A stretch of DNA of 64,000 nucleotides from Terebella lapidaria. Its lineage: Eukaryota; Annelida; Polychaeta; Terebellida; Terebellidae. Both the position numbers and the translations under genes were made by a program. The notes beneath the pieces were generated by a model, which was given only the letters and a program-made list of their open reading frames with translations, did no database searches and had not been told where the DNA came from. Below are positions 1 through 64,000 of the stretch, piece by piece. Position 1 is the stretch's first letter. Each line of letters opens with the position of its first letter. The stretch is from contig OX424566.1 of assembly GCA_949152475.1 (NCBI GenBank), positions 29,984,423 through 30,048,422 of the forward strand. The letters run 5' to 3'.

Positions 1-3000
1 TTAATGAATGACAAAACGGCAATTTAAGTGAACCAAAAATGAACCAAAAATCATTTGTGGCTCAACACTATATATTTCTCTAGAACTTTTCCTAACCCTT
101 AGGGTATTTATTTTTCACCATATCGTGGCTGCCAGCATGGATTCATTTGACAAGGGTCTCTTAGTGGTCATCTTGATGGATATGTAAATTTATAATAGGA
201 TTATTCTATCAATTATTTAGTGTTTCGTTGCAATTCAGTAGATCAAATTGCATTTTTTTCTGCAACTCACTTCCTAATATAGTGTAGAACATGCATATGT
301 GTACGGTCTTGGTCACTGCATGAAATAGTAATGGGCAGAATCTGAGCTAGTTATGTGGTATAATTAATGGACTAATGACAAATATTATAAAGGTATCCAT
401 TTTTATGTTTTTTCCACAACATTCGGATGAGATGTGTTCCAATTATCAATGTATAATTAAATGCCGAAACCTGTCTTCTGGTTTTTATCAATCTAAACAA
501 TACTGATTTTGAATGACTATTTGTTCGGCTATATCTCGATCCATCACTTCATCCGGATGAAACAAGACAATGCTTTTAGTTACTGCAACATTGCTTCTAG
601 TTGCTCGAGCAGGACATTCCTATCAATCATAAACATATCAGACATGTAAATGTCAACAAGAACTGAGAAATAAAATTATTAGTGAGTTTCATGTGCATTT
701 CCTGGTGTACAATTCTATATGAGCATGCACACTGTTCACACGGTCATTGTGCACACGGTCATTGTATTTGATAAATGTTTGAGAACATGTTCATTGTGGC
801 ATAAACTGTGCGGTATATTCTTTTGACACATTGATCAAATGGGCCGACATCACAATGTGGGATGGAATACAACGCGATTTAGAATATGATAACCATTTGG
901 CATAATTTTTAAAAGAGACCCATTCCCAACTGAGTTTCACTCTTATAGCTTATTGACACATTCTGAAGTGGACATGACTTTGTGTTTCATCACTCAGGTC
1001 CTCAGAGTCCAAGTTTTATGTCACCAAAATATGCACTAGAATGACTACCTATATAATGATAATATCCAATTTGAGCATTTGGTGTCCACACCTATAATCA
1101 GATTCACCATGACAATGATTGTCTGATAAAACAAAAACTCTGCAGCTAATAATAATAATTTCCTGATGTTTTGAATGGAATATGGTTCTTGCACATCCCT
1201 CCCAATTGTCCAAGCACCATGCTACACAACGTTTTGCGACTATTCATATCATTGAGACATAACTTCAGCAGTTTTTTTGTTCAGGCAGTTATCATTCGTT
1301 TGTGGGATGTGAACTACGTTATTTATATTCGTTCTTGGATACCCGTTTAGGTGTACTGAGAACGGGATCAACCATGATTATGTGTAAGCGTACTGCAGCC
1401 AAGTTGAACTGATATTATAAAAACGGTGATACATGAACGTCACTAAATCCCTACCGAAAGAGCTCGTTTAGTTCCCAATATTGAGTGTATCCACTATAAA
1501 ATATACTTCCAAACCTACACTTGAGTTTTCCTTGAAATTTGAGCAATGCAGAATGCCAATGACCATGAATGTCGACGAGAGCCTCTAAGAAAAAAATCGA
1601 ATAAACATTCAACATATTTGATGAATCTATGGAAGTAAACGTTATAGACTGCAGAAACAAGTATAATGAACTTTAAGGAATAATATAAGGAAATTCCTAA
1701 ATTCATTTATCATCTAAGCACACTGTCCGCCAATTGCTGTCAGTAAGTCCGTGCATTATATTCGAAACTCTTGATCTTGTTGCTCTTGATCAAAATACAC
1801 GTCATAATACAGACCCTCATATGGCCGCGCTGTCGTCCTCTCGACTTGACAGCTCTGAGACAAAACAAAGACGCAAGAAGGGCTGGCATTACTTATAGCT
1901 GCCAACGCACGAGACCGAGGGTGTGACATCATGACCAATGGAACAGTGTAAAGGATTGATAAATGACAATGCGTCTCTGAAGAGACGCACGAGCTTCGAG
2001 CATGAAGCAGCCAAAACGTATGGTGTAAGGAAAAGGCCAAATACCTATTGTGATCTTTGGGTAAAATCGGCACATGCGTTTTGGGCATGTGCTTATTTGT
2101 AAACTATTATCACGGTATGCACATATAAACACATAATTGTAGCTTTGGATATCCCAGAACTGTATGTTTTTTTTATTCGAATGCTTATTGTGTTTAATTT
2201 CCCCAGTTCTGAATGAATATCAATCAATCAAATCCTCGGTTAGATTGTGTCAGCATTGATGGGCAATTTAATGACAAAAGACGCTCAGACTTAATTGCGT
2301 GGATTACACAATCACCACAACTGATTGCAATGTACTGTCCATGGTACATTATCATCACAACCATTACATCAACTGATGACAGGGCGTGAGTAGATATTGT
2401 TCAGTTCGTGAACCAAAGGGAAATTACCCATTATTTTGTTGTAAACACAAACAGATACGGACAAATTCATGGCTGTATGTAATGCAAACTGGCCTTTCAG
2501 TTTTGCCAGAGAGCACAAATGTTCCTTGCATATATTCAGCATTGATTACACCCAACAACAGACACTCCCCATACCTCAAAATATGTTCATATTAAAACTG
2601 TGCACTCGAGAATTAACTCAAATATTTTCATATCAAAACTGTGCACTCCTCGAGAAACACATAGTATCTCATCATGATGTTTTTTACAGAGATGTGTGAA
2701 TGCTGTGCAACAAAAAATATATCTCATTGACAAATTTTTTTGGTTGGTTGATGGTAATATTATGATCTGTTGGATTTTGGTTGCATTATGGATGCTTAAC
2801 GTCTTAGATAACGTTCAATGTCACCAAGAGATGTTCATATAAAAATTTCTGCAATGCTTTATATTATGACAGAACAAATCCAACTTCTATTTCCTAGCAT
2901 TTATATTCATTACACGACTAAGGGTGATTTCAGACACTCGGGCCCATATTTGGTCTTTTGCAGAGATTTAAGCCGAACAATTTTGATACACATGGACTGC

Positions 3001-3915
3001 AAATCATGCGATCCTTAACAAAATCAGAACGAGAAGTTACTGAACAGATTTCTATAAACGTAGGGAAGTGTAGGGGGATCTGAATGATCTGGTAAAAAAT
3101 GGGAAAGCAATATGGCTCAGGTTATCAACCCAAATTATGTTATTATAAAATAATAAGGAGATACATCATGTAAAACAGTCATTTGCCGGATGGATGTGCT
3201 AGGATATTGAATACAGGATGGAATAAACACCTCGCCGATTCCAAGGAATGGTGTAGATATTCTAAGACAGGTTAATATAAATGTATGTATACCAACAAAG
3301 TGTATACCAGTCAAAACAACACAAACCACATGTTGCTGAATAACTACCATACGACTGCACCTCATGATAATCAATATTGGTGTTGCAGCAACATCAAGGA
3401 TGGAACTAAAAATGGGAGCCAACACACCGTCCAAGTGTAAACACTAATGTATGGCTGCTCTTGAGAGGCTTAGCTCTGTGTTTGTTCGTCCGATCGTGAG
3501 AGCAATAATAGCTAAATCTGCAGACTGCTAGAAAGGTCGGAAACCTCAAAATATCCCGGAGTTAGAGAAGTTCTATGTTCAATATTCTTCTTCTATGAAA
3601 AAAGTCATTTGCGTCCACTTTGCAGGTGAATCAATATATTCGTGAATCAGTTTAGACCACAAACAAAACAATCTTCGTGTTGTAACACACATTCACAGCT
3701 TAAAAATCTTCCTGGAGGTAGTCATGGAAACCATGTACACCCGTCTTAGCAGTGTATTTGTCAATCCTCTTTTCACATTACCACCAGCTACTTAAGACGA
3801 ACCCGCTGATAGATGTCAGCCGTGTCTCTTTATCTTGATAATGGCAGCTTCAAAATGACGACAGTGATGTGTTGCAGGCGACCTGGTGTGTATCATTAGT
3901 GATCACCACAAACCC
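1..3915. other. AT-rich intergenic DNA, no gene recognised
   Basis: Only short ORFs occur in six frames and none shows a recognisable domain or a set of phased splice sites. It lies 3' of gene A, so the first few hundred bases left of 3916 may include that gene's 3' UTR. Confidence 0.5.
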
Positions 3916-6900
3916 TCAAACCATGGTGCTTTGTGTGTCCACGTCCGAGTCACTGACGTAAGTCCGAGTTTTATGCGGTGCTATATAATCCGTTCTGTAT
4001 GTACACTTCTGCGAGGAATCCTTGTCTGTATTTGCGAGAATACATTCTGTGTCCAACAAAGTCTGTTCTTCTTCCGCCTGCAATGCAAAAATTCTCAACA
4101 TGATAACTGTATAATTCGTCATATAGTCCATTGGAATTCTAAATGATAGAGAATAAAGCTCACTATAAAAGAAGTAACATATTGATGTTTTACCATGCAT
4201 AAAGTAGCCAATAAAGTAGCCAATATAAATGAGTCATATTAATTCAGTTCTCGTATTTTTAACTTTGCCATATATTATGTGATAAAATCTTGAAGTGCTC
4301 TTTTCACTACATAAATAGCTATAAATATTGAGCTGCGCACTTGTTCCGAGCAGCAACTGTTACAACACGTGGATGTTGCAGCCACAAAGCAACCAATGAT
4401 TGATGTCGCGAGGCTTAACGTCATCAGGATCATCTGACTCAGGTAGATTGATGACGTCATCTCAATCATCATACATTTATCTCGGCTGAATTTTCCCATC
4501 GAACCATGTGACCTGAAATGAATCATGGTTTCACTCTAATATTAACAGTCATTGCTAATATGTACCCATAGTTGGAAATATTATTTGTTGAGTTATAAAC
4601 AGATAAAGTGGACTAACCAGATGCATCTACACAAGTCTCTCGATTGGAAACAGTTGCTGTATATGACTGTTGTTACGCCGAACACCTCGGGATTGAAGCA
4701 GCCAGAGTGTACAAAGAAGGCATAGCTGCCAGTACCAACAACTGTGCTGTATACTGCCCACGCTAGAAGCTGCCAGGTAATTGTAAGGACAGGTAATTGT
4801 GTAACAATGAAATGAGTGCTAGCATACACATACATGCACACACTGTATGTGTGTAGAGCTTTAGTGTTATGAAGATGCATAAAAGACATCAGTAATACAT
4901 TTCGAAAATTGGCATCCATACCAGGCATTGAAAATGTTACATGGTGTCGTTAGGTGTGCGTATGTTTTATTCGAATGGGATAACAAATATTCAGTTAATA
5001 GTAGATAGTTCAATTTAGGATTCTAATTGTTATTGGTGTGGCAACTTCAATATTATTACCCTCACCCCGATAGGGGGAGAGGGTATTGCACTTGGGGCTG
5101 TCTGTCTGTTTGTTTGTTTGTCTGTCCTTCCGCGCGCATAACTCAGGAACAAATGGTACGATCGACCCGAAATTTATAGGAATGAAGCGGTATTGCATTG
5201 GCAACCAAAAAAGTGAAAATCACATAATTGCCTCTGATTCCGGTTCTAATCAATATCAATTATTCAAACTATTTTTTTTTCGCCAATTCTGCATCGTATG
5301 GTGTACCTCCGGTTGTCTTAGGTCCGATACTCTCCATTATCGCCCGAGGTCGAAAATTTGGGGGTCACGATTTTACGACTTCTGAATATCTACGCGCATA
5401 ACTCGACAACAAATGATCATATCGACCTAAAACCTATAGGGATGAAGTGGTATGGTGGTGGCTCGGTTCTTCTCATTTTTTTTCAAAATCGAATGGAATT
5501 GGTTGCCATGGCAACCGTAAAAGTGAAAATCACATAATTGGCAATAACTCATGTTCTAATCAATGCTAATAACCCCGCTTATAATCATGATTAATTTTCC
5601 CTAATAATTTTGTATTTTTCTTTGGTACATTCCCCTTGATATAGTATATGACCGATGGTCGTACGATCGAAATTCCTCATTATCGCCCAAGGTCGAAAAT
5701 GTAAGGGTCATCAGCTGAATTCTCTGATTCGTAATATCTCGAGTTGTAGTAATTCCAAAACCACTGGCGATATTCAATCAAATATTGAACATAAAGTATG
5801 CAGTATAAATCTGAGAGCTTGCAGCGTTTGGGAGGTCAGTATCAAGAACTCAGGTCGTGGTCGAGAATATGGTCAAGATAGAAAAATCGCAAGTACTTTA
5901 TTTTATTAATTTTATTAATGATTATTTCTCCCATGATTCTTGTATTTCATTCTTATCAATGACCGACTTCCCACCAAAATCCCTCATTTATCGCTCAGTG
6001 CGAAGATGTAAATGTCATCAGGTTTAATTTTAATAACTCAATCTGAAGGGGTGAGTGTCTGCAATCTCTGATTGTCTCGTTAGCTTTGGGTCACATTTTC
6101 TTGACACAAAACTGATTCAGTTCAGGTCCCATATTGCTCTAGGACTTCTCAACAGGGTGAGGTAAACCAACTGACCTATGTTCACATTTATGTCGCAGAT
6201 TGATGAATATGGCATCCGGATACAACTGGTATTTATATGCATTTCTGAATAAATGTTGTATGTTGCTCATTGGTTGTTCCTAAAGTTTAATCATGTCACT
6301 GACAGTCACATGCATTAACAAATTCGAATGGTTCTCTTACGTGCATTCAAATACATCGTAATGAGTATGGTGGTAATGAACGAACGGGCAGTGATATGAT
6401 TCAGCGATGAAGTTGCTCTGAAAAACATAGCTGATTGTTTCGTCAAGGGAATATCTTATTTTGTGTTATACCGTTGTCTTACCCATTTGTAGTCCCCAAC
6501 GAAGGTGCTCACCAAGCCGAGTAATCCTATCGTCAATGGCTGCAGGTGAGATTTATCAACAGAATGGATTACTATTATGTATAGTTGGATACTTTAGATA
6601 CCTGCTAGATGCATATTCGATGACAATGATTAGCCCACATTATTCCAGACAATGATTAGCCCACTTGTGAGAAATGCTGAATAGATTACAAAAGGTATAC
6701 AAAATTTTGGTGTCTCAGATGACAACGAACTCAACGTGATGAGTTGGTTAAGCGTGGTATTGCTCAAAATTACTCATTCATATCCATTTCCGCCATAACA
6801 AATACGATTGAAGGCAATCATACGTATGGTTGCAATTCTTATGATCTTTTATAGGTGTGTAGTTATTACTCCACTACAGAAAAAACATGCAGAGATACAT

Positions 6901-7270
6901 TCGCTAGCGACATACCATAAGTCCGAGCCACCAGAGGTCCGGGAGGGGAGAGGCCGAGAGCTCTCCAGTGTGGTGTGCTACACGTGCTCCCAGGATCACC
7001 ATAGCTCCACCTGGTCGAGATTCGGAGCAGGGGTTAATATAATGTATCTTATACAAACCTATCTCTCAGAGACAGACAATTATAATCTACTCAATATTAT
7101 AGTTTGCTCATTAGTATGTTATGGTTTACGTTTATCCTGTCATCTAAAGTAATGGTATTCTTACCTATGATGAGCAAAAACGTATCGATGATGACAAGAA
7201 TCCATCGTGTTCCAGCATTGATGACTCGGTCACGAGCACATGTTAGCCTCATCATACCTATGATTTTCAT
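3916..7270 (-). CDS. Gene A: six-exon four-transmembrane protein, MS4A/CD20-like layout
   Basis: Inferred exons on the minus strand: 7270-7165, 7004-6916, 6539-6483, 4769-4618, 4512-4341, 4077-3916. They join in frame to about 245 residues. The first exon is placed from an ATG at 7270; a further 5' exon is possible. Hydrophobic segments lie across the exon 1/2 junction (TM1), in exons 2-3 (the end of exon 2 into ...PLTIGLLGLVSTF, TM2), exon 4 (TM3, followed by a Cys-rich loop with GCFNPE) and exon 5 (MILMTLSLATSIIG, TM4). Exon 6 encodes an acidic cytoplasmic-type tail ending STMV, which fits a class I PDZ-binding motif. Donors are GTAAG, GTATG, GTAAG and GTTAG, and the last is a weak GTGCGC. 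Gene B has the same exon plan and phases, which is the main support. The family name is inferred only from the layout: four helices, a W..G..P.TIG.LGL segment and a Cys-bearing loop before TM4. MS4A-type proteins sit in the plasma membrane or vesicles. Function is unknown. Confidence 0.72.
5057..6085 (+). repeat. Hairpin-capped dispersed repeat (family H), copy in intron 3 of gene A
   Basis: It starts with an imperfect hairpin (5057-5085): a 7-bp stem TACCCTC/GAGGGTA, an A-A mismatch, a CCCC/GGGG stem and the loop GATAG. A (TGTTTGTC)n-like run follows, then a body with repeated phrases: GTGAAAATCACATAATTG twice, and forms of TTATCGCCCAAGGTCGAAAA three times. It ends near GCAATCTCTGATTGTCTCG. 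The same phrases recur at 29.9-30.5 kb, 48.5-48.7 kb, 49.6-50.85 kb (inverted) and 63.8-64.0 kb. No protein is encoded, so it is a non-autonomous or structural repeat of unknown class. Confidence 0.75.
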
Positions 7271-10200
7271 TGTACATGCGTTGACATGGGTCTAGCTATT
7301 TAGTATCAATAATATTTAGAAGAATGGTTGTTATAATATGTAACTGCTTGTCTCAGATATTTTAGGTGAGCAATCATGATGTTAGTTATCATTCGCAGTC
7401 AGTCTCATGCAAATTCCATATAAACGAAAACAAAATATCCGATTTCGATGACAAACACCGTCAAAATAGTGATATTCAACCATTATTGAACTTGCGCGAT
7501 GTATCCACACGATGACAGTAATGAATGACTGCTACCCACGTTGAGGCGGCGGCAACAATAAAATCGTCGCAGTCAGGTCTTGGCAGTTTTGTTGTCTTCC
7601 ACCAGCAGAGCCACCCACCCGTCTTCAGCCGACTGGTGTCCACCCGTTTCCCCGCCCCATTCTAGTCACTCATTTTCCTCTGCTGCTACAAGCTCCGTAT
7701 GTCCCTCAGCAAGTTGTCCTCTGAATAGGAAGGCGAGCTGTTGGTGCATTGTAGCTCACATTACAGGTGATGGTCTCTGCTTCTACATGTATAACACATG
7801 GACTACCTGTGGTGCAATGCAGATAAAATCGGTTCAAGTAAGATCATCACCACGCCCGGGATTCTGGGAAAGGGAAAATATTAATCACCAAAAACTGTCC
7901 GTACTCGTCAAAGCCACCATTGTTGGACTATTATTAATATACAATAATATACTCGCCATTACAGTGGTAAAATCTCGTTGAGGCAGTCTCAATGTGCAGC
8001 TCTACCATAGTGTATAGATGGAGATTCATGTCGTATATCATAAAGTACATGTAAAGGTGAGGGGGGGGGGGGTCAATACCATTATTTTCACCAACTTCAG
8101 TTTCATACTCCTAAGATGTCAGCCCAATTAATACAATTGTATATCTTATTTCAACGCTTGATTAATTCATAAAGGCAATTAGGTAAGTACTTTTTGAAGT
8201 ACAACACTTCACTTGGAAGTAGATTCATGTCACAATACTGATTAGTCTACCTTAAGGGTGGGTATCGCCTAGCATTTGGGAATATTTTGAATTTTGTACT
8301 GATCCATTGTTTGTCTTTATAACTTCGCCATATAAACACCAACCAATTTGACCCAAAATGTGACCATAGCTGCTCTAACCATGGTCAAAGAATACTTTGG
8401 CAACAAAGTTATAATTAGTTCCATTACGCAATGAACAAAGACGGTTGAACATCACTGATAGATAACAAAGTAAATCTTCAATTCTTTACTTGCCTCGTGG
8501 AGAAACTGTCAAAATAGTGGGGCGACAAGATATAGATCACTAACCGAGACTTACCTTTTAGATGATGTTCATGGTATATATATGGATATGTAGTATTATT
8601 CGGATTTTACAAGCAAATTTAGCAGATGTAGCAAATTTATCGGTAAAAGCAGGCCGCATTCATAATGTCTCACTCGCTGAAGCAGTCGGTGAACACGAAG
8701 GGATTACGCTTTATGCATTACAGTGACAACAACACTGCTGAGTGTGGGGAATGAGTCAGTTCGAGTTGACAGATCGAGATGACAGTTCGAGTTGCCCCAT
8801 CACATATTCCTACGCCAATCAGTGTGCCAGTCTGTGTGTAACTGGGATCCTTATGAAGCACTCGATCACTAGTCCTATTTAAAATTCGTGTTTACTTATA
8901 CAATAACAACAGTTTCTCGCAAACTGTTGTTGTGCTACCAAATCACCTCCGAAAAAAACGTTGCGTTTAGGCCCCAAATCCTCCAAATAAACCAGAAGTG
9001 ATCTCACGGAAATTGTCGCATTCCACAGAATGAAATAGTTCCCATTTTTGTTTCTGATTTGGTTTACTGTCTGCGATTGAATCAGATTATAAAGTCGAGA
9101 AAGCTGTTGTGAATCACGAAACGACGAATGGCATGATAAGTATATCAATGTAAACCTGTAACGGGAATTTGGGCAACTTGACTTTTTCAACTCGAGATCG
9201 AACTGCCAACTCCAACTAACGAATCACCTGGCCACAACACTACTCAAGCGAATTAGCGATCTGCCTTTCCGGCCCATCTAGCGCAGCTTACTATTTCTTC
9301 TAAATTCAATGAAAATTAAAAATGTGCCAGACGGATTACAAATGGTATACATTCAGTGGGTGAGTAGTATTAACAGAGTAAGGTGTGCTACTTTGGCCAA
9401 CTTTCCTCAGGTGTTGAACTCAGGTGTGGAAATCATGTCATACACTCGACGCAGAAAATTTAGCAAGCAAGTCATTGTTTGTCGCGGCTGGTTCTTTTCG
9501 TGTTAATGCAATAGCTGGCAAACGTATCATACGTTGCACCTTAATACTACTCGTCCACTTGAGTCCAATAACACATGCAGCTTACAATTTTGAAATACAT
9601 CATACTTCCGTTGACGTGCATGGGCCCATTAGAAAAAAACACCTCTGGATGAACTTGCTAGTATATTGTACATCGTTGTTCACATTATTTTGCTGTGATT
9701 TTCAGAAAAAAAATTTTCAGAAAACTATTTTCGGTTCGTGATCAGGAACATATGAACTTATTGTTAATCGCAAACAACACCTACCTTGTTATCTGTTGCG
9801 TATATTCAGCTATCTATATTCATGGACTATCATAATAAATCCTCGTTTTAACATAGTACAATCTATTAAACAGACACGTAGCAACTACAGACCATTTAAT
9901 CGGAATTCGAGGAGATAGGCACAAAAACGTACACTGGTATGGTTTGCGTGGCAATGAAATTCCATTATTGTTTTATATATTTTTATATTTTCAATCAGTT
10001 ATCATGAAGATTCTTTAGTAGTTTACGTATAGAAAAGCCCTTATATAGCAGACTCGGGAAGACACAAAGGTAATCCTCATCATTGAGCGATGGTACTTTT
10101 AATAAGTACAATGCAATGCGAATAAAATTCTAAATTAATGCAATGTCTAGTAGCTATTTTCCTGGAACAGGCACGAATCTATTATTTTTTTCACTGTCGT

Positions 10201-10540
10201 GTGATTTTGCATTACACATGTGGCTATTTTGAACTGCAATGTAAATCCCGTTGTGAAAGCATTATGTTGGATGGTCGTTCACTGTTCACATGAGGATATG
10301 ATTAATCAATGTACATTGATTGTCAGTGTGAGTATGACCCACATTCTACGATACATAGAAGACACAGTTTAGAAGACTGCAGTTTAGCAGTCTCTAAACT
10401 GCTGTGACAAGGATATGTTTTACCAAGACTTATAGCTGCCTTTAAGAAATTATATGGACGTCATCATGATCTGGTTGATAAATACCCCAAATCCATGACT
10501 GCCATGCAAATATATCTATTTTCATGTTGATTTGGGGGAA
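7271..10540. other. Intergenic DNA, no gene recognised
   Basis: This is AT-rich sequence upstream of gene A and presumably holds its promoter, which I cannot place. A run of twelve G occurs near 8061-8072. ORFs such as 7580-7981 (+) and 8879-9190 (-) show no domain. The 21-nt string at 9538-9558 (CCTTAATACTACTCGTCCACT) reappears at 14638-14658, which suggests remnants of a dispersed repeat. Confidence 0.45.
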
Positions 10541-10640
10541 TTCATGACGGGTGCCACTAGTGGAGCAGGGAACGCTCACTTTTTCCGGAACACCTGATTT
10601 CACCTCCAAGTGGCCATTTTTGGGGGTTAATGAGTTTCTC
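10541..10640 (+). repeat. Fragment of a dispersed repeat resembling one seen in bivalves
   Basis: The block with TGACGGGTGCCACTAGTGGA followed by a TTTCCGGAACACCTGATTTC-like phrase resembles a non-coding dispersed sequence I associate with bivalve genomes. That is memory, not a search. The ORF over it (10551-10805) is likely incidental. Confidence 0.35.
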
Positions 10641-10805
10641 TGTCATTTTTGTTTTCTCTCACTTCGTATGCCTGATATGACTCTCTGTCACCGGACTATG
10701 AGATTGGATAACGGACCCTGTTTTGTTCGCCCGGAATACTTAATACTGGGTATTGATTCTACGTCTATAAAAGTGATATCACCTACGCGTTTGTGTGTTG
10801 ATTAG

Positions 10806-11454
10806 TTATGCCTGATTGCTAGGATGAACCAAGGAACACTAACCGGGATATCTATGTGGAGTAAACCAGAGATGGCGTAGTGAATACTGCTTGATAATTA
10901 GCTTGGACCAAATGAGGAAGTCTTCTAAATCATGATATCTACTGAATGGGTTTCATTCTTGTTTGACGCAATTATATATGTAGCATCACACGAACATTCA
11001 ATATATAATACTTCGTATTGAAACCTGAACCTAGTTTTGCGAACCATCGTATTTGTGATTGCTTGCTTGCTACCATTTCACAAATTTGTCTAACCATCTA
11101 TACTTTGGAAAAGCTTTTTTTTCAATTAAAAATGAATTTTATGAGTGTTGCCTAACATAGAGAGTACGGTTATACCTATCACAACATTACACGTCTGATC
11201 AATGTGTCATTCTCTAAGAGAACCAAGTCTGGGGAAAATAGACTAGGGAGGAGGCTCGTGATTTGAAAGCAAATATCTGCTAAAATATATACCAAGGTCA
11301 CTGTTGCTATTCATATAGAATACACTCACAGATAGTCGTGAAGGTTATCTCTGTACTGGCGGGGGAAGATAGCAGGGGCTAATACCCTGATTAACGCTAT
11401 GTGACGAGCATACATTCCTGAACATATCGTCCAGTTTGGAGTAGTTTAGCCCAG
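10806..11454. other. Intergenic DNA, nothing recognised
   Basis: AT-rich sequence without an ORF of note, leading into the left arm of the inverted duplication. Confidence 0.4.
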
Positions 11455-11802
11455 TTTTACGAAGTTAATACTATTCGACAATATCAGCTGCTACTGCCCT
11501 CGGGTATATGTAATCGGAAAACATTAGATAAGGAAAGAGTACCCATAGTTGCCAGTCAAGTTCGTACTTACATAACGCCAATACTCATTAGTTACAAACT
11601 AACAAACATCTGATTACAAACAACCCCTGAACTGCAACCTTGAAAAACTAACCAGGTGTGTGCCGAATGCGAGTGAAATTAGTGGAACGAAGTATGTTTA
11701 AATATTCTGATAAAAAATCACAAATAAAGGCTAACGTTTAACGGTTATCAAATTATTACTTTTAAATAATGTAAAAACACTGTGGACCTATTTTCACTAA
11801 TT
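11455..11802 (+). repeat. Left arm of a 348-bp inverted duplication
   Basis: Read on the minus strand this arm matches 13271-13618 almost base for base over about 348 bp, with only scattered substitutions. The arms are separated by about 1.47 kb. No TG...CA ends and no transposase were seen. Confidence 0.85.
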
Positions 11803-13237
11803 ACTTCCGTTACCTGAAAAGATGAATATTGGTGCGTAATGCATTCAGCACAGGATATTGACATCGTTTTTACTTGTATAACATTTGCAACTGCATCTAA
11901 CAACCAACTTAGTTGCACAGCGTCCGTCCATGTTTTGCTTATATATACAATTTTGTTATTTCATTAGGTGACAGTCTGCCAATTAAACACAAAGAACGCG
12001 TACTAGATCAAAGAGAATACCGGGTGACAGCCTGGGGTTCAGTCTATTTGATAACAAAACAACCTAGCACTTACTCTTGTGTATAATAATAAATAAATGA
12101 TCATGTGTAAGCATAAGCTATCTGCCATAGCATCTCGATGCTGTTTGAAAAGTGTCAGATGAAACGAAGGAATATTGTCATTTGGTTCCAATGCTACATT
12201 TGTGAGAGAACAGTGATCAAACGAACTGAATGTCAGCGAAAAATTGCTTCCATATTGAGTATTACCATTATAACCCCCGAACAATTTTGGCGTATACTAT
12301 GGATTTGCGTCCTTCGTAAGGTGTCCAGTAGCGTTTTCACATGGACGCCCCAATTTATGATGTATTGACTTTCCGCAGGCGGCCATTTTAAATTTGGCCA
12401 AAATGGCTGCCATGCTTGTATTCTAGTTATATAGCAGGCTAACAGCCTGTACTACTCCACGAGTTGCAAATCTGAACCGATTCTAATGATGTTTTATAAG
12501 GACAGGTCTTATGGTAAGATCAAGAGATCTGAATCGCCATTGCAAAGTATTATAAAAAAATAATTTAATGGATATTCCAGTTGTTGAAAGTTAATTAACC
12601 TATCCCAAATCCAGTGTGTCCCAGTCTTTTCACGTCATTTTCAACGTATTCTGCAAAACGTTACTATTCATTGGCCAAAGAGAAGTTTTCTGACGTAACA
12701 ACGTCTGACGTAACAACTTTTGAGGGCATTCATTATTTCATTTTGTATGGTTCAGTTAGCACTTCACACCTTGCCAATTTCAAAGGAAGTTTCAAAGAAA
12801 ATGAAGAACCTTCTTCACAACATCATATTCAGTGTGACAATGATGGTATTCGTGGAAACGACTTATGATTGACATACCAAAAACATACAGGATATTTCAT
12901 ACTCGAACGAAGTACAGTTCTCATATATCATCGAAAGTTGCTGATACAGTAGTAATGTGGTAACTTTTGTATTCCTCCATTTTAGTATGATTCAGGTGGC
13001 ACTTTACACCTTGGCACATTCAAAGGATATTTGGAAGCAAGTTAAAAAAAAACACCCTGCTTCTGCCAGCATATACACCGTGGCAATGATCAAGACTGGA
13101 AATTTACGTCAAAAACGACTTGGGATTGAAAGTATCAAAGAACAGTCAGGAGTTGAATGTAAAATGTAGCGTGCATTGAACGTTTTCTCCTAATCGAACA
13201 CCTCACATGCATTGAATACCTTAATTGCAAAAAAATT
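11803..13237. other. Spacer between inverted arms
   Basis: Unique-looking AT-rich sequence. It has a short direct repeat near 12690-12716 (TCTGACGTAACAAC twice). The ORFs at 12138-12368, 12614-12868 and 12957-13169 (+) and 12039-12284 (-) have no recognisable domain. Confidence 0.4.
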
Positions 13238-13270
13238 AATACTCTGATTTATCTAACTTGTTTTTTACGA

Positions 13271-13618
13271 AGTTAGTGAAAATAGGTCCACAGTGTTTTT
13301 ACATTATTTAAAAGTAATAATTTGATAACCGTTAAACGTTAGCCTTTATTTGTGATTTTTTATCAGAATATTTAAACATACTTCGTTCCACTAATTTCAC
13401 TCGCATTCGGCACACACCTGGTTAGTTTTTCAAGGTTGCAGTTCAGGGGTTGTTTGTATTCAGATGTTTGTTAGTTTGTAACTAATGAGTATTGGCGTTA
13501 TGTAAGTACGAACTTGACTGGCAACTATGGGTACTCTTTCCTTATCTAATGTTTTCCGATTACATATACCCGAGGGCAGTAGCAGCTGATATTGTCGAAT
13601 AGTACTAACTTCGTAAAA
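13271..13618 (-). repeat. Right arm of the 348-bp inverted duplication, with a 30-bp flanking duplication
   Basis: This is the inverted copy of 11455-11802. It is bracketed by a 30-bp direct repeat (13238-13267 and 13617-13646) containing TACTCTGATTTATCTAACTT. The left arm shows no such bracket, so this arm looks like the inserted copy. Confidence 0.85.
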
Positions 13619-13646
13619 TACTCTGATTTATCTAACTTGTTTTTTA

Positions 13647-15830
13647 ACTTGTACAATCATCGAAATCTGATTGTATTGGTGGTAATAGATTGATACTTAC
13701 ATTGTTTCCACCAGTTTATGATGATGATATTTTTGCGATGCTAAATGGTATCGTTCTATAACTCGGCATACTTCAACATGTCAAACGGCAATTATCTACC
13801 AAATTCCGAATTTTCTATCCATAAATTGAAGAATGGGCAATATACCCCAATGTTAAATTTTAGCCAAAAACGGGATCTCAAGAATCTGAGCATATTAGAG
13901 GGTTTGGTTCCGTTTATATCCATCAGGATTCGAAGTGTTATTGGAATTTCGGAACAGAAGACATACTGGGGTGTATTCTACACAACTATGTTGATTTCTA
14001 AAGATTGCACCACTAAAAATTTGAGAAAAAAAACACAAAACTGTGTGCGGACCAAACATTAGATGACAGAGTTAAATTTACCATTGTTATGGATTGCCAA
14101 CTTTTTAAATTTTCGCGATAGAAGTCTGAAATTCCATCTAATCGCAAAAATATTAGCAAAAACAGTGTAAACGAGTTAGAAAAATCAAAGTATAATACAG
14201 AGCTGCCAATAAGAAATGATAAATTACCACACAAAAGGCTAAAGAAGGAGCTGAAGAAGTACCTGAGCATTCATTGTGATCAAACCCTTGTATGGACAGT
14301 GACCTGTGTGGTCTTCAATTTAAGGACGAATTGAACGTAAAATCCCGAATCTGGAACGCGCCAGTTCTCCATTCACTTATAATATAAATATAAAGGTAAC
14401 AAAATCATGAACTTGCAAACATCCATTTGGCACCAGAATTTACTGTGGCGACCTATAGCCATCAAGGAATACCAACCGAGACTCGGTTGTTGACTAAATA
14501 TGATTAATTGTCTGATTATTGTCATTTTCAAATGTCATTTTGTGACTTATTTCTCAAAAGACAAGGTGCACTCAAAACATGCCAAACGGCAGGATTATAT
14601 TTTACTCCCCACAACGGCCCAAGTACCGTACACTGCTCCTTAATACTACTCGTCCACTGCAAACATACCATTTAATCCGTCTGTCACCTTTTTAATCCTT
14701 GTTGAATATAGAGGAAGGCGCAGTGTATGATACTTGGGCCCGGACGGCCAGTAATGCTAGTAAAGCTCACTGGCGAGTTGCGCTCGGGTGCACCAAATCT
14801 GCCTATTGTATTCCTCTCGCAGAAATTCAAGTCGTATATGCATCTATTATTGGATGGTCACACAACAAAGCGTACATACCAACAACAGCTTGTTTGTAAC
14901 ACTGAAGATACTACGCGTTGTTTGCTGGCGCGTGTAAAAGTGATATCTATAATCATCAATTTGTACAATCGCTGTGATACTTTTTATAGAACCATGTCTC
15001 GGTTCATCATCCATGGCTATACATATCTCTGTTAATGAAGTTTCAAGAAGAAGGGTTGGGTAGTCTTGCTGATTTTGTTACCTTTATGTTTACATTACAA
15101 ATGAATGGGAGAGCGGCTCACCACAGTGTTTGGTCTGTTATCCGCAGTCATTCCTTAAATGGAACAGCACGAAGTAAGTTATGTCACATGTATAATATCA
15201 CATTTATAATTTAGAGTGTATGTGTTTTCTACCAAGAACCTATGGATCTGAGGAAACTAAGGACATACCCACGTGGTCCAAATATAAGTTTTCATGGATT
15301 GATTAGGTTTTTCAGCATTAAAGTTCTCGGTGAAATATTTATGAAAAATTAGAAAAAACTAAATGCTGAGAAATAGTTTTAGAGTCACATTTTCTTTTTC
15401 AAATTTGAATTGGATCCTTCCACGAATACTTCAAGATACGGCTTAAATAAATGGGAAGTCATTTGTGGTGGTTTCAGGAGTGATTTTGTATCTGACCGTT
15501 GATCTTGAAAGGTCGAAAAGGTTTTTGCTTTTAAAACAATAGCAATATTGGACCCTGCCAACTCAAACCTATAAATATTATTTATATAGCATTTGGGCAA
15601 TTTTTCGGAAATTCTAACTAGGACCTGTAGATAAGTTAGTATTTGTATCCACAGTTTAGCTCAACGTCACTCTTAATTGCATCCTGATGCGCTAATGATT
15701 ATTGTGGTTGTGTTTTGTTCTCATTCACATGTACATGTCTAACACCATTACCAACATTTTATCTCTCAGCACCTCATCTATATGTAAACATGAATGTATA
15801 CAATGGTTTGTTCAGGTATGTCAAGGCCAG
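13647..15830. other. Intergenic DNA, no gene recognised
   Basis: AT-rich sequence with ORFs of up to about 105 codons (13745-14062, 14727-15035) and no domains. The 9.5-kb phrase recurs at 14638-14658. Confidence 0.4.
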
Positions 15831-17840
15831 GAAAGCATGTACAAATCGTTCCGACTAGATATCACCGCCTATCTGCACAATCGGATACTGAGGTTATTGG
15901 ATCATCGTGCTCGCAGGTTGGAACCACTGTAGCTGCTTTCCCCAGGAAATATGAAGCAGTATCCTGATGGAACCCTTCGTGTGAATTATTCTGACAATCC
16001 CGGAAAGCCTCATGTCGTCAGTTTGGGCTCTGAATTAGATATACCATCTTGCACATGCACAGACTTGTTACCTTGCGCACGCTGGACACTTGCTCACTTC
16101 CTTGCTGTGTTCAGCAATGTGGATGGTGTTTCCTGGCAAAGTCTTACGTGTTTCTTACTGAGGTTCGGCAGTGTTCAATCTGGACTTATCTGTCACAGCT
16201 GGAAAGCAAGTAAATCTCCTCCAGCAGCACTGCACGAAACTGCCTCTCCAACGAATAAGTGTCCAGCCTGTCAGAAGGACCGAAGGGGGTAGAGAACAAG
16301 TCAAACCTGGGGATGCGGACAGACGGAACAGAATATATACTTCGGAAGAAGTGGGGAAGCATAAAGAACTCATGAAAATGTACAATTTTTCAGGAAGATT
16401 CCGAAATTTCTGCACGGAAACATAGGAACATAATTGAGGACACCTTCATATGCAAAGGTCTGCTGACAAATTCCTCCACATACTCGTGTTATGTATGTAC
16501 AAAGTATGCAGTCACATACATTTCACACATCTCACTGACGAATCCTCCTCGAAAACAGGCAACAATGGTGACCCCCAACAAAAAGGAAAGTTGAAGTTCA
16601 TACCCTGTCGAACGAGGAGCTCGTGAACGAATTAATCATGCTATTGAATATATGTGCGCCAGGGGTATTAGGGAGTTTTTGGAAGCTTTGAAAGAATGCC
16701 AAGTGGATCATCCAGCCAAAGGGTTAGATTACTTCCAGTCAACGTATAGTGTCATCGACAGAGATGAGCCCATTCATAATGTTCCTAAGATAATGGAAAC
16801 TTTTTCTTATGACGTTCTGTGGCATGAACGAGTAAGATCATAACAGCATATATGATCCGAACACTGGAGGAACTTTTTCAAGTGAAGAAATTATGTGTCA
16901 TCGGACCTCAGAGCTGCAGAGATCACCTAATAATTATTGTTGCACACAGATAAAACCGCTTCAAATACTTTCTCATGTAGAATTGGACCATATGTAACCT
17001 ATTCAACAACGAAACTTGTTTTCAAGACAAACTATGTATCAAGCTTGGATTAATAAGGGATGCGGACTGACGGAACACAGCATACACTTTGGAAGAAGCG
17101 GGGAAGCGTGAAGAACTCAAGGAAGATTCCAAAATTTCTGCACGAAAACACAGGAAAATAATTGTGAACACCCTCATGAGCAAAGGTCTGCTGACTAGTT
17201 CAACACAGCATACACTTTGGAAGAAGCGGGGAAGCGTGAAGAACTCAAGGAAGATTCCAAAATTTCTGCACGAAAACACAGGAAAATAATTGTGAACACC
17301 CTCATGAGCAAAGGTCTGCTGACTAGTTCATCCACCTACTTGTCTGTGCACAGTATGCACTCAAGAATTTCATTCATTTTGTCAAAGGTGAAGATACATG
17401 CTAGTTAATGTATGGTGTCTTCGACAAAGTTAGGTTAAACTTAACAAATTTTCGTCTAGGAAGACAACGTTAGTATTGTGGATGCCCTCTTGCGACAGGG
17501 GGTGCTGAAAAGTGGCTCCATTTATTCGTGTAATGCTTGCGCGGATCATGCTACCCATAATTTACTAGACGATATACCACAAAAAAATAAAATTCACATT
17601 GACAGTGTCCCAAGTGATGAACTGATCGCCGAAGTAACTTCAAGACTAAGCAAAGGTGCTCTTGGGGACAACCACATAAATCTCTTGTGTAAGGCCATTG
17701 GTCAGTCACAAAAGGACATGGTAGCGCAACATTCAGACACATGTCAGTGCCTGTACCGTGTCCTTAACAATGACGAATCTGCAAGCACTTTTGGAAAGAG
17801 TGCCTACCCCTCATGGAATGCCGTGGCATTACGGACATAA
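15831..17840 (+). pseudogene. Decayed SWIM-finger-like gene relic
   Basis: Coding pieces lie in different frames without convincing introns. Around 15951-16170 the translation reads ...GKPHVVSLGSELDIPSCTCTD, then HFLAVFSNVDGVSWQSL. That is how SWIM zinc-binding domains (CxC...CxH) look in large transposon-associated proteins of invertebrates, but the second C.H pair is displaced by extra residues, so the finger is probably broken. Further on, a KISARKHRKIIVNTLMSKGL block occurs three times (once diverged at about 16390-16480, twice in the 128-bp duplication). A 120-codon ORF at 17478-17840 with SCNACAD may be the 3' part. Frame changes and missing domains argue for a relic. The original function is unknown; SWIM domains bind nucleic acid or protein. 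Confidence 0.45.
17074..17329 (+). repeat. Perfect 128-bp tandem duplication
   Basis: Units 17074-17201 and 17202-17329 appear identical. Because 128 is not a multiple of 3 the second unit is frame-shifted relative to the first, so the duplication would break any reading frame crossing it. A diverged relative of the unit lies at about 16311-16480. Confidence 0.9.
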
Positions 17841-20800
17841 TCCTTGCTACTAAGAAAGGAGTTGTGATGCTTCACACCCTGGAGGACGTTTTTCATACCA
17901 TAAAGTTGTTTCGTTGGATCCCAATATTTCAGAGAACACTTTTCAATTTATTTCTGCACGACAAGCAAAACCGGCTCGAATACTCTTTCTTCATTTGGCC
18001 CCTATTGCCCCTATAGTACAAAATGCGACTGGTTACGCCAGCTGCATAACACTTCTGATATCCCCACATGTAACTTCACCACCTTCTTCGATAACTGCCA
18101 AATAGTACAACGGACCTATCATGTTGAATTCAATAATAAAATATCCCAGTTCATCTTCACTGCACTGATTAACATACCATTCCCTGGTTATTCACTGCAA
18201 AGACGACCTGAACTGTTGCCTTGTCACTGGCTGAGCGTACTGGCTGGAGCGTACAGGGTACACTCGCAGCCGCCTAGGGCGATATGACAACCAAACCGCA
18301 AGAAGCCTTCTGGTGTCTACGAACCTATAGGGTGGAGCTGTGTATTCCTGCAATTATTACATGGGGTGCAGGGATATTGGAGGGAAATGGCACATTGGAG
18401 GGAGAATGGAGAAGAGGTTGGAAGGGGCTCAAAGGGACGTTGGAGGGGGAAGGAACTATGTGCGTCAGTGATGGTTCACCGACTCAAAAAGCAACACCCT
18501 CTATTCTGTCTTGCAAAGATCACTGTAAGTCGTGTGAACGTTGAAGGGGGGGGGGGGCGTAGCAGTGGGATGATTTTGACAGTACATTATGGGCACTCGA
18601 CCTGAACTGTCGCAGAGATATTGCAGAGTCCAAAACGAACTCACCACATGATCTAAATGTTCTCATCTACATAGCCCCCGAAACAAGGGGGGGGGGGGTA
18701 ATCCAAGTTGACATTTGCTACTATATGATAAGACTCCCATACGTCCTGTGCAACCGACTCTGTGATGAGAGGGAATTGTATGAAAATATTGGCGCTGCCG
18801 GGTCCCGGTCTTTTTTAGATCAACATGATCCGTTGTCTTTACCAAATCTTGTGGCCTTTGGCGCTTAAGGAACTCTGTGGATCAGTAATGGGCTACAGAA
18901 CCCATAAAGCCCAAGACTCTCTCGTGCAAAGATCATCGGAAATCGTGGGAATTGCTGTAGTGTATTATCAATTAACGAAGGATTTGTTGCTTGGCCAGAG
19001 ACAATGGACTGTTTCCAACGCCTGTTGTGAGGGATGTAGTGTTAACCAGTGTCATGTCCTTAGTCATGTACCTTGATGGTAGCAGGCGCAATACAGTGGT
19101 AAGTCCGTGGCAGCGAGGATTGCCAATATAACAACCTACATGGAGGTTCACTACTGAGATGTGCTGGTACGTGTCAAGGCTCCCGACGAGGTGAACAGAT
19201 TCATCTCCTCAAGCGCGTCATTCTCCGCCAGCAGTGACCCAGACAGGCAAGGGGGGATTTCGTTTTGGAAAAAATCAACCGGAGATTGAAGATGTGGACA
19301 CCACCCGGGGTTCCGACGGAATAGCAGTGGATTCGTACGTGTCGCATGTTGGAGGATTCAGTGGTGAATTGGGACATGCTTATTCGTGTTTCTTTATTGA
19401 TTGCTGTTGGTGGCGTCTTCGCCAATTCCGTTCTTCTGCACAATGGTTGCAAGGGTATGCAGTAGTGTCAGACACTTTTAAATCCCCATTTCTTACCAGA
19501 ACGTGTTGGCACAGAGTGCAGGTGCCTGCCCAGAACCATAACATTGACCCTGCTCAGCAAGCCGACCCGACCCTCACGGCTCTCGATGCTGCCATAAAGA
19601 CTGTCGGGTAGCATTGAGGGGTTGATGCATTGGAGCATATCAGGTGAGCAATTTTATAGATATTAAATAGCACTACGACAATGTAATATGAAAGGAAGAT
19701 GTGTTAATTTATGCCGTTATGCCTGGATTTCGAAGTATCTTTTACAAGAAATTCAAAGCGCTGAATGACCGGCCTGGACTGAAGCAGCTGAAAGACACGC
19801 TGCAGGATGCGGTCACCATACCGACAGATGGCAGCTGCTTCACGAAGATATGAGATTGGTTCATTTATTAAGATGGTGAAACCCTGCCGATTGTTGGTAG
19901 TAAATTTCACGACTTTAGTACCGCATACAAAATCTGAGCATTTGTCATAAAACTTCTGGTAGTCCGAAGTGACTTTTTGCAGTTGGAGTGAATAGAGGAG
20001 TCATTTTCTTGTTTTAGAAAAATACAATCTTCGACCTGAAACGTCTGGATCATTCCGGATCATAACGATAAAGTTGGTACATCCGTTCTCAATATCAACC
20101 ACGTAATCTTTAGAATACATCGACTTTTTACATAGTGGAGCAGTCAGTGTCTATGAGCCGAGAATTACTTTTTGAAATTACCGCCTACATTTGTCACAAA
20201 ATGCCCGACTGTCTTTGACACATTTACGAAGTGCGCCATTTTCAAAATATCACGTGGATTTGGACAACACACAGACTTGAAATATCATCTATTATTGTGA
20301 TGATTTTCTAAGAATAGCTGACTTACTTGGGATTGGTACATCGTAGACTCCATAACGAGCTATCCAAAGCCATGTGACAATGCGTTTCCCCCCGTAAAAT
20401 TGAGTCTGAACATCGGCTACTTTCAACGTCAGGTGCCACGAAATCGTGTTTACATATTTCCCAGGTCAAAGTTCAATGTATCCTTACGCGAGACTTATCT
20501 TTGGTCATGTCGATTCTGGTAATCTGTATAATCCATTGATCACACCAAATAATCCACTTTCTGAATACTGAACGGGACTACGGCAGAAAATGTTCGCAGT
20601 ACGACACATTACATGTGTTTTGTGATATCAATTGGTAGCGGTCATCCTCGGAATATTTCCTTCGGTTGTGAAGACCATATTTTGCGACTATGAGATTCGG
20701 TAGCTTCGTCTCCAAATGTTTTCCCGCGAGGCACCAACAGTCCCATGTGTTATGCATGTATATCGGCATATGACGGAGGTAATCCCAGAAATATGTACAT

Positions 20801-23800
20801 AATCGAAGACATATTAGTTCATAGACAAAGAATTGTTGTAGATCGGGGAATGACAAACACTGAAAACCATGTTTCCAGACGATAACTGACATATCGCTCA
20901 CCACGTGAGTTTGTATTCGCTCCGGTGAGAAAGCCGTTGAAATCCGTGCACAGGGTTTTGAGTTCAATGTGAAGAGCAATACTCACTAGCTGCTCAAGTC
21001 CAGTCTCGGTCAGTGATCGCATGGAACCACACGGAAAATCGTCGAGCACATGTCCTGGGGCGGATTATTAACCCTCTTTCAACCCTTCTTGCACATTGGG
21101 AGTTCATTTTCACAAATAGGTAATATAATACTATATTTGTTCAGGTACGTACACGTCATTTAAGCATTCTGTAATTGGAGCCCCGTCTCTATCAACACTG
21201 ATCAAGTATCTATGAGTACCTATTCCATAAGTTCGTGGTTAAATACATCTCGATAACAAAATGAAACTGTATGTAGATGTATATCTATATGTATGTCAAG
21301 AAATTTAAATCAGGTGCCCTGATTGGCACAAGTATATGAGGTAATTATCAATAAGCAGCTATATGAGTTATTCATATCACCAACATATATATATTTCTCT
21401 AAATCAAGAAGTTTACTTGATTGTAATATTCCAATGATCAATTCAAGGCAATGTGATTGGTATCAGCAACAGAATAGAGTGCCATCTGACAAATCCATCA
21501 TCTCATATTTTTCTGACTCCAGATGACTCCAGATGTTGCTGACAACTCCACACCACTTTCCTGACAGCTCAGCCAGAAGACAACACAACCAGAAGCTCCA
21601 TAAATCCTGGTTCAAGTCTCAATCAGAAGACAGGCAATAGCAGCTCCAAACCACTTGACTGATCCCCCAATGACAGGCACCCAGGAGCAATCATTCAGTT
21701 GGCCAACAACATGGATGTCAAAGCATAACAACAACTTGTGTTTTAAAGTTTGCACCAATATATACATGTATATTAAAACAATATATATATAAATTCAAAT
21801 TAAGTGCATGTTGGATCTGTGATTCTGAAAAACCTGTACATAATTGCACACCACCATTTTGGGTATTGTATTGTCACTATAAGACAATTGGATATCTTAT
21901 ACAACAGCAATTTGGGGATTCAATGGCCAATTAATAATATTTCCATATTTTATATTTTAATGGATAAAGTGGCCAACACATTGTATGTATCAAAAATTTG
22001 TTATTGATACACATGTGTAGGTCAGAAATACATTATGAAGATTTGAATGGCAGTGTATCAAGTGGCCATGTGCAATATTGTTTGCCAATTATGATAAATT
22101 CATAATCTTTTTGATTGGTATTATATTTGATTTATTTTGTTCTTGTTTACCTTCCATGTACAAACTTTGTAAGAGAAACATATGGATAAGGAGTATACTA
22201 TCAAATACACTATTTATTCATGACATTTATTGTCTGGTATGTTTGATATCATACCTGTGATCCATGTATGTCAAAAGATGAAGTGCTCCAATTCATAACT
22301 CATGAATTGTACTAATAAAATGCTACCACTGTGTGAATTTCACATCAATCATGTTGACACACCCCAAACCCATGTGCAAAAATGATACTTTAATGTCACA
22401 TGTAATCATGATGACAATGAATCAAAAGCCTGGTGATATTTACATTTACATGTTATTGGGATCAGGATGTATCCTGTATCTAGCTTGGGGTTTGTGTTCT
22501 TTGTATGCATAGACACAAGCATTATGCACAATAGGGTCAGTGAATACATACATGTACTGTTAGTTATTTGATGAACACAGTGTTATGAATTATGCCAAAT
22601 GCAAGAAGATGTTACTTCCCCAGAAATTTTAAACTTATAACTGTCACTTTGGAAATACGGGTTATTATTTCCATTGATCAGGTGAATAGAGTAGTGTCAT
22701 GGCCCAATGCACACAGAAGCCCTAGCATGTAGCAGTCTACATGTAAAAGCCAGTGCGAAGTGTGCACAGTGGAGCATATGATATTGAAGTCTCCCTCTCA
22801 CTGTGGCAGTGTCTTGAAGGGTTAAAAAATAGTGCCTGTGCTGGCTACTTGGGAAAAATTTTCAGTTGTCAATAAATGTCTGAACTTCAAAAATCATTTG
22901 TGATGCAATGGATTTGAATTTCAAAAAAATATTTCTCGGCTCATAAACTAGCATATGTAGTAATGCTCAGAAAAATACTTGGAACATTCGTAATCGACTT
23001 TTTCCACAAGAACGGATGTCCCGAAATTTTGGTAGTCAATTTCACCAATTTTAACATAAGATGCATAATAACTGCGCGTAAAATGCTTTAAATTAGTTAT
23101 TAACATGATAATATAACATTTATGTGAAATATGTGTTCATTTCTTCAAGAAAAAACATTTTCAAAAATATTCAGTGCGCATCACTGACTAAAATATGGCG
23201 AGGGTAACAACCCCTTAAGACGGATGAAATCGGCATTGGTTTCCCGAGTTATCACAAGTTTAGGTCACGTAGCTTATAACTACATGTGTTGACATTGAGG
23301 TGCCATTCCTGTCACAATATAGAGCATGTCCAGTCCTCATTTTGTACGGCACTAGCTGCAACAACTATCATTTTTTAAATGAAGCATTATAATTTCATTT
23401 ACCTTTTTTATGAAGGCATATTTAAACTTGAGTAGGCGGTTGCATCGAGCACTGCTTTTATCGATGTATGTTCGCCCTCTTGGACATGTTACACACACGT
23501 CGCCCTCAACAGAATCAAATATCAGTTTCGTCACAACTACTATGAGTATATGATGTATATATGTACAGCAAACCAAATATATACTCGTATGCTCCATAAC
23601 CTTTGCTTGATATACGTCACCAAATTGTACTTGTTCCAGTGAAACTTGAAGAGAAATAAAATCATATGGAGTCGGCTGTCCTATCATTCGTCCACGTCTC
23701 ATGTATTGGCCCGTCTGTCCACCGCCAGGCCTGGGCGTTACACTTGGCTGCACTCAGGTGAGTTAATGTTGAATGCTTGCCCACGGGTCGATTCGTCGCA

Positions 23801-24057
23801 AGTATGGAGCGAGGATGGTGCCAGCAACTCGAAAACAAAACTTGCATGCATGCATGGATGCGTCATCCATTACAAGCTGTAGCTGCGTCCAGTACATGTA
23901 TGTAATTTGTAGTAATATGTTATATCTGTTTCCGTATCTGTAACCGATACATGGTAACTATAGAATTGTCATATGTAACACACATATGCATCACAAATTT
24001 AAGAAATCACAGGATGCAGATTGTTACAATCGGTACATCACACTGTGAAATAATGTC
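17841..24057. other. Long stretch without a recognisable gene
   Basis: It contains G-runs at about 18546-18557 and 18689-18699, unassigned ORFs (19234-19611 +, 125 codons; 20578-20979 -, 133 codons; 23352-23753 -, 133 codons with a CVTCPRG segment), and very AT-rich DNA at 21.2-22.6 kb. I could not link any of these ORFs to a family or build an exon chain around them. Confidence 0.4.
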
Positions 24058-25948
24058 CAGTACAAAAAGAAAGCTGCTAAAGCTGACTATGTTAACTCTA
24101 AGATAGCGGAGTATTGCAACGAGCCCAAAAAGATGTGGAAAATCCTTAAAGGTATGGGCACATCATCAAAAGAAAAAATTCAGCCAGGTAATATTGGTCT
24201 GACAATCAATGACGATACCTGTTATGATCAATTTCAAGTGTGCAATAAGTTCAATGAATTTTTTACCACTGTAGCATCTAGCCTGGTGAATAAGTTACCA
24301 TCCAGTGTTGGAAAATATGGGAAATCTTATGTTAACAATTTCTACAATAATGTGTTTAATGTGTTTAGTCTTTCGCAGGTATCTGTGGACCATGTGCACA
24401 AGATCTTGTGTAATCTAAATTCGAGCAAGGCTACCGGTTTGGATCAACTGTCCCCAAAATTCATTAAAGATGGAGCCAAGCTCATTTGTGAACCTCTTAC
24501 CCATATTCTAAATTTATCTCTATCTTCAGGTCTTATCCCGGATGAACTCAAGACCGCAAGGGTCACACCCCTCTACAAAAAGAACACCAAAACCAATCCT
24601 GGTAACTATCGTCCTGTGTCAATCCTCACCACCATTTCAAAATTGTTTGAGAGGGTGGTTTATGACCAATTATGCCAATACCTCTCTGATAAGGAACTGC
24701 TATATGAGTTTCAGTCAGGATTTCGGTCGTCCTTTTCAACCGAAACCTGTTTGATCCACCTCATTGATTACATAAAGTTGGAACAGGACAAAGGCAATTA
24801 TATAGGGATGGTAATGCTGGACCTCCAGAAGGCCTTTGATACGGTGGATCACAACATTCTCCTCATGAAACTTGAAGCGATAGGGCTTCATAGGTCGGCA
24901 ACTGCATGGTTTGCCTCTTACTTACAAGATAGACAGCAGCTTGTAGAATTGGGGAACACTAAATCGAACCCGGCAACAATTACTTGTGGTGTACCCCAAG
25001 GATCAATACTCGGTCCTCTGCTGTTCTTAATCTATGTTAATGATATTGCCTCAGCTGTTCAATGTAAACTGCTACTTTATGCAGATGACTCAGCCCTGAT
25101 AGTGGCAGATAAGAGTCCTGAGGCTATCCAACATAGATTATTAAGGGAACTAGAATCAATCAGGGAATGGCTGATTGATAATAAACTGTCCCTACATCTC
25201 GGCAAAACTGAGTCCATTCTCTTCGCCACGAAGAGAAAACTCATGGAAAAGAAAACCATTCAGGTGCAATATGCCGGCAATGATCTAACATGTCAAACAC
25301 ATGTTAAATACTTGGGCATTACTTTAGACCAAACTCTAAATGGAGAGAGCATTGTGGATAATATTGTAAAAAACATCCAATGCTAAACTTAAGTTTCTCT
25401 ATCGCCAGGCAAACCATGTCGGCCGAGAAACAAAGAAACTACTTGTATCTGCCCTAATACAATGTCACTATGACTATGCCTGCACATCATGGTATTCTGG
25501 TTTACCCAAAAAGTTCCAAAATAGGTTACAGGTTTCCCAGAATAAACTAATTCGATATATTTTGAACGCACCAGCCAGAACTCATATTGGAGCTGAGGAA
25601 TTCCGACAGGCGAATATGTTACCAGTGAATATGCGCGTCACCCAGTTGAAGCTGAACCTAGTATTCAAAATTCTAAATGGTATCGCCCCTCATTTTCTGA
25701 CTCAAGGCTTCAACTTCACAAACCAGCTACATACTATAAACACAAGATCCAGTGCATCATCTCTACAGATACCTAGAATTAAATCAAATGGAAAATCAAG
25801 CTTTTTATTCACGGGTATCCAGGCATGGAACAGTCTTCCTGCAGATTTACATGGTATTCAAAGTCTTTTTAATTTTAAAAAGGCAGTTAAATCTTATTTT
25901 TTTAACCACTTGTCTCACCAGGAAACAGAATTATTTGTTTATTCTTAA
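24058..25948 (+). pseudogene. LINE reverse transcriptase ORF, frameshifted
   Basis: The frame is open from about 24058 (first ATG 24133) to a TAA at 25384-25386. It encodes an RT with the order GLDQLSPKF, NYRPVSIL, DLQKAFDTVDH, GVPQGSILGPLLF and the catalytic YADD (25078-25089). Near 25378 the homologous reading continues in another frame (NAKLKFLYRQANHVGRE... to SHQETELFVYS, stop at 25946-25948). That part is the usual C-terminal region after the RT thumb in jockey/CR1-type ORF2 proteins. Restoring one continuous ORF would need a one-base change, so the copy is dead. The apurinic endonuclease domain expected upstream is absent. Confidence 0.88.
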
Positions 25949-26331
25949 TTCCTTTATGGTCTCTTACAGTGTTCTAGTCATAATCTACATTATTACTTAT
26001 TGGTTTACAATTTATACTTTCATGTTTACACACAGTATTTGGTTATCTTCTTATGTTATTTATTGTTTTATAATTCGGTGCTAATATACTCTACATTATA
26101 TTTATAACATATATATATCACATATTTTGTCTAGTCTGTTTATTTTTAGTTGTACTTTCAAAGGCACGTTTACTATGGCTGTCTGTGATTTTCTTTTTCT
26201 CTGGGACCACAATGGAAACAAGTGTATTCACTTTTTTGTGTTATCCTGGTTTTTTATGTACATTTCATACTATACAAATCTGTATCTTATGTCTTGTCAT
26301 TTTTAAACCGAATAAATCAAATCAAATCAAA
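24058..26331 (+). mobile_element. 5'-truncated CR1/L2-like LINE
   Basis: The coding part opens inside the region before the reverse transcriptase, and the endonuclease is missing, so the copy is 5'-truncated as expected of target-primed insertion. After the ORF there is about 380 bp of AT-rich 3' UTR, and the end carries a short (AAATC)n-type tail at about 26311-26331. Such microsatellite tails, rather than poly(A), are typical of CR1/L2-group LINEs. Endonuclease loss plus a frame break make this copy non-autonomous. Confidence 0.8.
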
Positions 26332-26366
26332 AACTGCATAGAATAAAACTAGTTGTATCGATAAAA

Positions 26367-27872
26367 TTAGCCCAAGGGCTAAGATAGGTTACCGGACAAT
26401 TTTTGTTTTAAGCATTGTGGGTGACATATGATTTTGAGATTTACCAGTCAAGGTCATCTTTGTGAATTTCAATGTCTCCATTAGGTATGCTGCATATGAC
26501 TTCATATGTACATAATACAAACATATAAGCTTTATCAAAAAGTATTTCGTTTGTAGAGGCCAATTTAAGATTTTGAGATTTGCCATTCAAGGTCTTTAAG
26601 GTCAAGTTCAAGGTCACCAAAAAATGTGCCATTTATACATGACTTTTTATAGGCTTATACACAATCCTAACCTGTATGTGCAAAAGTTTAAGCTTCAGAG
26701 GCCACTTTCAAGATTTCAGGCCAGACATTTAGCACTCAAGGTCATCCAAGGACAAAATCAAGGTCATCATTAGTTGTTCCATATATGACTTCCTATATGT
26801 TCATAATGCAAACTGAAGCTCTATCTACATGCATTTCATCTGTAGAGGCAAATTTGGGCATTTATTTTTACCCAAAAATGGCTGTTTTGATCTTTCAAGG
26901 TCATCAAAGGTCAAATTCAAGGTCACCTCCCAAATCGCCATATATGACTTTCTATTTGAAAGTGCCAATATCTAAGCTCTATCTTCAAGCGTACTATGAG
27001 TACAGTCCTGGTAGCTCCCATTATGAAGGAAAAAAGTGCCCATTTTTTTTTTCAAAGGGTGAAAAAAAATTTTCGCCTAGAAATGACCCAAAATGGATAG
27101 TAATGCGATTTGGGGTGAAAAAATTTTTTTCGCCGATCAAAATTCAAGGGCAACAAAACTTATAAACATCATAAAGGTACATAAGGGGAATCTTTTGAAA
27201 CAATAATCTCAAACCGATCAGACAGTTTTCGAGAAAAGACAGACCAGGTGCAAATTTGAGCATTTTTCGACCCAAAAATGGCTGTTTTGACCTTTCAAGG
27301 TCATATCCAAGCTCACCACACAAGTCGCCATATATGACTTCCCATTTGAAAGTGCCAATATCTAAGCTCTATCTTCAAGCGTTCTCTGAGTACAGTCCCG
27401 GCAGCTCTCATTATGAAGGAAAAAAGTGCAAAATTTCTTTCAAAGGTGAAAAATTTTTTTTTGCCTAGAAATGACCCAAAATGGATTGTAATGCGATTTT
27501 GGGCAAAATAAATTTTTTTCGCCGACCCGTCAAAAAATCAAAATGCCCGCCACACAGAGACCGGCGATTCAAAGGCAACAAAACTTATACATATCATAAA
27601 GGTACATAAGGGGAATCTTTTGAAACAAAACTCAAAACTGATCAGACAGTTTTTGAGGAAATGGCCGCCAAAGTCCAAAATTGGCCACTTTTCGTCAAAA
27701 ATGGCCGCCATTTTGAGGAAATGCAAAAATAAAAAAAAATAAAAAATAACCCCCTCTTGAGATATTTTAGGCATTTTTGTGCAAAATTTCAGGGAAATCC
27801 GCCTGTAAACTTTGAAGATAGAATTGTGGACGGACGTACGATAGGTTATCGGACCATAGGTTCGGTAACGTA
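26367..27872 (+). repeat. AAGGTCA-rich dispersed repeat (family K), long copy
   Basis: It starts with the palindrome TTAGCCCAAGGGCTAA (26367-26382) and contains many TCAAGGTCA/AAGGTCA motifs spaced by phrases such as CATATATGACTTCC and TAAGCTCTATCTTCAAGCG. Two internal blocks of about 380-400 bp are alike (about 26880-27240 and 27275-27620). It ends near GGTTATCGGACCATAGGTTC (27843-27862). The same phrases recur at 28.5, 30.5-32.1 and 35.6-36.3 kb. No protein is encoded. Confidence 0.75.
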
Positions 27873-28499
27873 AAAGACCTGGAACATTCATTACCGACAT
27901 TGATGAAACACACTGAGAGGGCAGTAATTATATCATGTCGGAATTAACATACTCAGGGCAACAGTGACGATAGGGCCTCCGGGGTACATCGGCCACAATG
28001 GAAATGAGCATATTTGCTTTCTTGTGTTACCCTGTATATATCTCAATGTTGTATTATATGTAATTGTTTTTTTGTACATGTCCATCGTATTACATTTTTA
28101 TTATACATTTGGATTATACGAAGCTCAAGCATTGAATTTTTGTTTGCTTCTGTAGTGGTGCAATCTTTTCGAAATTAACATGTTTGTGTATAATACGCAC
28201 CTATGTGTCTTCTGGTCCAAAATTACAACAAATCCTATGGATCCTGGAAGACATAAACTAGACCAAATTCTCGAATATGCTCGGATCTCATAGATCCCGA
28301 TTTGGGCTGAAATTTAACATTGGGTAGATCGCCAACTTTTACATATTAGCATCGCAAAATATCAGCCCAATACCGTGTAAACGGGTTAGAAACATAGCAC
28401 CAAGGGCAGCTTACCGCCAGCTCATGAGAATTGCACAGAATATTGATTTTCCAAAATACAAATTGTTACACTGATATACAACTCTATTGTCACAATATG

Positions 28500-28660
28500 T
28501 TCGTAAATGCTGCCGAATGTATACACATCATAGAGGTACATAAGGAGAATGTTTTCAGACAAGAATCTCAAATTGATCAGACCCTTCTTTCATCAAAAAT
28601 GGCCGCTAAATCGGCAAAAATGTTGAAAAAAATGTCAACATCGTAGTGGTCGTTCTACAT
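28500..28660 (+). repeat. Family K fragment
   Basis: It shares phrases with the long copy (CATAGAGGTACATAAGGAGA, GATCAGAC, AAAATGGCCGC) but is short and diverged. Confidence 0.5.
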
Positions 28661-28807
28661 TCATCACCGACCAAGTACTTCAAGAAGCTACAAATAAACT
28701 ACATAAAATTCCACAGAAATATTTGGGGCGTCTTTCACTGAAAACCGTATGTCGTTGACATAAACCTACAGAGCGGTTAACGAGCAGAAGTTCTCCCTTA
28801 CAAGGTA

Positions 28808-29382
28808 ATGTTATCCATGAACTCAAGGCCCAAGACACCGAAATGGTTTCATCTATCAGGTCATACAAACACTCAGAATACGAGAACATGGGCAACTGAA
28901 AATCCCCATAAAATCTTCGAGAAACCGTTGCATGACCTACGGAGATCGGTGTTTGGTGTTCCGTTTCCAGGAGCCGTATCATTGGGCCAATATTCTTCGA
29001 AAGCACCACGAACTCTCAACGATATATTGAGAACATTTTTGTCCTATCTGTGAACAAAATGCTGCAACGGTCGTGTTCCCAACAGGTGCGACTGCTTATA
29101 CAACACGAGCCACAATGACAGCCATCAGAAGAATATTCGGTGAACGCGTAAGTTCATGGCTGCCGCGCTCACCAGACTATACAACCGGATTGTTATCTCT
29201 GGGGAAAAAAGAGTGGACTGGCTCACGCCGATAATCCTCGTACAATCCACGATTTCAAAGATAGCATCAGACGACTCACATTTGAAGAACTGCAACGAGT
29301 CTTTAACAGCCTGCAACGTAGAGTCAGACTCTGTTTCCAAGTGGATGTCTCACATTTCCAGCAACTGTTGTCATTAGTTGAG
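28808..29382 (+). pseudogene. Relic of a DDE transposase, Tc1/mariner (IS630) type
   Basis: Pieces in different frames match the C-terminal half of the animal transposases recognisable by WATENPH and a final helix-rich block. Frame 1 gives TWATENPHKIFEKPLHD and VFGVPFPGAVSLG. After a break there is VFPTGATAYTTRATM-like sequence, then WLPRSPDYT in place of the usual PPRSPD, and finally ADNPRTIHDFKDSIRRLTFE with FNSLQRRVRLCFQVDVSHFQ ending at a stop near 29378. Several frameshifts make it non-functional. Its N-terminal DNA-binding part was not found. Classification is from motif memory. Confidence 0.6.
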
Positions 29383-29904
29383 ATAATATAATACTCCAAT
29401 GTTATTGAATACATGTATTTACAATATTTTATCACATTTTCTTATGATAAATCTTATCACGTCGATGTAGCTTGTATGGTACTTTGTTATTTACATCTCT
29501 GTATTATGTCCATGGTTATTTATGGCAAATACTTGTGGTATGTTACTCATGAAACCCCCTGTACTAGTATATGTATTGTCAATGTGTTTTCATTACACAT
29601 GTATTCTTGCAACTATTATGGCTCCTTGTTTCAACCATTTAACTTCAACCAGACGATATCATTTTGACTGAAATAATGTTCCATATGATCATGATTGTGA
29701 TTGTGTATATGTACACATATGATTGTTCACACTCTGGGTCTGGGTATGTTACTCACAAGTTGTACATCCCTTTGAGGCCTGAGTATTATCTCATGTGGCC
29801 ACGTACCAGTTAGCCACGTACCAGTCAATCCTAGTTTATATGGCATCTTCGTCAGTTCTCTCAGTGATTTTGCATTATTTTTTTTGTATGGTCAATAACC
29901 AACA

Positions 29905-30475
29905 TTTGCTATATGACCGATGGGTGTAGGATCAAAATTCCCAGTTATCACCCAAGGTGAAAAATGTAAGGGTCATCAGCTGAAAATACCAATTCGTGAT
30001 ATTTCAAGTAGTAGTCATTCCGTAACCACTTTGTTTCTAGTGCAAAATGTTGTTTCTAGTGCAAAATGTTGTATGTTATGTTTGTTATTGAAATCATCAA
30101 AATTTGGCTGTATTGGTGGTAATAGATTGATACTTACTGATGATATCCAATAGAATATTGAACATGAATTATGCAGAGCTTGTGAAGCTTGGAAGGTCAG
30201 TACTAGTATCAAGAATTTTTTTAAGCTGTGTTCGAGAGAATGATCAAAAGAGAAATTGCAAAAACTCTGCTGTTATTGATGATTATTATCGCATGAGTTT
30301 TTTGTAATTTTTTTCCATGGCCAATTACCGACCATTTGATACATGACCAATGGTTGTACGATCAGAATCCCCGATAATCGCCCAGGTCGAATATGAAAAG
30401 GTCACCAGCTTTAGTTTTAGTTTCTAAATCTGAAGGGATGAGGGCCTGCAATCTCTGATTGTCTCGTGTCATACG
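29905..30475 (+). repeat. Family H partial copy
   Basis: It has the TATATGACCGATGG / CACCCAAGGTGAAAAATGTA / GGGTCATCAGCTGAA phrases and ends with GCAATCTCTGATTGTCTCGT (about 30451-30470), like the 3' end of the copy at 5057-6085. The terminal hairpin is missing. Confidence 0.65.
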
Positions 30476-30519
30476 GAGATGTCAACTTACAAATGTTCGC
30501 TTGGACTCAACACTGAAAT

Positions 30520-32130
30520 TTACCATTCAGATTCATGTGAGGTCAATTGCAAAACCACCGAAAGATGAGCCATACATGATATGATATATATATATATATA
30601 CGATCATAATACATATACCCAAGCTGCATGCACATGTATTTTGTCTCCATGGGCCAGTTTGTGCATTTCAGACCATCTGGACCAACACTTCTGGCCTTTC
30701 GAGTGACTCGATTAATTTCCTCTTTATACACAGGATAAACAATGGAAATAGTCATGCATATGTGACATTAGGCAGAAAGTTACTGGACAAATCTCGAGAA
30801 AAGTGCCTAAAATGGAATTTAGGCTTTTAGGGCCTTTTGGATTTATATTTCAGGCTTTTTGGGCGAATCACGGCATCTTTATCTTAGCCCTTTGGCTAAT
30901 TTCTTTCCTGTTATAGGGAACATATGACTATTCTGCGTATATAAATGAACTCGGCTGAATATTCGAAATTTCCAAAATGGTGATGTTCCTCGTTGAAGCA
31001 GAATAAGGACCATCTGCACTGGGCCAACTGTTAAACTAGAGTTACGTTTCGTTATTACCTCTGGTCATCTAGAATTGCATTTTGTTTGTAATTACGAGAT
31101 GATTATCATAATATCCGATTTATGAATCCATATTATCACAATACAAACCAAAGCACTATCTACAGGTCATTTAAACATTTCATGTAAGACGAGACTTAAT
31201 GTCAAGTTCAAGGTCATCAAAATATCCATCATACATGACCTGCCATGTGGTCATAATAGATTTCTAAGCTATATCTACAAGATTATTGTCTGCACTGGCC
31301 AGTCCACTCTTTTTCAGGTCAGACGTGACCTCGAGGTTCACCACTCAAGGCCATCCGAGGTTGATTTCGAGTTCATCGAAAGGTCCACCTTATTTTACCA
31401 CCTATATGCTCATAATAGGTTCGTAAGCAGGGTGGTGTAGTGGAAGGGTGGTGTAAGACATAGGATTCGTACTCTGAAGGTTATGGTTTCGAGTCCAGAT
31501 CTGTACCTCGTGTTTTCTCTCACTAATGTCCTAGGCAAGGCATTTAGAACTTATCGGTCTATCTACACCCAGTATTGAATGGGTACCAGCATCCTAGACA
31601 GCATAGAACACATAGTGCAACAATTCTGTCACTCAGACGGGGTCAAAGTGTGAAGCGCCTTTGAAAGAATCGAATATAATAAACTATACTATACAAACTC
31701 AAGGTCTATTCATATGTGTTCTGTCACCAGAGGCAGAATTACCATTTCGGTCTTCTTTGGGCCTACATTGCGGGCTATTCGAGCAAATCAAGGGATGCGT
31801 CTTTATTGAACACATTACAAATTATATAGAATAGCATGCTCGTACAAAGTTAGAAAACAAGTTATCACGTCACTCTTTAGAAAATTAATGTGAAAGTTTG
31901 AAATTGTGTCAAATTGGCCATTTTCGGCATCAAAATCGCTGCCAAATTTCCAAAAATTCAATCAAAAACAAAATTTAAATGTCTTCAGATAATGCCTGTG
32001 GTATGTTCTGACAATTATTTAGGGAAATAAATCATAATTAAAATTTAAAAAATAAACTCATATTGCAGATCCGGACACACGAAAAAATTAGGACAATAGC
32101 TTATCGGCATTTCCTTTGTACGCGCATTCG
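30520..32130. repeat. Family K copies interrupted by a SINE
   Basis: Diverged family K blocks surround the SINE at 31427-31691. TTAGCCCTTTGGCTAA (30882-30897) is an inverted-type terminus like the one at 26367, and CAAGGTCATCAAAATATCCA lies at about 31209-31228. The SINE sits between TCATAATAGG and ACAAACTCAAGG, phrases that are adjacent in uninterrupted copies. Confidence 0.55.
31427..31691 (+). mobile_element. tRNA-derived SINE
   Basis: The 5' end has an RNA polymerase III box A (TGGTGTAGTGG, 31432-31442) and a near-consensus box B (GGTTTCGAGTCC, about 31486-31497, one extra T). A tRNA-unrelated body follows, with the CTAGGCAAGGCATTTA and TGAATGGGTACC phrases found in many animal SINEs, then GTGAAGCGCCTTTGAAAGAA and an AT-rich (TAATAAACTATAC) tail. 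It inserted into a family K repeat. The partner LINE cannot be told from sequence alone; its tail differs from the (AAATC)n of the LINE at 24 kb. Confidence 0.75.
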
Positions 32131-32249
32131 CCAAACCAGTTAAAGCGCAGGTTCCTATGTATGAAGCATTTTCAATAATTCAGCATGATGGGTGTGCAAG
32201 GAAATGCGGTACAGCACAACTTCCAAGACGTCGCTTGCTGATACACGAG

Positions 32250-34951
32250 TCAATCCCGTGTGTCTGGTTTTGCCTCAGGATGGACACTGTCAGTCGCGTC
32301 AGTGGGTTCGTGAGTGGAGTTGTCTCCATCGGTGCATTTCAGACAGAATTCGGGCTGATCCAAAAACTGGCGAATGCCAAACAATATACATTACATTTAG
32401 ACTGAGTGAGTCAGTAACATTGGATACACTGGCATACGAACATTTTTACGAGTGTGTGTGATGGAACTGTTTATCTGAAACGTGATTCACACCACCAGAA
32501 CACTGCACGGAGCGTCTTCCATCCCACATATGACTTCGACTCACATGATCCGCACACCATCTGTTGCTGAACGTGATGGTGCCTGCCACTACACTCCCGA
32601 TGTATATCACTACCAGTCCTAGCGTCATCAGGATCATGCGGATGTGACAGAAATATGACGCAGCCGACATTTTGTTACACGCATCCTATTGCAAGTCGCG
32701 CATTGCGTCAAAGGACCTGTTGTCATATTTTCATTCATTCATCAATCTGTGACCGTAGAACTAGATTCCGATGGTGGAAATTTAAAATTTTATATCTCTT
32801 GTCGGTAATGACTCAAGAGAACTGATCGGAGTTATCATCAAATATGGTTCACAACATAAACGCGAATATACCTATAAATACATGTACGTCTTTAGTTAAT
32901 GCATAAAGTGTCAGATTGATATTGGAGATCTTTTTGTTTCAGTAAAACATGTTCATTGCTCGCTTACCCGATGCAATGGCACAACCCCAACTCCCCTTGG
33001 AGACAGTCGTAGTACATCGTGCTTGGTACTCCATAATATTCTGGGTTGAAGCAGCCGAAATGCGTAACAGCCCAGAAAATGTAGCCTGCAGTTCCTGCTA
33101 CTGCACTGAATCCTGCCCAGGTCAAAACCTGACAGGAAAAAGACACATATGGTGCGTTTGTTTTGTATAAGCAAAACTATTTTTTTACTTTGTTTCACAG
33201 TCAAATGCTTGAACACGACACATTGATATTTTTTACTTACATACTTGTAATATGCCATACACACACTCCACAGGCCAAGTACTCCTATCGTCACTGGCTG
33301 GTAGGAATGAGACCTAATTATTCAGTTCACTCGAAGGGATATCATGCCTTGGTCTTAGTGTTGAATGGAACATGTAGAGCAGTATTTAGAGAAATTGTGG
33401 AACAGTCAATGATCTCAGATAAAAATATAATAGAGCTCTGCTTCTCCGAGAGGGTCAGACATGTTTGATACGAAAACAGTTTATATTCCATGTTCAGGTG
33501 CACATCGATTGCACACTGTGGACCAATAGGAAGTTTTGAAAAGGTAATTCAAATAAAAAAATGCCTGTTATAAGATCATGAAACTTTGAAGTACTAGGAG
33601 CATGAAAATATGATGTGAGCTCAGATTAAAGCACCATGTGGGTGGATCAGAACGGTTTTTTACAACATGTGAATACCTCGATTCCTTCAAAAGTTACAGT
33701 GCTTCAAAGTTCAAACTGCCCAAAGTACAATTTGAAAAATCATATAGCTCATTAATATACGTGCAAGACGTCACAGGGGAACATTTTTTAATTAGATGGT
33801 TTTATTGGCATTTTAAAGTCTTAAGAAGTTGCAACTATTCAACAAAACTTATTCCACATGCTCTACATGATTGATAGTCAATGAATATTACATCCGGATA
33901 GTTGCCAAGATCACCAGTATTGATATAGGGCCCCTAACAAGCAGGGTTGGTATGGCCCAAATCCACAGTCATATCGATAAGCAAACAAAACCAAAGGTGA
34001 AAATGGATTGACTCCACATGCATAATTATTATACAATAATCAAATTCTGTCAAAACCCATATTTCTGGCAATTAGGACCCATAGCAACCAATGGTTGCGA
34101 GGGGCTCCATCAGGTGAATAGTAACCATGGCAACAGCAACACTTTGAACAACACTGATTATTGACCATATCTATGTTTGAAATTTAGGTTTGCAATAATT
34201 CAGATCAATTTGCATAATTAAAAATATTCCCCTTCTACGTCACAAATACCTCATTTGCATACTAATTAGCTTCTCGTAAAATCCAGGAGTGTTCAATCTA
34301 GCATATATCAGAACCTGCCAAAAGTGACTTCAAATGGCCATAACAAATGGCCATAACTTCTTATCCAATAGTGATATTGGCATGCAGTAAACTGCATTTT
34401 ACTCAGCAAAACTAGGTCTCTCATTTGAGTTCACATATTTTCATGTTCTTAGTACCTTAAACAACAGAGGTAATATGATTTACGAATAGTAATAAACAAT
34501 ACTATTCAATACAATCGCATCTTATTACACGTTAAGAATTACATTATTAGCTATTTTGTTATTTTAATCGTTCGCAGGAACTGACACAGAAGCGTAACTA
34601 GAATTATTTCAAAATCTGTGCTTCAACACGAAGAACCATATCACGAAGAATCAGACGTCTTATATCAATTCCATCCATGGGTGTCACTCACCACGAAGCC
34701 AATCCATTTCATGTCGAGAGAAGATTCCGGTTTATGTTCTGCGGTGCCCAACGCTATCACTATGATGCCTTGAGTCATATAAACATACAAATTGTATCCA
34801 GAATCATTGCTTGTGTATTAATAAAATGTTAGCTGATTAGCGGCCAATTCATTTGTATTGGACAGACTACTTTACTACTATTTCACTCACCGAGCAATAT
34901 AATGATCTTGTTAATAACCAGCAAAACCGCTCGAGTGGCGCCATCAATCAT
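32250..34951 (-). pseudogene. Gene B: four-transmembrane paralog of gene A with a premature stop
   Basis: Inferred exons: 34951-34891, 34768-34692, 33297-33241, 33128-32968, 32716-32545, 32366-32250. Phases are the same as in gene A. Exon 3 (57 nt) and exon 5 (172 nt) have exactly the same lengths as in A; exons 2 and 4 differ by 12 and 9 nt, both in frame. Shared segments include P.TIG.LGL (exon 3), GCFNPE..GV (exon 4) and MILMTL.L...IG (exon 5). The tail (exon 6) is acidic and ends DTRD, without A's PDZ-like motif. In exon 5 the frame meets TAG at 32688-32686, nine codons in and before the fourth helix. The other AG sites I checked (tag|GATGC at about 32685, cag|ATTGA further up) give either a stop or the wrong phase. 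Read strictly, the product would be about 128 residues with three helices. Everything downstream, including a good GTGAGT donor, is preserved, so the lesion is recent, a sequencing error, or a real truncation. Confidence 0.7.
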
Positions 34952-35600
34952 ATGATATCGTGGACAGGTCAGTTGAAATCCCATATTGTGAAATATTCCG
35001 TGAGCTCACACGTGAGTAAATGATACCATTTATCACATCGTGTGTTCAGTTTCCAGGCTGCTTTTTAGGCAAAGAGATCTTAGTTGCTGGGCGATCGCTT
35101 TTGTATTCATTCTGTTCGCACTGTATTTGTACTGTTTGAAGATCCCATTGCGTCATTTGTTGCTGTATGACGCATTTGCCTCGCCATGCGACACTCGTCA
35201 GCCCACAAACGATGACAGTTACCGGTAATGTTTACACCGTGAAAGCTTATCTCCGGATTTACGAGTCGGTGGTCGGTAGGGGCGAAGGTTTACTTCAGTA
35301 TGTTGGACAAGGGTAAAAAACAAAACCATCATTCGTGGTATCAAGTGGTCTTTGTTACCTAATTCCACATATCTACATATAGATGGACTGATATCGACGT
35401 CTCTTCACTTTGTATATATACTGTCACATATTTTAGTTCATTAGAGATGAGCTATAGTCCGTATCAAAACGGCAGTTCCACTCGGTGTATGTCAGTCCTC
35501 CAGAAAAAAAAGATATGAAATATCCAGCAGGGGTGGGTCACGTCGGGAAATCCCATCGAAATATATTTACAACTTGATCGATGCGTTGACCTATCAATTA
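34952..35600. other. Upstream region of gene B
   Basis: This is non-coding as far as I can tell and should contain the 5' end and promoter of gene B. An ORF at 35040-35228 (+) has a hydrophobic stretch (AIAFVFILFALYLYCL), but I see no phased splice sites to link it to anything. Confidence 0.35.
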
Positions 35601-36330
35601 TAATAATTGAAAGTCATATTCAAGATCACCAAACGACACATACCTGTATGTACGTGAATGTGACTATACGCTCATAACCTAATCTCTAACCACAAACGTT
35701 TTGTCTGCAGCGGCCAATTTACACGTTTCAGGCCTTTAACAATTATCACTCAAGGTCAAATTAGGTCTAGTTCAAGGTCATCAAGAAATGTCCCATATAT
35801 GACTTTAGTCTTACTGTATGCTCATAATACATACTCAAGCTGTATCTACAAGCGTTTCGTTTCCAGTTTGGGCCATTTGAGCCTGCATTATGGACATTTT
35901 GAGCAATTCAAGGCATTCTATCTTTATAAGCAAGCCGAGTAGTTTAGAATGTCATGCATATGTCAAATTTGTGAGGAAGATAATTAAAAACTAGCCAGTT
36001 ATATGCCATGGAGTGGATGTTCGTTTTTGTTTTTGGCCTTGTGGAACTACATAGTGAACCTTTCGAGCGATTCGAAGCATTTAATATGATTTGAAAAGTC
36101 CTGCTTGTGCTGAATTAGAAAGAAAAACTATTGACCAAATTTTGAGAAAACGATCATCGAAGTCCAAAATTGACCGTTTTTTGTCGAAATGTGAAAAAAA
36201 CTCCCTCTAAAAATTTGACGGTAAACTTGTGGACGACGAAAATAAGAACGACGACGCACAAAAAAGACAGATGCAACGCAATGTCAATAAATTACGGGAC
36301 CATAGGTTCGATAACCTGAAAACTAGATAT
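35601..36330 (+). repeat. Family K copy
   Basis: It holds AAGGTCA motifs (35755, 35776 regions), the CATATATGAC phrase, and a terminal GGGACCATAGGTTCGATAAC (36296-36315) matching the end of the 26-28 kb copy. Confidence 0.6.
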
Positions 36331-37184
36331 CGACAGGTTAACTGGTTTTTGGTCAAATTGACCCCACTTTAACTACAGGTACGGATCAACTCAGTATTAT
36401 AATAATAATACTTTATTAAGCCGTATTGTGGAAATCACAACATAGGTACAAAATAATAAAGTATGAAACAACATAGAGATATAGTGACAAATAATAGAAA
36501 TCCGCAACCTGACACAGCAGTATTTTACAGGCATTAGCACACAAAAATTCAGGTTTATATATATGTTCACGTGCCTACTGGTAATATATACATGTACAAA
36601 CTATTCAAAATAGAGCAAACATTTCCTGATAAAAGGAGCAACTATCTTACAGCAGTCAATATCCGCGCATGATGCAATATAAATAAATTTATCCCTCATG
36701 GTCAAGAATTGAAATTAACTACACGTTACAGGTTTGACAGTATTAATTGTAAAGATTTTACTGAATATAAAGCCAATTCTCACAAAATCAGATAATCTGA
36801 CTCACGAAAGGGCACATTTCTGCTCCCGCGCTGCCCTCGCTGCCCCTGTTGTTCCGGCACCTCTGTTTGGATGCGTGTAGGATACAGCAAGATGAACTGG
36901 TTTCATCGTTGGTATATGTTTGTGATAATGTTATTAAAATGTGCCAATGATGTGACCGACCGATTTTCACTCATTGGCCGGCACCTCGCGCTGGTCTTCT
37001 AAATTTGGTTAAAACATACCCTTGCGTTGCACCGGTCCTGCTATCTTACGGCAGCATTTGTTTTAAAAAAAAGTGCTTTCATCAAAGCACTTTCTAAAAT
37101 AATATTTGTTTCAATGAGGTTTGACAATTGTTTTCATAATGCCGGGGAATCCCCACATGGTAAACACCATAGATTAAGTGTACA
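36331..37184. other. Intergenic DNA with a perfect hairpin
   Basis: No gene recognised. At 37070-37093 AAAGTGCTTT and AAAGCACTTT form a perfect 10-bp stem with a CATC loop. GGGGAATCCCC at 37144-37154 is a perfect palindromic kB-type site by consensus, but it has no gene context. Confidence 0.5.
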
Positions 37185-37522
37185 GTGGCCGCGCATCGTA
37201 ACCTCGTGGCCACGCATAGTAACTTCGTAGCCGCGCATCGTGACTTCGTGACCGTGCCTTCGTAACTCCGTGGCCGCGCATCATGACTTCGTGACCGTGC
37301 TTAGTAACTTCGTGGTCGTGCATCGTGACTGCGCTTCGTTACCCCATGACAGCGCCTCGTAACTTCGTGGCCGCATATCGTGACTTCGTGGCCGCGCCTC
37401 GTGACTTCGTGGCCACGCTTCGTGACTTCGTAGCTGCGCATCGTAACTTTGTGGCCGCGCTTCGTGACTTCGTGTCCACGCTCTGTGACTTCGTGGCCTC
37501 GCTTCGTGACTTCGTGGCCGCG
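37185..37522 (+). repeat. 21-bp GC-rich minisatellite, about 16 units
   Basis: The units are variants of CTTCGTGACTTCGTGGCCGCG. Because 21 is divisible by 3, all frames tend to stay open, which gives 7-residue repeat ORFs on both strands (for example DFVAALR on plus). These are most likely by-products. The sequence right of it (37523-37680) is GC-rich, but I see no terminal inverted repeat. Confidence 0.85.
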
Positions 37523-40084
37523 AGCAATAATTGGTTCATTTGTCTTTGAGAGCTGAATTGCCGCCATCGTACACCATACTGGACAGTCCGACGGTCTGCC
37601 AGAGCCTGTGTCGCACCATCCCACGGCGAGAGACCGGTGATCATGGGGCGAGCCCCGGTTCAGCACGGCCCCCCTCCTGGACATAAGACCATTGTTACAG
37701 TAGATTTATAAGCGAGAGCATTAAAACCATCACGATTGACATACATATTCACTTGAATATGTTTATATTCGGAGCGCATCATATTTATCAACTATATAGA
37801 TCTATAAAAATCTATGGTAGATCCATTTGTGAAAATATTGCAGGGTAATACAAGCGATTACGGCAAAGGAACCATTGTGTATTTTGAATGTCGTACGTCT
37901 CACACTGTGGTGTCATGTTTGGTAATCCATAGCCATCATGCTATGCGTGTCAAACGAAAACAATCGTCGATCAAATTTACTTCTGAAACTATGCAATCTC
38001 TGTCGGGAAATCCCGTTTTCAATGCATATCTGCGCATGCGCTACTTTTGTTTCGATTCTGAAGCCGACTGCGAATATTGGTTGTGAAACATTTAAGTCCA
38101 CCAAAAGTTAGACGACTTTAACGTAGCCTGCTTAGCGTAGCCGACTAAACTTGTTCTTTGTGAAACAGGCCCCTGTCCAGAGACCTAGCTGACATTATAG
38201 CAGCACGTGGTGGGCATACCCGATATTGAACAGTTGGCATTGGCATGTGGTCGCATATTGCACGTGCCCTGATAGTTGGGTTTGCTATAAAAATATGTCA
38301 TTGGGTTATGGATGATTTTGTTTCATCAACCATTATGTGTCGAAAGCACATATTTTAAGGGTACACGCACATGAACACGAAGTAAACTATCTTCCATACA
38401 TTGTGGACACATCAAGATTTACATAACGAAATATCAAAGCTTCCATATATACACCATCAACAAACACATAACACGATATTCCGGGGGAAGAAAATATGGA
38501 ATTTTTACCTGTCTCGCAAAGTTGAAACACATGTAACAACCATTTTTAGCATCAACGCATTTCAGTGTGATTTATCATAAATTGTGGTAAAATGTTAGCG
38601 TATGCATGTAGGTTTTCTCAGAAAAAAGATGAACTATGTCGCTAGGCTTCCACAAAAGTGACGGAATTCATGCACCTTATTTCTTCATCTGAGTTATTCT
38701 AACACAGAACGTGCAGTTCGTAGAATGACTAAATGTGTATTTCACTCGAAATAAAAGAAGATAATTCGACTACTGCATGCTCAATTGGAATGTAATTCAT
38801 ACGTGGATCGAATTTGAGAGGGCCTGGCCATACAAGTAGAACAACAGAAATAATGAACATCAGGAAATCAGCAGAAATGATTGATGGAAATCAATGATTT
38901 ATAATCCGCTGCACGACCCAACAACATCCTGTCTTGGTCGTTAATGATGCAGCGAACTGTGACCACGTTCGTGATGGTTCAACGATTTTATATGCTTGAA
39001 TGACGATTCGTCCAGAACAGCATGCAAAACTAAATCGATACACTCACAGTGGATAAACTGAGAATTACATTCAGTCTCTTATACCAATGGACGCCCAAGT
39101 ATCATACGCTGCGCCCTATTATTGTTTCTCTGCAAATAGATCATGCAAATTGCACTGTTTTGCGTGCTTGTATTTTCCCCGGCACGAGTCAACCTCATCA
39201 AGACTGAGCCTCTATACTAGGCGAGGCCTGGATAAGGTGTTGAATGCCGGGAAAACCCATACCGCACGCGAAACAGTTCCATGTGCATTTTCTTGCACGA
39301 TAATACACAAGTTGAAGTCTCTTTCATAATATTCTACAACATGTGAATTTACATGAACAGAAATGAGTGCGGTATGCGTTTTTCTCGGACTTGGTCTCTG
39401 AATGATGACAGCTATTCAGAGTGCGAGAACGTGTTTTACCAATCTACAGATCCACGGATCAGTGATATTTTTGGACAGTGCATGTGTCATATCACCCCGT
39501 ACAAACTGAGTCAACACGGATACTATCGATGAAGAATGAACTCCTAGGTTGGCTCAGAAAGCTTGTTGTCCGGGCCCGGGCCCGGATATACTAAAAACGC
39601 ACTAATTTCAGCTGGTTCCGTTTTGCGAGGTCTCTCGCAGTGACGGGCAGGGAGTGACTCCACTGTGGACATACGTTGCGCGCTATTGTGCGGCCTTCGC
39701 CCGTTTACTATGCTGTGAACTGTAGTTCACAATGTCTCATGTCAGATGTCAGGGATGTTTGTGTGGTACAGCGGTGGTCGCAAATGTTTGCCCAGGCAGT
39801 GATTTTTTGCACGCGCTGATATAACGCTGATGTAATATAATCATTTTAGAATCGCACATAGAATAGGAGATAGGCATATGCGCATGAAAAAAAAAACCTG
39901 GAGTGGAGACTCGAGCACTGGGGAATAATAGGCGAGATATTAATTTAATTCATAAATAAAAAAAACAGCAAAGCATTTCCTCCGGACATATTCTTAACAC
40001 TTTCCATTCCTACTATTCTGTAGCTTGTTAGGGAATCTGTAAAAACGTGTATGTTGTTTCGGATATTCTAAGCTCCAACGTCCA
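37523..40084. other. Intergenic DNA, no gene recognised
   Basis: It includes a perfect 18-bp palindrome TCCGGGCCCGGGCCCGGA at 39569-39586. An ORF at 37814-38086 and one at 39087-39329 (+) have no recognisable domain. Confidence 0.4.
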
Positions 40085-40101
40085 TTGTGTGATATCTTGC
40101 T

Positions 40102-40330
40102 TTTACTTCCCAGGTGTGCTTTTCAACGCCGACCTTCTGAGGCAGCTACACCTCCAGTCAAAAGTAATAAGTCGGGCAAGTTGTACGTTTGCGATGAAAT
40201 GGCTCGGGCAGCAGGCTGTGAGGTTTTGCGACTCCCGCCATACCACTGTTACCTGAATCTGATGAGTTAGCGTGCGGACACATGAACAGTACATTAGCTA
40301 AGTTAAAAGGGTTGACAGGTTAGAGAGTGT
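40102..40330 (+). pseudogene. Transposase C-terminal relic (DDE type)
   Basis: The translation ends YVCDEMARAAGCEVLRLPPY then HCYLNLMS and a stop. This resembles the DEM...GHEVLRLPPYHC.LNPIEL segment around the last catalytic acidic residue of a group of Tc1-like DDE transposases. With a frame change at about 40258 the next piece reads DELACGHMNSTLAKLKG, which fits the expected continuation. The N-terminal two thirds are absent. It is a dead fragment. Confidence 0.55.
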
Positions 40331-40554
40331 GGTGAGAATACTAGATGAATCGCAGGCAGAGGTACAAAACAGACATTTTTGTTGATCATGTTTCGCTTAC
40401 GTTATGAAGTTAGACAGTCAGTCACAGATAATGATAACTCTCGCGAATACAAAATCAACGTATTTACGCTTCTGGCCGTGCACTGACCAACGACGGTAAC
40501 AGTCGCCTGTTGTACGTCACCAAGTGGTTATGAGATTTGTTACGATTCCTGTAA

Positions 40555-40806
40555 CTAAATTTCGCGGACGTTATACCATGAAGAGCCACTGATTATTTTT
40601 GTACGCTTGGATGAATGCGGGGAAGACGACGATACCGAGGACAGTTTAGACAGCAGCTGTAATGACATTGACAATGAGGACAAAGCATAGGCAGCAGCAG
40701 TGTACAACCCACCAGGAATCATATATCGGTAACTAGTAGCAATATTTGTAGCCTGCAGCTGGGTTGTAAAATCCACAGCCAGAAGCATCATAGCGGAGCC
40801 GGATAA
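40555..40806 (-). other. Unassigned ORF with a hydrophobic segment, possible exon
   Basis: The reading frame is open for about 84 codons (ATG at 40791, in-frame upstream to about 40806). It has YMIPGGLYTAAAYALSSLSM followed by a Ser/Lys-rich tail and a stop at 40555. It could be a terminal exon of a membrane protein, but I found no partner exons, and homology to genes A and B is not evident. Confidence 0.25.
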
Positions 40807-41403
40807 TAGTACTGGTATTTTTTTTTACATGTGAAATCTGTTAGCAAAGGTGGCAGTGCCCCCTCCCCCCCCCCCCCGCCCTCCAAGAAAAAAAAAAACG
40901 AAAACAAAACAAAAAACAGACACGCCTCGTTGCCACTTCCAACACACGCACAATCTAATGCAAATATATTCCACACAATATTAGCTCCTCCAGATAGCTG
41001 GATTGGATTAATTTCGCGTGAATCTTGGCTCCACGAGACATGCATCTCAACGTGAATACACATTCTATTCATCCGCAGTTCAACAGTCCAATGCATACGT
41101 ATCGCTGGATACCTACTGGATTTCATTGCTGATGTCTCGCTTCGAAAATTGTTGTTATCGACCTCCACGACCATTATCGACCACCTAGATAAATCGTGAT
41201 GATGCATACCATATGGTTATTTGTACTCGATAACAGATAAAATTACACAGGGACATAAAGCTGGCCATCAGCCGATCAAACTCACTTAGGTTCAAAGCTA
41301 ACCCAGCTTTGGTTAGCTACTGTTAAAGACCCAATCATTCTCTAACAACGTACAAAGCCACACCCCATTACTACGCGGCACGTTATCTATTTCCAATACC
41401 AGA
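40807..41403. other. Intergenic DNA with a C-run
   Basis: It contains C-rich and A-rich homopolymers (about 40862-40913). Nothing else recognised. Confidence 0.35.
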
Positions 41404-41990
41404 ACAATTCCAAGCATAATCTCCAATTACTCCGAAAATCCCAAGGTCCACTCTGACAGTAACTGATATATCAGATTAACCACCAGACAGTGAGTGAAAA
41501 CAAGGACAAATGGGTTGAGGCTTTTATGCCCGAGCGATGCATTGTCAAGAATCTCTTATCACATGACAACCACTGACGTCAAGTCAGTACGTTTCCACCG
41601 TTGACGCCAAGTGTCATAGATGTTCTCGTCAGGACAAATGTCCATTGAGACTACAATAAAAGCGAACGTGATTAATGTGATCTCAAACTCAGAATCTTTA
41701 TATTGAAATTTATGATTCGTTATCTCAATTTAAAATTTGTTGTCCTGAAATTGAAAAAAAAAACATTGTTGGTGTAAAATTATCAGCATCCCATTGTCCA
41801 TTACCATCGCCAGAAAAAAATCCACTCCTAATCTCCAATTGCTCCGACAATCCCAAGGTCCACCCTGCCAACAACTGATATATCAGATTAACCAGCAGAC
41901 AGTGAGGGGCGACAAGAACAAATGGGTTGAGGGTTAGATACCCAAGCGATGCATTATCAAGAACCATCACATGTCGACCGCTTGCTATTG
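41404..41990 (-). repeat. Diverged direct duplication (about 155 bp, offset about 420 bp)
   Basis: 41410-41560 and 41825-41985 share long phrases (CAACTGATATATCAGATTAACCA-type, ACAAATGGGTTGAGG, GCGATGCATT). Read on the minus strand both copies translate alike (NASLG...LNPFVLV...HCL.VNLIYQLL..WTLG.SE), with a stop in the first copy. Either a duplicated exon or a duplicated non-coding segment. Confidence 0.6.
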
Positions 41991-42099
41991 TAGCAAAGTG
42001 TGATAAATTTTCTCCTTGGTACAAAAGCGCAACTTGACCACAATTATAACGAAAAATATCGTGTGATCTCATATTTGAATTTATCATATCAAAATATAC

Positions 42100-43560
42100 C
42101 GGTATTCGTTATCTACGTGGGCATAATAGGTGGCAATGACTTTTTTCTTTCTCAAACCTCAAAGCATCTCTGCATTCATACTTTCTATTAATGTTGAATT
42201 AACATTTGCCATTGATGTGAAAAAACACAATACCATGTGATGAATATGACGTGATTTTAGAAAAGGAATTTACAAGAGAACGAAAATGAATTCTTGGAAA
42301 AATAAATACCTCGGTGGCCATTAGTATTGAGCAGTAAGGTAACGTGACACATGCACTGTATTCTCAGCAACTATCGTCCTCTAATGCATCATTACTCCGG
42401 GAAGATGGCGCTAAGCACGGCTTCCACCGGCATAAACTTCCTTTTAGCAGACAATAACTCCAGAATATGCAACTCATGTATGATACAGTCAGCTAACCTG
42501 ACTAATGAATAGATATATTCTGTAGTCATAATGCTGGCCTATATACAACTCATAGCATGTTTCACGTCACTTGACGGTAATATAGCTCACTATCGTTGAC
42601 TGGCATTATATGGGCAAACCTGAACCCCCCAAAACCTAGAATGATAGCATAATGCCAGGGTTAGTGTGGTCAGCAATATCTTCTCCTACTATTTTGATAA
42701 GAGCATATACACACAGAAGTGAACCATGACTTTTCACATCACAATAACATCCTGAATATTCTCATTTATTTGAAAATTCAAAAAATCGTTTCTGCATTTA
42801 TGCTTTCTGTATTTATTATGCCATAAAACAAACTTTTGTCTTTCATCGTTCTACTCATCCAAGTTGGCGAAATATTGTCAGTGATGTCAATTGTCATGAT
42901 TGTGGAGAATTGAAACGAACATTTTCGGTCGGAGCGGCGTGACAATCCATCAGAAAAATCCGGAGATTGTCATGTGATAGCGACAAGCAGCACTGGTGGC
43001 GTTTTAGTACGATTTATTTTCACGTATGTTACCTATTCCCCTGTTCGCAAGGGAAAATGTGTTTCCCATGCATGTTCTATTGATAACAAATCATTTACTA
43101 TGGCATCTATTATGGTCGGACTAGTCTACAGTACCTTGTCACACCTTCGCAATGCAGGGTTAGGTAAAGAAGATGGGGTGAAGATAAATGAAGATATCCC
43201 AGGCGGAACAGGGTTCAAAATGTCTTACCAGCAAGTACAGCAACATCACAGCAGTGTACGGTACAGCCTTGCTTTTGGTAAGCTCTGCCCATCTCTCATA
43301 TTTCATGTATCAACCGTCCCCATGTTCCTTTGACAAGGCGTTTTTGAACAAAGATTCACCAATCACAAATACATGTACATGCGTTCGTGAATTTTGGGTC
43401 ATACGGACAGCCAATCAGTACTCTGCATATGCCATTCTGACACACATGGAGTATATTTATTCATTCATTTTGTTCTAATATATTTCCACGTTGAATTTAT
43501 ATTTTGCACACATGTAAAAAAACACCCATATAATAAACCAGCTATCCACTGTTTAAAACC
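42100..43560. other. Intergenic DNA, no gene recognised
   Basis: No domain-bearing ORF. Between 43187 and 43480 an ORF with a hydrophobic run exists on plus, without supporting context. Confidence 0.35.
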
Positions 43561-43564
43561 CGCA

Positions 43565-43720
43565 AGTCACCAAAATGATGCCGATGAGTATAGTGCTGAA
43601 TATATTTTATGCATGTTGTTATAAAAAATAACAAAAAAGATAGGATGCATCTTGTTCTCTCGTTCAACAATATATGAAGGACGTAAATGCAAAGAGCATG
43701 CCGAACATCCGCTTGTCGAG
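43565..43720 (-). pseudogene. Decayed hydrophobic exon, paralogous to 48289-48441
   Basis: The minus strand after an AG at 43722-43721 reads LDKRMFGMLFAFTSFIYC and then a stop. Further on, in another frame, it gives FSTILIGIILVTCGF and a stop. The copy at 48289-48441 keeps both parts in a single frame, so this one looks decayed. Confidence 0.35.
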
Positions 43721-45290
43721 CTGATGCATTGTGGTTTCTTACATGTTTTTATCATAATGTAAGAGACAATCACGCAACATTTCCAACGAACGAAGCCTCC
43801 TAAATCTTTGTGGAGTTACAGGCGAATTCGATTTTAACATTGCGGTCATGGCACAAAGTGGCAACGCAATGATGCCATATAACATAACATGACCAATGAC
43901 TGCTCAGTATCGCGCAAAAACGTTATTTTTTTCATCTACAAAAGTGTGGCGGTTTAGAGATTCCGTAGGCCTGGGTCAAAAGTTTTGCTTCGCCATAGAG
44001 AATGGAGTCAGTTGATCGAAACCTCATCTATTATCCAGTCCCAATGTTACCAATCCCAATATTCTACACATTCATCAACCTTCGGCGATGGAAACTATGA
44101 TCACAAACTATCGTTCTTTATCATCATGGTTAGATAATCCAATGAACCTTTGTTCAGCATAGCACTTTGTCCAAAATAAGGACGAGGCGAAATAGGAAAT
44201 AAAGTCAGATGAGATCAGTTTAGCACGATAACAGGCGAAATCGCACAAACACACGCAATGTTCAGCTGAATTTTTAGTACAAATTTGTTGGCAGAATGGA
44301 TGACTTAATATTCGATATCACCTCAAAATCCAGGCCCCCTTATTGTTGCACATGCTTGCATCCACCGAATCCTGCATTTTGCACACTTGTGTAATTTTTT
44401 CTTCACATTTCAACCTACGAGAGCTTCAAAATTCAGAATATCAAGGGTCGCTGGCTTTTTGAGCCCTAGGCGGGCACAAGACCCACACCTGGTTGCCAAC
44501 ATTTTCAATTTTTGTGATGAAAATATGAAATTCGGTAGAAAATCGCCGTTTGACTAACAGGTAAAGTACGCCATGCTATAATATGATACCGCTCAGCATC
44601 GCCAAAATATTAATAAAAACAACGGTGTAAATCAGTCAGAAAAATCAGAGTATACTTAATGATGTGAGGCTGACAAGCCATATATTTCTATCATATGTCC
44701 ATAATCTGTTAACTATATCTATGAATTTGTATAATAAATGATAGAATAAACTACTTTATCGTGAAATGTAAACATCGTTGAGTTGTCATCAGAAAGAAGC
44801 AGAAGTATTCACCTTTTGTATTTACGTTTTGAAATCTTGACCTCAGCGTTCATCTCCAATCGGAAACAACTGTTGGGAGAACATACATGTACTGCCACCC
44901 TTGTATATATTTATTGTCTTAATGGAAAACTATTTGCCAATAAAAACTGATCCATGATATTCACTTCTATTACATGTACATTATCTCCACACGCAAAGTT
45001 GCCATCAGATAGTAACACAAGTTCCTGTGGAAATGGAGAATCTACCGTGATCAGAGAAAGAGATATATTGCAACACGACTGTCATCGTAGTATGAACAAA
45101 TCTCACCTAGATCTAGCATTTCTGGAACGTTGTGACTTTTGAACATTATGTAACGTCCATAAATATTTGAGGTGTATTATATATGTAGTAATTCATATTG
45201 TGTGGCTGTCCAATCGATTCAGGCTTCAAAATAGGGCATAATATCTTTATTCAACTATTTACAAGCTGTGCCTTTGATGCCGGCAAATCG
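43721..45290. other. Intergenic DNA, no gene recognised
   Basis: AT-rich. No ORF with a domain, and no strong repeat structure seen. Confidence 0.35.
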
Positions 45291-45291
45291 T

Positions 45292-45845
45292 ATGCACCTG
45301 CAAGTACAGAATTCAAGTAAAGATCAGCAGAGAATCAGCGAACCAGGTGTTGGTTCGAGAACGATGATGGCGACTAGTATTTACAATATTTATACAAGTA
45401 CAATTAAATTACAAAGGCCCTTTAATGTCACTGTACACAAATATGTGTTTACGACGTTAATCTACACTAAAGACTAACACTAAATGACATTATAATACAC
45501 TTACACTAAAAGTATACGCAAAGTGACAGCCATTATATAGGTGAAATACAGTATACATGATTAATGTATTCGAGAAATTACGCACAGCGACATGACAACA
45601 ATACCAAATATGGCTGCACTGCCTGTGTCTGACCTCGATCATATTGACGAGAAGATCATGAAATACCTGTTGCTGATCATGTATAATACACGAAACAGGG
45701 AATATTAAACATAACGGAATCCGGGGCGGTGTTTTGGAATAGAGAATAGAACCTAACACTCACCTGCAAGTACATAATTGAAGTAAACATCAGCAGTGAA
45801 TCAGCGAACCAGTTGTTGGTTCGAGAACGATGATGGCGACTGTTG
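45292..45845. repeat. Direct duplication of about 85 bp, offset about 464 bp
   Basis: 45297-45382 and 45761-45846 share GAATCAGCGAACCAG, TTGGTTCGAGAACGATGATG and CACCTGCAAGTACA with few differences. Confidence 0.7.
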
Positions 45846-46480
45846 CAAACAGTTCTCCCGCGCTATGACGTCATACGATAACAAAAAGTATCGAGGGCGA
45901 GCAATGCCAAAACCGCTACATGAAAACCTTCAGGACAGATTTCACTAATTCCTTCGACAATACAAAACAATGATAAAAAGCCCAAATTCAAGTCTCCATA
46001 GCTCCGTCCCAGAACAAGATGAACCTTAGCAGCTTATATACAAAGCTAGCCAATTCATTTCCTCATCTCACTATAGTAAGGAAAATATATGTTGATCAAA
46101 AAGATTTTTCGCTACAGCTCGAATTCTGAGGGTGCCCCCTTAAAACGACTGATTTTCATGCCTGACAACCCATATATATCGTTCGTCGTCCGAGCCGTTT
46201 TGTGCGTGCTGTGTTCTTGAAACTGTTCGTGTGCAATGCCAACCAGCTCGGGTAAACAACCAGCCATAGCAAAATATCCCCCACCATTCTGCGGGGGATC
46301 AAGGGCATCCCCCATTTTCAAAATACGGAATTCTCTGACTGTAACGGATATGACGCAATATCATTGGTGTTGTCATGCCTACATGTATACGGTGAAATAT
46401 GTGCGGGTTACATCTGTGAAAGCAGTTTTGATGACACAAAGCGCACTTTTAAACAGTACCACTCTTGAGAATGAACATTA

Positions 46481-47376
46481 TGTACGGAAGCCCAGATAGG
46501 ACATTTGCCCCATGAGTTAAGTTCGCCTCGGCGAACTACTAACTCGCCTCGGCGAACTGCTAACTCGCCTCGGCGAACTGCTAACTCGCCTCGGCGAACT
46601 GCTAACTCGCCTCGGCGAAATACTAACTCGCCTCGGCGAAATACTAACTGGTCTCTAATCAACCAACTGTTAACTCGCCTCGGCGAACTGTTATCTCGCT
46701 TCGGCGAACTGTTATCTCGCCTCGGCCAATTGCTTTCTCGCCTCGGCGAACTGTTATCTCGCCTCGGCGAACTGTTAACTCGCCTCGGCCAACTGTTATC
46801 TCGCCTCGGCGAACTGCTAACTCGCCTCGGCGAAATACTAACTCGCCTCGGCGAAATACTAACTGGTCTGTAATCAACCAACTGTTAACTCGCCTCGGCG
46901 AACTGTTATCTCGCCTCGGCGAACTGTTATCTCGCCTCGGCGAACTGTTATCTCGCCTCGGCCAATTGCTTTCTCGCCTCGGCGAACTGTTAACTCGCCT
47001 CGGCGAACTGTTATCTCGCCTCGGCCAACTGCTAACTCGCCTCGGCCAACTACTAAAATGCCAGTTGTGTAACACACCTAAATGGCAACCACAGTTCGCC
47101 GAGGCGAATTAACAGTTCGCCGAGGCGAGTTAACAGTTCGCCGAGGCCAACTACTAAGTTGCCAGTTATGTAATCCTTACAAACGGCAGCCACAGTTCGC
47201 CGAGGCGAGTTAGCAGTTCGCCGAGGCGAGATAACAGTTCGCCGAGGCGAGATAACAGTTCGCCGAGGCGAGTTAGCAGTTCGCCGAGGCGAGATAACAG
47301 TTCGCCGAGGCGAGTTAGCAGTTCGCCGAGGCGAGATAAACTATCGGGGCAAATGTCCTATCTGGGCTTCCGTACA
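46481..47376. mobile_element. Foldback element with perfect 31-bp TIRs and 21-bp palindromic repeats
   Basis: The left end (46481-46511, starting TGTACGGAAGCCCAGATAGG) and right end (47346-47376) are exact inverted copies, 31 of 31. Both are followed outward by TA, a possible 2-bp target duplication. The left arm (about 46517-47056) is a tandem array of about 25 units of AACTCGCCTCGGCGAACTGC(T), interrupted twice (46647, 46860) by a GGTCTxTAATCAACC phrase about 213 bp apart, so there is a higher-order repeat. The right arm (about 47087-47340) carries the same unit inverted, about 10 copies. Around the turn (47057-47195) two short GCCAGTTxTGTAA spacers occur. Total 896 bp, no transposase. The ORFs inside (7-residue repeats such as SPRRTAN) arise because 21 is divisible by 3. 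It is a non-autonomous DNA element of foldback type; the superfamily is not determined. Confidence 0.88.
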
Positions 47377-47645
47377 TATGCGATATCAAAAAATACCCGG
47401 AACTAATTCAAAATCGGAACTGCACACATGACGTCAGAATTGAACTAGACGATTCGGTCGACCGTGTGGGTGTATCACCCTTGTGGCCCTATTAACCACG
47501 TTGCCTGAAATATGTTAATTCAGACAAAATATCATTACTGCCAGGCAAGTGTATGCGGTAATAAAAGTTCTGTACCTTAACTATTTTTGTGTCATGCAGT
47601 AACGATTATATTTAATAATGTTATTAGTATCGACCGGATTTTTCA
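47377..47645. other. Spacer, nothing recognised
   Basis: Short AT-rich segment between the foldback element and a dispersed repeat. Confidence 0.3.
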
Positions 47646-47945
47646 CCTTTACCAATATCCCATAAGACTGCACATAAATGGGATAACTGGAGTGTTGACA
47701 AACACAATATCCAATCTTCCTTTCCGACGATTGGTTTTATATCGGACACAGGTCCTATATACTTTCAATACGTTTTATGATTTCAACATGATGAAAACGT
47801 GCGTTGGGGGTATGTAATATATTTTTGTTTAATTGAAACGAATACATGTAGTTGGTTACTACTAACTAAATTTACATGTCTATTTCATATGGCTAATGGT
47901 TGAATAGTATTCTTTTCACCGGGAAGAACATTATTCACTATCATT
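47646..47945 (+). repeat. Dispersed repeat shared with 62305-62625
   Basis: Shared phrases in the same order: ACCAATATCCCATAAGACTG-type, ATGGGATAA, GAGTGTTGACAAA, CAATATCC, TGTTTAATTGA, GGCTAATG.TTGAAT and AAGAA.AT.ATTC. It is diverged and has no ORF. Confidence 0.6.
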
Positions 47946-48288
47946 CTCTTCATGACATATGCACGAGTTCAGATTGCACGAGATTGTTATAAGAATATTC
48001 ATGACTACGACTGTGAAAAGTGAGAATTTAGGGCACCACACATGTTTTTCTTCTCGCTAATTTTACCTGAATGCCTTGAATGCCTTGCAAACCTGATCAT
48101 TATATCTGAGCGCTATCGTGTTTTGGCTCATATTTACATCCAACGTCATCCTTGCATATATACAATAGTCTGTGAATTACATTTACTCTAGCTGTTGACA
48201 CACATATTGTGAAAATAGCCATATTGATATTTATGTGTAAACTGAACTTTGGTAACCGCGCGAGATTTCATCGTGACAATTGCACCGT

Positions 48289-48441
48289 TCAAATGGGCGT
48301 CCTGAAATTGATGCCGATGAGAATAGTGCTGAATATGTTTAAGGTTGGTTGTTCTGCAAGACAAGATACATACTGTTTTCTCATGCAACGTTGTATGGAG
48401 AAAGTAAGAACAAACAGCACGCCAAACATCCATTTACCGAG
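48289..48441 (-). CDS. Possible terminal exon with two hydrophobic segments
   Basis: After an AG at 48443-48442 the minus strand is open for 50 codons: LGKWMFGVLFVLTFSIQRC..., then a short loop, then NIFSTILIGINFRTPI and TGA (48291-48289). The related segment at 43.6-43.7 kb suggests a duplicated exon of a membrane-protein gene. No upstream exon was found and the acceptor's pyrimidine tract is poor, so this may also be a relic. No family assigned. Confidence 0.3.
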   Translation of the reverse strand, partial: LGKWMFGVLFVLTFSIQRCMRKQYVSCLAEQPTLNIFSTILIGINFRTPI

Positions 48442-48537
48442 CTAATCAATTATGGTTTCTGCAGTTTTTTTTAATTATAAAGAGGCGATCACGGAACATG
48501 TCTCACAGAGTGGTCACGCGATGCTGCCAGATATCAT

Positions 48538-48690
48538 GACATTATCAACGAGACAATCAGAGATTGCAGACCCTCGCCCTTCAGATTTAGTCACTAAAAT
48601 TAGGCGATAATTGAGTTTTGGTCTTAAGACCATCGGTTGTACGCCATACGATTGGGAATTGGCCAAAGAAAAATACAACAAGAAAATGCA
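48538..48690 (-). repeat. Family H fragment (3' end)
   Basis: The inverted form of GCAATCTCTGATTGTCTCGT lies at 48550-48569, followed by the TTGGCCAAAGAAAAATACAA phrase, matching the 3' part of the other copies. Confidence 0.6.
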
Positions 48691-49551
48691 GCTAACTGCG
48701 GGAGACGACATTAGAGCTCGAGCATATCACCAGAACCACGAAAGATGAATGTATCTTACATAACGTTACCCCCCCCCCCCCGCCCCCCCCCCCGCCCCGC
48801 AAAAAATAATGATGGAACATATCCTCCCCCACATGATTCCAATTCATTCCGTCCCGTATATTATGATGAAACACATAGGTCTACTTCAATCATATTCCTA
48901 TAAACATTTATTTTGAACTCAATGAAACAGATACACCTGATAAAATGATATTCAACCTCAATAAAATATCCTTAGAATATTGGAAACTATGAGGAATATC
49001 TGCATCTGATATCATGATATAGCTAACACATGCATACTGGGAAAATTGAAAGACCGGTATAGAATAAAAAGGTTTCGCAACCCAACATGGAACACCTTGC
49101 CATGTGATAAAATACGTCAAATTACGGTAAACGTAGTCGTGGTATCGCAAACGAATCTCTGTGTTTCCTTCATTACGCTAAAGAAGGGCACAAGCAATGT
49201 TCCATGTACATGCATGCACGAAATGCTGCACGGAAAATTGTACTTTCCAAAATACGAGTCATTGCGGTAAAATTTGCTTTGCATTCTGGGAACGTGAATT
49301 TCCATCGGCTCCGCCATTTTGACGTTTTTTCAGACGAGCTGAGCATTTTGCGTAATTTTCTCAAACATAACACATCGATTTATGCATTATATATCTGCAG
49401 AATATTCAAAGCTTGCCATCAAATCGAGAGATTTTATGTCAAGGACGAAGAAAATCCTCATTTGAAGTAGGTATGCAAACGTTTACGCCCCCAAACGGGC
49501 GTCGATAGTTTGGCATGAAACCTCCACGAAAAAGTCAGCACATAGACATGT
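48691..49551. other. Intergenic DNA with a C-rich tract
   Basis: The C-run 48769-48798 contains two blocks of ten or more C separated by a G, a possible i-motif or G-quadruplex on the other strand. Otherwise nothing recognised. Confidence 0.4.
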
Positions 49552-50853
49552 AGAGGGTTGGGGGCTTCGCCCCCAACGCTCTAATGTCAAAAAGAGGTTG
49601 AAGATTTAATATTGATTAGAACCGGAGTTATAGCCATTTATGTGATTTTCTTTTTTCCGCTGCCATGGTAACCGTTTTGTGAGCCACTACCATAGCACTC
49701 CAGCCCTATAAATTTCAAATCGATCGGACCGTTTGCCTTTGAGTTACGAGCGCGGACATTTGCACTGAAACGTCGCTGGCCAAAAAATAACCGAAATCGT
49801 GACCCCCAATTTTTCGACATCGGGCGATAATAGATAGTTTTCGTCGTACGACCATCGATCGTACACCAAACGATCGAGAATTGGCCAAAAAAAAATACAA
49901 AAATAGTTGGACAAATTAATATTAAGTAGAACCGGAGTTAGAGCCAATGATGTGATTTTCTCTTTTCCGTTGCCATAGCAACCGTTTCCATCCGATTTCG
50001 GTAAAATTTTAAAAGGACTGAGCCACCACCATAGCACTTTTGCCCTATAAATTTCAAATCGATCGGACCGTTTGCCTTTGAGTTATGAGCGCGGACATTT
50101 GCGCTGAAACGTCGCTGGCCAAAAATAACCGAAATCGTGACCCCCAATTTTTCGACATCGGGCGATAATGGAGAGTTTTCGTCGTACGAGGATCGGTCGT
50201 ACACCAAACGATTGGGAATTGGCCAAAGAACAATACAAAAATAGTTGGAAAAATTAATATCAGGTAGAACCGGAGTTAGAGCCAATTATGTGATTTTCTT
50301 TTTTTCCGTTGCCATGGCAACCGTTTTCATCCGATTTTGGCAAAAATATGAAGGGACTGAGCCAGCACCATAGCACTTTTGCCCTATAAATTTCAAATCG
50401 ATCGGGCCGTTTGCCTTTGAGTTATGAGCGCAGACATTTGCACTGAAACGTCGCTGGCCAAAAAAAAATCGAAACCGTGACCCCCAATTTTTCGACATCG
50501 GGCGATAATGGAGAGTTTTCGTCGTACGACCACGCGCTATATATCAGATGATCAGGAATTGGCCATAGAAAAATACAAAATTAGTTAGAAAAATTTATCT
50601 TGAATAGAACCGGAGTTATGGTCAATTATTGATTTTTACATTTTCCGTTGCCATGGCAACAGTTTTCGTTCGATTTTGACCAGATTCGAGGAGGACCGAG
50701 CCACTGAGATACCGCTTCATCCCTATAAGATTCATGTTGATCGGACCATTCTCCTTTGAGATATGCGCGCGGACAGACAAACATACAAACAAACAAACAT
50801 ACAAACGGACAGACCCAATTGCAATACCCTCTGCCCCTATCGGGGCGAGGGTA
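49552..50853 (-). repeat. Family H long copy with four tandem units and a hairpin at each end
   Basis: On the minus strand it begins with a hairpin at 50853-50825 (TACCCTC/GAGGGTA outer stem, GCCCC/GGGGC inner stem, loop TATC on plus). Four units follow, marked by a TGCCATGG-type phrase at plus positions 50649, 50310, 49971 (CCATAG) and 49661, so the spacing is about 339, 339 and 310 bp. Each unit also carries GATCGG, TTCGACATCGGGCGATAA and CGTCGTACGA. At the far end 49552-49582 forms another hairpin: a 9-bp perfect stem GTTGGGGGC/GCCCCCAAC with loop TTC, plus AGAG/CTCT outside one mismatch. No protein is encoded. Confidence 0.8.
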
Positions 50854-51309
50854 AAAATGATCGTATCGGTTGTTCCTATCAGTCTCCTATCAGTGGATCA
50901 ATCGAATTCGATCTGATTGGTTCAGGTGACACTGAACACTAACTGTCTTTATTACTACGGTTTAGAAATCCAAACAAATCATATGTATACATCTATCTTT
51001 TCCAGAATGATAGTTTTGTCAAATTCAAAATTGACCAATGTAATCACATAATAAGGGATACTCCTTTTAAGTATAATATCATATAAATCCTATTATATCG
51101 GAAAAGGTAACAAATTGTCCAATAATTGCTCTTTTCTAAAGGTTGGAATTATAAAGTGTTCTTCATACAAAAACATATTCATTTACATGAGATTTTAGGC
51201 ATATGCGTTTTCGGAAAGATGCAGGAACTATTTCGAAATCAAAACCACCATTCCTTTAAAGAAGACTGAAGACGTGAGCATTGAATATATTTAGTCCTCT
51301 TATTAATAT
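50854..51309. other. Spacer left of the LTR element
   Basis: AT-rich, nothing recognised. Its last bases AATAT (51305-51309) are the left target-site duplication of the retrotransposon. Confidence 0.5.
51305..51309. repeat. Target-site duplication, left copy
   Basis: AATAT here matches AATAT at 62268-62272. The last A of the right LTR may belong to either, so the duplication is 4 or 5 bp. Confidence 0.75.
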
Positions 51310-52205
51310 TGTGACGTTTGGTAATGACTTGTTTTCGGTGTGGCCCAAAAAACCTGGTTTCTCTGATCGTATAGACTTTATGTAACTCCCGCTCGTTGTG
51401 ATTCGAGAGCCGTCACTAAATTGGTGTCCCCCAACGCTGGTGTATCATCACTCCGTAGCTCACCGGCTTCACTTAGGCAAGAAGCAACTCAGATGTAAAT
51501 AAATTGAAGATTTATATACATCAAATCAACTTACAATTGTATGGCTGGTCACCCACGTGACGTACAAATATGAAGTTCAGACATGGAGCACTGTATGATC
51601 ACATTTCAAAAATAAATAGTGCACGAGGGCACAACTAAAAAGAGTTCTTAGCCGGCGGCGTCTCTCTGTCCCTTCCCGTTGAAGTTTCCCGTCCCGCTTA
51701 GTCGAATGGTTTCTCCAGGTAGTCGGTCTAAATCCCGGTTGACTCTAAGGCCCTGAAGAAGGAGTCGTCCGCACGGAGTTCGTCGAGTCCCTTGGCTGTG
51801 GCGGTGACGATCTCCCCACGGTCGATGTCGCTGTTGCAGTGCTCTCAGAGCGGCCGTCCGCTCTCCCTTATATAGCCAGGGTGGCTGCGCGCGCATCTTC
51901 GTCCGCGAACGTATCTTCCGCACTCTTCTCCACGTGGTGAAGACTGCGTCCGCGAACGGTTCTTCCGCGAAGGCTCCTCTTCCGCGAACGGTGCTTCCGC
52001 GACTGATGCTTCCGCTGATGATGCTTCCGCAATCGTGCTTCCGCGAACGGTTCTTCCGCGAACGATGCTTCCGCTGATGATGCTTCCGCAATCGTGCTTC
52101 CGTGAACGGTTCTTCCGCGAACGGTGTCTTCGCAAGTGGACTTTGTAGATCACGTGACCGTTCCTAACGAACGTTTCAGCGCGGCAGTTGCATGGTTTTG
52201 TTACA
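51310..52205 (-). repeat. 3' LTR (on the element's strand)
   Basis: 896 bp, same length as 61373-62268 at a constant offset of 10,063, with no difference seen on reading. The region 51906-52130 is a degenerate array of TTCCGCGAACG-type units (some with TTCCGCTGATGATGC, TTCCGCAATCGTGC spacers, including an internal duplicate of about 54 bp). It lies upstream, on minus, of TATATAAG at 51874-51867. ORFs through the array (147 codons) arise from 15-bp spacing and span the TATA box, so they are unlikely to be genes. Confidence 0.95.
51867..51874 (-). promoter_or_regulatory. LTR TATA box (3' LTR copy)
   Basis: TATATAAG on minus, preceded upstream by the TTCCGCGAACG-type array. The equivalent in the 5' LTR is 61930-61937. 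A second TATATAAA lies at 51518-51511, further into the LTR. Which one sets the U3/R boundary cannot be told from sequence. Confidence 0.65.
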
Positions 52206-52218
52206 ACTCCACCCTTTC
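52206..52218 (-). other. Polypurine tract (PPT)
   Basis: On minus GAAAGGGTGGAGT directly abuts the 3' LTR, the expected place and composition for the plus-strand DNA primer of an LTR retrotransposon. Confidence 0.75.
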
Positions 52219-52325
52219 TGGAGATCAACGTCCCCGTTGATCCTTTCTCTCTCTTCTTTTCTCTTCTTCCTCCTTCTTCGTCTTTTCCTGCCTGTCTGAT
52301 GTTTACAGGGCTCTCTCCCTCCACT

Positions 52326-53414
52326 TCACTGGCGATCCACCTCGCTTTCGGACGTTTCCGCCAGCCTGTCTCGAGTGTCTGTATATGCTCGGAGCTGTTC
52401 CCGGAGCAGCTTGGTCTCTCGGACGTGGGCTCGCAGCTCCTTCCGGTGGCTCTTCTCTCGTTGAGAGGCCTCCCCTCGCAGCTGCAGCACCTCGGCCTCG
52501 AGCTGTCTCTGCTCCTCCTTGGCTTGGAGCCGAGCCTCCGCTTGGGTGAGGTGGCGTCGTCCCATGGCTATCGTGGATGCCAGGTCCTCCAGGGCCTTCT
52601 CTCCGGCAGTGACCGCTCTGCCCAGGCCCTCCACATACGGTCGCAGTTGGTCCTCCTCCTCCGGAACGGGCTTGAGGTACCAACTCAGGTCTAGGGGCTT
52701 GTAGGTAGGGGCCGAGTCTCTGGGAACGGGGGGTCCGTCGTCCTCGGGGGTGGGGGCCTCCGGGGATTCCGCCTCTCTCCGCTCCTGCTGAGACTCCGGT
52801 TCCTCTTCGCTATTCGGGGGGTCGTCCTCGGGGTCTGGGGCGTCCTCTGACCTGGGGGCGTCCTCCCGGGGGCTTGACGGCGTGGAGCTGGTCGTCCCGC
52901 TGGCCGCAAAGCTGACAGTCTTCAGCTCAGGGGCAGACACAGTAGTCGGACCATCTCGGGGGTCGGACACGGGCGTGTCGGTCGTCGTCCTCCTCCGTCC
53001 TGGCTTGAGGGTGTTGCCGCTGGCATGCGACGTCTCATGCCGGTCTCTGTCAGCTCGGCGGGCGAATCGCTGGCTGCACATCTTGCAGAGGTGCCGCCCC
53101 TCCTTCTGCGTGTGTTTGGTCGCCACGTGTCGGCTAAAGTTGGATGCCGTCACGTGGATCCGGCAGGGGCTGCACCAGCGTCGCCCTCTCTCGGTGGACA
53201 ACTTCCGGGCAGGGGACCGTCGACCTCCTCGGGGCTCCTCACGACGCTCCCGGCTCCTCGAGCGCTCCCGCTTTCGGTCAGGCTTGGTAGGTGGGTCGCT
53301 CATCTTGTCGACTTCAAGGGGCAGAAAGTCAGCCAAGTCGAAATCTGGAACGTCCCCGAAATCTTCGTCTGCAAATGCGGGTATCTCAATGATCTGCAGA
53401 GTTGGTGTGTTCAT
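52326..53414 (-). CDS. ORF3: acidic, RS-rich, two-C2H2-finger, coiled-coil protein
   Basis: 362 residues, in the position where env would lie. Residues about 13-36 are strongly acidic with interspersed Phe and Leu (DFGDVPDFDLADFLPLE), the composition of an acidic activation domain. Residues 44-72 are Arg/Ser-rich, a likely nuclear-localisation or RNA-binding stretch. Two zinc fingers follow: residues 81-101 (C-x2-C-x11-H-x4-H) and 110-130 (C-x2-C-x12-H-x3-H). A Pro/Glu-rich linker (about 140-245) leads to a long charged heptad-type region (about 250-355) that should form a coiled coil. The ATG at 53414 lies 35-42 nt downstream of a TATA box. There is no signal peptide and no membrane helix, so it is not an envelope protein. 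I know no standard Gypsy protein with this layout. I infer a nuclear DNA-binding, self-associating protein; whether it activates, represses or packages is open. Confidence 0.85.
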   Translation of the reverse strand: MNTPTLQIIEIPAFADEDFGDVPDFDLADFLPLEVDKMSDPPTKPDRKRERSRSRERREEPRGGRRSPARKLSTERGRRWCSPCRIHVTASNFSRHVATKHTQKEGRHLCKMCSQRFARRADRDRHETSHASGNTLKPGRRRTTTDTPVSDPRDGPTTVSAPELKTVSFAASGTTSSTPSSPREDAPRSEDAPDPEDDPPNSEEEPESQQERREAESPEAPTPEDDGPPVPRDSAPTYKPLDLSWYLKPVPEEEDQLRPYVEGLGRAVTAGEKALEDLASTIAMGRRHLTQAEARLQAKEEQRQLEAEVLQLRGEASQREKSHRKELRAHVRETKLLREQLRAYTDTRDRLAETSESEVDRQ

Positions 53415-53448
53415 GGTTGAAGTGATGACGGAATCGTAGGCCGGCCTG

Positions 53449-53456
53449 CTTATATA
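53449..53456 (-). promoter_or_regulatory. Internal TATA box for ORF3
   Basis: TATATAAG on minus, the same 8-mer as in the LTR. Thirty bases downstream the sequence GTCATCAC offers an initiator-like TCA (A at 53426), which would leave a 12-nt leader before the ATG at 53414. Confidence 0.6.
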
Positions 53457-53525
53457 GAAAAGGCGCGGACCAGGGATCTGGGGGAAAAAGCATTGTCGTG
53501 GAACGAAATAACGTTTTTCGCTTGC

Positions 53526-53640
53526 TTCCGCGAACGGTTCTTCCGCGAACGCTGCTTCCGCGAACGTGCTTCCGCGAACGGTACTTCCGCGAACGCTGCT
53601 TCCGCGAACGCTGCTTCCGCGAACGGTTCTTCCGCGAACG
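53526..53640 (-). repeat. Eight-copy TTCCGCGAACG array upstream of ORF3
   Basis: Exact 11-mers start at 53526, 53541, 53556, 53570, 53585, 53600, 53615 and 53630 (plus). Spacing is 15 bp except one step of 14. The array lies between the pol stop (53654) and the internal TATA box, about 70 bp upstream of the latter on minus. It has the geometry of a multi-site binding platform, about one and a half helical turns per unit. Confidence 0.9.
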
Positions 53641-53653
53641 CTCCCGTCATCGT

Positions 53654-56600
53654 TTACATCGTTTGGACTGCATTCCCGCTGTTTTCCACTCGTCCCTCGT
53701 CATCACTGGGGGTCCGGACTGGGGTCACATCGTCCGGATTGGGTATCCAGGCGTCGGTTTCAGGGGTGAACCAGCACCTTTTTATATTGTCAATGTGGAC
53801 ATCTTTAATCTTGCCACCGGGTCGATCTTGTATGGACACCATCCATCCGAGATGAGACTTCACAACGAGATAAGGTCCCGTCCACCCTAGTCCTAGTTTT
53901 GGTCTAGCCTTTGGAGGGTACCAATACATCACCCAGGTGCCCACCGGAAAATGTCGAGCGGCTGATTTTATGTCATGATGGCGCTTTTGTCGCACCGTAG
54001 CCGTCTTCAGGCACTCTCGGGCAGTCTCGTGAGCTTGTATGGTGGCTTCCTTCACCCATTCGACGTATTCGGACGCACACTCGGGGACTGGTCCTCCCAA
54101 ATCGTCCGGTTTCGTCCGGTACCTCAGGTCCAATGGGGTGGTTGCCTCCCGTCCCATCATCATTCGAAATGGTGTACACCCGGTGCTTTCGTGTACTGAT
54201 GTTCTATAAGTCGCCATCACGTAGGGCAGATGGTCGTCCCAGTCGTCATGGTTCTCGTCCACGACCACGGCCAGAAGGTTCAGCAGGGTCCGGTTGAATC
54301 GCTCGACCATCCCGTCTGATTTGGCGTGATAAGGGGTCGTCCGAGTCTTCTCCCCTCCTAGGATCTTGATCATCTCAAGGAAAAGCTTACTCTCGAACTC
54401 TCGTCCCTGGTCGGTGTGTATCTTGGCTGGCATTCCCAGGCGGCACACGAACTCAGTCACAAAGACGTCCGCCACCGTCTGAGCCTCATGGTTGGGTAGA
54501 GCGTAGGCCTCAGTCCACTTGGTGAAATAATCACCCACGACCAGTATATACCGGTTCCCAGAATTGGTGATCGTTCCAGGCTCCAAAATGTCCATGGCCA
54601 CCCTTTCTAGCCGATCGCCTACCGGTAGATTTCCCATGGGGTGGTACTTGGGCCCCGGTCGCGGCTTTCTCCCACTACACTTCAGGCACTCCCGGCACCA
54701 ACGCTCCACGTCCTTCGTCATACCCGGCCAGTACATTCTCGCTTTTAGTCGGTGGACTGTTTTGGTGATTCCCTGGTGGCTCATCAGCTTGCCGGTGTGG
54801 ACCTCCTTCATGACGGCGCGTCTCAGGACCTGTGGAACGACCAGTTGATGGATTGGTGCGTTCTGGCAAGCCGCTTGGTACCGCCGGTACAGAAGCCCAT
54901 CACGTAGCTCCAGCTGGTCCCACTGTTGCCACAGAGTCTTCATTTGCTGACTTTTTGTTCTGACTTCGGGCCATGCAGGTCTCTCAGTGAAAATATTCTT
55001 CCACCCGAGGATGCCTCCAACTTCAGGGTCGGCTCGTTGAAGGGTCACTAGGTCCTCCTGGGAATAACCATTCAGGACCTGGGCCTCCGGGGCTCCCTCC
55101 ATCGGATTCCGGCGTCCTCCCGTAGCCATAGCCCGCGTGACAGCTAGCATTTGTTTGTCTGGATCTCGGAGCACAGGGTTGGGGCATGGGTCCAGGAAGG
55201 GCTCCTCTCGGCAGCGCATCCACACGTCGGCCGTCGCGCCGATCGCTGCTCCGGCCACAACCTCCGGTCCCAAACCATGCAGTGCGAGGAGCATCATCAG
55301 GAGAAACCAAACCCAGGCAGAGGGGCGGAGCTGATGCAGGGTTCTGCAGACGCTCCTGGCTCCTTCCTCCGTCTGTGGGGGGCTCCGGTCAGGCAGGCAT
55401 TCCTCGGTCGGCTGGGTAGTCGTCCTCGGGTCCTCCTGGCAGCGCACCTCCCAGATCTGGAATATCCCGACTCCATCTCCGCAATAGTAGTCCTCCGTCC
55501 AGGGCTCCACAGGGACCTCCCGCAAGATGTTAACTTGAGGTCCTCCGGGGCTCCATCCTTCTCCGCTGATCGGTGGAAGCAGATCCTCGTCAGAGAGGTC
55601 CTCCAGGGGTAGGGGACACTCCTCCTGAGTCGGACAGGCCTCCTCTTCTCCTTCGGGTCTTGTGGTGTGGCGAGGGGCGGGACAATCCGGTCTCCGGCAC
55701 TGTCGGCATCTGGACATCCCGTCTGCATTCCCGTGTTGTACTCCCGGTCGGACCTCACACCTGAAGGCGTAGCTGGCGATGCGAGCTGCCCATCTAGCGA
55801 TCATTCCTTCCGCATCCCGAAAGTTCAGTAGCCACTTGAGAGAGGCGTGGTCGGTTCGTAGTAAGAACGCTCTCCCCCACAAGAAATGTCTGAAATGGTG
55901 TATCATACTGACGACGGCCAGGAGCTCCCGCTTGGTGGTGCAGTAATTCCGCTGGGTGTCCCTCAGGGTTCTGGAAGCATAGGCGATCACCCGCTCTCGT
56001 CCGTCCTGCACTTGGGATAAGACGCCTCCCACTCCGTAGCCGCTAGCATCAGTATCTAAAATAAATTCTTGGTCCATGTCAGGGTACACCAGCAGGGGGT
56101 GCTCGGTCAGGGGTTGACGCAGCGCCTCGAACGCCTGCTGATGAGCCTCGCTCCAATGGTAGTTGACTTCCTTCTTTAACAGGTGGTTGAGGGGTCCCGC
56201 TCGGGTGGCAAAGTCAGGGATGAATCTGCGGTAGTACCCCACGAACCCAAGGAAGCTCCTTAGTTCTGTCAAGGTGGTCGGAGGAACCATTTTTGTTACA
56301 GCTTCGACCTTGGCAGGGTCGCACTGGATGCCTCGGTCGGACACGACATGGCCCAGGAAGTTGACCTGTTGTCGAAACAGCTCACACTTGGCGGGTTTCA
56401 GCTTCAGCCCGGCAGCCTGCAGTCTCCGGAACACGTCCTCGAGGTTGTCCACGGCTTCTTGGAAAGTCTTTCCAAGACAGACGACATCGTCCAAATAAAT
56501 TAGACAACGCTTCCATTGGAGTCCCCTCAGTGCCAGCTCCATTAGACGTTCAAAAGTAGCCGGGGCCGTCGCCAATCCAAACGGCATCACTTTAAATTGA

Positions 56601-58726
56601 TAGAGTCCACTACGGGTAGTGAACGCCGTCTTCTCCTTGTCCCTGTCGTCCATCTCGACCTGCCAGTAACCACTAGCCAAGTCTAGCGTCGAAAAATATC
56701 GTCCTCCTGACAAGGTATCAAAACTCTCGTCGACTCGAGGCAGGGGGTACGCATCCTTCCGGGTGACATCATTTAGACGGCGGTAGTCGACGCAAAATCT
56801 CAGTGCACCATCCTTCTTTTTCACTAGCACGATGGGAGACGACCATGGACTGTCACTTGGCTCCACAACGTCAGCTTTCAACATCTTGTCGACCTCGTCC
56901 TCGATCAGCTCTTGTTGGTAGTACGGGGCTCTCCTCAGAGGCTGCTTGATCGGGGGGTGATCTCCCGTGTCGATGACGTGTTTCGCCAGGGACGTCCGGC
57001 CCAACCTCCCATCTGGTCCCATAAAGACCTGCTGGTGGCGTCGAAGGAGATCGCTGACGACCTCCACCTCCTTTTCCGTCAAGTTCGGATGCATTCCCTC
57101 CAGGAGCGGTTCTAAATGCTCCGGGCACTCTGGTGTCTTCGTCGACGATTCTGCGTGCATGGCGTGCACTCTGGTTTCGGGCTGCTCAGGCGTCCGGTTC
57201 CGCCACTTGGTGGAGTTTGGTGTAAGGGGCTCATGCTCCCTCCCGCTCTCCTCCCGGTACCACTGTTCCCTTTTAGGTTCATTCTGGGTTGTTTTCCCTC
57301 CATCGGGACGAAATCCCAGGTCGATCACGGCCTCTATTCCGTGAAGCTCGGCTAGGATGGTCCCCATCAGCACAGTGCAAGCTCCAGCGCCGGCGTTCAG
57401 AAGTACCACCGGTACCAGGCGTCCTCGGGGTCGTACCAGGGCTCGTCCCACTACGAGGGGGTCGTCCTCCAACGGCTCTCTTGCGGACTGCACGAGGCCG
57501 GCCTTCGGAACTCCTCCCTCACTTCCTGTCAGCTTGAGGTCCACCATCATCTCTGAAAAGGGTGGCAAGACGACCGTCTCCTCCGTCACCAGTGTGTAGA
57601 CGGCGTCCTCGTGGCCCGAGCTCATCACTACGGTAGTGTCGCCCACCTGCCACTCGCCCTTACGCAGATCCAGCTGTCCCCCAATCTGTTGAAGTACATC
57701 AAGCCCCAACACTCCCGGGATCCCTAGTTTGGCTACCAGTACATCTGCCGACACGAGTCGTGTGCCCAGTAGAAGTTGAACTGTCATCTCTCCTTGAACC
57801 TGTAAGTAGTCTCCGGTTGCTGCCCGTAACCTTATTCTCGTCTGCCTTATCATTGCTTTATGTTCGTCATCCATTTGGTCGAAGAGACACTCGTCCAGAA
57901 CGGTGGAAGAGGCACCCGTGTCCACCAACATACGAGTCGCCTTCCCCATAACGTGGCACGCCGCATACCACGCCAATGTGCCTCGGGCACCGGCTGACAG
58001 CGACACCACCTGGCCATTTCTGTCAATCTTAAGAGAGCTGCCACTCTCCTCAGGGACGCCGCCCTGGATAAGTACTGAGTCGTCCACCCACAGTGATGCA
58101 CCACCCTGGTCCTCTCTGTCAGTCTTAAGGGAATCACTCCCCTCGGAACCGCCGCTCCGGATAAGTAATGAGTCGTCCACCAGCAATAGCTGCTGCGCTG
58201 GCCCCTTGGTCATTCCGCTCCACCGGCCCTCCGTCTCCTCTTTCACGGCCGCTTGTGGTTCAGTTGCATAGGGGGGTCCCTGCTGTTTCGCAGCCTCCAG
58301 CCTCAAGGTTGTAACCTGTTGGTTCTCCTTGCTGCTAGCAGAAACCTCGTTGATGTCTCCGTGGGTCCCCAGACGCTCCACGGCTCCATCGGTCTGCATT
58401 TCGTCGACGTCTCCGCGGGTCATTAGACGCTCCACGGCTCCATCGGTCTGCATTTCCTTGACGTCTCCGCGGGGCATTAGACGCTCCACGGCTCCATCGG
58501 TTTGCTGTACATTGGCACTCCCGTCTGTGTTGACAGGCTTGCCCTCCAAATAGTCGAGAATTCGATCCTCGAGCTCCTCCTGCGCCCATCCAGTTACTTC
58601 GGATGCACACCGGAAAAACCTATTAAAAATCTGTGAAACTAAAAATTCCCCCCTGGCAATGTGTTCTTCACGTCTTCGTCGAGCTTCTCGCCTGTGAAGC
58701 CGTGCACACACCTGCCAATGGCCCAT
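53654..58726 (-). CDS. pol: Gypsy Pol polyprotein (protease, RT, RNase H, integrase)
   Basis: 1690 residues from the ATG at 58726; the frame is open upstream to about 58789, overlapping the end of gag in the -1 frame. Protease: LVDTGASS with D269, and GVLGLDVL at 338-345. Reverse transcriptase about 583-790: LDLASGYWQV at 681 and YLDD at 744-747. RNase H about 888-1006: DTDASGYG with D893, E934 and D959. Integrase: HHCC knuckle (H1310, H1317, C1347, C1350), catalytic D1379, D1439, E1475 (35 residues between the last two) and GPY at 1617-1619. The C-terminus ends without a chromodomain. Two oddities: an N-terminal region with an 18-residue repeat (QTDGAVERL...GD, three copies, about 75-125) and a second imperfect duplication around VDDS.LI (182-240); and a segment of about 270 residues between RNase H and integrase that includes a hydrophobic stretch at 1136-1165 (WVWFLLMMLLALHGLG). 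All catalytic residues are present. Confidence 0.96.
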   Translation of the reverse strand: MGHWQVCARLHRREARRRREEHIARGEFLVSQIFNRFFRCASEVTGWAQEELEDRILDYLEGKPVNTDGSANVQQTDGAVERLMPRGDVKEMQTDGAVERLMTRGDVDEMQTDGAVERLGTHGDINEVSASSKENQQVTTLRLEAAKQQGPPYATEPQAAVKEETEGRWSGMTKGPAQQLLLVDDSLLIRSGGSEGSDSLKTDREDQGGASLWVDDSVLIQGGVPEESGSSLKIDRNGQVVSLSAGARGTLAWYAACHVMGKATRMLVDTGASSTVLDECLFDQMDDEHKAMIRQTRIRLRAATGDYLQVQGEMTVQLLLGTRLVSADVLVAKLGIPGVLGLDVLQQIGGQLDLRKGEWQVGDTTVVMSSGHEDAVYTLVTEETVVLPPFSEMMVDLKLTGSEGGVPKAGLVQSAREPLEDDPLVVGRALVRPRGRLVPVVLLNAGAGACTVLMGTILAELHGIEAVIDLGFRPDGGKTTQNEPKREQWYREESGREHEPLTPNSTKWRNRTPEQPETRVHAMHAESSTKTPECPEHLEPLLEGMHPNLTEKEVEVVSDLLRRHQQVFMGPDGRLGRTSLAKHVIDTGDHPPIKQPLRRAPYYQQELIEDEVDKMLKADVVEPSDSPWSSPIVLVKKKDGALRFCVDYRRLNDVTRKDAYPLPRVDESFDTLSGGRYFSTLDLASGYWQVEMDDRDKEKTAFTTRSGLYQFKVMPFGLATAPATFERLMELALRGLQWKRCLIYLDDVVCLGKTFQEAVDNLEDVFRRLQAAGLKLKPAKCELFRQQVNFLGHVVSDRGIQCDPAKVEAVTKMVPPTTLTELRSFLGFVGYYRRFIPDFATRAGPLNHLLKKEVNYHWSEAHQQAFEALRQPLTEHPLLVYPDMDQEFILDTDASGYGVGGVLSQVQDGRERVIAYASRTLRDTQRNYCTTKRELLAVVSMIHHFRHFLWGRAFLLRTDHASLKWLLNFRDAEGMIARWAARIASYAFRCEVRPGVQHGNADGMSRCRQCRRPDCPAPRHTTRPEGEEEACPTQEECPLPLEDLSDEDLLPPISGEGWSPGGPQVNILREVPVEPWTEDYYCGDGVGIFQIWEVRCQEDPRTTTQPTEECLPDRSPPQTEEGARSVCRTLHQLRPSAWVWFLLMMLLALHGLGPEVVAGAAIGATADVWMRCREEPFLDPCPNPVLRDPDKQMLAVTRAMATGGRRNPMEGAPEAQVLNGYSQEDLVTLQRADPEVGGILGWKNIFTERPAWPEVRTKSQQMKTLWQQWDQLELRDGLLYRRYQAACQNAPIHQLVVPQVLRRAVMKEVHTGKLMSHQGITKTVHRLKARMYWPGMTKDVERWCRECLKCSGRKPRPGPKYHPMGNLPVGDRLERVAMDILEPGTITNSGNRYILVVGDYFTKWTEAYALPNHEAQTVADVFVTEFVCRLGMPAKIHTDQGREFESKLFLEMIKILGGEKTRTTPYHAKSDGMVERFNRTLLNLLAVVVDENHDDWDDHLPYVMATYRTSVHESTGCTPFRMMMGREATTPLDLRYRTKPDDLGGPVPECASEYVEWVKEATIQAHETARECLKTATVRQKRHHDIKSAARHFPVGTWVMYWYPPKARPKLGLGWTGPYLVVKSHLGWMVSIQDRPGGKIKDVHIDNIKRCWFTPETDAWIPNPDDVTPVRTPSDDEGRVENSGNAVQTM
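58381..58510 (-). repeat. 54-bp in-frame repeat in pol, three copies
   Basis: CGGCTCCATCGGT starts at 58381, 58435 and 58489 (plus), a period of 54 bp giving an 18-residue repeat in the Pol N-terminus. Confidence 0.85.
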
Positions 58727-58749
58727 ACGGTTGGGGGCTGGTATGAGCC

Positions 58750-58789
58750 CTACTGGTTTTCCGACTCCTCGTCTGTCAAACTGTTCCGC
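58750..58789 (-). promoter_or_regulatory. gag/pol overlap with a candidate -1 frameshift site
   Basis: The pol frame is open from about 58789, while gag ends with TAG at 58752-58750, and pol is in the -1 frame relative to gag. The heptamer G GAA AAC (58762-58756), in the gag frame three codons before the stop, resembles slippery sites but does not fit X XXY YYZ strictly (the P-site slip has a mismatch). No downstream pseudoknot was worked out. Alternatively pol starts at its own ATG 24 nt after the gag stop. Confidence 0.4.
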
Positions 58790-61308
58790 TCACCAATCTC
58801 CTCGATTAGTCGACTCAAGCGCTCCTCCTTGGTCCGAGGTGGCGGCCGATCTGGACACTGGTACTTCCGATGACCCGGCTTCCCACAGTACCAACAGTCA
58901 TCTGGTCCCGGCCTAGCGCTTGGTCCCTTGTTCTCAGCAGTGGCGGCCCTCGGCTTGATGGATAGCACCTGCTCACACAGCTCGATTAGTCGATCCAGCT
59001 TCCTGTCTTGGCTCTCAAAGAGCCCCTTGAAGTAGGGAAGTCTGGGTAGACCCGCTACGTTCGGCTGGTTGCTCTGCTGCCCACTGGTGGTAATCTCGCC
59101 TCCCTGCTGGTTCTTCAACAGCTGTAGGACCCGTCCTAGAGCTGGCTCGGAGTCCTCCGACTCTATGGACATCACCGGCTTCCCAGGCTTGGGTTTGACA
59201 CATTCGTACTGGGTCACGAACGCTATGGCCTCCTCCATGGTCTTCATCTTCCTCATGAGCGCCATCACCTTCATGTCCCCATCTGGATGGCCCTTCCAGA
59301 AGTGGTCTAAGGCGATAGCCTCCTGAGCTGCGGAGTTCAGATCCGGATAACCACGGCCGGCCAGTCGCTGCAACTCATAGCCGTACTGCTGGGGTGTCTC
59401 TGCCTTCCTGCGGGTTCTCTGTCCCAAGGTCGCCTTGTAGGACTCCTCCTGACAGTCAGGGTCGAATCGTAGGGTCAGCTTGTCGGTCAGAACGTCGATG
59501 TCCCTCCGGTCTGCAGGACTCAGGCTGGTCAGCATTCGTCGCGCCTCTCCTGTCAAGCTCCCGGCTAAGTAGACGCCCTGTTCCCGCTTGCTCCATCCGT
59601 TGACCTCTGCGATGACGTCAAAGTGGGCCCGGTACACCGGCCACTCTATGGAAGTCCCATCGAACTTGTCAGGGGTCAGCATCTTCCGGTTCCTTCTGCC
59701 GTTCTGATTCCAGACTGTGCTGTCCTCGGACGACGAGTCCTCCTGCCTCCGTCTCGGCCTAGGGCTTCGTCGGTGCAGCGGCGGTCCCCGCCTCGGTGGT
59801 CTCCTCCCCCGTCCTGGGTAACCATGGCTGCTGTCGGTCCCTCCATCAGATGAAGGCCCCTCATCGCCCGATGATGAGAAAGGGTGCTGTCTCCGGCCTC
59901 CCTGGGTGACTGAAATAGAAGCTGGATTTCTCCAGGAGGCTGGCTGTCTCGGTTGTCGACTGGGTGAAGACCTCCCTCTTCCGCGAACGCTGTCTTCCGC
60001 GAACCCTCCGCGAACACTGTCTTCCGCGAACCTTCCGCGAACGGACTCCTCCGCCAACAGCTCCCGAAGAAGTTCTTCCGCGAACAGGCCTCTTCCGCGA
60101 ACGCCGTCTTCCGCGAGTCTTCCGCGAACGGGCTCGTCCGCCAAGATGTCTCGGAGACGTCCCTCCACAAAAGATGCACGTCCGCGAACGCCATCTTCCG
60201 CGAGTCTTCCGCGAACCGGCTCATCCGCGAATGGTCTTCCCCGTCTATTCTGAAAAACTGGAAAGGAAGATTGGTCGCCTGGATCACTCCTTTCGTCGAG
60301 CCGCCGTCTGGGTGAAGACTCCTCTCTTCCGCGAACACTCTCTTCCGCGAGTCGTCCTCGTCCGCGAACGTGGTCGTCCGCGAAGGGCCCTCCCCGGTCA
60401 CAAGCGTCCTCGTCACCAAAGACTCCCCCTCGCCCACGAGCCCGTTCATCCACGAAGGATCCCCGGCTGCAAGCGTCCCTGTCGCCGAAGAATGCCTCTC
60501 GTCCGCGAATGTTCTCTTCCGCGAAAAGTCCTCTCCCTCTCGAGCTGCTCTCTTGGGTCGGAGCCCAAGTAACCCGTCCTCCAGTCACTCCCGTTTGTCG
60601 ACTCGTCACACCCGACCGCTGCCCTGTTGCACCAGACTGCTGCTCTGTTGCACCAGACTGCTGCTGGGACTGGTCCCAAAGCCGTCTCAATGCTGCATTC
60701 TCTGGAGGTGCCACACTTGGACTCTGCTCCGGTAGCTGTAGCCGATCCCTCCTCGCCCAGATTTCGCCGTCCTCCCCGTCCAGATTGACGTACTCCGGTC
60801 CCAGCACTCGTCGGAACTCGGGGCCCCTCCTAACGCTCTCAAGGTAGGTTGACCTCTCCCTGTCTCGATCGTGCTGCCACCCAGAGTCGTGTCTGAAAAG
60901 AAAACGGTTGTCGGGTGTCTGGCTCCGGGGTCTCTGTTGACTAGTCGACTGGCCCATGGAAGGTCTCGACCTCCCTGGTTGCTCCTCACTCGTCGAAACG
61001 TCCCGTCTACCCCTGGCTGTGAAGCTGCTCTTCCGCGAACGGTCGTCTTCCGCGAACGTTGTCTTCCGCGAACGGTCGTCGGCCTCTTCCGCCAAGGTCG
61101 TCTTCCGCGAACGGTTGTCGTCCGCGAACGTCTTCCGCGAACGGTCGTCTTCCGCGAACGTCTTCCGCGAACGGTCGTCTCCCTCTTCCGCAAAGGTCGG
61201 CTTCCGCGAACCGCTGTCTTCCTCGTCCGCAAGTGAGGCCGTCCGCGAAGAGTCTTCCTCTTCACCTCCTGTCTTCCCTGGGGCAGTTTCGTCGTTTTCG
61301 CCGGACAT
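58750..61308 (-). CDS. gag: Gypsy Gag with a repeat-rich disordered N-terminal half
   Basis: 852 residues. Residues about 542-710 look like a Gypsy capsid (KFDGTSIEWPVYRAHFDVIA, LAGSLTGEARRML). A CCHC zinc knuckle lies at 805-818 (C805, C808, H813, C818). The first ~470 residues are low-complexity and dominated by FAEDDRSRK- and VRGRG-type repeats, which are translations of the TTCGCGGAA motif (the reverse complement of TTCCGCGAA) in three different frames. The protein packages element RNA and forms virus-like particles by family knowledge. The start ATG at 61308 lies 64 nt after the 5' LTR, a short leader. At 852 residues it is much longer than usual Gypsy Gags (commonly 250-500), the excess being the repeat region. 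Confidence 0.92.
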   Translation of the reverse strand: MSGENDETAPGKTGGEEEDSSRTASLADEEDSGSRKPTFAEEGDDRSRKTFAEDDRSRKTFADDNRSRKTTLAEEADDRSRKTTFAEDDRSRKSSFTARGRRDVSTSEEQPGRSRPSMGQSTSQQRPRSQTPDNRFLFRHDSGWQHDRDRERSTYLESVRRGPEFRRVLGPEYVNLDGEDGEIWARRDRLQLPEQSPSVAPPENAALRRLWDQSQQQSGATEQQSGATGQRSGVTSRQTGVTGGRVTWAPTQESSSRGRGLFAEENIRGREAFFGDRDACSRGSFVDERARGRGGVFGDEDACDRGGPFADDHVRGRGRLAEESVRGREESSPRRRLDERSDPGDQSSFPVFQNRRGRPFADEPVRGRLAEDGVRGRASFVEGRLRDILADEPVRGRLAEDGVRGRGLFAEELLRELLAEESVRGRFAEDSVRGGFAEDSVRGRGRSSPSRQPRQPASWRNPASISVTQGGRRQHPFSSSGDEGPSSDGGTDSSHGYPGRGRRPPRRGPPLHRRSPRPRRRQEDSSSEDSTVWNQNGRRNRKMLTPDKFDGTSIEWPVYRAHFDVIAEVNGWSKREQGVYLAGSLTGEARRMLTSLSPADRRDIDVLTDKLTLRFDPDCQEESYKATLGQRTRRKAETPQQYGYELQRLAGRGYPDLNSAAQEAIALDHFWKGHPDGDMKVMALMRKMKTMEEAIAFVTQYECVKPKPGKPVMSIESEDSEPALGRVLQLLKNQQGGEITTSGQQSNQPNVAGLPRLPYFKGLFESQDRKLDRLIELCEQVLSIKPRAATAENKGPSARPGPDDCWYCGKPGHRKYQCPDRPPPRTKEERLSRLIEEIGERNSLTDEESENQ
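59985..61245 (-). repeat. Dispersed TTCCGCGAA motif array inside gag
   Basis: Dozens of copies lie in two clusters, about 59985-60530 and 61025-61245, with spacing of varied length that keeps gag in frame. The same 9-11-mer as in the LTR and the ORF3 upstream array. The motif is read as F-A-E, R-S-R-K and V-R-G-R at different places in one protein. Confidence 0.9.
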
Positions 61309-61351
61309 GAGTGATGCTGAGGTTCGTTCCCTGGCAGTAGACCCTCGGGGA

Positions 61352-61369
61352 TCCTGGTCACGTGCACCA
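61352..61369 (-). other. Primer binding site (PBS)
   Basis: On minus, three bases after the 5' LTR, TGGTGCACGTGACCAGGA begins with the TGG expected to pair with a tRNA CCA end. The matching tRNA 3' end would be TCCTGGTCACGTGCACCA. I could not assign the amino acid; the end resembles animal tRNA-His only loosely. Confidence 0.65.
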
Positions 61370-61372
61370 AGT

Positions 61373-62268
61373 TGTGACGTTTGGTAATGACTTGTTTTCG
61401 GTGTGGCCCAAAAAACCTGGTTTCTCTGATCGTATAGACTTTATGTAACTCCCGCTCGTTGTGATTCGAGAGCCGTCACTAAATTGGTGTCCCCCAACGC
61501 TGGTGTATCATCACTCCGTAGCTCACCGGCTTCACTTAGGCAAGAAGCAACTCAGATGTAAATAAATTGAAGATTTATATACATCAAATCAACTTACAAT
61601 TGTATGGCTGGTCACCCACGTGACGTACAAATATGAAGTTCAGACATGGAGCACTGTATGATCACATTTCAAAAATAAATAGTGCACGAGGGCACAACTA
61701 AAAAGAGTTCTTAGCCGGCGGCGTCTCTCTGTCCCTTCCCGTTGAAGTTTCCCGTCCCGCTTAGTCGAATGGTTTCTCCAGGTAGTCGGTCTAAATCCCG
61801 GTTGACTCTAAGGCCCTGAAGAAGGAGTCGTCCGCACGGAGTTCGTCGAGTCCCTTGGCTGTGGCGGTGACGATCTCCCCACGGTCGATGTCGCTGTTGC
61901 AGTGCTCTCAGAGCGGCCGTCCGCTCTCCCTTATATAGCCAGGGTGGCTGCGCGCGCATCTTCGTCCGCGAACGTATCTTCCGCACTCTTCTCCACGTGG
62001 TGAAGACTGCGTCCGCGAACGGTTCTTCCGCGAAGGCTCCTCTTCCGCGAACGGTGCTTCCGCGACTGATGCTTCCGCTGATGATGCTTCCGCAATCGTG
62101 CTTCCGCGAACGGTTCTTCCGCGAACGATGCTTCCGCTGATGATGCTTCCGCAATCGTGCTTCCGTGAACGGTTCTTCCGCGAACGGTGTCTTCGCAAGT
62201 GGACTTTGTAGATCACGTGACCGTTCCTAACGAACGTTTCAGCGCGGCAGTTGCATGGTTTTGTTACA
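61373..62268 (-). repeat. 5' LTR (on the element's strand)
   Basis: 896 bp, with the same content as 51310-52205: repeat array at about 61969-62193 and TATATAAG at 61937-61930. It should drive the genomic transcript leftward through gag and pol. Confidence 0.95.
61930..61937 (-). promoter_or_regulatory. LTR TATA box (5' LTR copy)
   Basis: TATATAAG on minus immediately downstream of the TTCCGCGAACG-type array; the likely core promoter for the gag-pol transcript. Confidence 0.65.
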
Positions 62269-62272
62269 ATAT
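62268..62272. repeat. Target-site duplication, right copy
   Basis: AATAT, pairing with 51305-51309. Confidence 0.75.
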
Positions 62273-62304
62273 TGACCAAGTTGGGACCTGCTGGCAAACA
62301 TGGT

Positions 62305-62625
62305 ACTTTTTACCAGTACCAATTTTCCGTAAGATTGCACCTCAATGGGATAAACCGAGTGTTGACAAATGCAATATCCGGTTTATTCCTTTCTGGTGAT
62401 TTTGCGACATAAGGGTCATGCCGTACAGAACGTCCTACATAGGCTCAAAGTGGTCCCTGATTTCAGCTTGGAGAAAACGGGCGTGTTGACGATATTTCAA
62501 ACGTGTTTGTTTAATTGAGATCAATAGTTGTTTTGCAGTTCTGATTTGTGTCTAATTATCTTGGCTAATGATTGAATTGTATTATTTTCATAGAGTAAGT
62601 GTCCGAGAAGAATATCATTCGTCTG
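62305..62625 (+). repeat. Dispersed repeat shared with 47646-47945
   Basis: The same ordered phrases as the 47.6-kb copy. The LTR element landed within about 40 bp of its recognisable start. Confidence 0.6.
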
Positions 62626-62801
62626 GAAGTATACCTGTTATTGTGCGGCGTTAGCCGTACTATATCTGTTAGTGTAATTTTGACCCCATGGTACTACTGG
62701 TGAGGAGCTTGTCCATGCGTGGACTTATTGCTACCGAATTAAGTCAGCGATGACATTATCCGTATTTTATGTCATAATCTCAGATTACAACAAAGTTAAG
62801 T

Positions 62802-63250
62802 AGCAAATATTGAACAAAGAAAACACACACCTTGGTCATTTGTGGAAAGTGCAACTAAAACACATTTTGGCAAGAATAATGGACGAGTCGACAAACAAAT
62901 GCGAGTAACAATCAATTTTCGCATGGACAAGCTCGGCACCAGTATTGGAGGTACTATGGTAGTGTAAGACCATCTACGAGAATTGTTCTCTGTGAGAGGG
63001 AAGTAGAGAGTTATTACAATACGAGTTCGAGTTACAATACGATTCGAGTTCATTGTTTCATATTGTTATCAAAGCGGACATCTTTGTTGTTATCAAACTA
63101 ATCAATAGGCTTTAAGTTGATTTCCAAATATTGAGCAAGGGAAACACACACCATAGTCCTTTGTGGAAAGTTCAACCAAAACACATTTGGGCAAGAATAA
63201 TGGGCAACTCAACAAAAGAGCAGGTGAGAATCAATTTACGCAACGACATC
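62802..63250 (+). repeat. Diverged tandem duplication, offset about 323 bp
   Basis: 62802-62932 and 63125-63255 share ACACACACC, TTTGTGGAAAGT, AAAACACATTT, GGCAAGAATAATGG and AATCAATTT in order. No ORF of note. Confidence 0.65.
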
Positions 63251-63814
63251 AAAATATTCGACAGGTTGTCATAACGTTCAGGTTCACAATTAGAATTTTC
63301 ATATCACATAGAAACAAGACCCACAATATTTTGTTTGGTTGTTTAACCAAGAAATGGGTTTCGTGTCTACTTATCCTTGATTTTTTTTCGTGTTCACTCG
63401 GCCTCGAGTACTGGTTCTACTCTCCTTTGTCCCTGTGGCCGCACACGTAACCTCAAGTTCTGCTGTTGTGATGCTTGTCCATAATCATTCTCTCCATAAC
63501 GTGTACAAGTTACACGTGTAAAACATACAACTGAACGAAACAAACTGGTAGTAGGAGAAATGGAAGACAACATCCATGTTCTCCAAGAACAAGATCTGCA
63601 GAAAAATAATACTGATCCACTCCCAGTTATCTCACCAAGGAAGGCTAATTTCACCCTCTGATCTCCACAAATATCTTATAATGTTTTCACAAATCATTTA
63701 CTTTTACAAGTTGAAAAGCCATGTGAAATCTACAACTATGCTGATAAAAACTATGTATGTTGTAATGGTTCCAATGTTAAATCAGATTTGCAGTAACCAG
63801 TAATAGGATGGTTA
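63251..63814. other. Intergenic DNA, no gene recognised
   Basis: The ORFs at 63394-63654 (-) and 63576-63803 (+) show no domain. Confidence 0.35.
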
Positions 63815-64000
63815 CTTGGTTTGAAGGTCGAACATGTAAGAAGGGTCATCGGCTGAAATCACTAACTCGTCATATTTCAAATAGTAGTAATTCCCAAACC
63901 ACTGACAAAATCCAATAAAATAATGAACATAAATTATGCCGTATTAATCCGACAGCTTGCGAAGTGTGGGAGATCAGTATCAAGAATTTAGATCGTGGTC
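63815..64000 (+). repeat. Family H partial copy, cut by the window end
   Basis: The GGGTCATCGGCTGAAATCAC and AGTAGTAATTCCCAAACCAC phrases, then ...GATCAGTATCAAGAATTTAG, match 5704-5860 of the intron copy. Confidence 0.65.

Follow-up and report, generated by a model that had tools for sequence, protein, structure and literature searches.

A Gypsy LTR retrotransposon of the annelid Terebella lapidaria with a two-finger protein predicted to read the tandem arrays of its own element

The window analysed here, a stretch of 64,000 nucleotides of the Terebella lapidaria genome (contig OX424566.1 of assembly GCA_949152475.1, positions 29,984,423 to 30,048,422), carries on its minus strand an intact LTR retrotransposon (51310-62268; all coordinates are those of the window) whose third open reading frame, ORF3, encodes a protein with two C2H2 fingers. 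The site predicted for these fingers agrees with a short motif that is arrayed in both LTRs, ahead of ORF3 and within gag, and recognition of the array by the fingers is, as a prediction from sequence, well supported. We consider it probable that the element encodes in ORF3 its own sequence-specific transcription factor, which has sites at both promoters of the element and forms an activating loop of the kind known from foamy virus Tas.

A preliminary description of this DNA had proposed a Gypsy element, and its anatomy bears this out. The two LTRs (5' LTR, 61373-62268; 3' LTR, 51310-52205; both minus strand) are 896 bp long, mutually identical, have TG..CA ends and are flanked on either side by ATAT, a 4-bp duplication; the window element is a fresh insertion. 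The internal part consists of a gag ORF of 852 aa (58750-61308), a pol ORF (53654-58789) and ORF3 of 362 aa (52326-53414), all on the minus strand. According to the ORF list and Pfam, pol encodes protease, RT, RNase H and then integrase, each supported by one or more models scoring above cut-off, which is the domain order of Gypsy (Metaviridae), and judged by its sequence the element is a Gypsy LTR retrotransposon. The CCHC knuckle of gag scores slightly under the Pfam cut-off, and the RT relatives of the window element carry the annotation retroelement pol proteins. The gag and pol frames overlap by 40 nt (58750-58789), with pol in the -1 frame relative to gag. In the host genome assembly (761.6 Mb, 438 contigs), 113 of 1,723 first-look candidates for the family of the window element, here family A, were scored, and in all 113, window copy included, ORF3 residues 1-362 were matched at 100% (rounded) with no stop. 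Family A is young and abundant in this genome.

Units resembling CGTTCGCGGAAG precede TATATAAG in both LTRs and ahead of ORF3. The TATA box, CTATATAAG on the element strand (CTTATATAG on the plus strand), is found at 61930-61938 in the 5' LTR, at 51867-51875 in the 3' LTR and at 53449-53457 before ORF3, where it marks a presumed internal promoter. With at most one mismatch allowed, the 11-mer TTCCGCGAACG is matched 44 times in the window, where 0.54 matches would be expected (maximum 3 among 100 shuffles), in agreement with the initial observation of an 11-mer array upstream of a TATA-like box in the LTR U3 and in the ORF3 spacer. The spacer array (53526-53640, minus strand) consists of 8 perfect units at a spacing of 14-15 bp. 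The LTR array (approximately 61964-62197 and 51901-52134) has 15 units, with 15-bp spacing at 11 of 14 intervals; just 4 of the 15 contain the perfect 11-mer, and the retained part is the core GCGGA. Variation lies outside this core, three positions of which are invariant in 15/15 units, a count that is biased upward by the selection of units by their core. One core of the window copy reads ACGGAA (52098-52108 and 62161-62171), a position at which an ungapped comparison shows G in 28 of 30 other copies; of the remaining two, L028 agrees with the window copy and L017 falls out of register. Counts of GCGGA(A/C) across the 30 fetched copies of family A range from 7 to 9 in the 280 bp preceding ORF3 and from 12 to 19 in the 1.5 kb that follows it, and this variation from copy to copy implies that the arrays expand and contract. 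Sites in family A are almost exclusively sense-oriented.

The arrays extend further than first described, with two additional clusters in gag on the minus strand, cluster 1 at 61031-61251 in phases 0 and 1 and cluster 2 at 59979-60527 in phases 1 and 2. Within gag, GCGGA occurs 35 times on the sense strand, 34 of them in the first half of the ORF, compared with an average of 14.4 over 500 shuffles of synonymous codons (maximum 23), and GTTCGCGGA occurs 21 times compared with a mean of 1.1 (500 shuffles, maximum 5). All three reading frames are used (17, 10 and 8 GCGGA sites by phase), and the encoded peptides differ accordingly (RSRK, FAED, VRGR). These peptide changes, together with the excess over synonymous shuffles in three phases, indicate that the motif in gag is kept at the DNA level.

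The composition first described for ORF3 was also recovered. Residues 1-38 form an acidic, Phe/Leu-rich start with 10 D/E against 1 K/R, the two fingers occupy residues 81-130 (53025-53174, minus strand), and a C-terminal helix is predicted at 254-361, with block pLDDT values of 94-98 across residues 271-350, yet 54-78 across the fingers. Finger 1 is short by one residue (C-x2-C-x11-H-x4-H). The tandem C2H2 motif is present in family A, where Pfam recognises the fingers weakly (zf-H2C2_2, E 0.011, under cut-off); of the sister families described below, E passes zf-C2H2 (36.3 versus a cut-off of 25.2), while F, like A, stays under the cut-offs. In the PDB the best sequence match is to the two-finger domain with which Tramtrack binds DNA; it is weak (E 0.028) but covers both fingers and includes a common SNFxRH; a fold search with the low-confidence ORF3 model gave no match at E 0.001 or better. 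Among public proteins a single relative was found, a 365-aa protein 99% identical to ORF3 (ENA record), and none was found in viral contigs. Up to E 0.1, Pfam reported in ORF3 neither the VANC domains DUF1985 and DUF287 nor a Tas family.

Related elements with the same layout occur in the same genome. Searching with the pol of a related protein, P0064 (29 of 14,810 candidates scored), located family E at 1 place and family F at 6, two of the F places being stop-free in the match. In L077 (family E) and L076 (family F), ORF3 follows pol; it starts with an acidic segment, carries two fingers and ends in what by eye resembles a coiled coil. The N-terminal acidic stretch of ORF3 is common to A, E and F, as is a near-identical primer-binding sequence, TTGGTGC(A)CGTGACCAGGAT. 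LTR identity is 99.9% in E and 99.7% in F, the spacers of both contain GACGTCATGACGT and a TATA-like box ahead of ORF3, and array units in the three families measure 15, 18 and 21 bp. Of two further F copies, L081 has kept its fingers and has 6 sense sites in its spacer, as many as L076; in L080 finger 2 is interrupted by a stop, and the spacer has 3 such sites. Family F sites are evenly divided between the strands (18/18 in the LTR, 6/6 in the spacer), often as inverted pairs, and this balance points to duplex DNA as the target in F and would suit a dimer. The gag of E has no visible enrichment (CGGTG 2+1 in 1,485 bp), which counts against our preferred reading. The E copy (L077, L079) is situated inside a 158-bp satellite array, with satellite flanking both LTRs. 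The C-termini of P0064 and P0073, pol proteins of related elements, consist of repeats of 5 to 6 residues (SALRT, NKEP), which look as though arrays overlapped the end of pol in those elements as well.

A second search used the finger part of an outside relative, P0067 (150 of 963 candidates scored, best E 1.5e-5), and 28 of the 30 fetched loci belonged to another family, B. Its finger ORF is about 600 residues long in long copies, and its promoter contains CCAAT (28/28), CACGTG (26/28) and TATAAAA (28/28). In L054 a 28-bp repeat lies ahead of the finger ORF, and the number of repeats varies among B copies; by eye it was not seen in 2 of 28 (L043, L068). For 10 B copies chosen for long open frames, dN/dS of ORF3 ranged from 0.09 to 0.93 over 45 pairs, the highest value falling at dS 0.02, and the comparison of L041 with the 9 other copies (0.17-0.22) places B ORF3 under purifying selection. 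Family B (L054, 1-1090) also has a second finger ORF upstream of ORF3 (CKKC..., YYCCLC...RACDLRRHLREAH) with an acidic, Trp-rich tail, in L054 divided from the finger part by one in-frame stop, and with its own promoter with GTGACGTCAC, CCAAT and TATAAAAGGG, plus short GCGGTGCAGTA repeats. P0067 itself is 72% identical to the window element in the RT region and has its finger ORF joined to the end of pol, after AEG/AEK repeats that GCGGARGG could encode; it was set aside as a test case, being available as protein sequence alone, with a D at position -1 of finger 1 that rather suggests C as the third base. Family D (L049, L067, L072-L075), which is old and decayed, was dropped as well: the fingers of L067 fit nCGGAn and its upstream repeat contains TCGGAG, L072 holds remnants, and L073-L075 are without such a repeat.

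Fingers usually lie antiparallel to their DNA site. In finger 2 of ORF3 the helix positions -1, 3 and 6 are R, D and R, and in finger 1 positions 3 and 6 are N and R. Table 2 of PMC9705829, the part of that paper used here, assigns RSDDLVR to GCG and TSGNLVR and QSSNLVR to GAT or GAA, modules that match the two ORF3 fingers at these key positions; it prints modules in reverse order to triplets, and the pairing of module and triplet is our reading of it. With GCG for finger 2 and GAn for finger 1 in antiparallel order, the predicted A site is GCG-GAn, the third base being left open as n since position -1 of the short finger 1 is not predictive of it. The array core of A on the element strand is GCGGAA, in agreement with this pattern. 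From canonical contacts only, the patterns were fixed as GCGGAn for A and F, nCGGnG for E and GnGGnn for B, and each was ranked among all patterns of its shape by the smaller of its LTR and spacer enrichments. GCGGAn came first of 1,024 in both A and F, tied only with its own reverse complement, and nCGGnG came first of 256 in E, whereas with reversed finger order 672 (A, of 1,024), 849 (F) and 100 (E) patterns do better. GnGGnn ranked 15 of 64 in B, a weak prediction with only three bases fixed, for which a fixed stretch behind ORF3 stood in for the LTR, the 3' LTR end not being located. When patterns were crossed between families, 229 of 256 did better than the E pattern in A and only 5 of 256 in F, and 273 of 1,024 did better than the A/F pattern in E; the pairing thus separates A from E but not the E pattern from F, because the GCGGAG of F contains it. 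As A and F share ancestry and the arrays were known before the patterns were fixed, these results amount to two or three tests, none of them blind. The initial proposal that ORF3 is a controller binding the array is upheld in part, by the predicted finger-array match in A, F and E: E combines other fingers with another motif, and F conforms. Family B, which has the same anatomy with a failing prediction, counts against it. No family with the array kept and ORF3 lost was encountered among those examined in a non-systematic search.

Under the mechanism that we favour, the ORF3 fingers would bind GCGGA(A) in the LTR U3 and in the spacer before the internal promoter, and probably also within gag, with sites spaced roughly 15 bp apart. 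The C-terminal helix would let ORF3 dimerise or cluster, the acidic N-terminus would most likely recruit transcription or chromatin machinery, and the protein would raise, or keep open, the genomic promoter and its own promoter in an autoregulatory loop. Feedback control of both promoters, as proposed in the preliminary description, is inferred from the anatomy, an array and a TATA box at each; that its sign is activation is our guess. The computed pattern ranking places predicted sites at the LTR and at the presumed internal promoter in A, E and F. Enhancer function needs no single orientation, and the near-exclusive sense orientation in A therefore counts against this mechanism, as does the failure of the code in B.

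Self-encoded regulators are familiar in complex retroviruses and in some DNA transposons, and the targets of foamy virus Tas are, to our knowledge, without long arrays. Tas is made from an internal promoter and activates that promoter and the LTR, as stated in the accessible parts of PMC8670036 and PMC4929722. The window element would resemble this system in encoding a predicted DNA-binding regulator, in its presumed internal promoter near the 3' end and in having predicted sites at both the LTR and that promoter; it differs in that the host element is a Gypsy element and not a retrovirus, that Pfam gives ORF3 weak zinc fingers alone, and that ORF3 function is deduced. Any grouping of ORF3 with Tas would be a functional one. 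VANC proteins of Arabidopsis VANDAL transposons recognise short, family-specific motifs in tandem arrays within their own element, although VANDALs are DNA transposons, the VANC domains are DUF1985/DUF287 and loss of methylation has been shown, as far as PMC5735166 was available, whereas ORF3 is a C2H2 protein in a retrotransposon. The closest Gypsy precedent that we found, plant Retand, combines family-specific tandem repeats, located between pol and the 3' LTR, with an additional ORF whose product may bind DNA; these ORFs are mainly antisense and of the TRP28 type, and the accessible text reports no match between protein and repeat (PMC11963269). The window ORF3, in contrast, is in sense to gag-pol, is of C2H2 type and has sites in the LTR as well. 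Bdelloid rotifer LTR retrotransposons also have an ORF3 behind pol, described in the accessible text of PMC5408684 as env-like, esterase or exonuclease, unlike the window ORF3, and other plant elements carry extra ORFs of a role given as unknown in the part seen of PMC11728184. Two C2H2 fingers are sufficient for specific DNA binding in Tramtrack (PDB 2DRP), which is cellular and only weakly similar to ORF3 (fold search E 7.9). Troyka, a Gypsy-like lineage, was rejected as an equivalent, its ends being different and the accessible text of PMC12440569 mentioning no ORF3 or promoter. Among the matches listed, considered by titles and abstract starts with subscription literature outside the scope, there was no LTR retrotransposon with its own finger regulator; the components are of known kinds and, as far as seen, their combination in a Gypsy element is new.

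The most serious alternative, to which we give somewhat less than an even chance, is that ORF3 acts like VANC, its binding to the arrays serving mainly to strip or prevent silencing marks, with promoter activation secondary and the gag sites providing element-wide coverage. The 34 sites in gag are distant from both TATA boxes, the host CpG o/e of 0.85 is compatible with some methylation and the array cores contain a CpG; as here, VANC targets are arranged in tandem and vary from one related transposon to the next, co-evolving with their protein, according to the accessible text of PMC5735166. This explanation is weakened by the position of the arrays directly upstream of the TATA boxes at both places and by Pfam, in which ORF3 is unrelated to VANC domains. 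It accounts for the gag sites better than activation does, and both may act together. That ORF3 is instead a repressor limiting its own family through the same sites, as copy-number control, seems unlikely to us: fingers set the target and not the sign, and an array at the own promoter fits negative as well as positive autoregulation, but the acidic, hydrophobic N-termini of A, E and F resemble what we take to be activation domains, and a young, abundant family with ORF3 intact in every scored copy argues against it.

A reading of the arrays as passive minisatellites, with a fortuitous finger match, is in our view highly improbable. Tandem repeats of no known role do lie between pol and the 3' LTR in other Gypsy lineages, as described in the available part of PMC11963269, and family B does not fit the code; against this stand three families with different unit lengths that each retain the predicted pattern in LTR and spacer, the loss of the match when finger order is reversed, and the frame-blind excess of the motif in gag over synonymous shuffles. 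The probability is very small that the arrays act in RNA, with ORF3 or Gag recognising the repeated motif in the genomic RNA so as to package or export it. The sense bias of family A, the presence of the gag sites within genomic RNA and the capacity of inverted pairs to form RNA hairpins would suit such a role, but the sites of F are strand-balanced in LTR and spacer, and the finger code that predicts the core is a code for duplex DNA.

For LTR retrotransposons, the roles of extra ORFs and of tandem repeats are described as unknown in the accessible text of PMC11963269. Here a protein and its predicted target are readable from one sequence, and several families in one genome form matched pairs. 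We see an even chance that these families represent a Gypsy clade with private two-finger factors that co-evolve with their arrays, the arrays colonising gag without regard to frame, family B carrying two finger genes and two internal promoters, and each family mainly activating itself. The matched pairs would offer a natural system in which to follow the co-evolution of regulators with their sites and to see how a selfish element can be directed at its own kind and spare its host.
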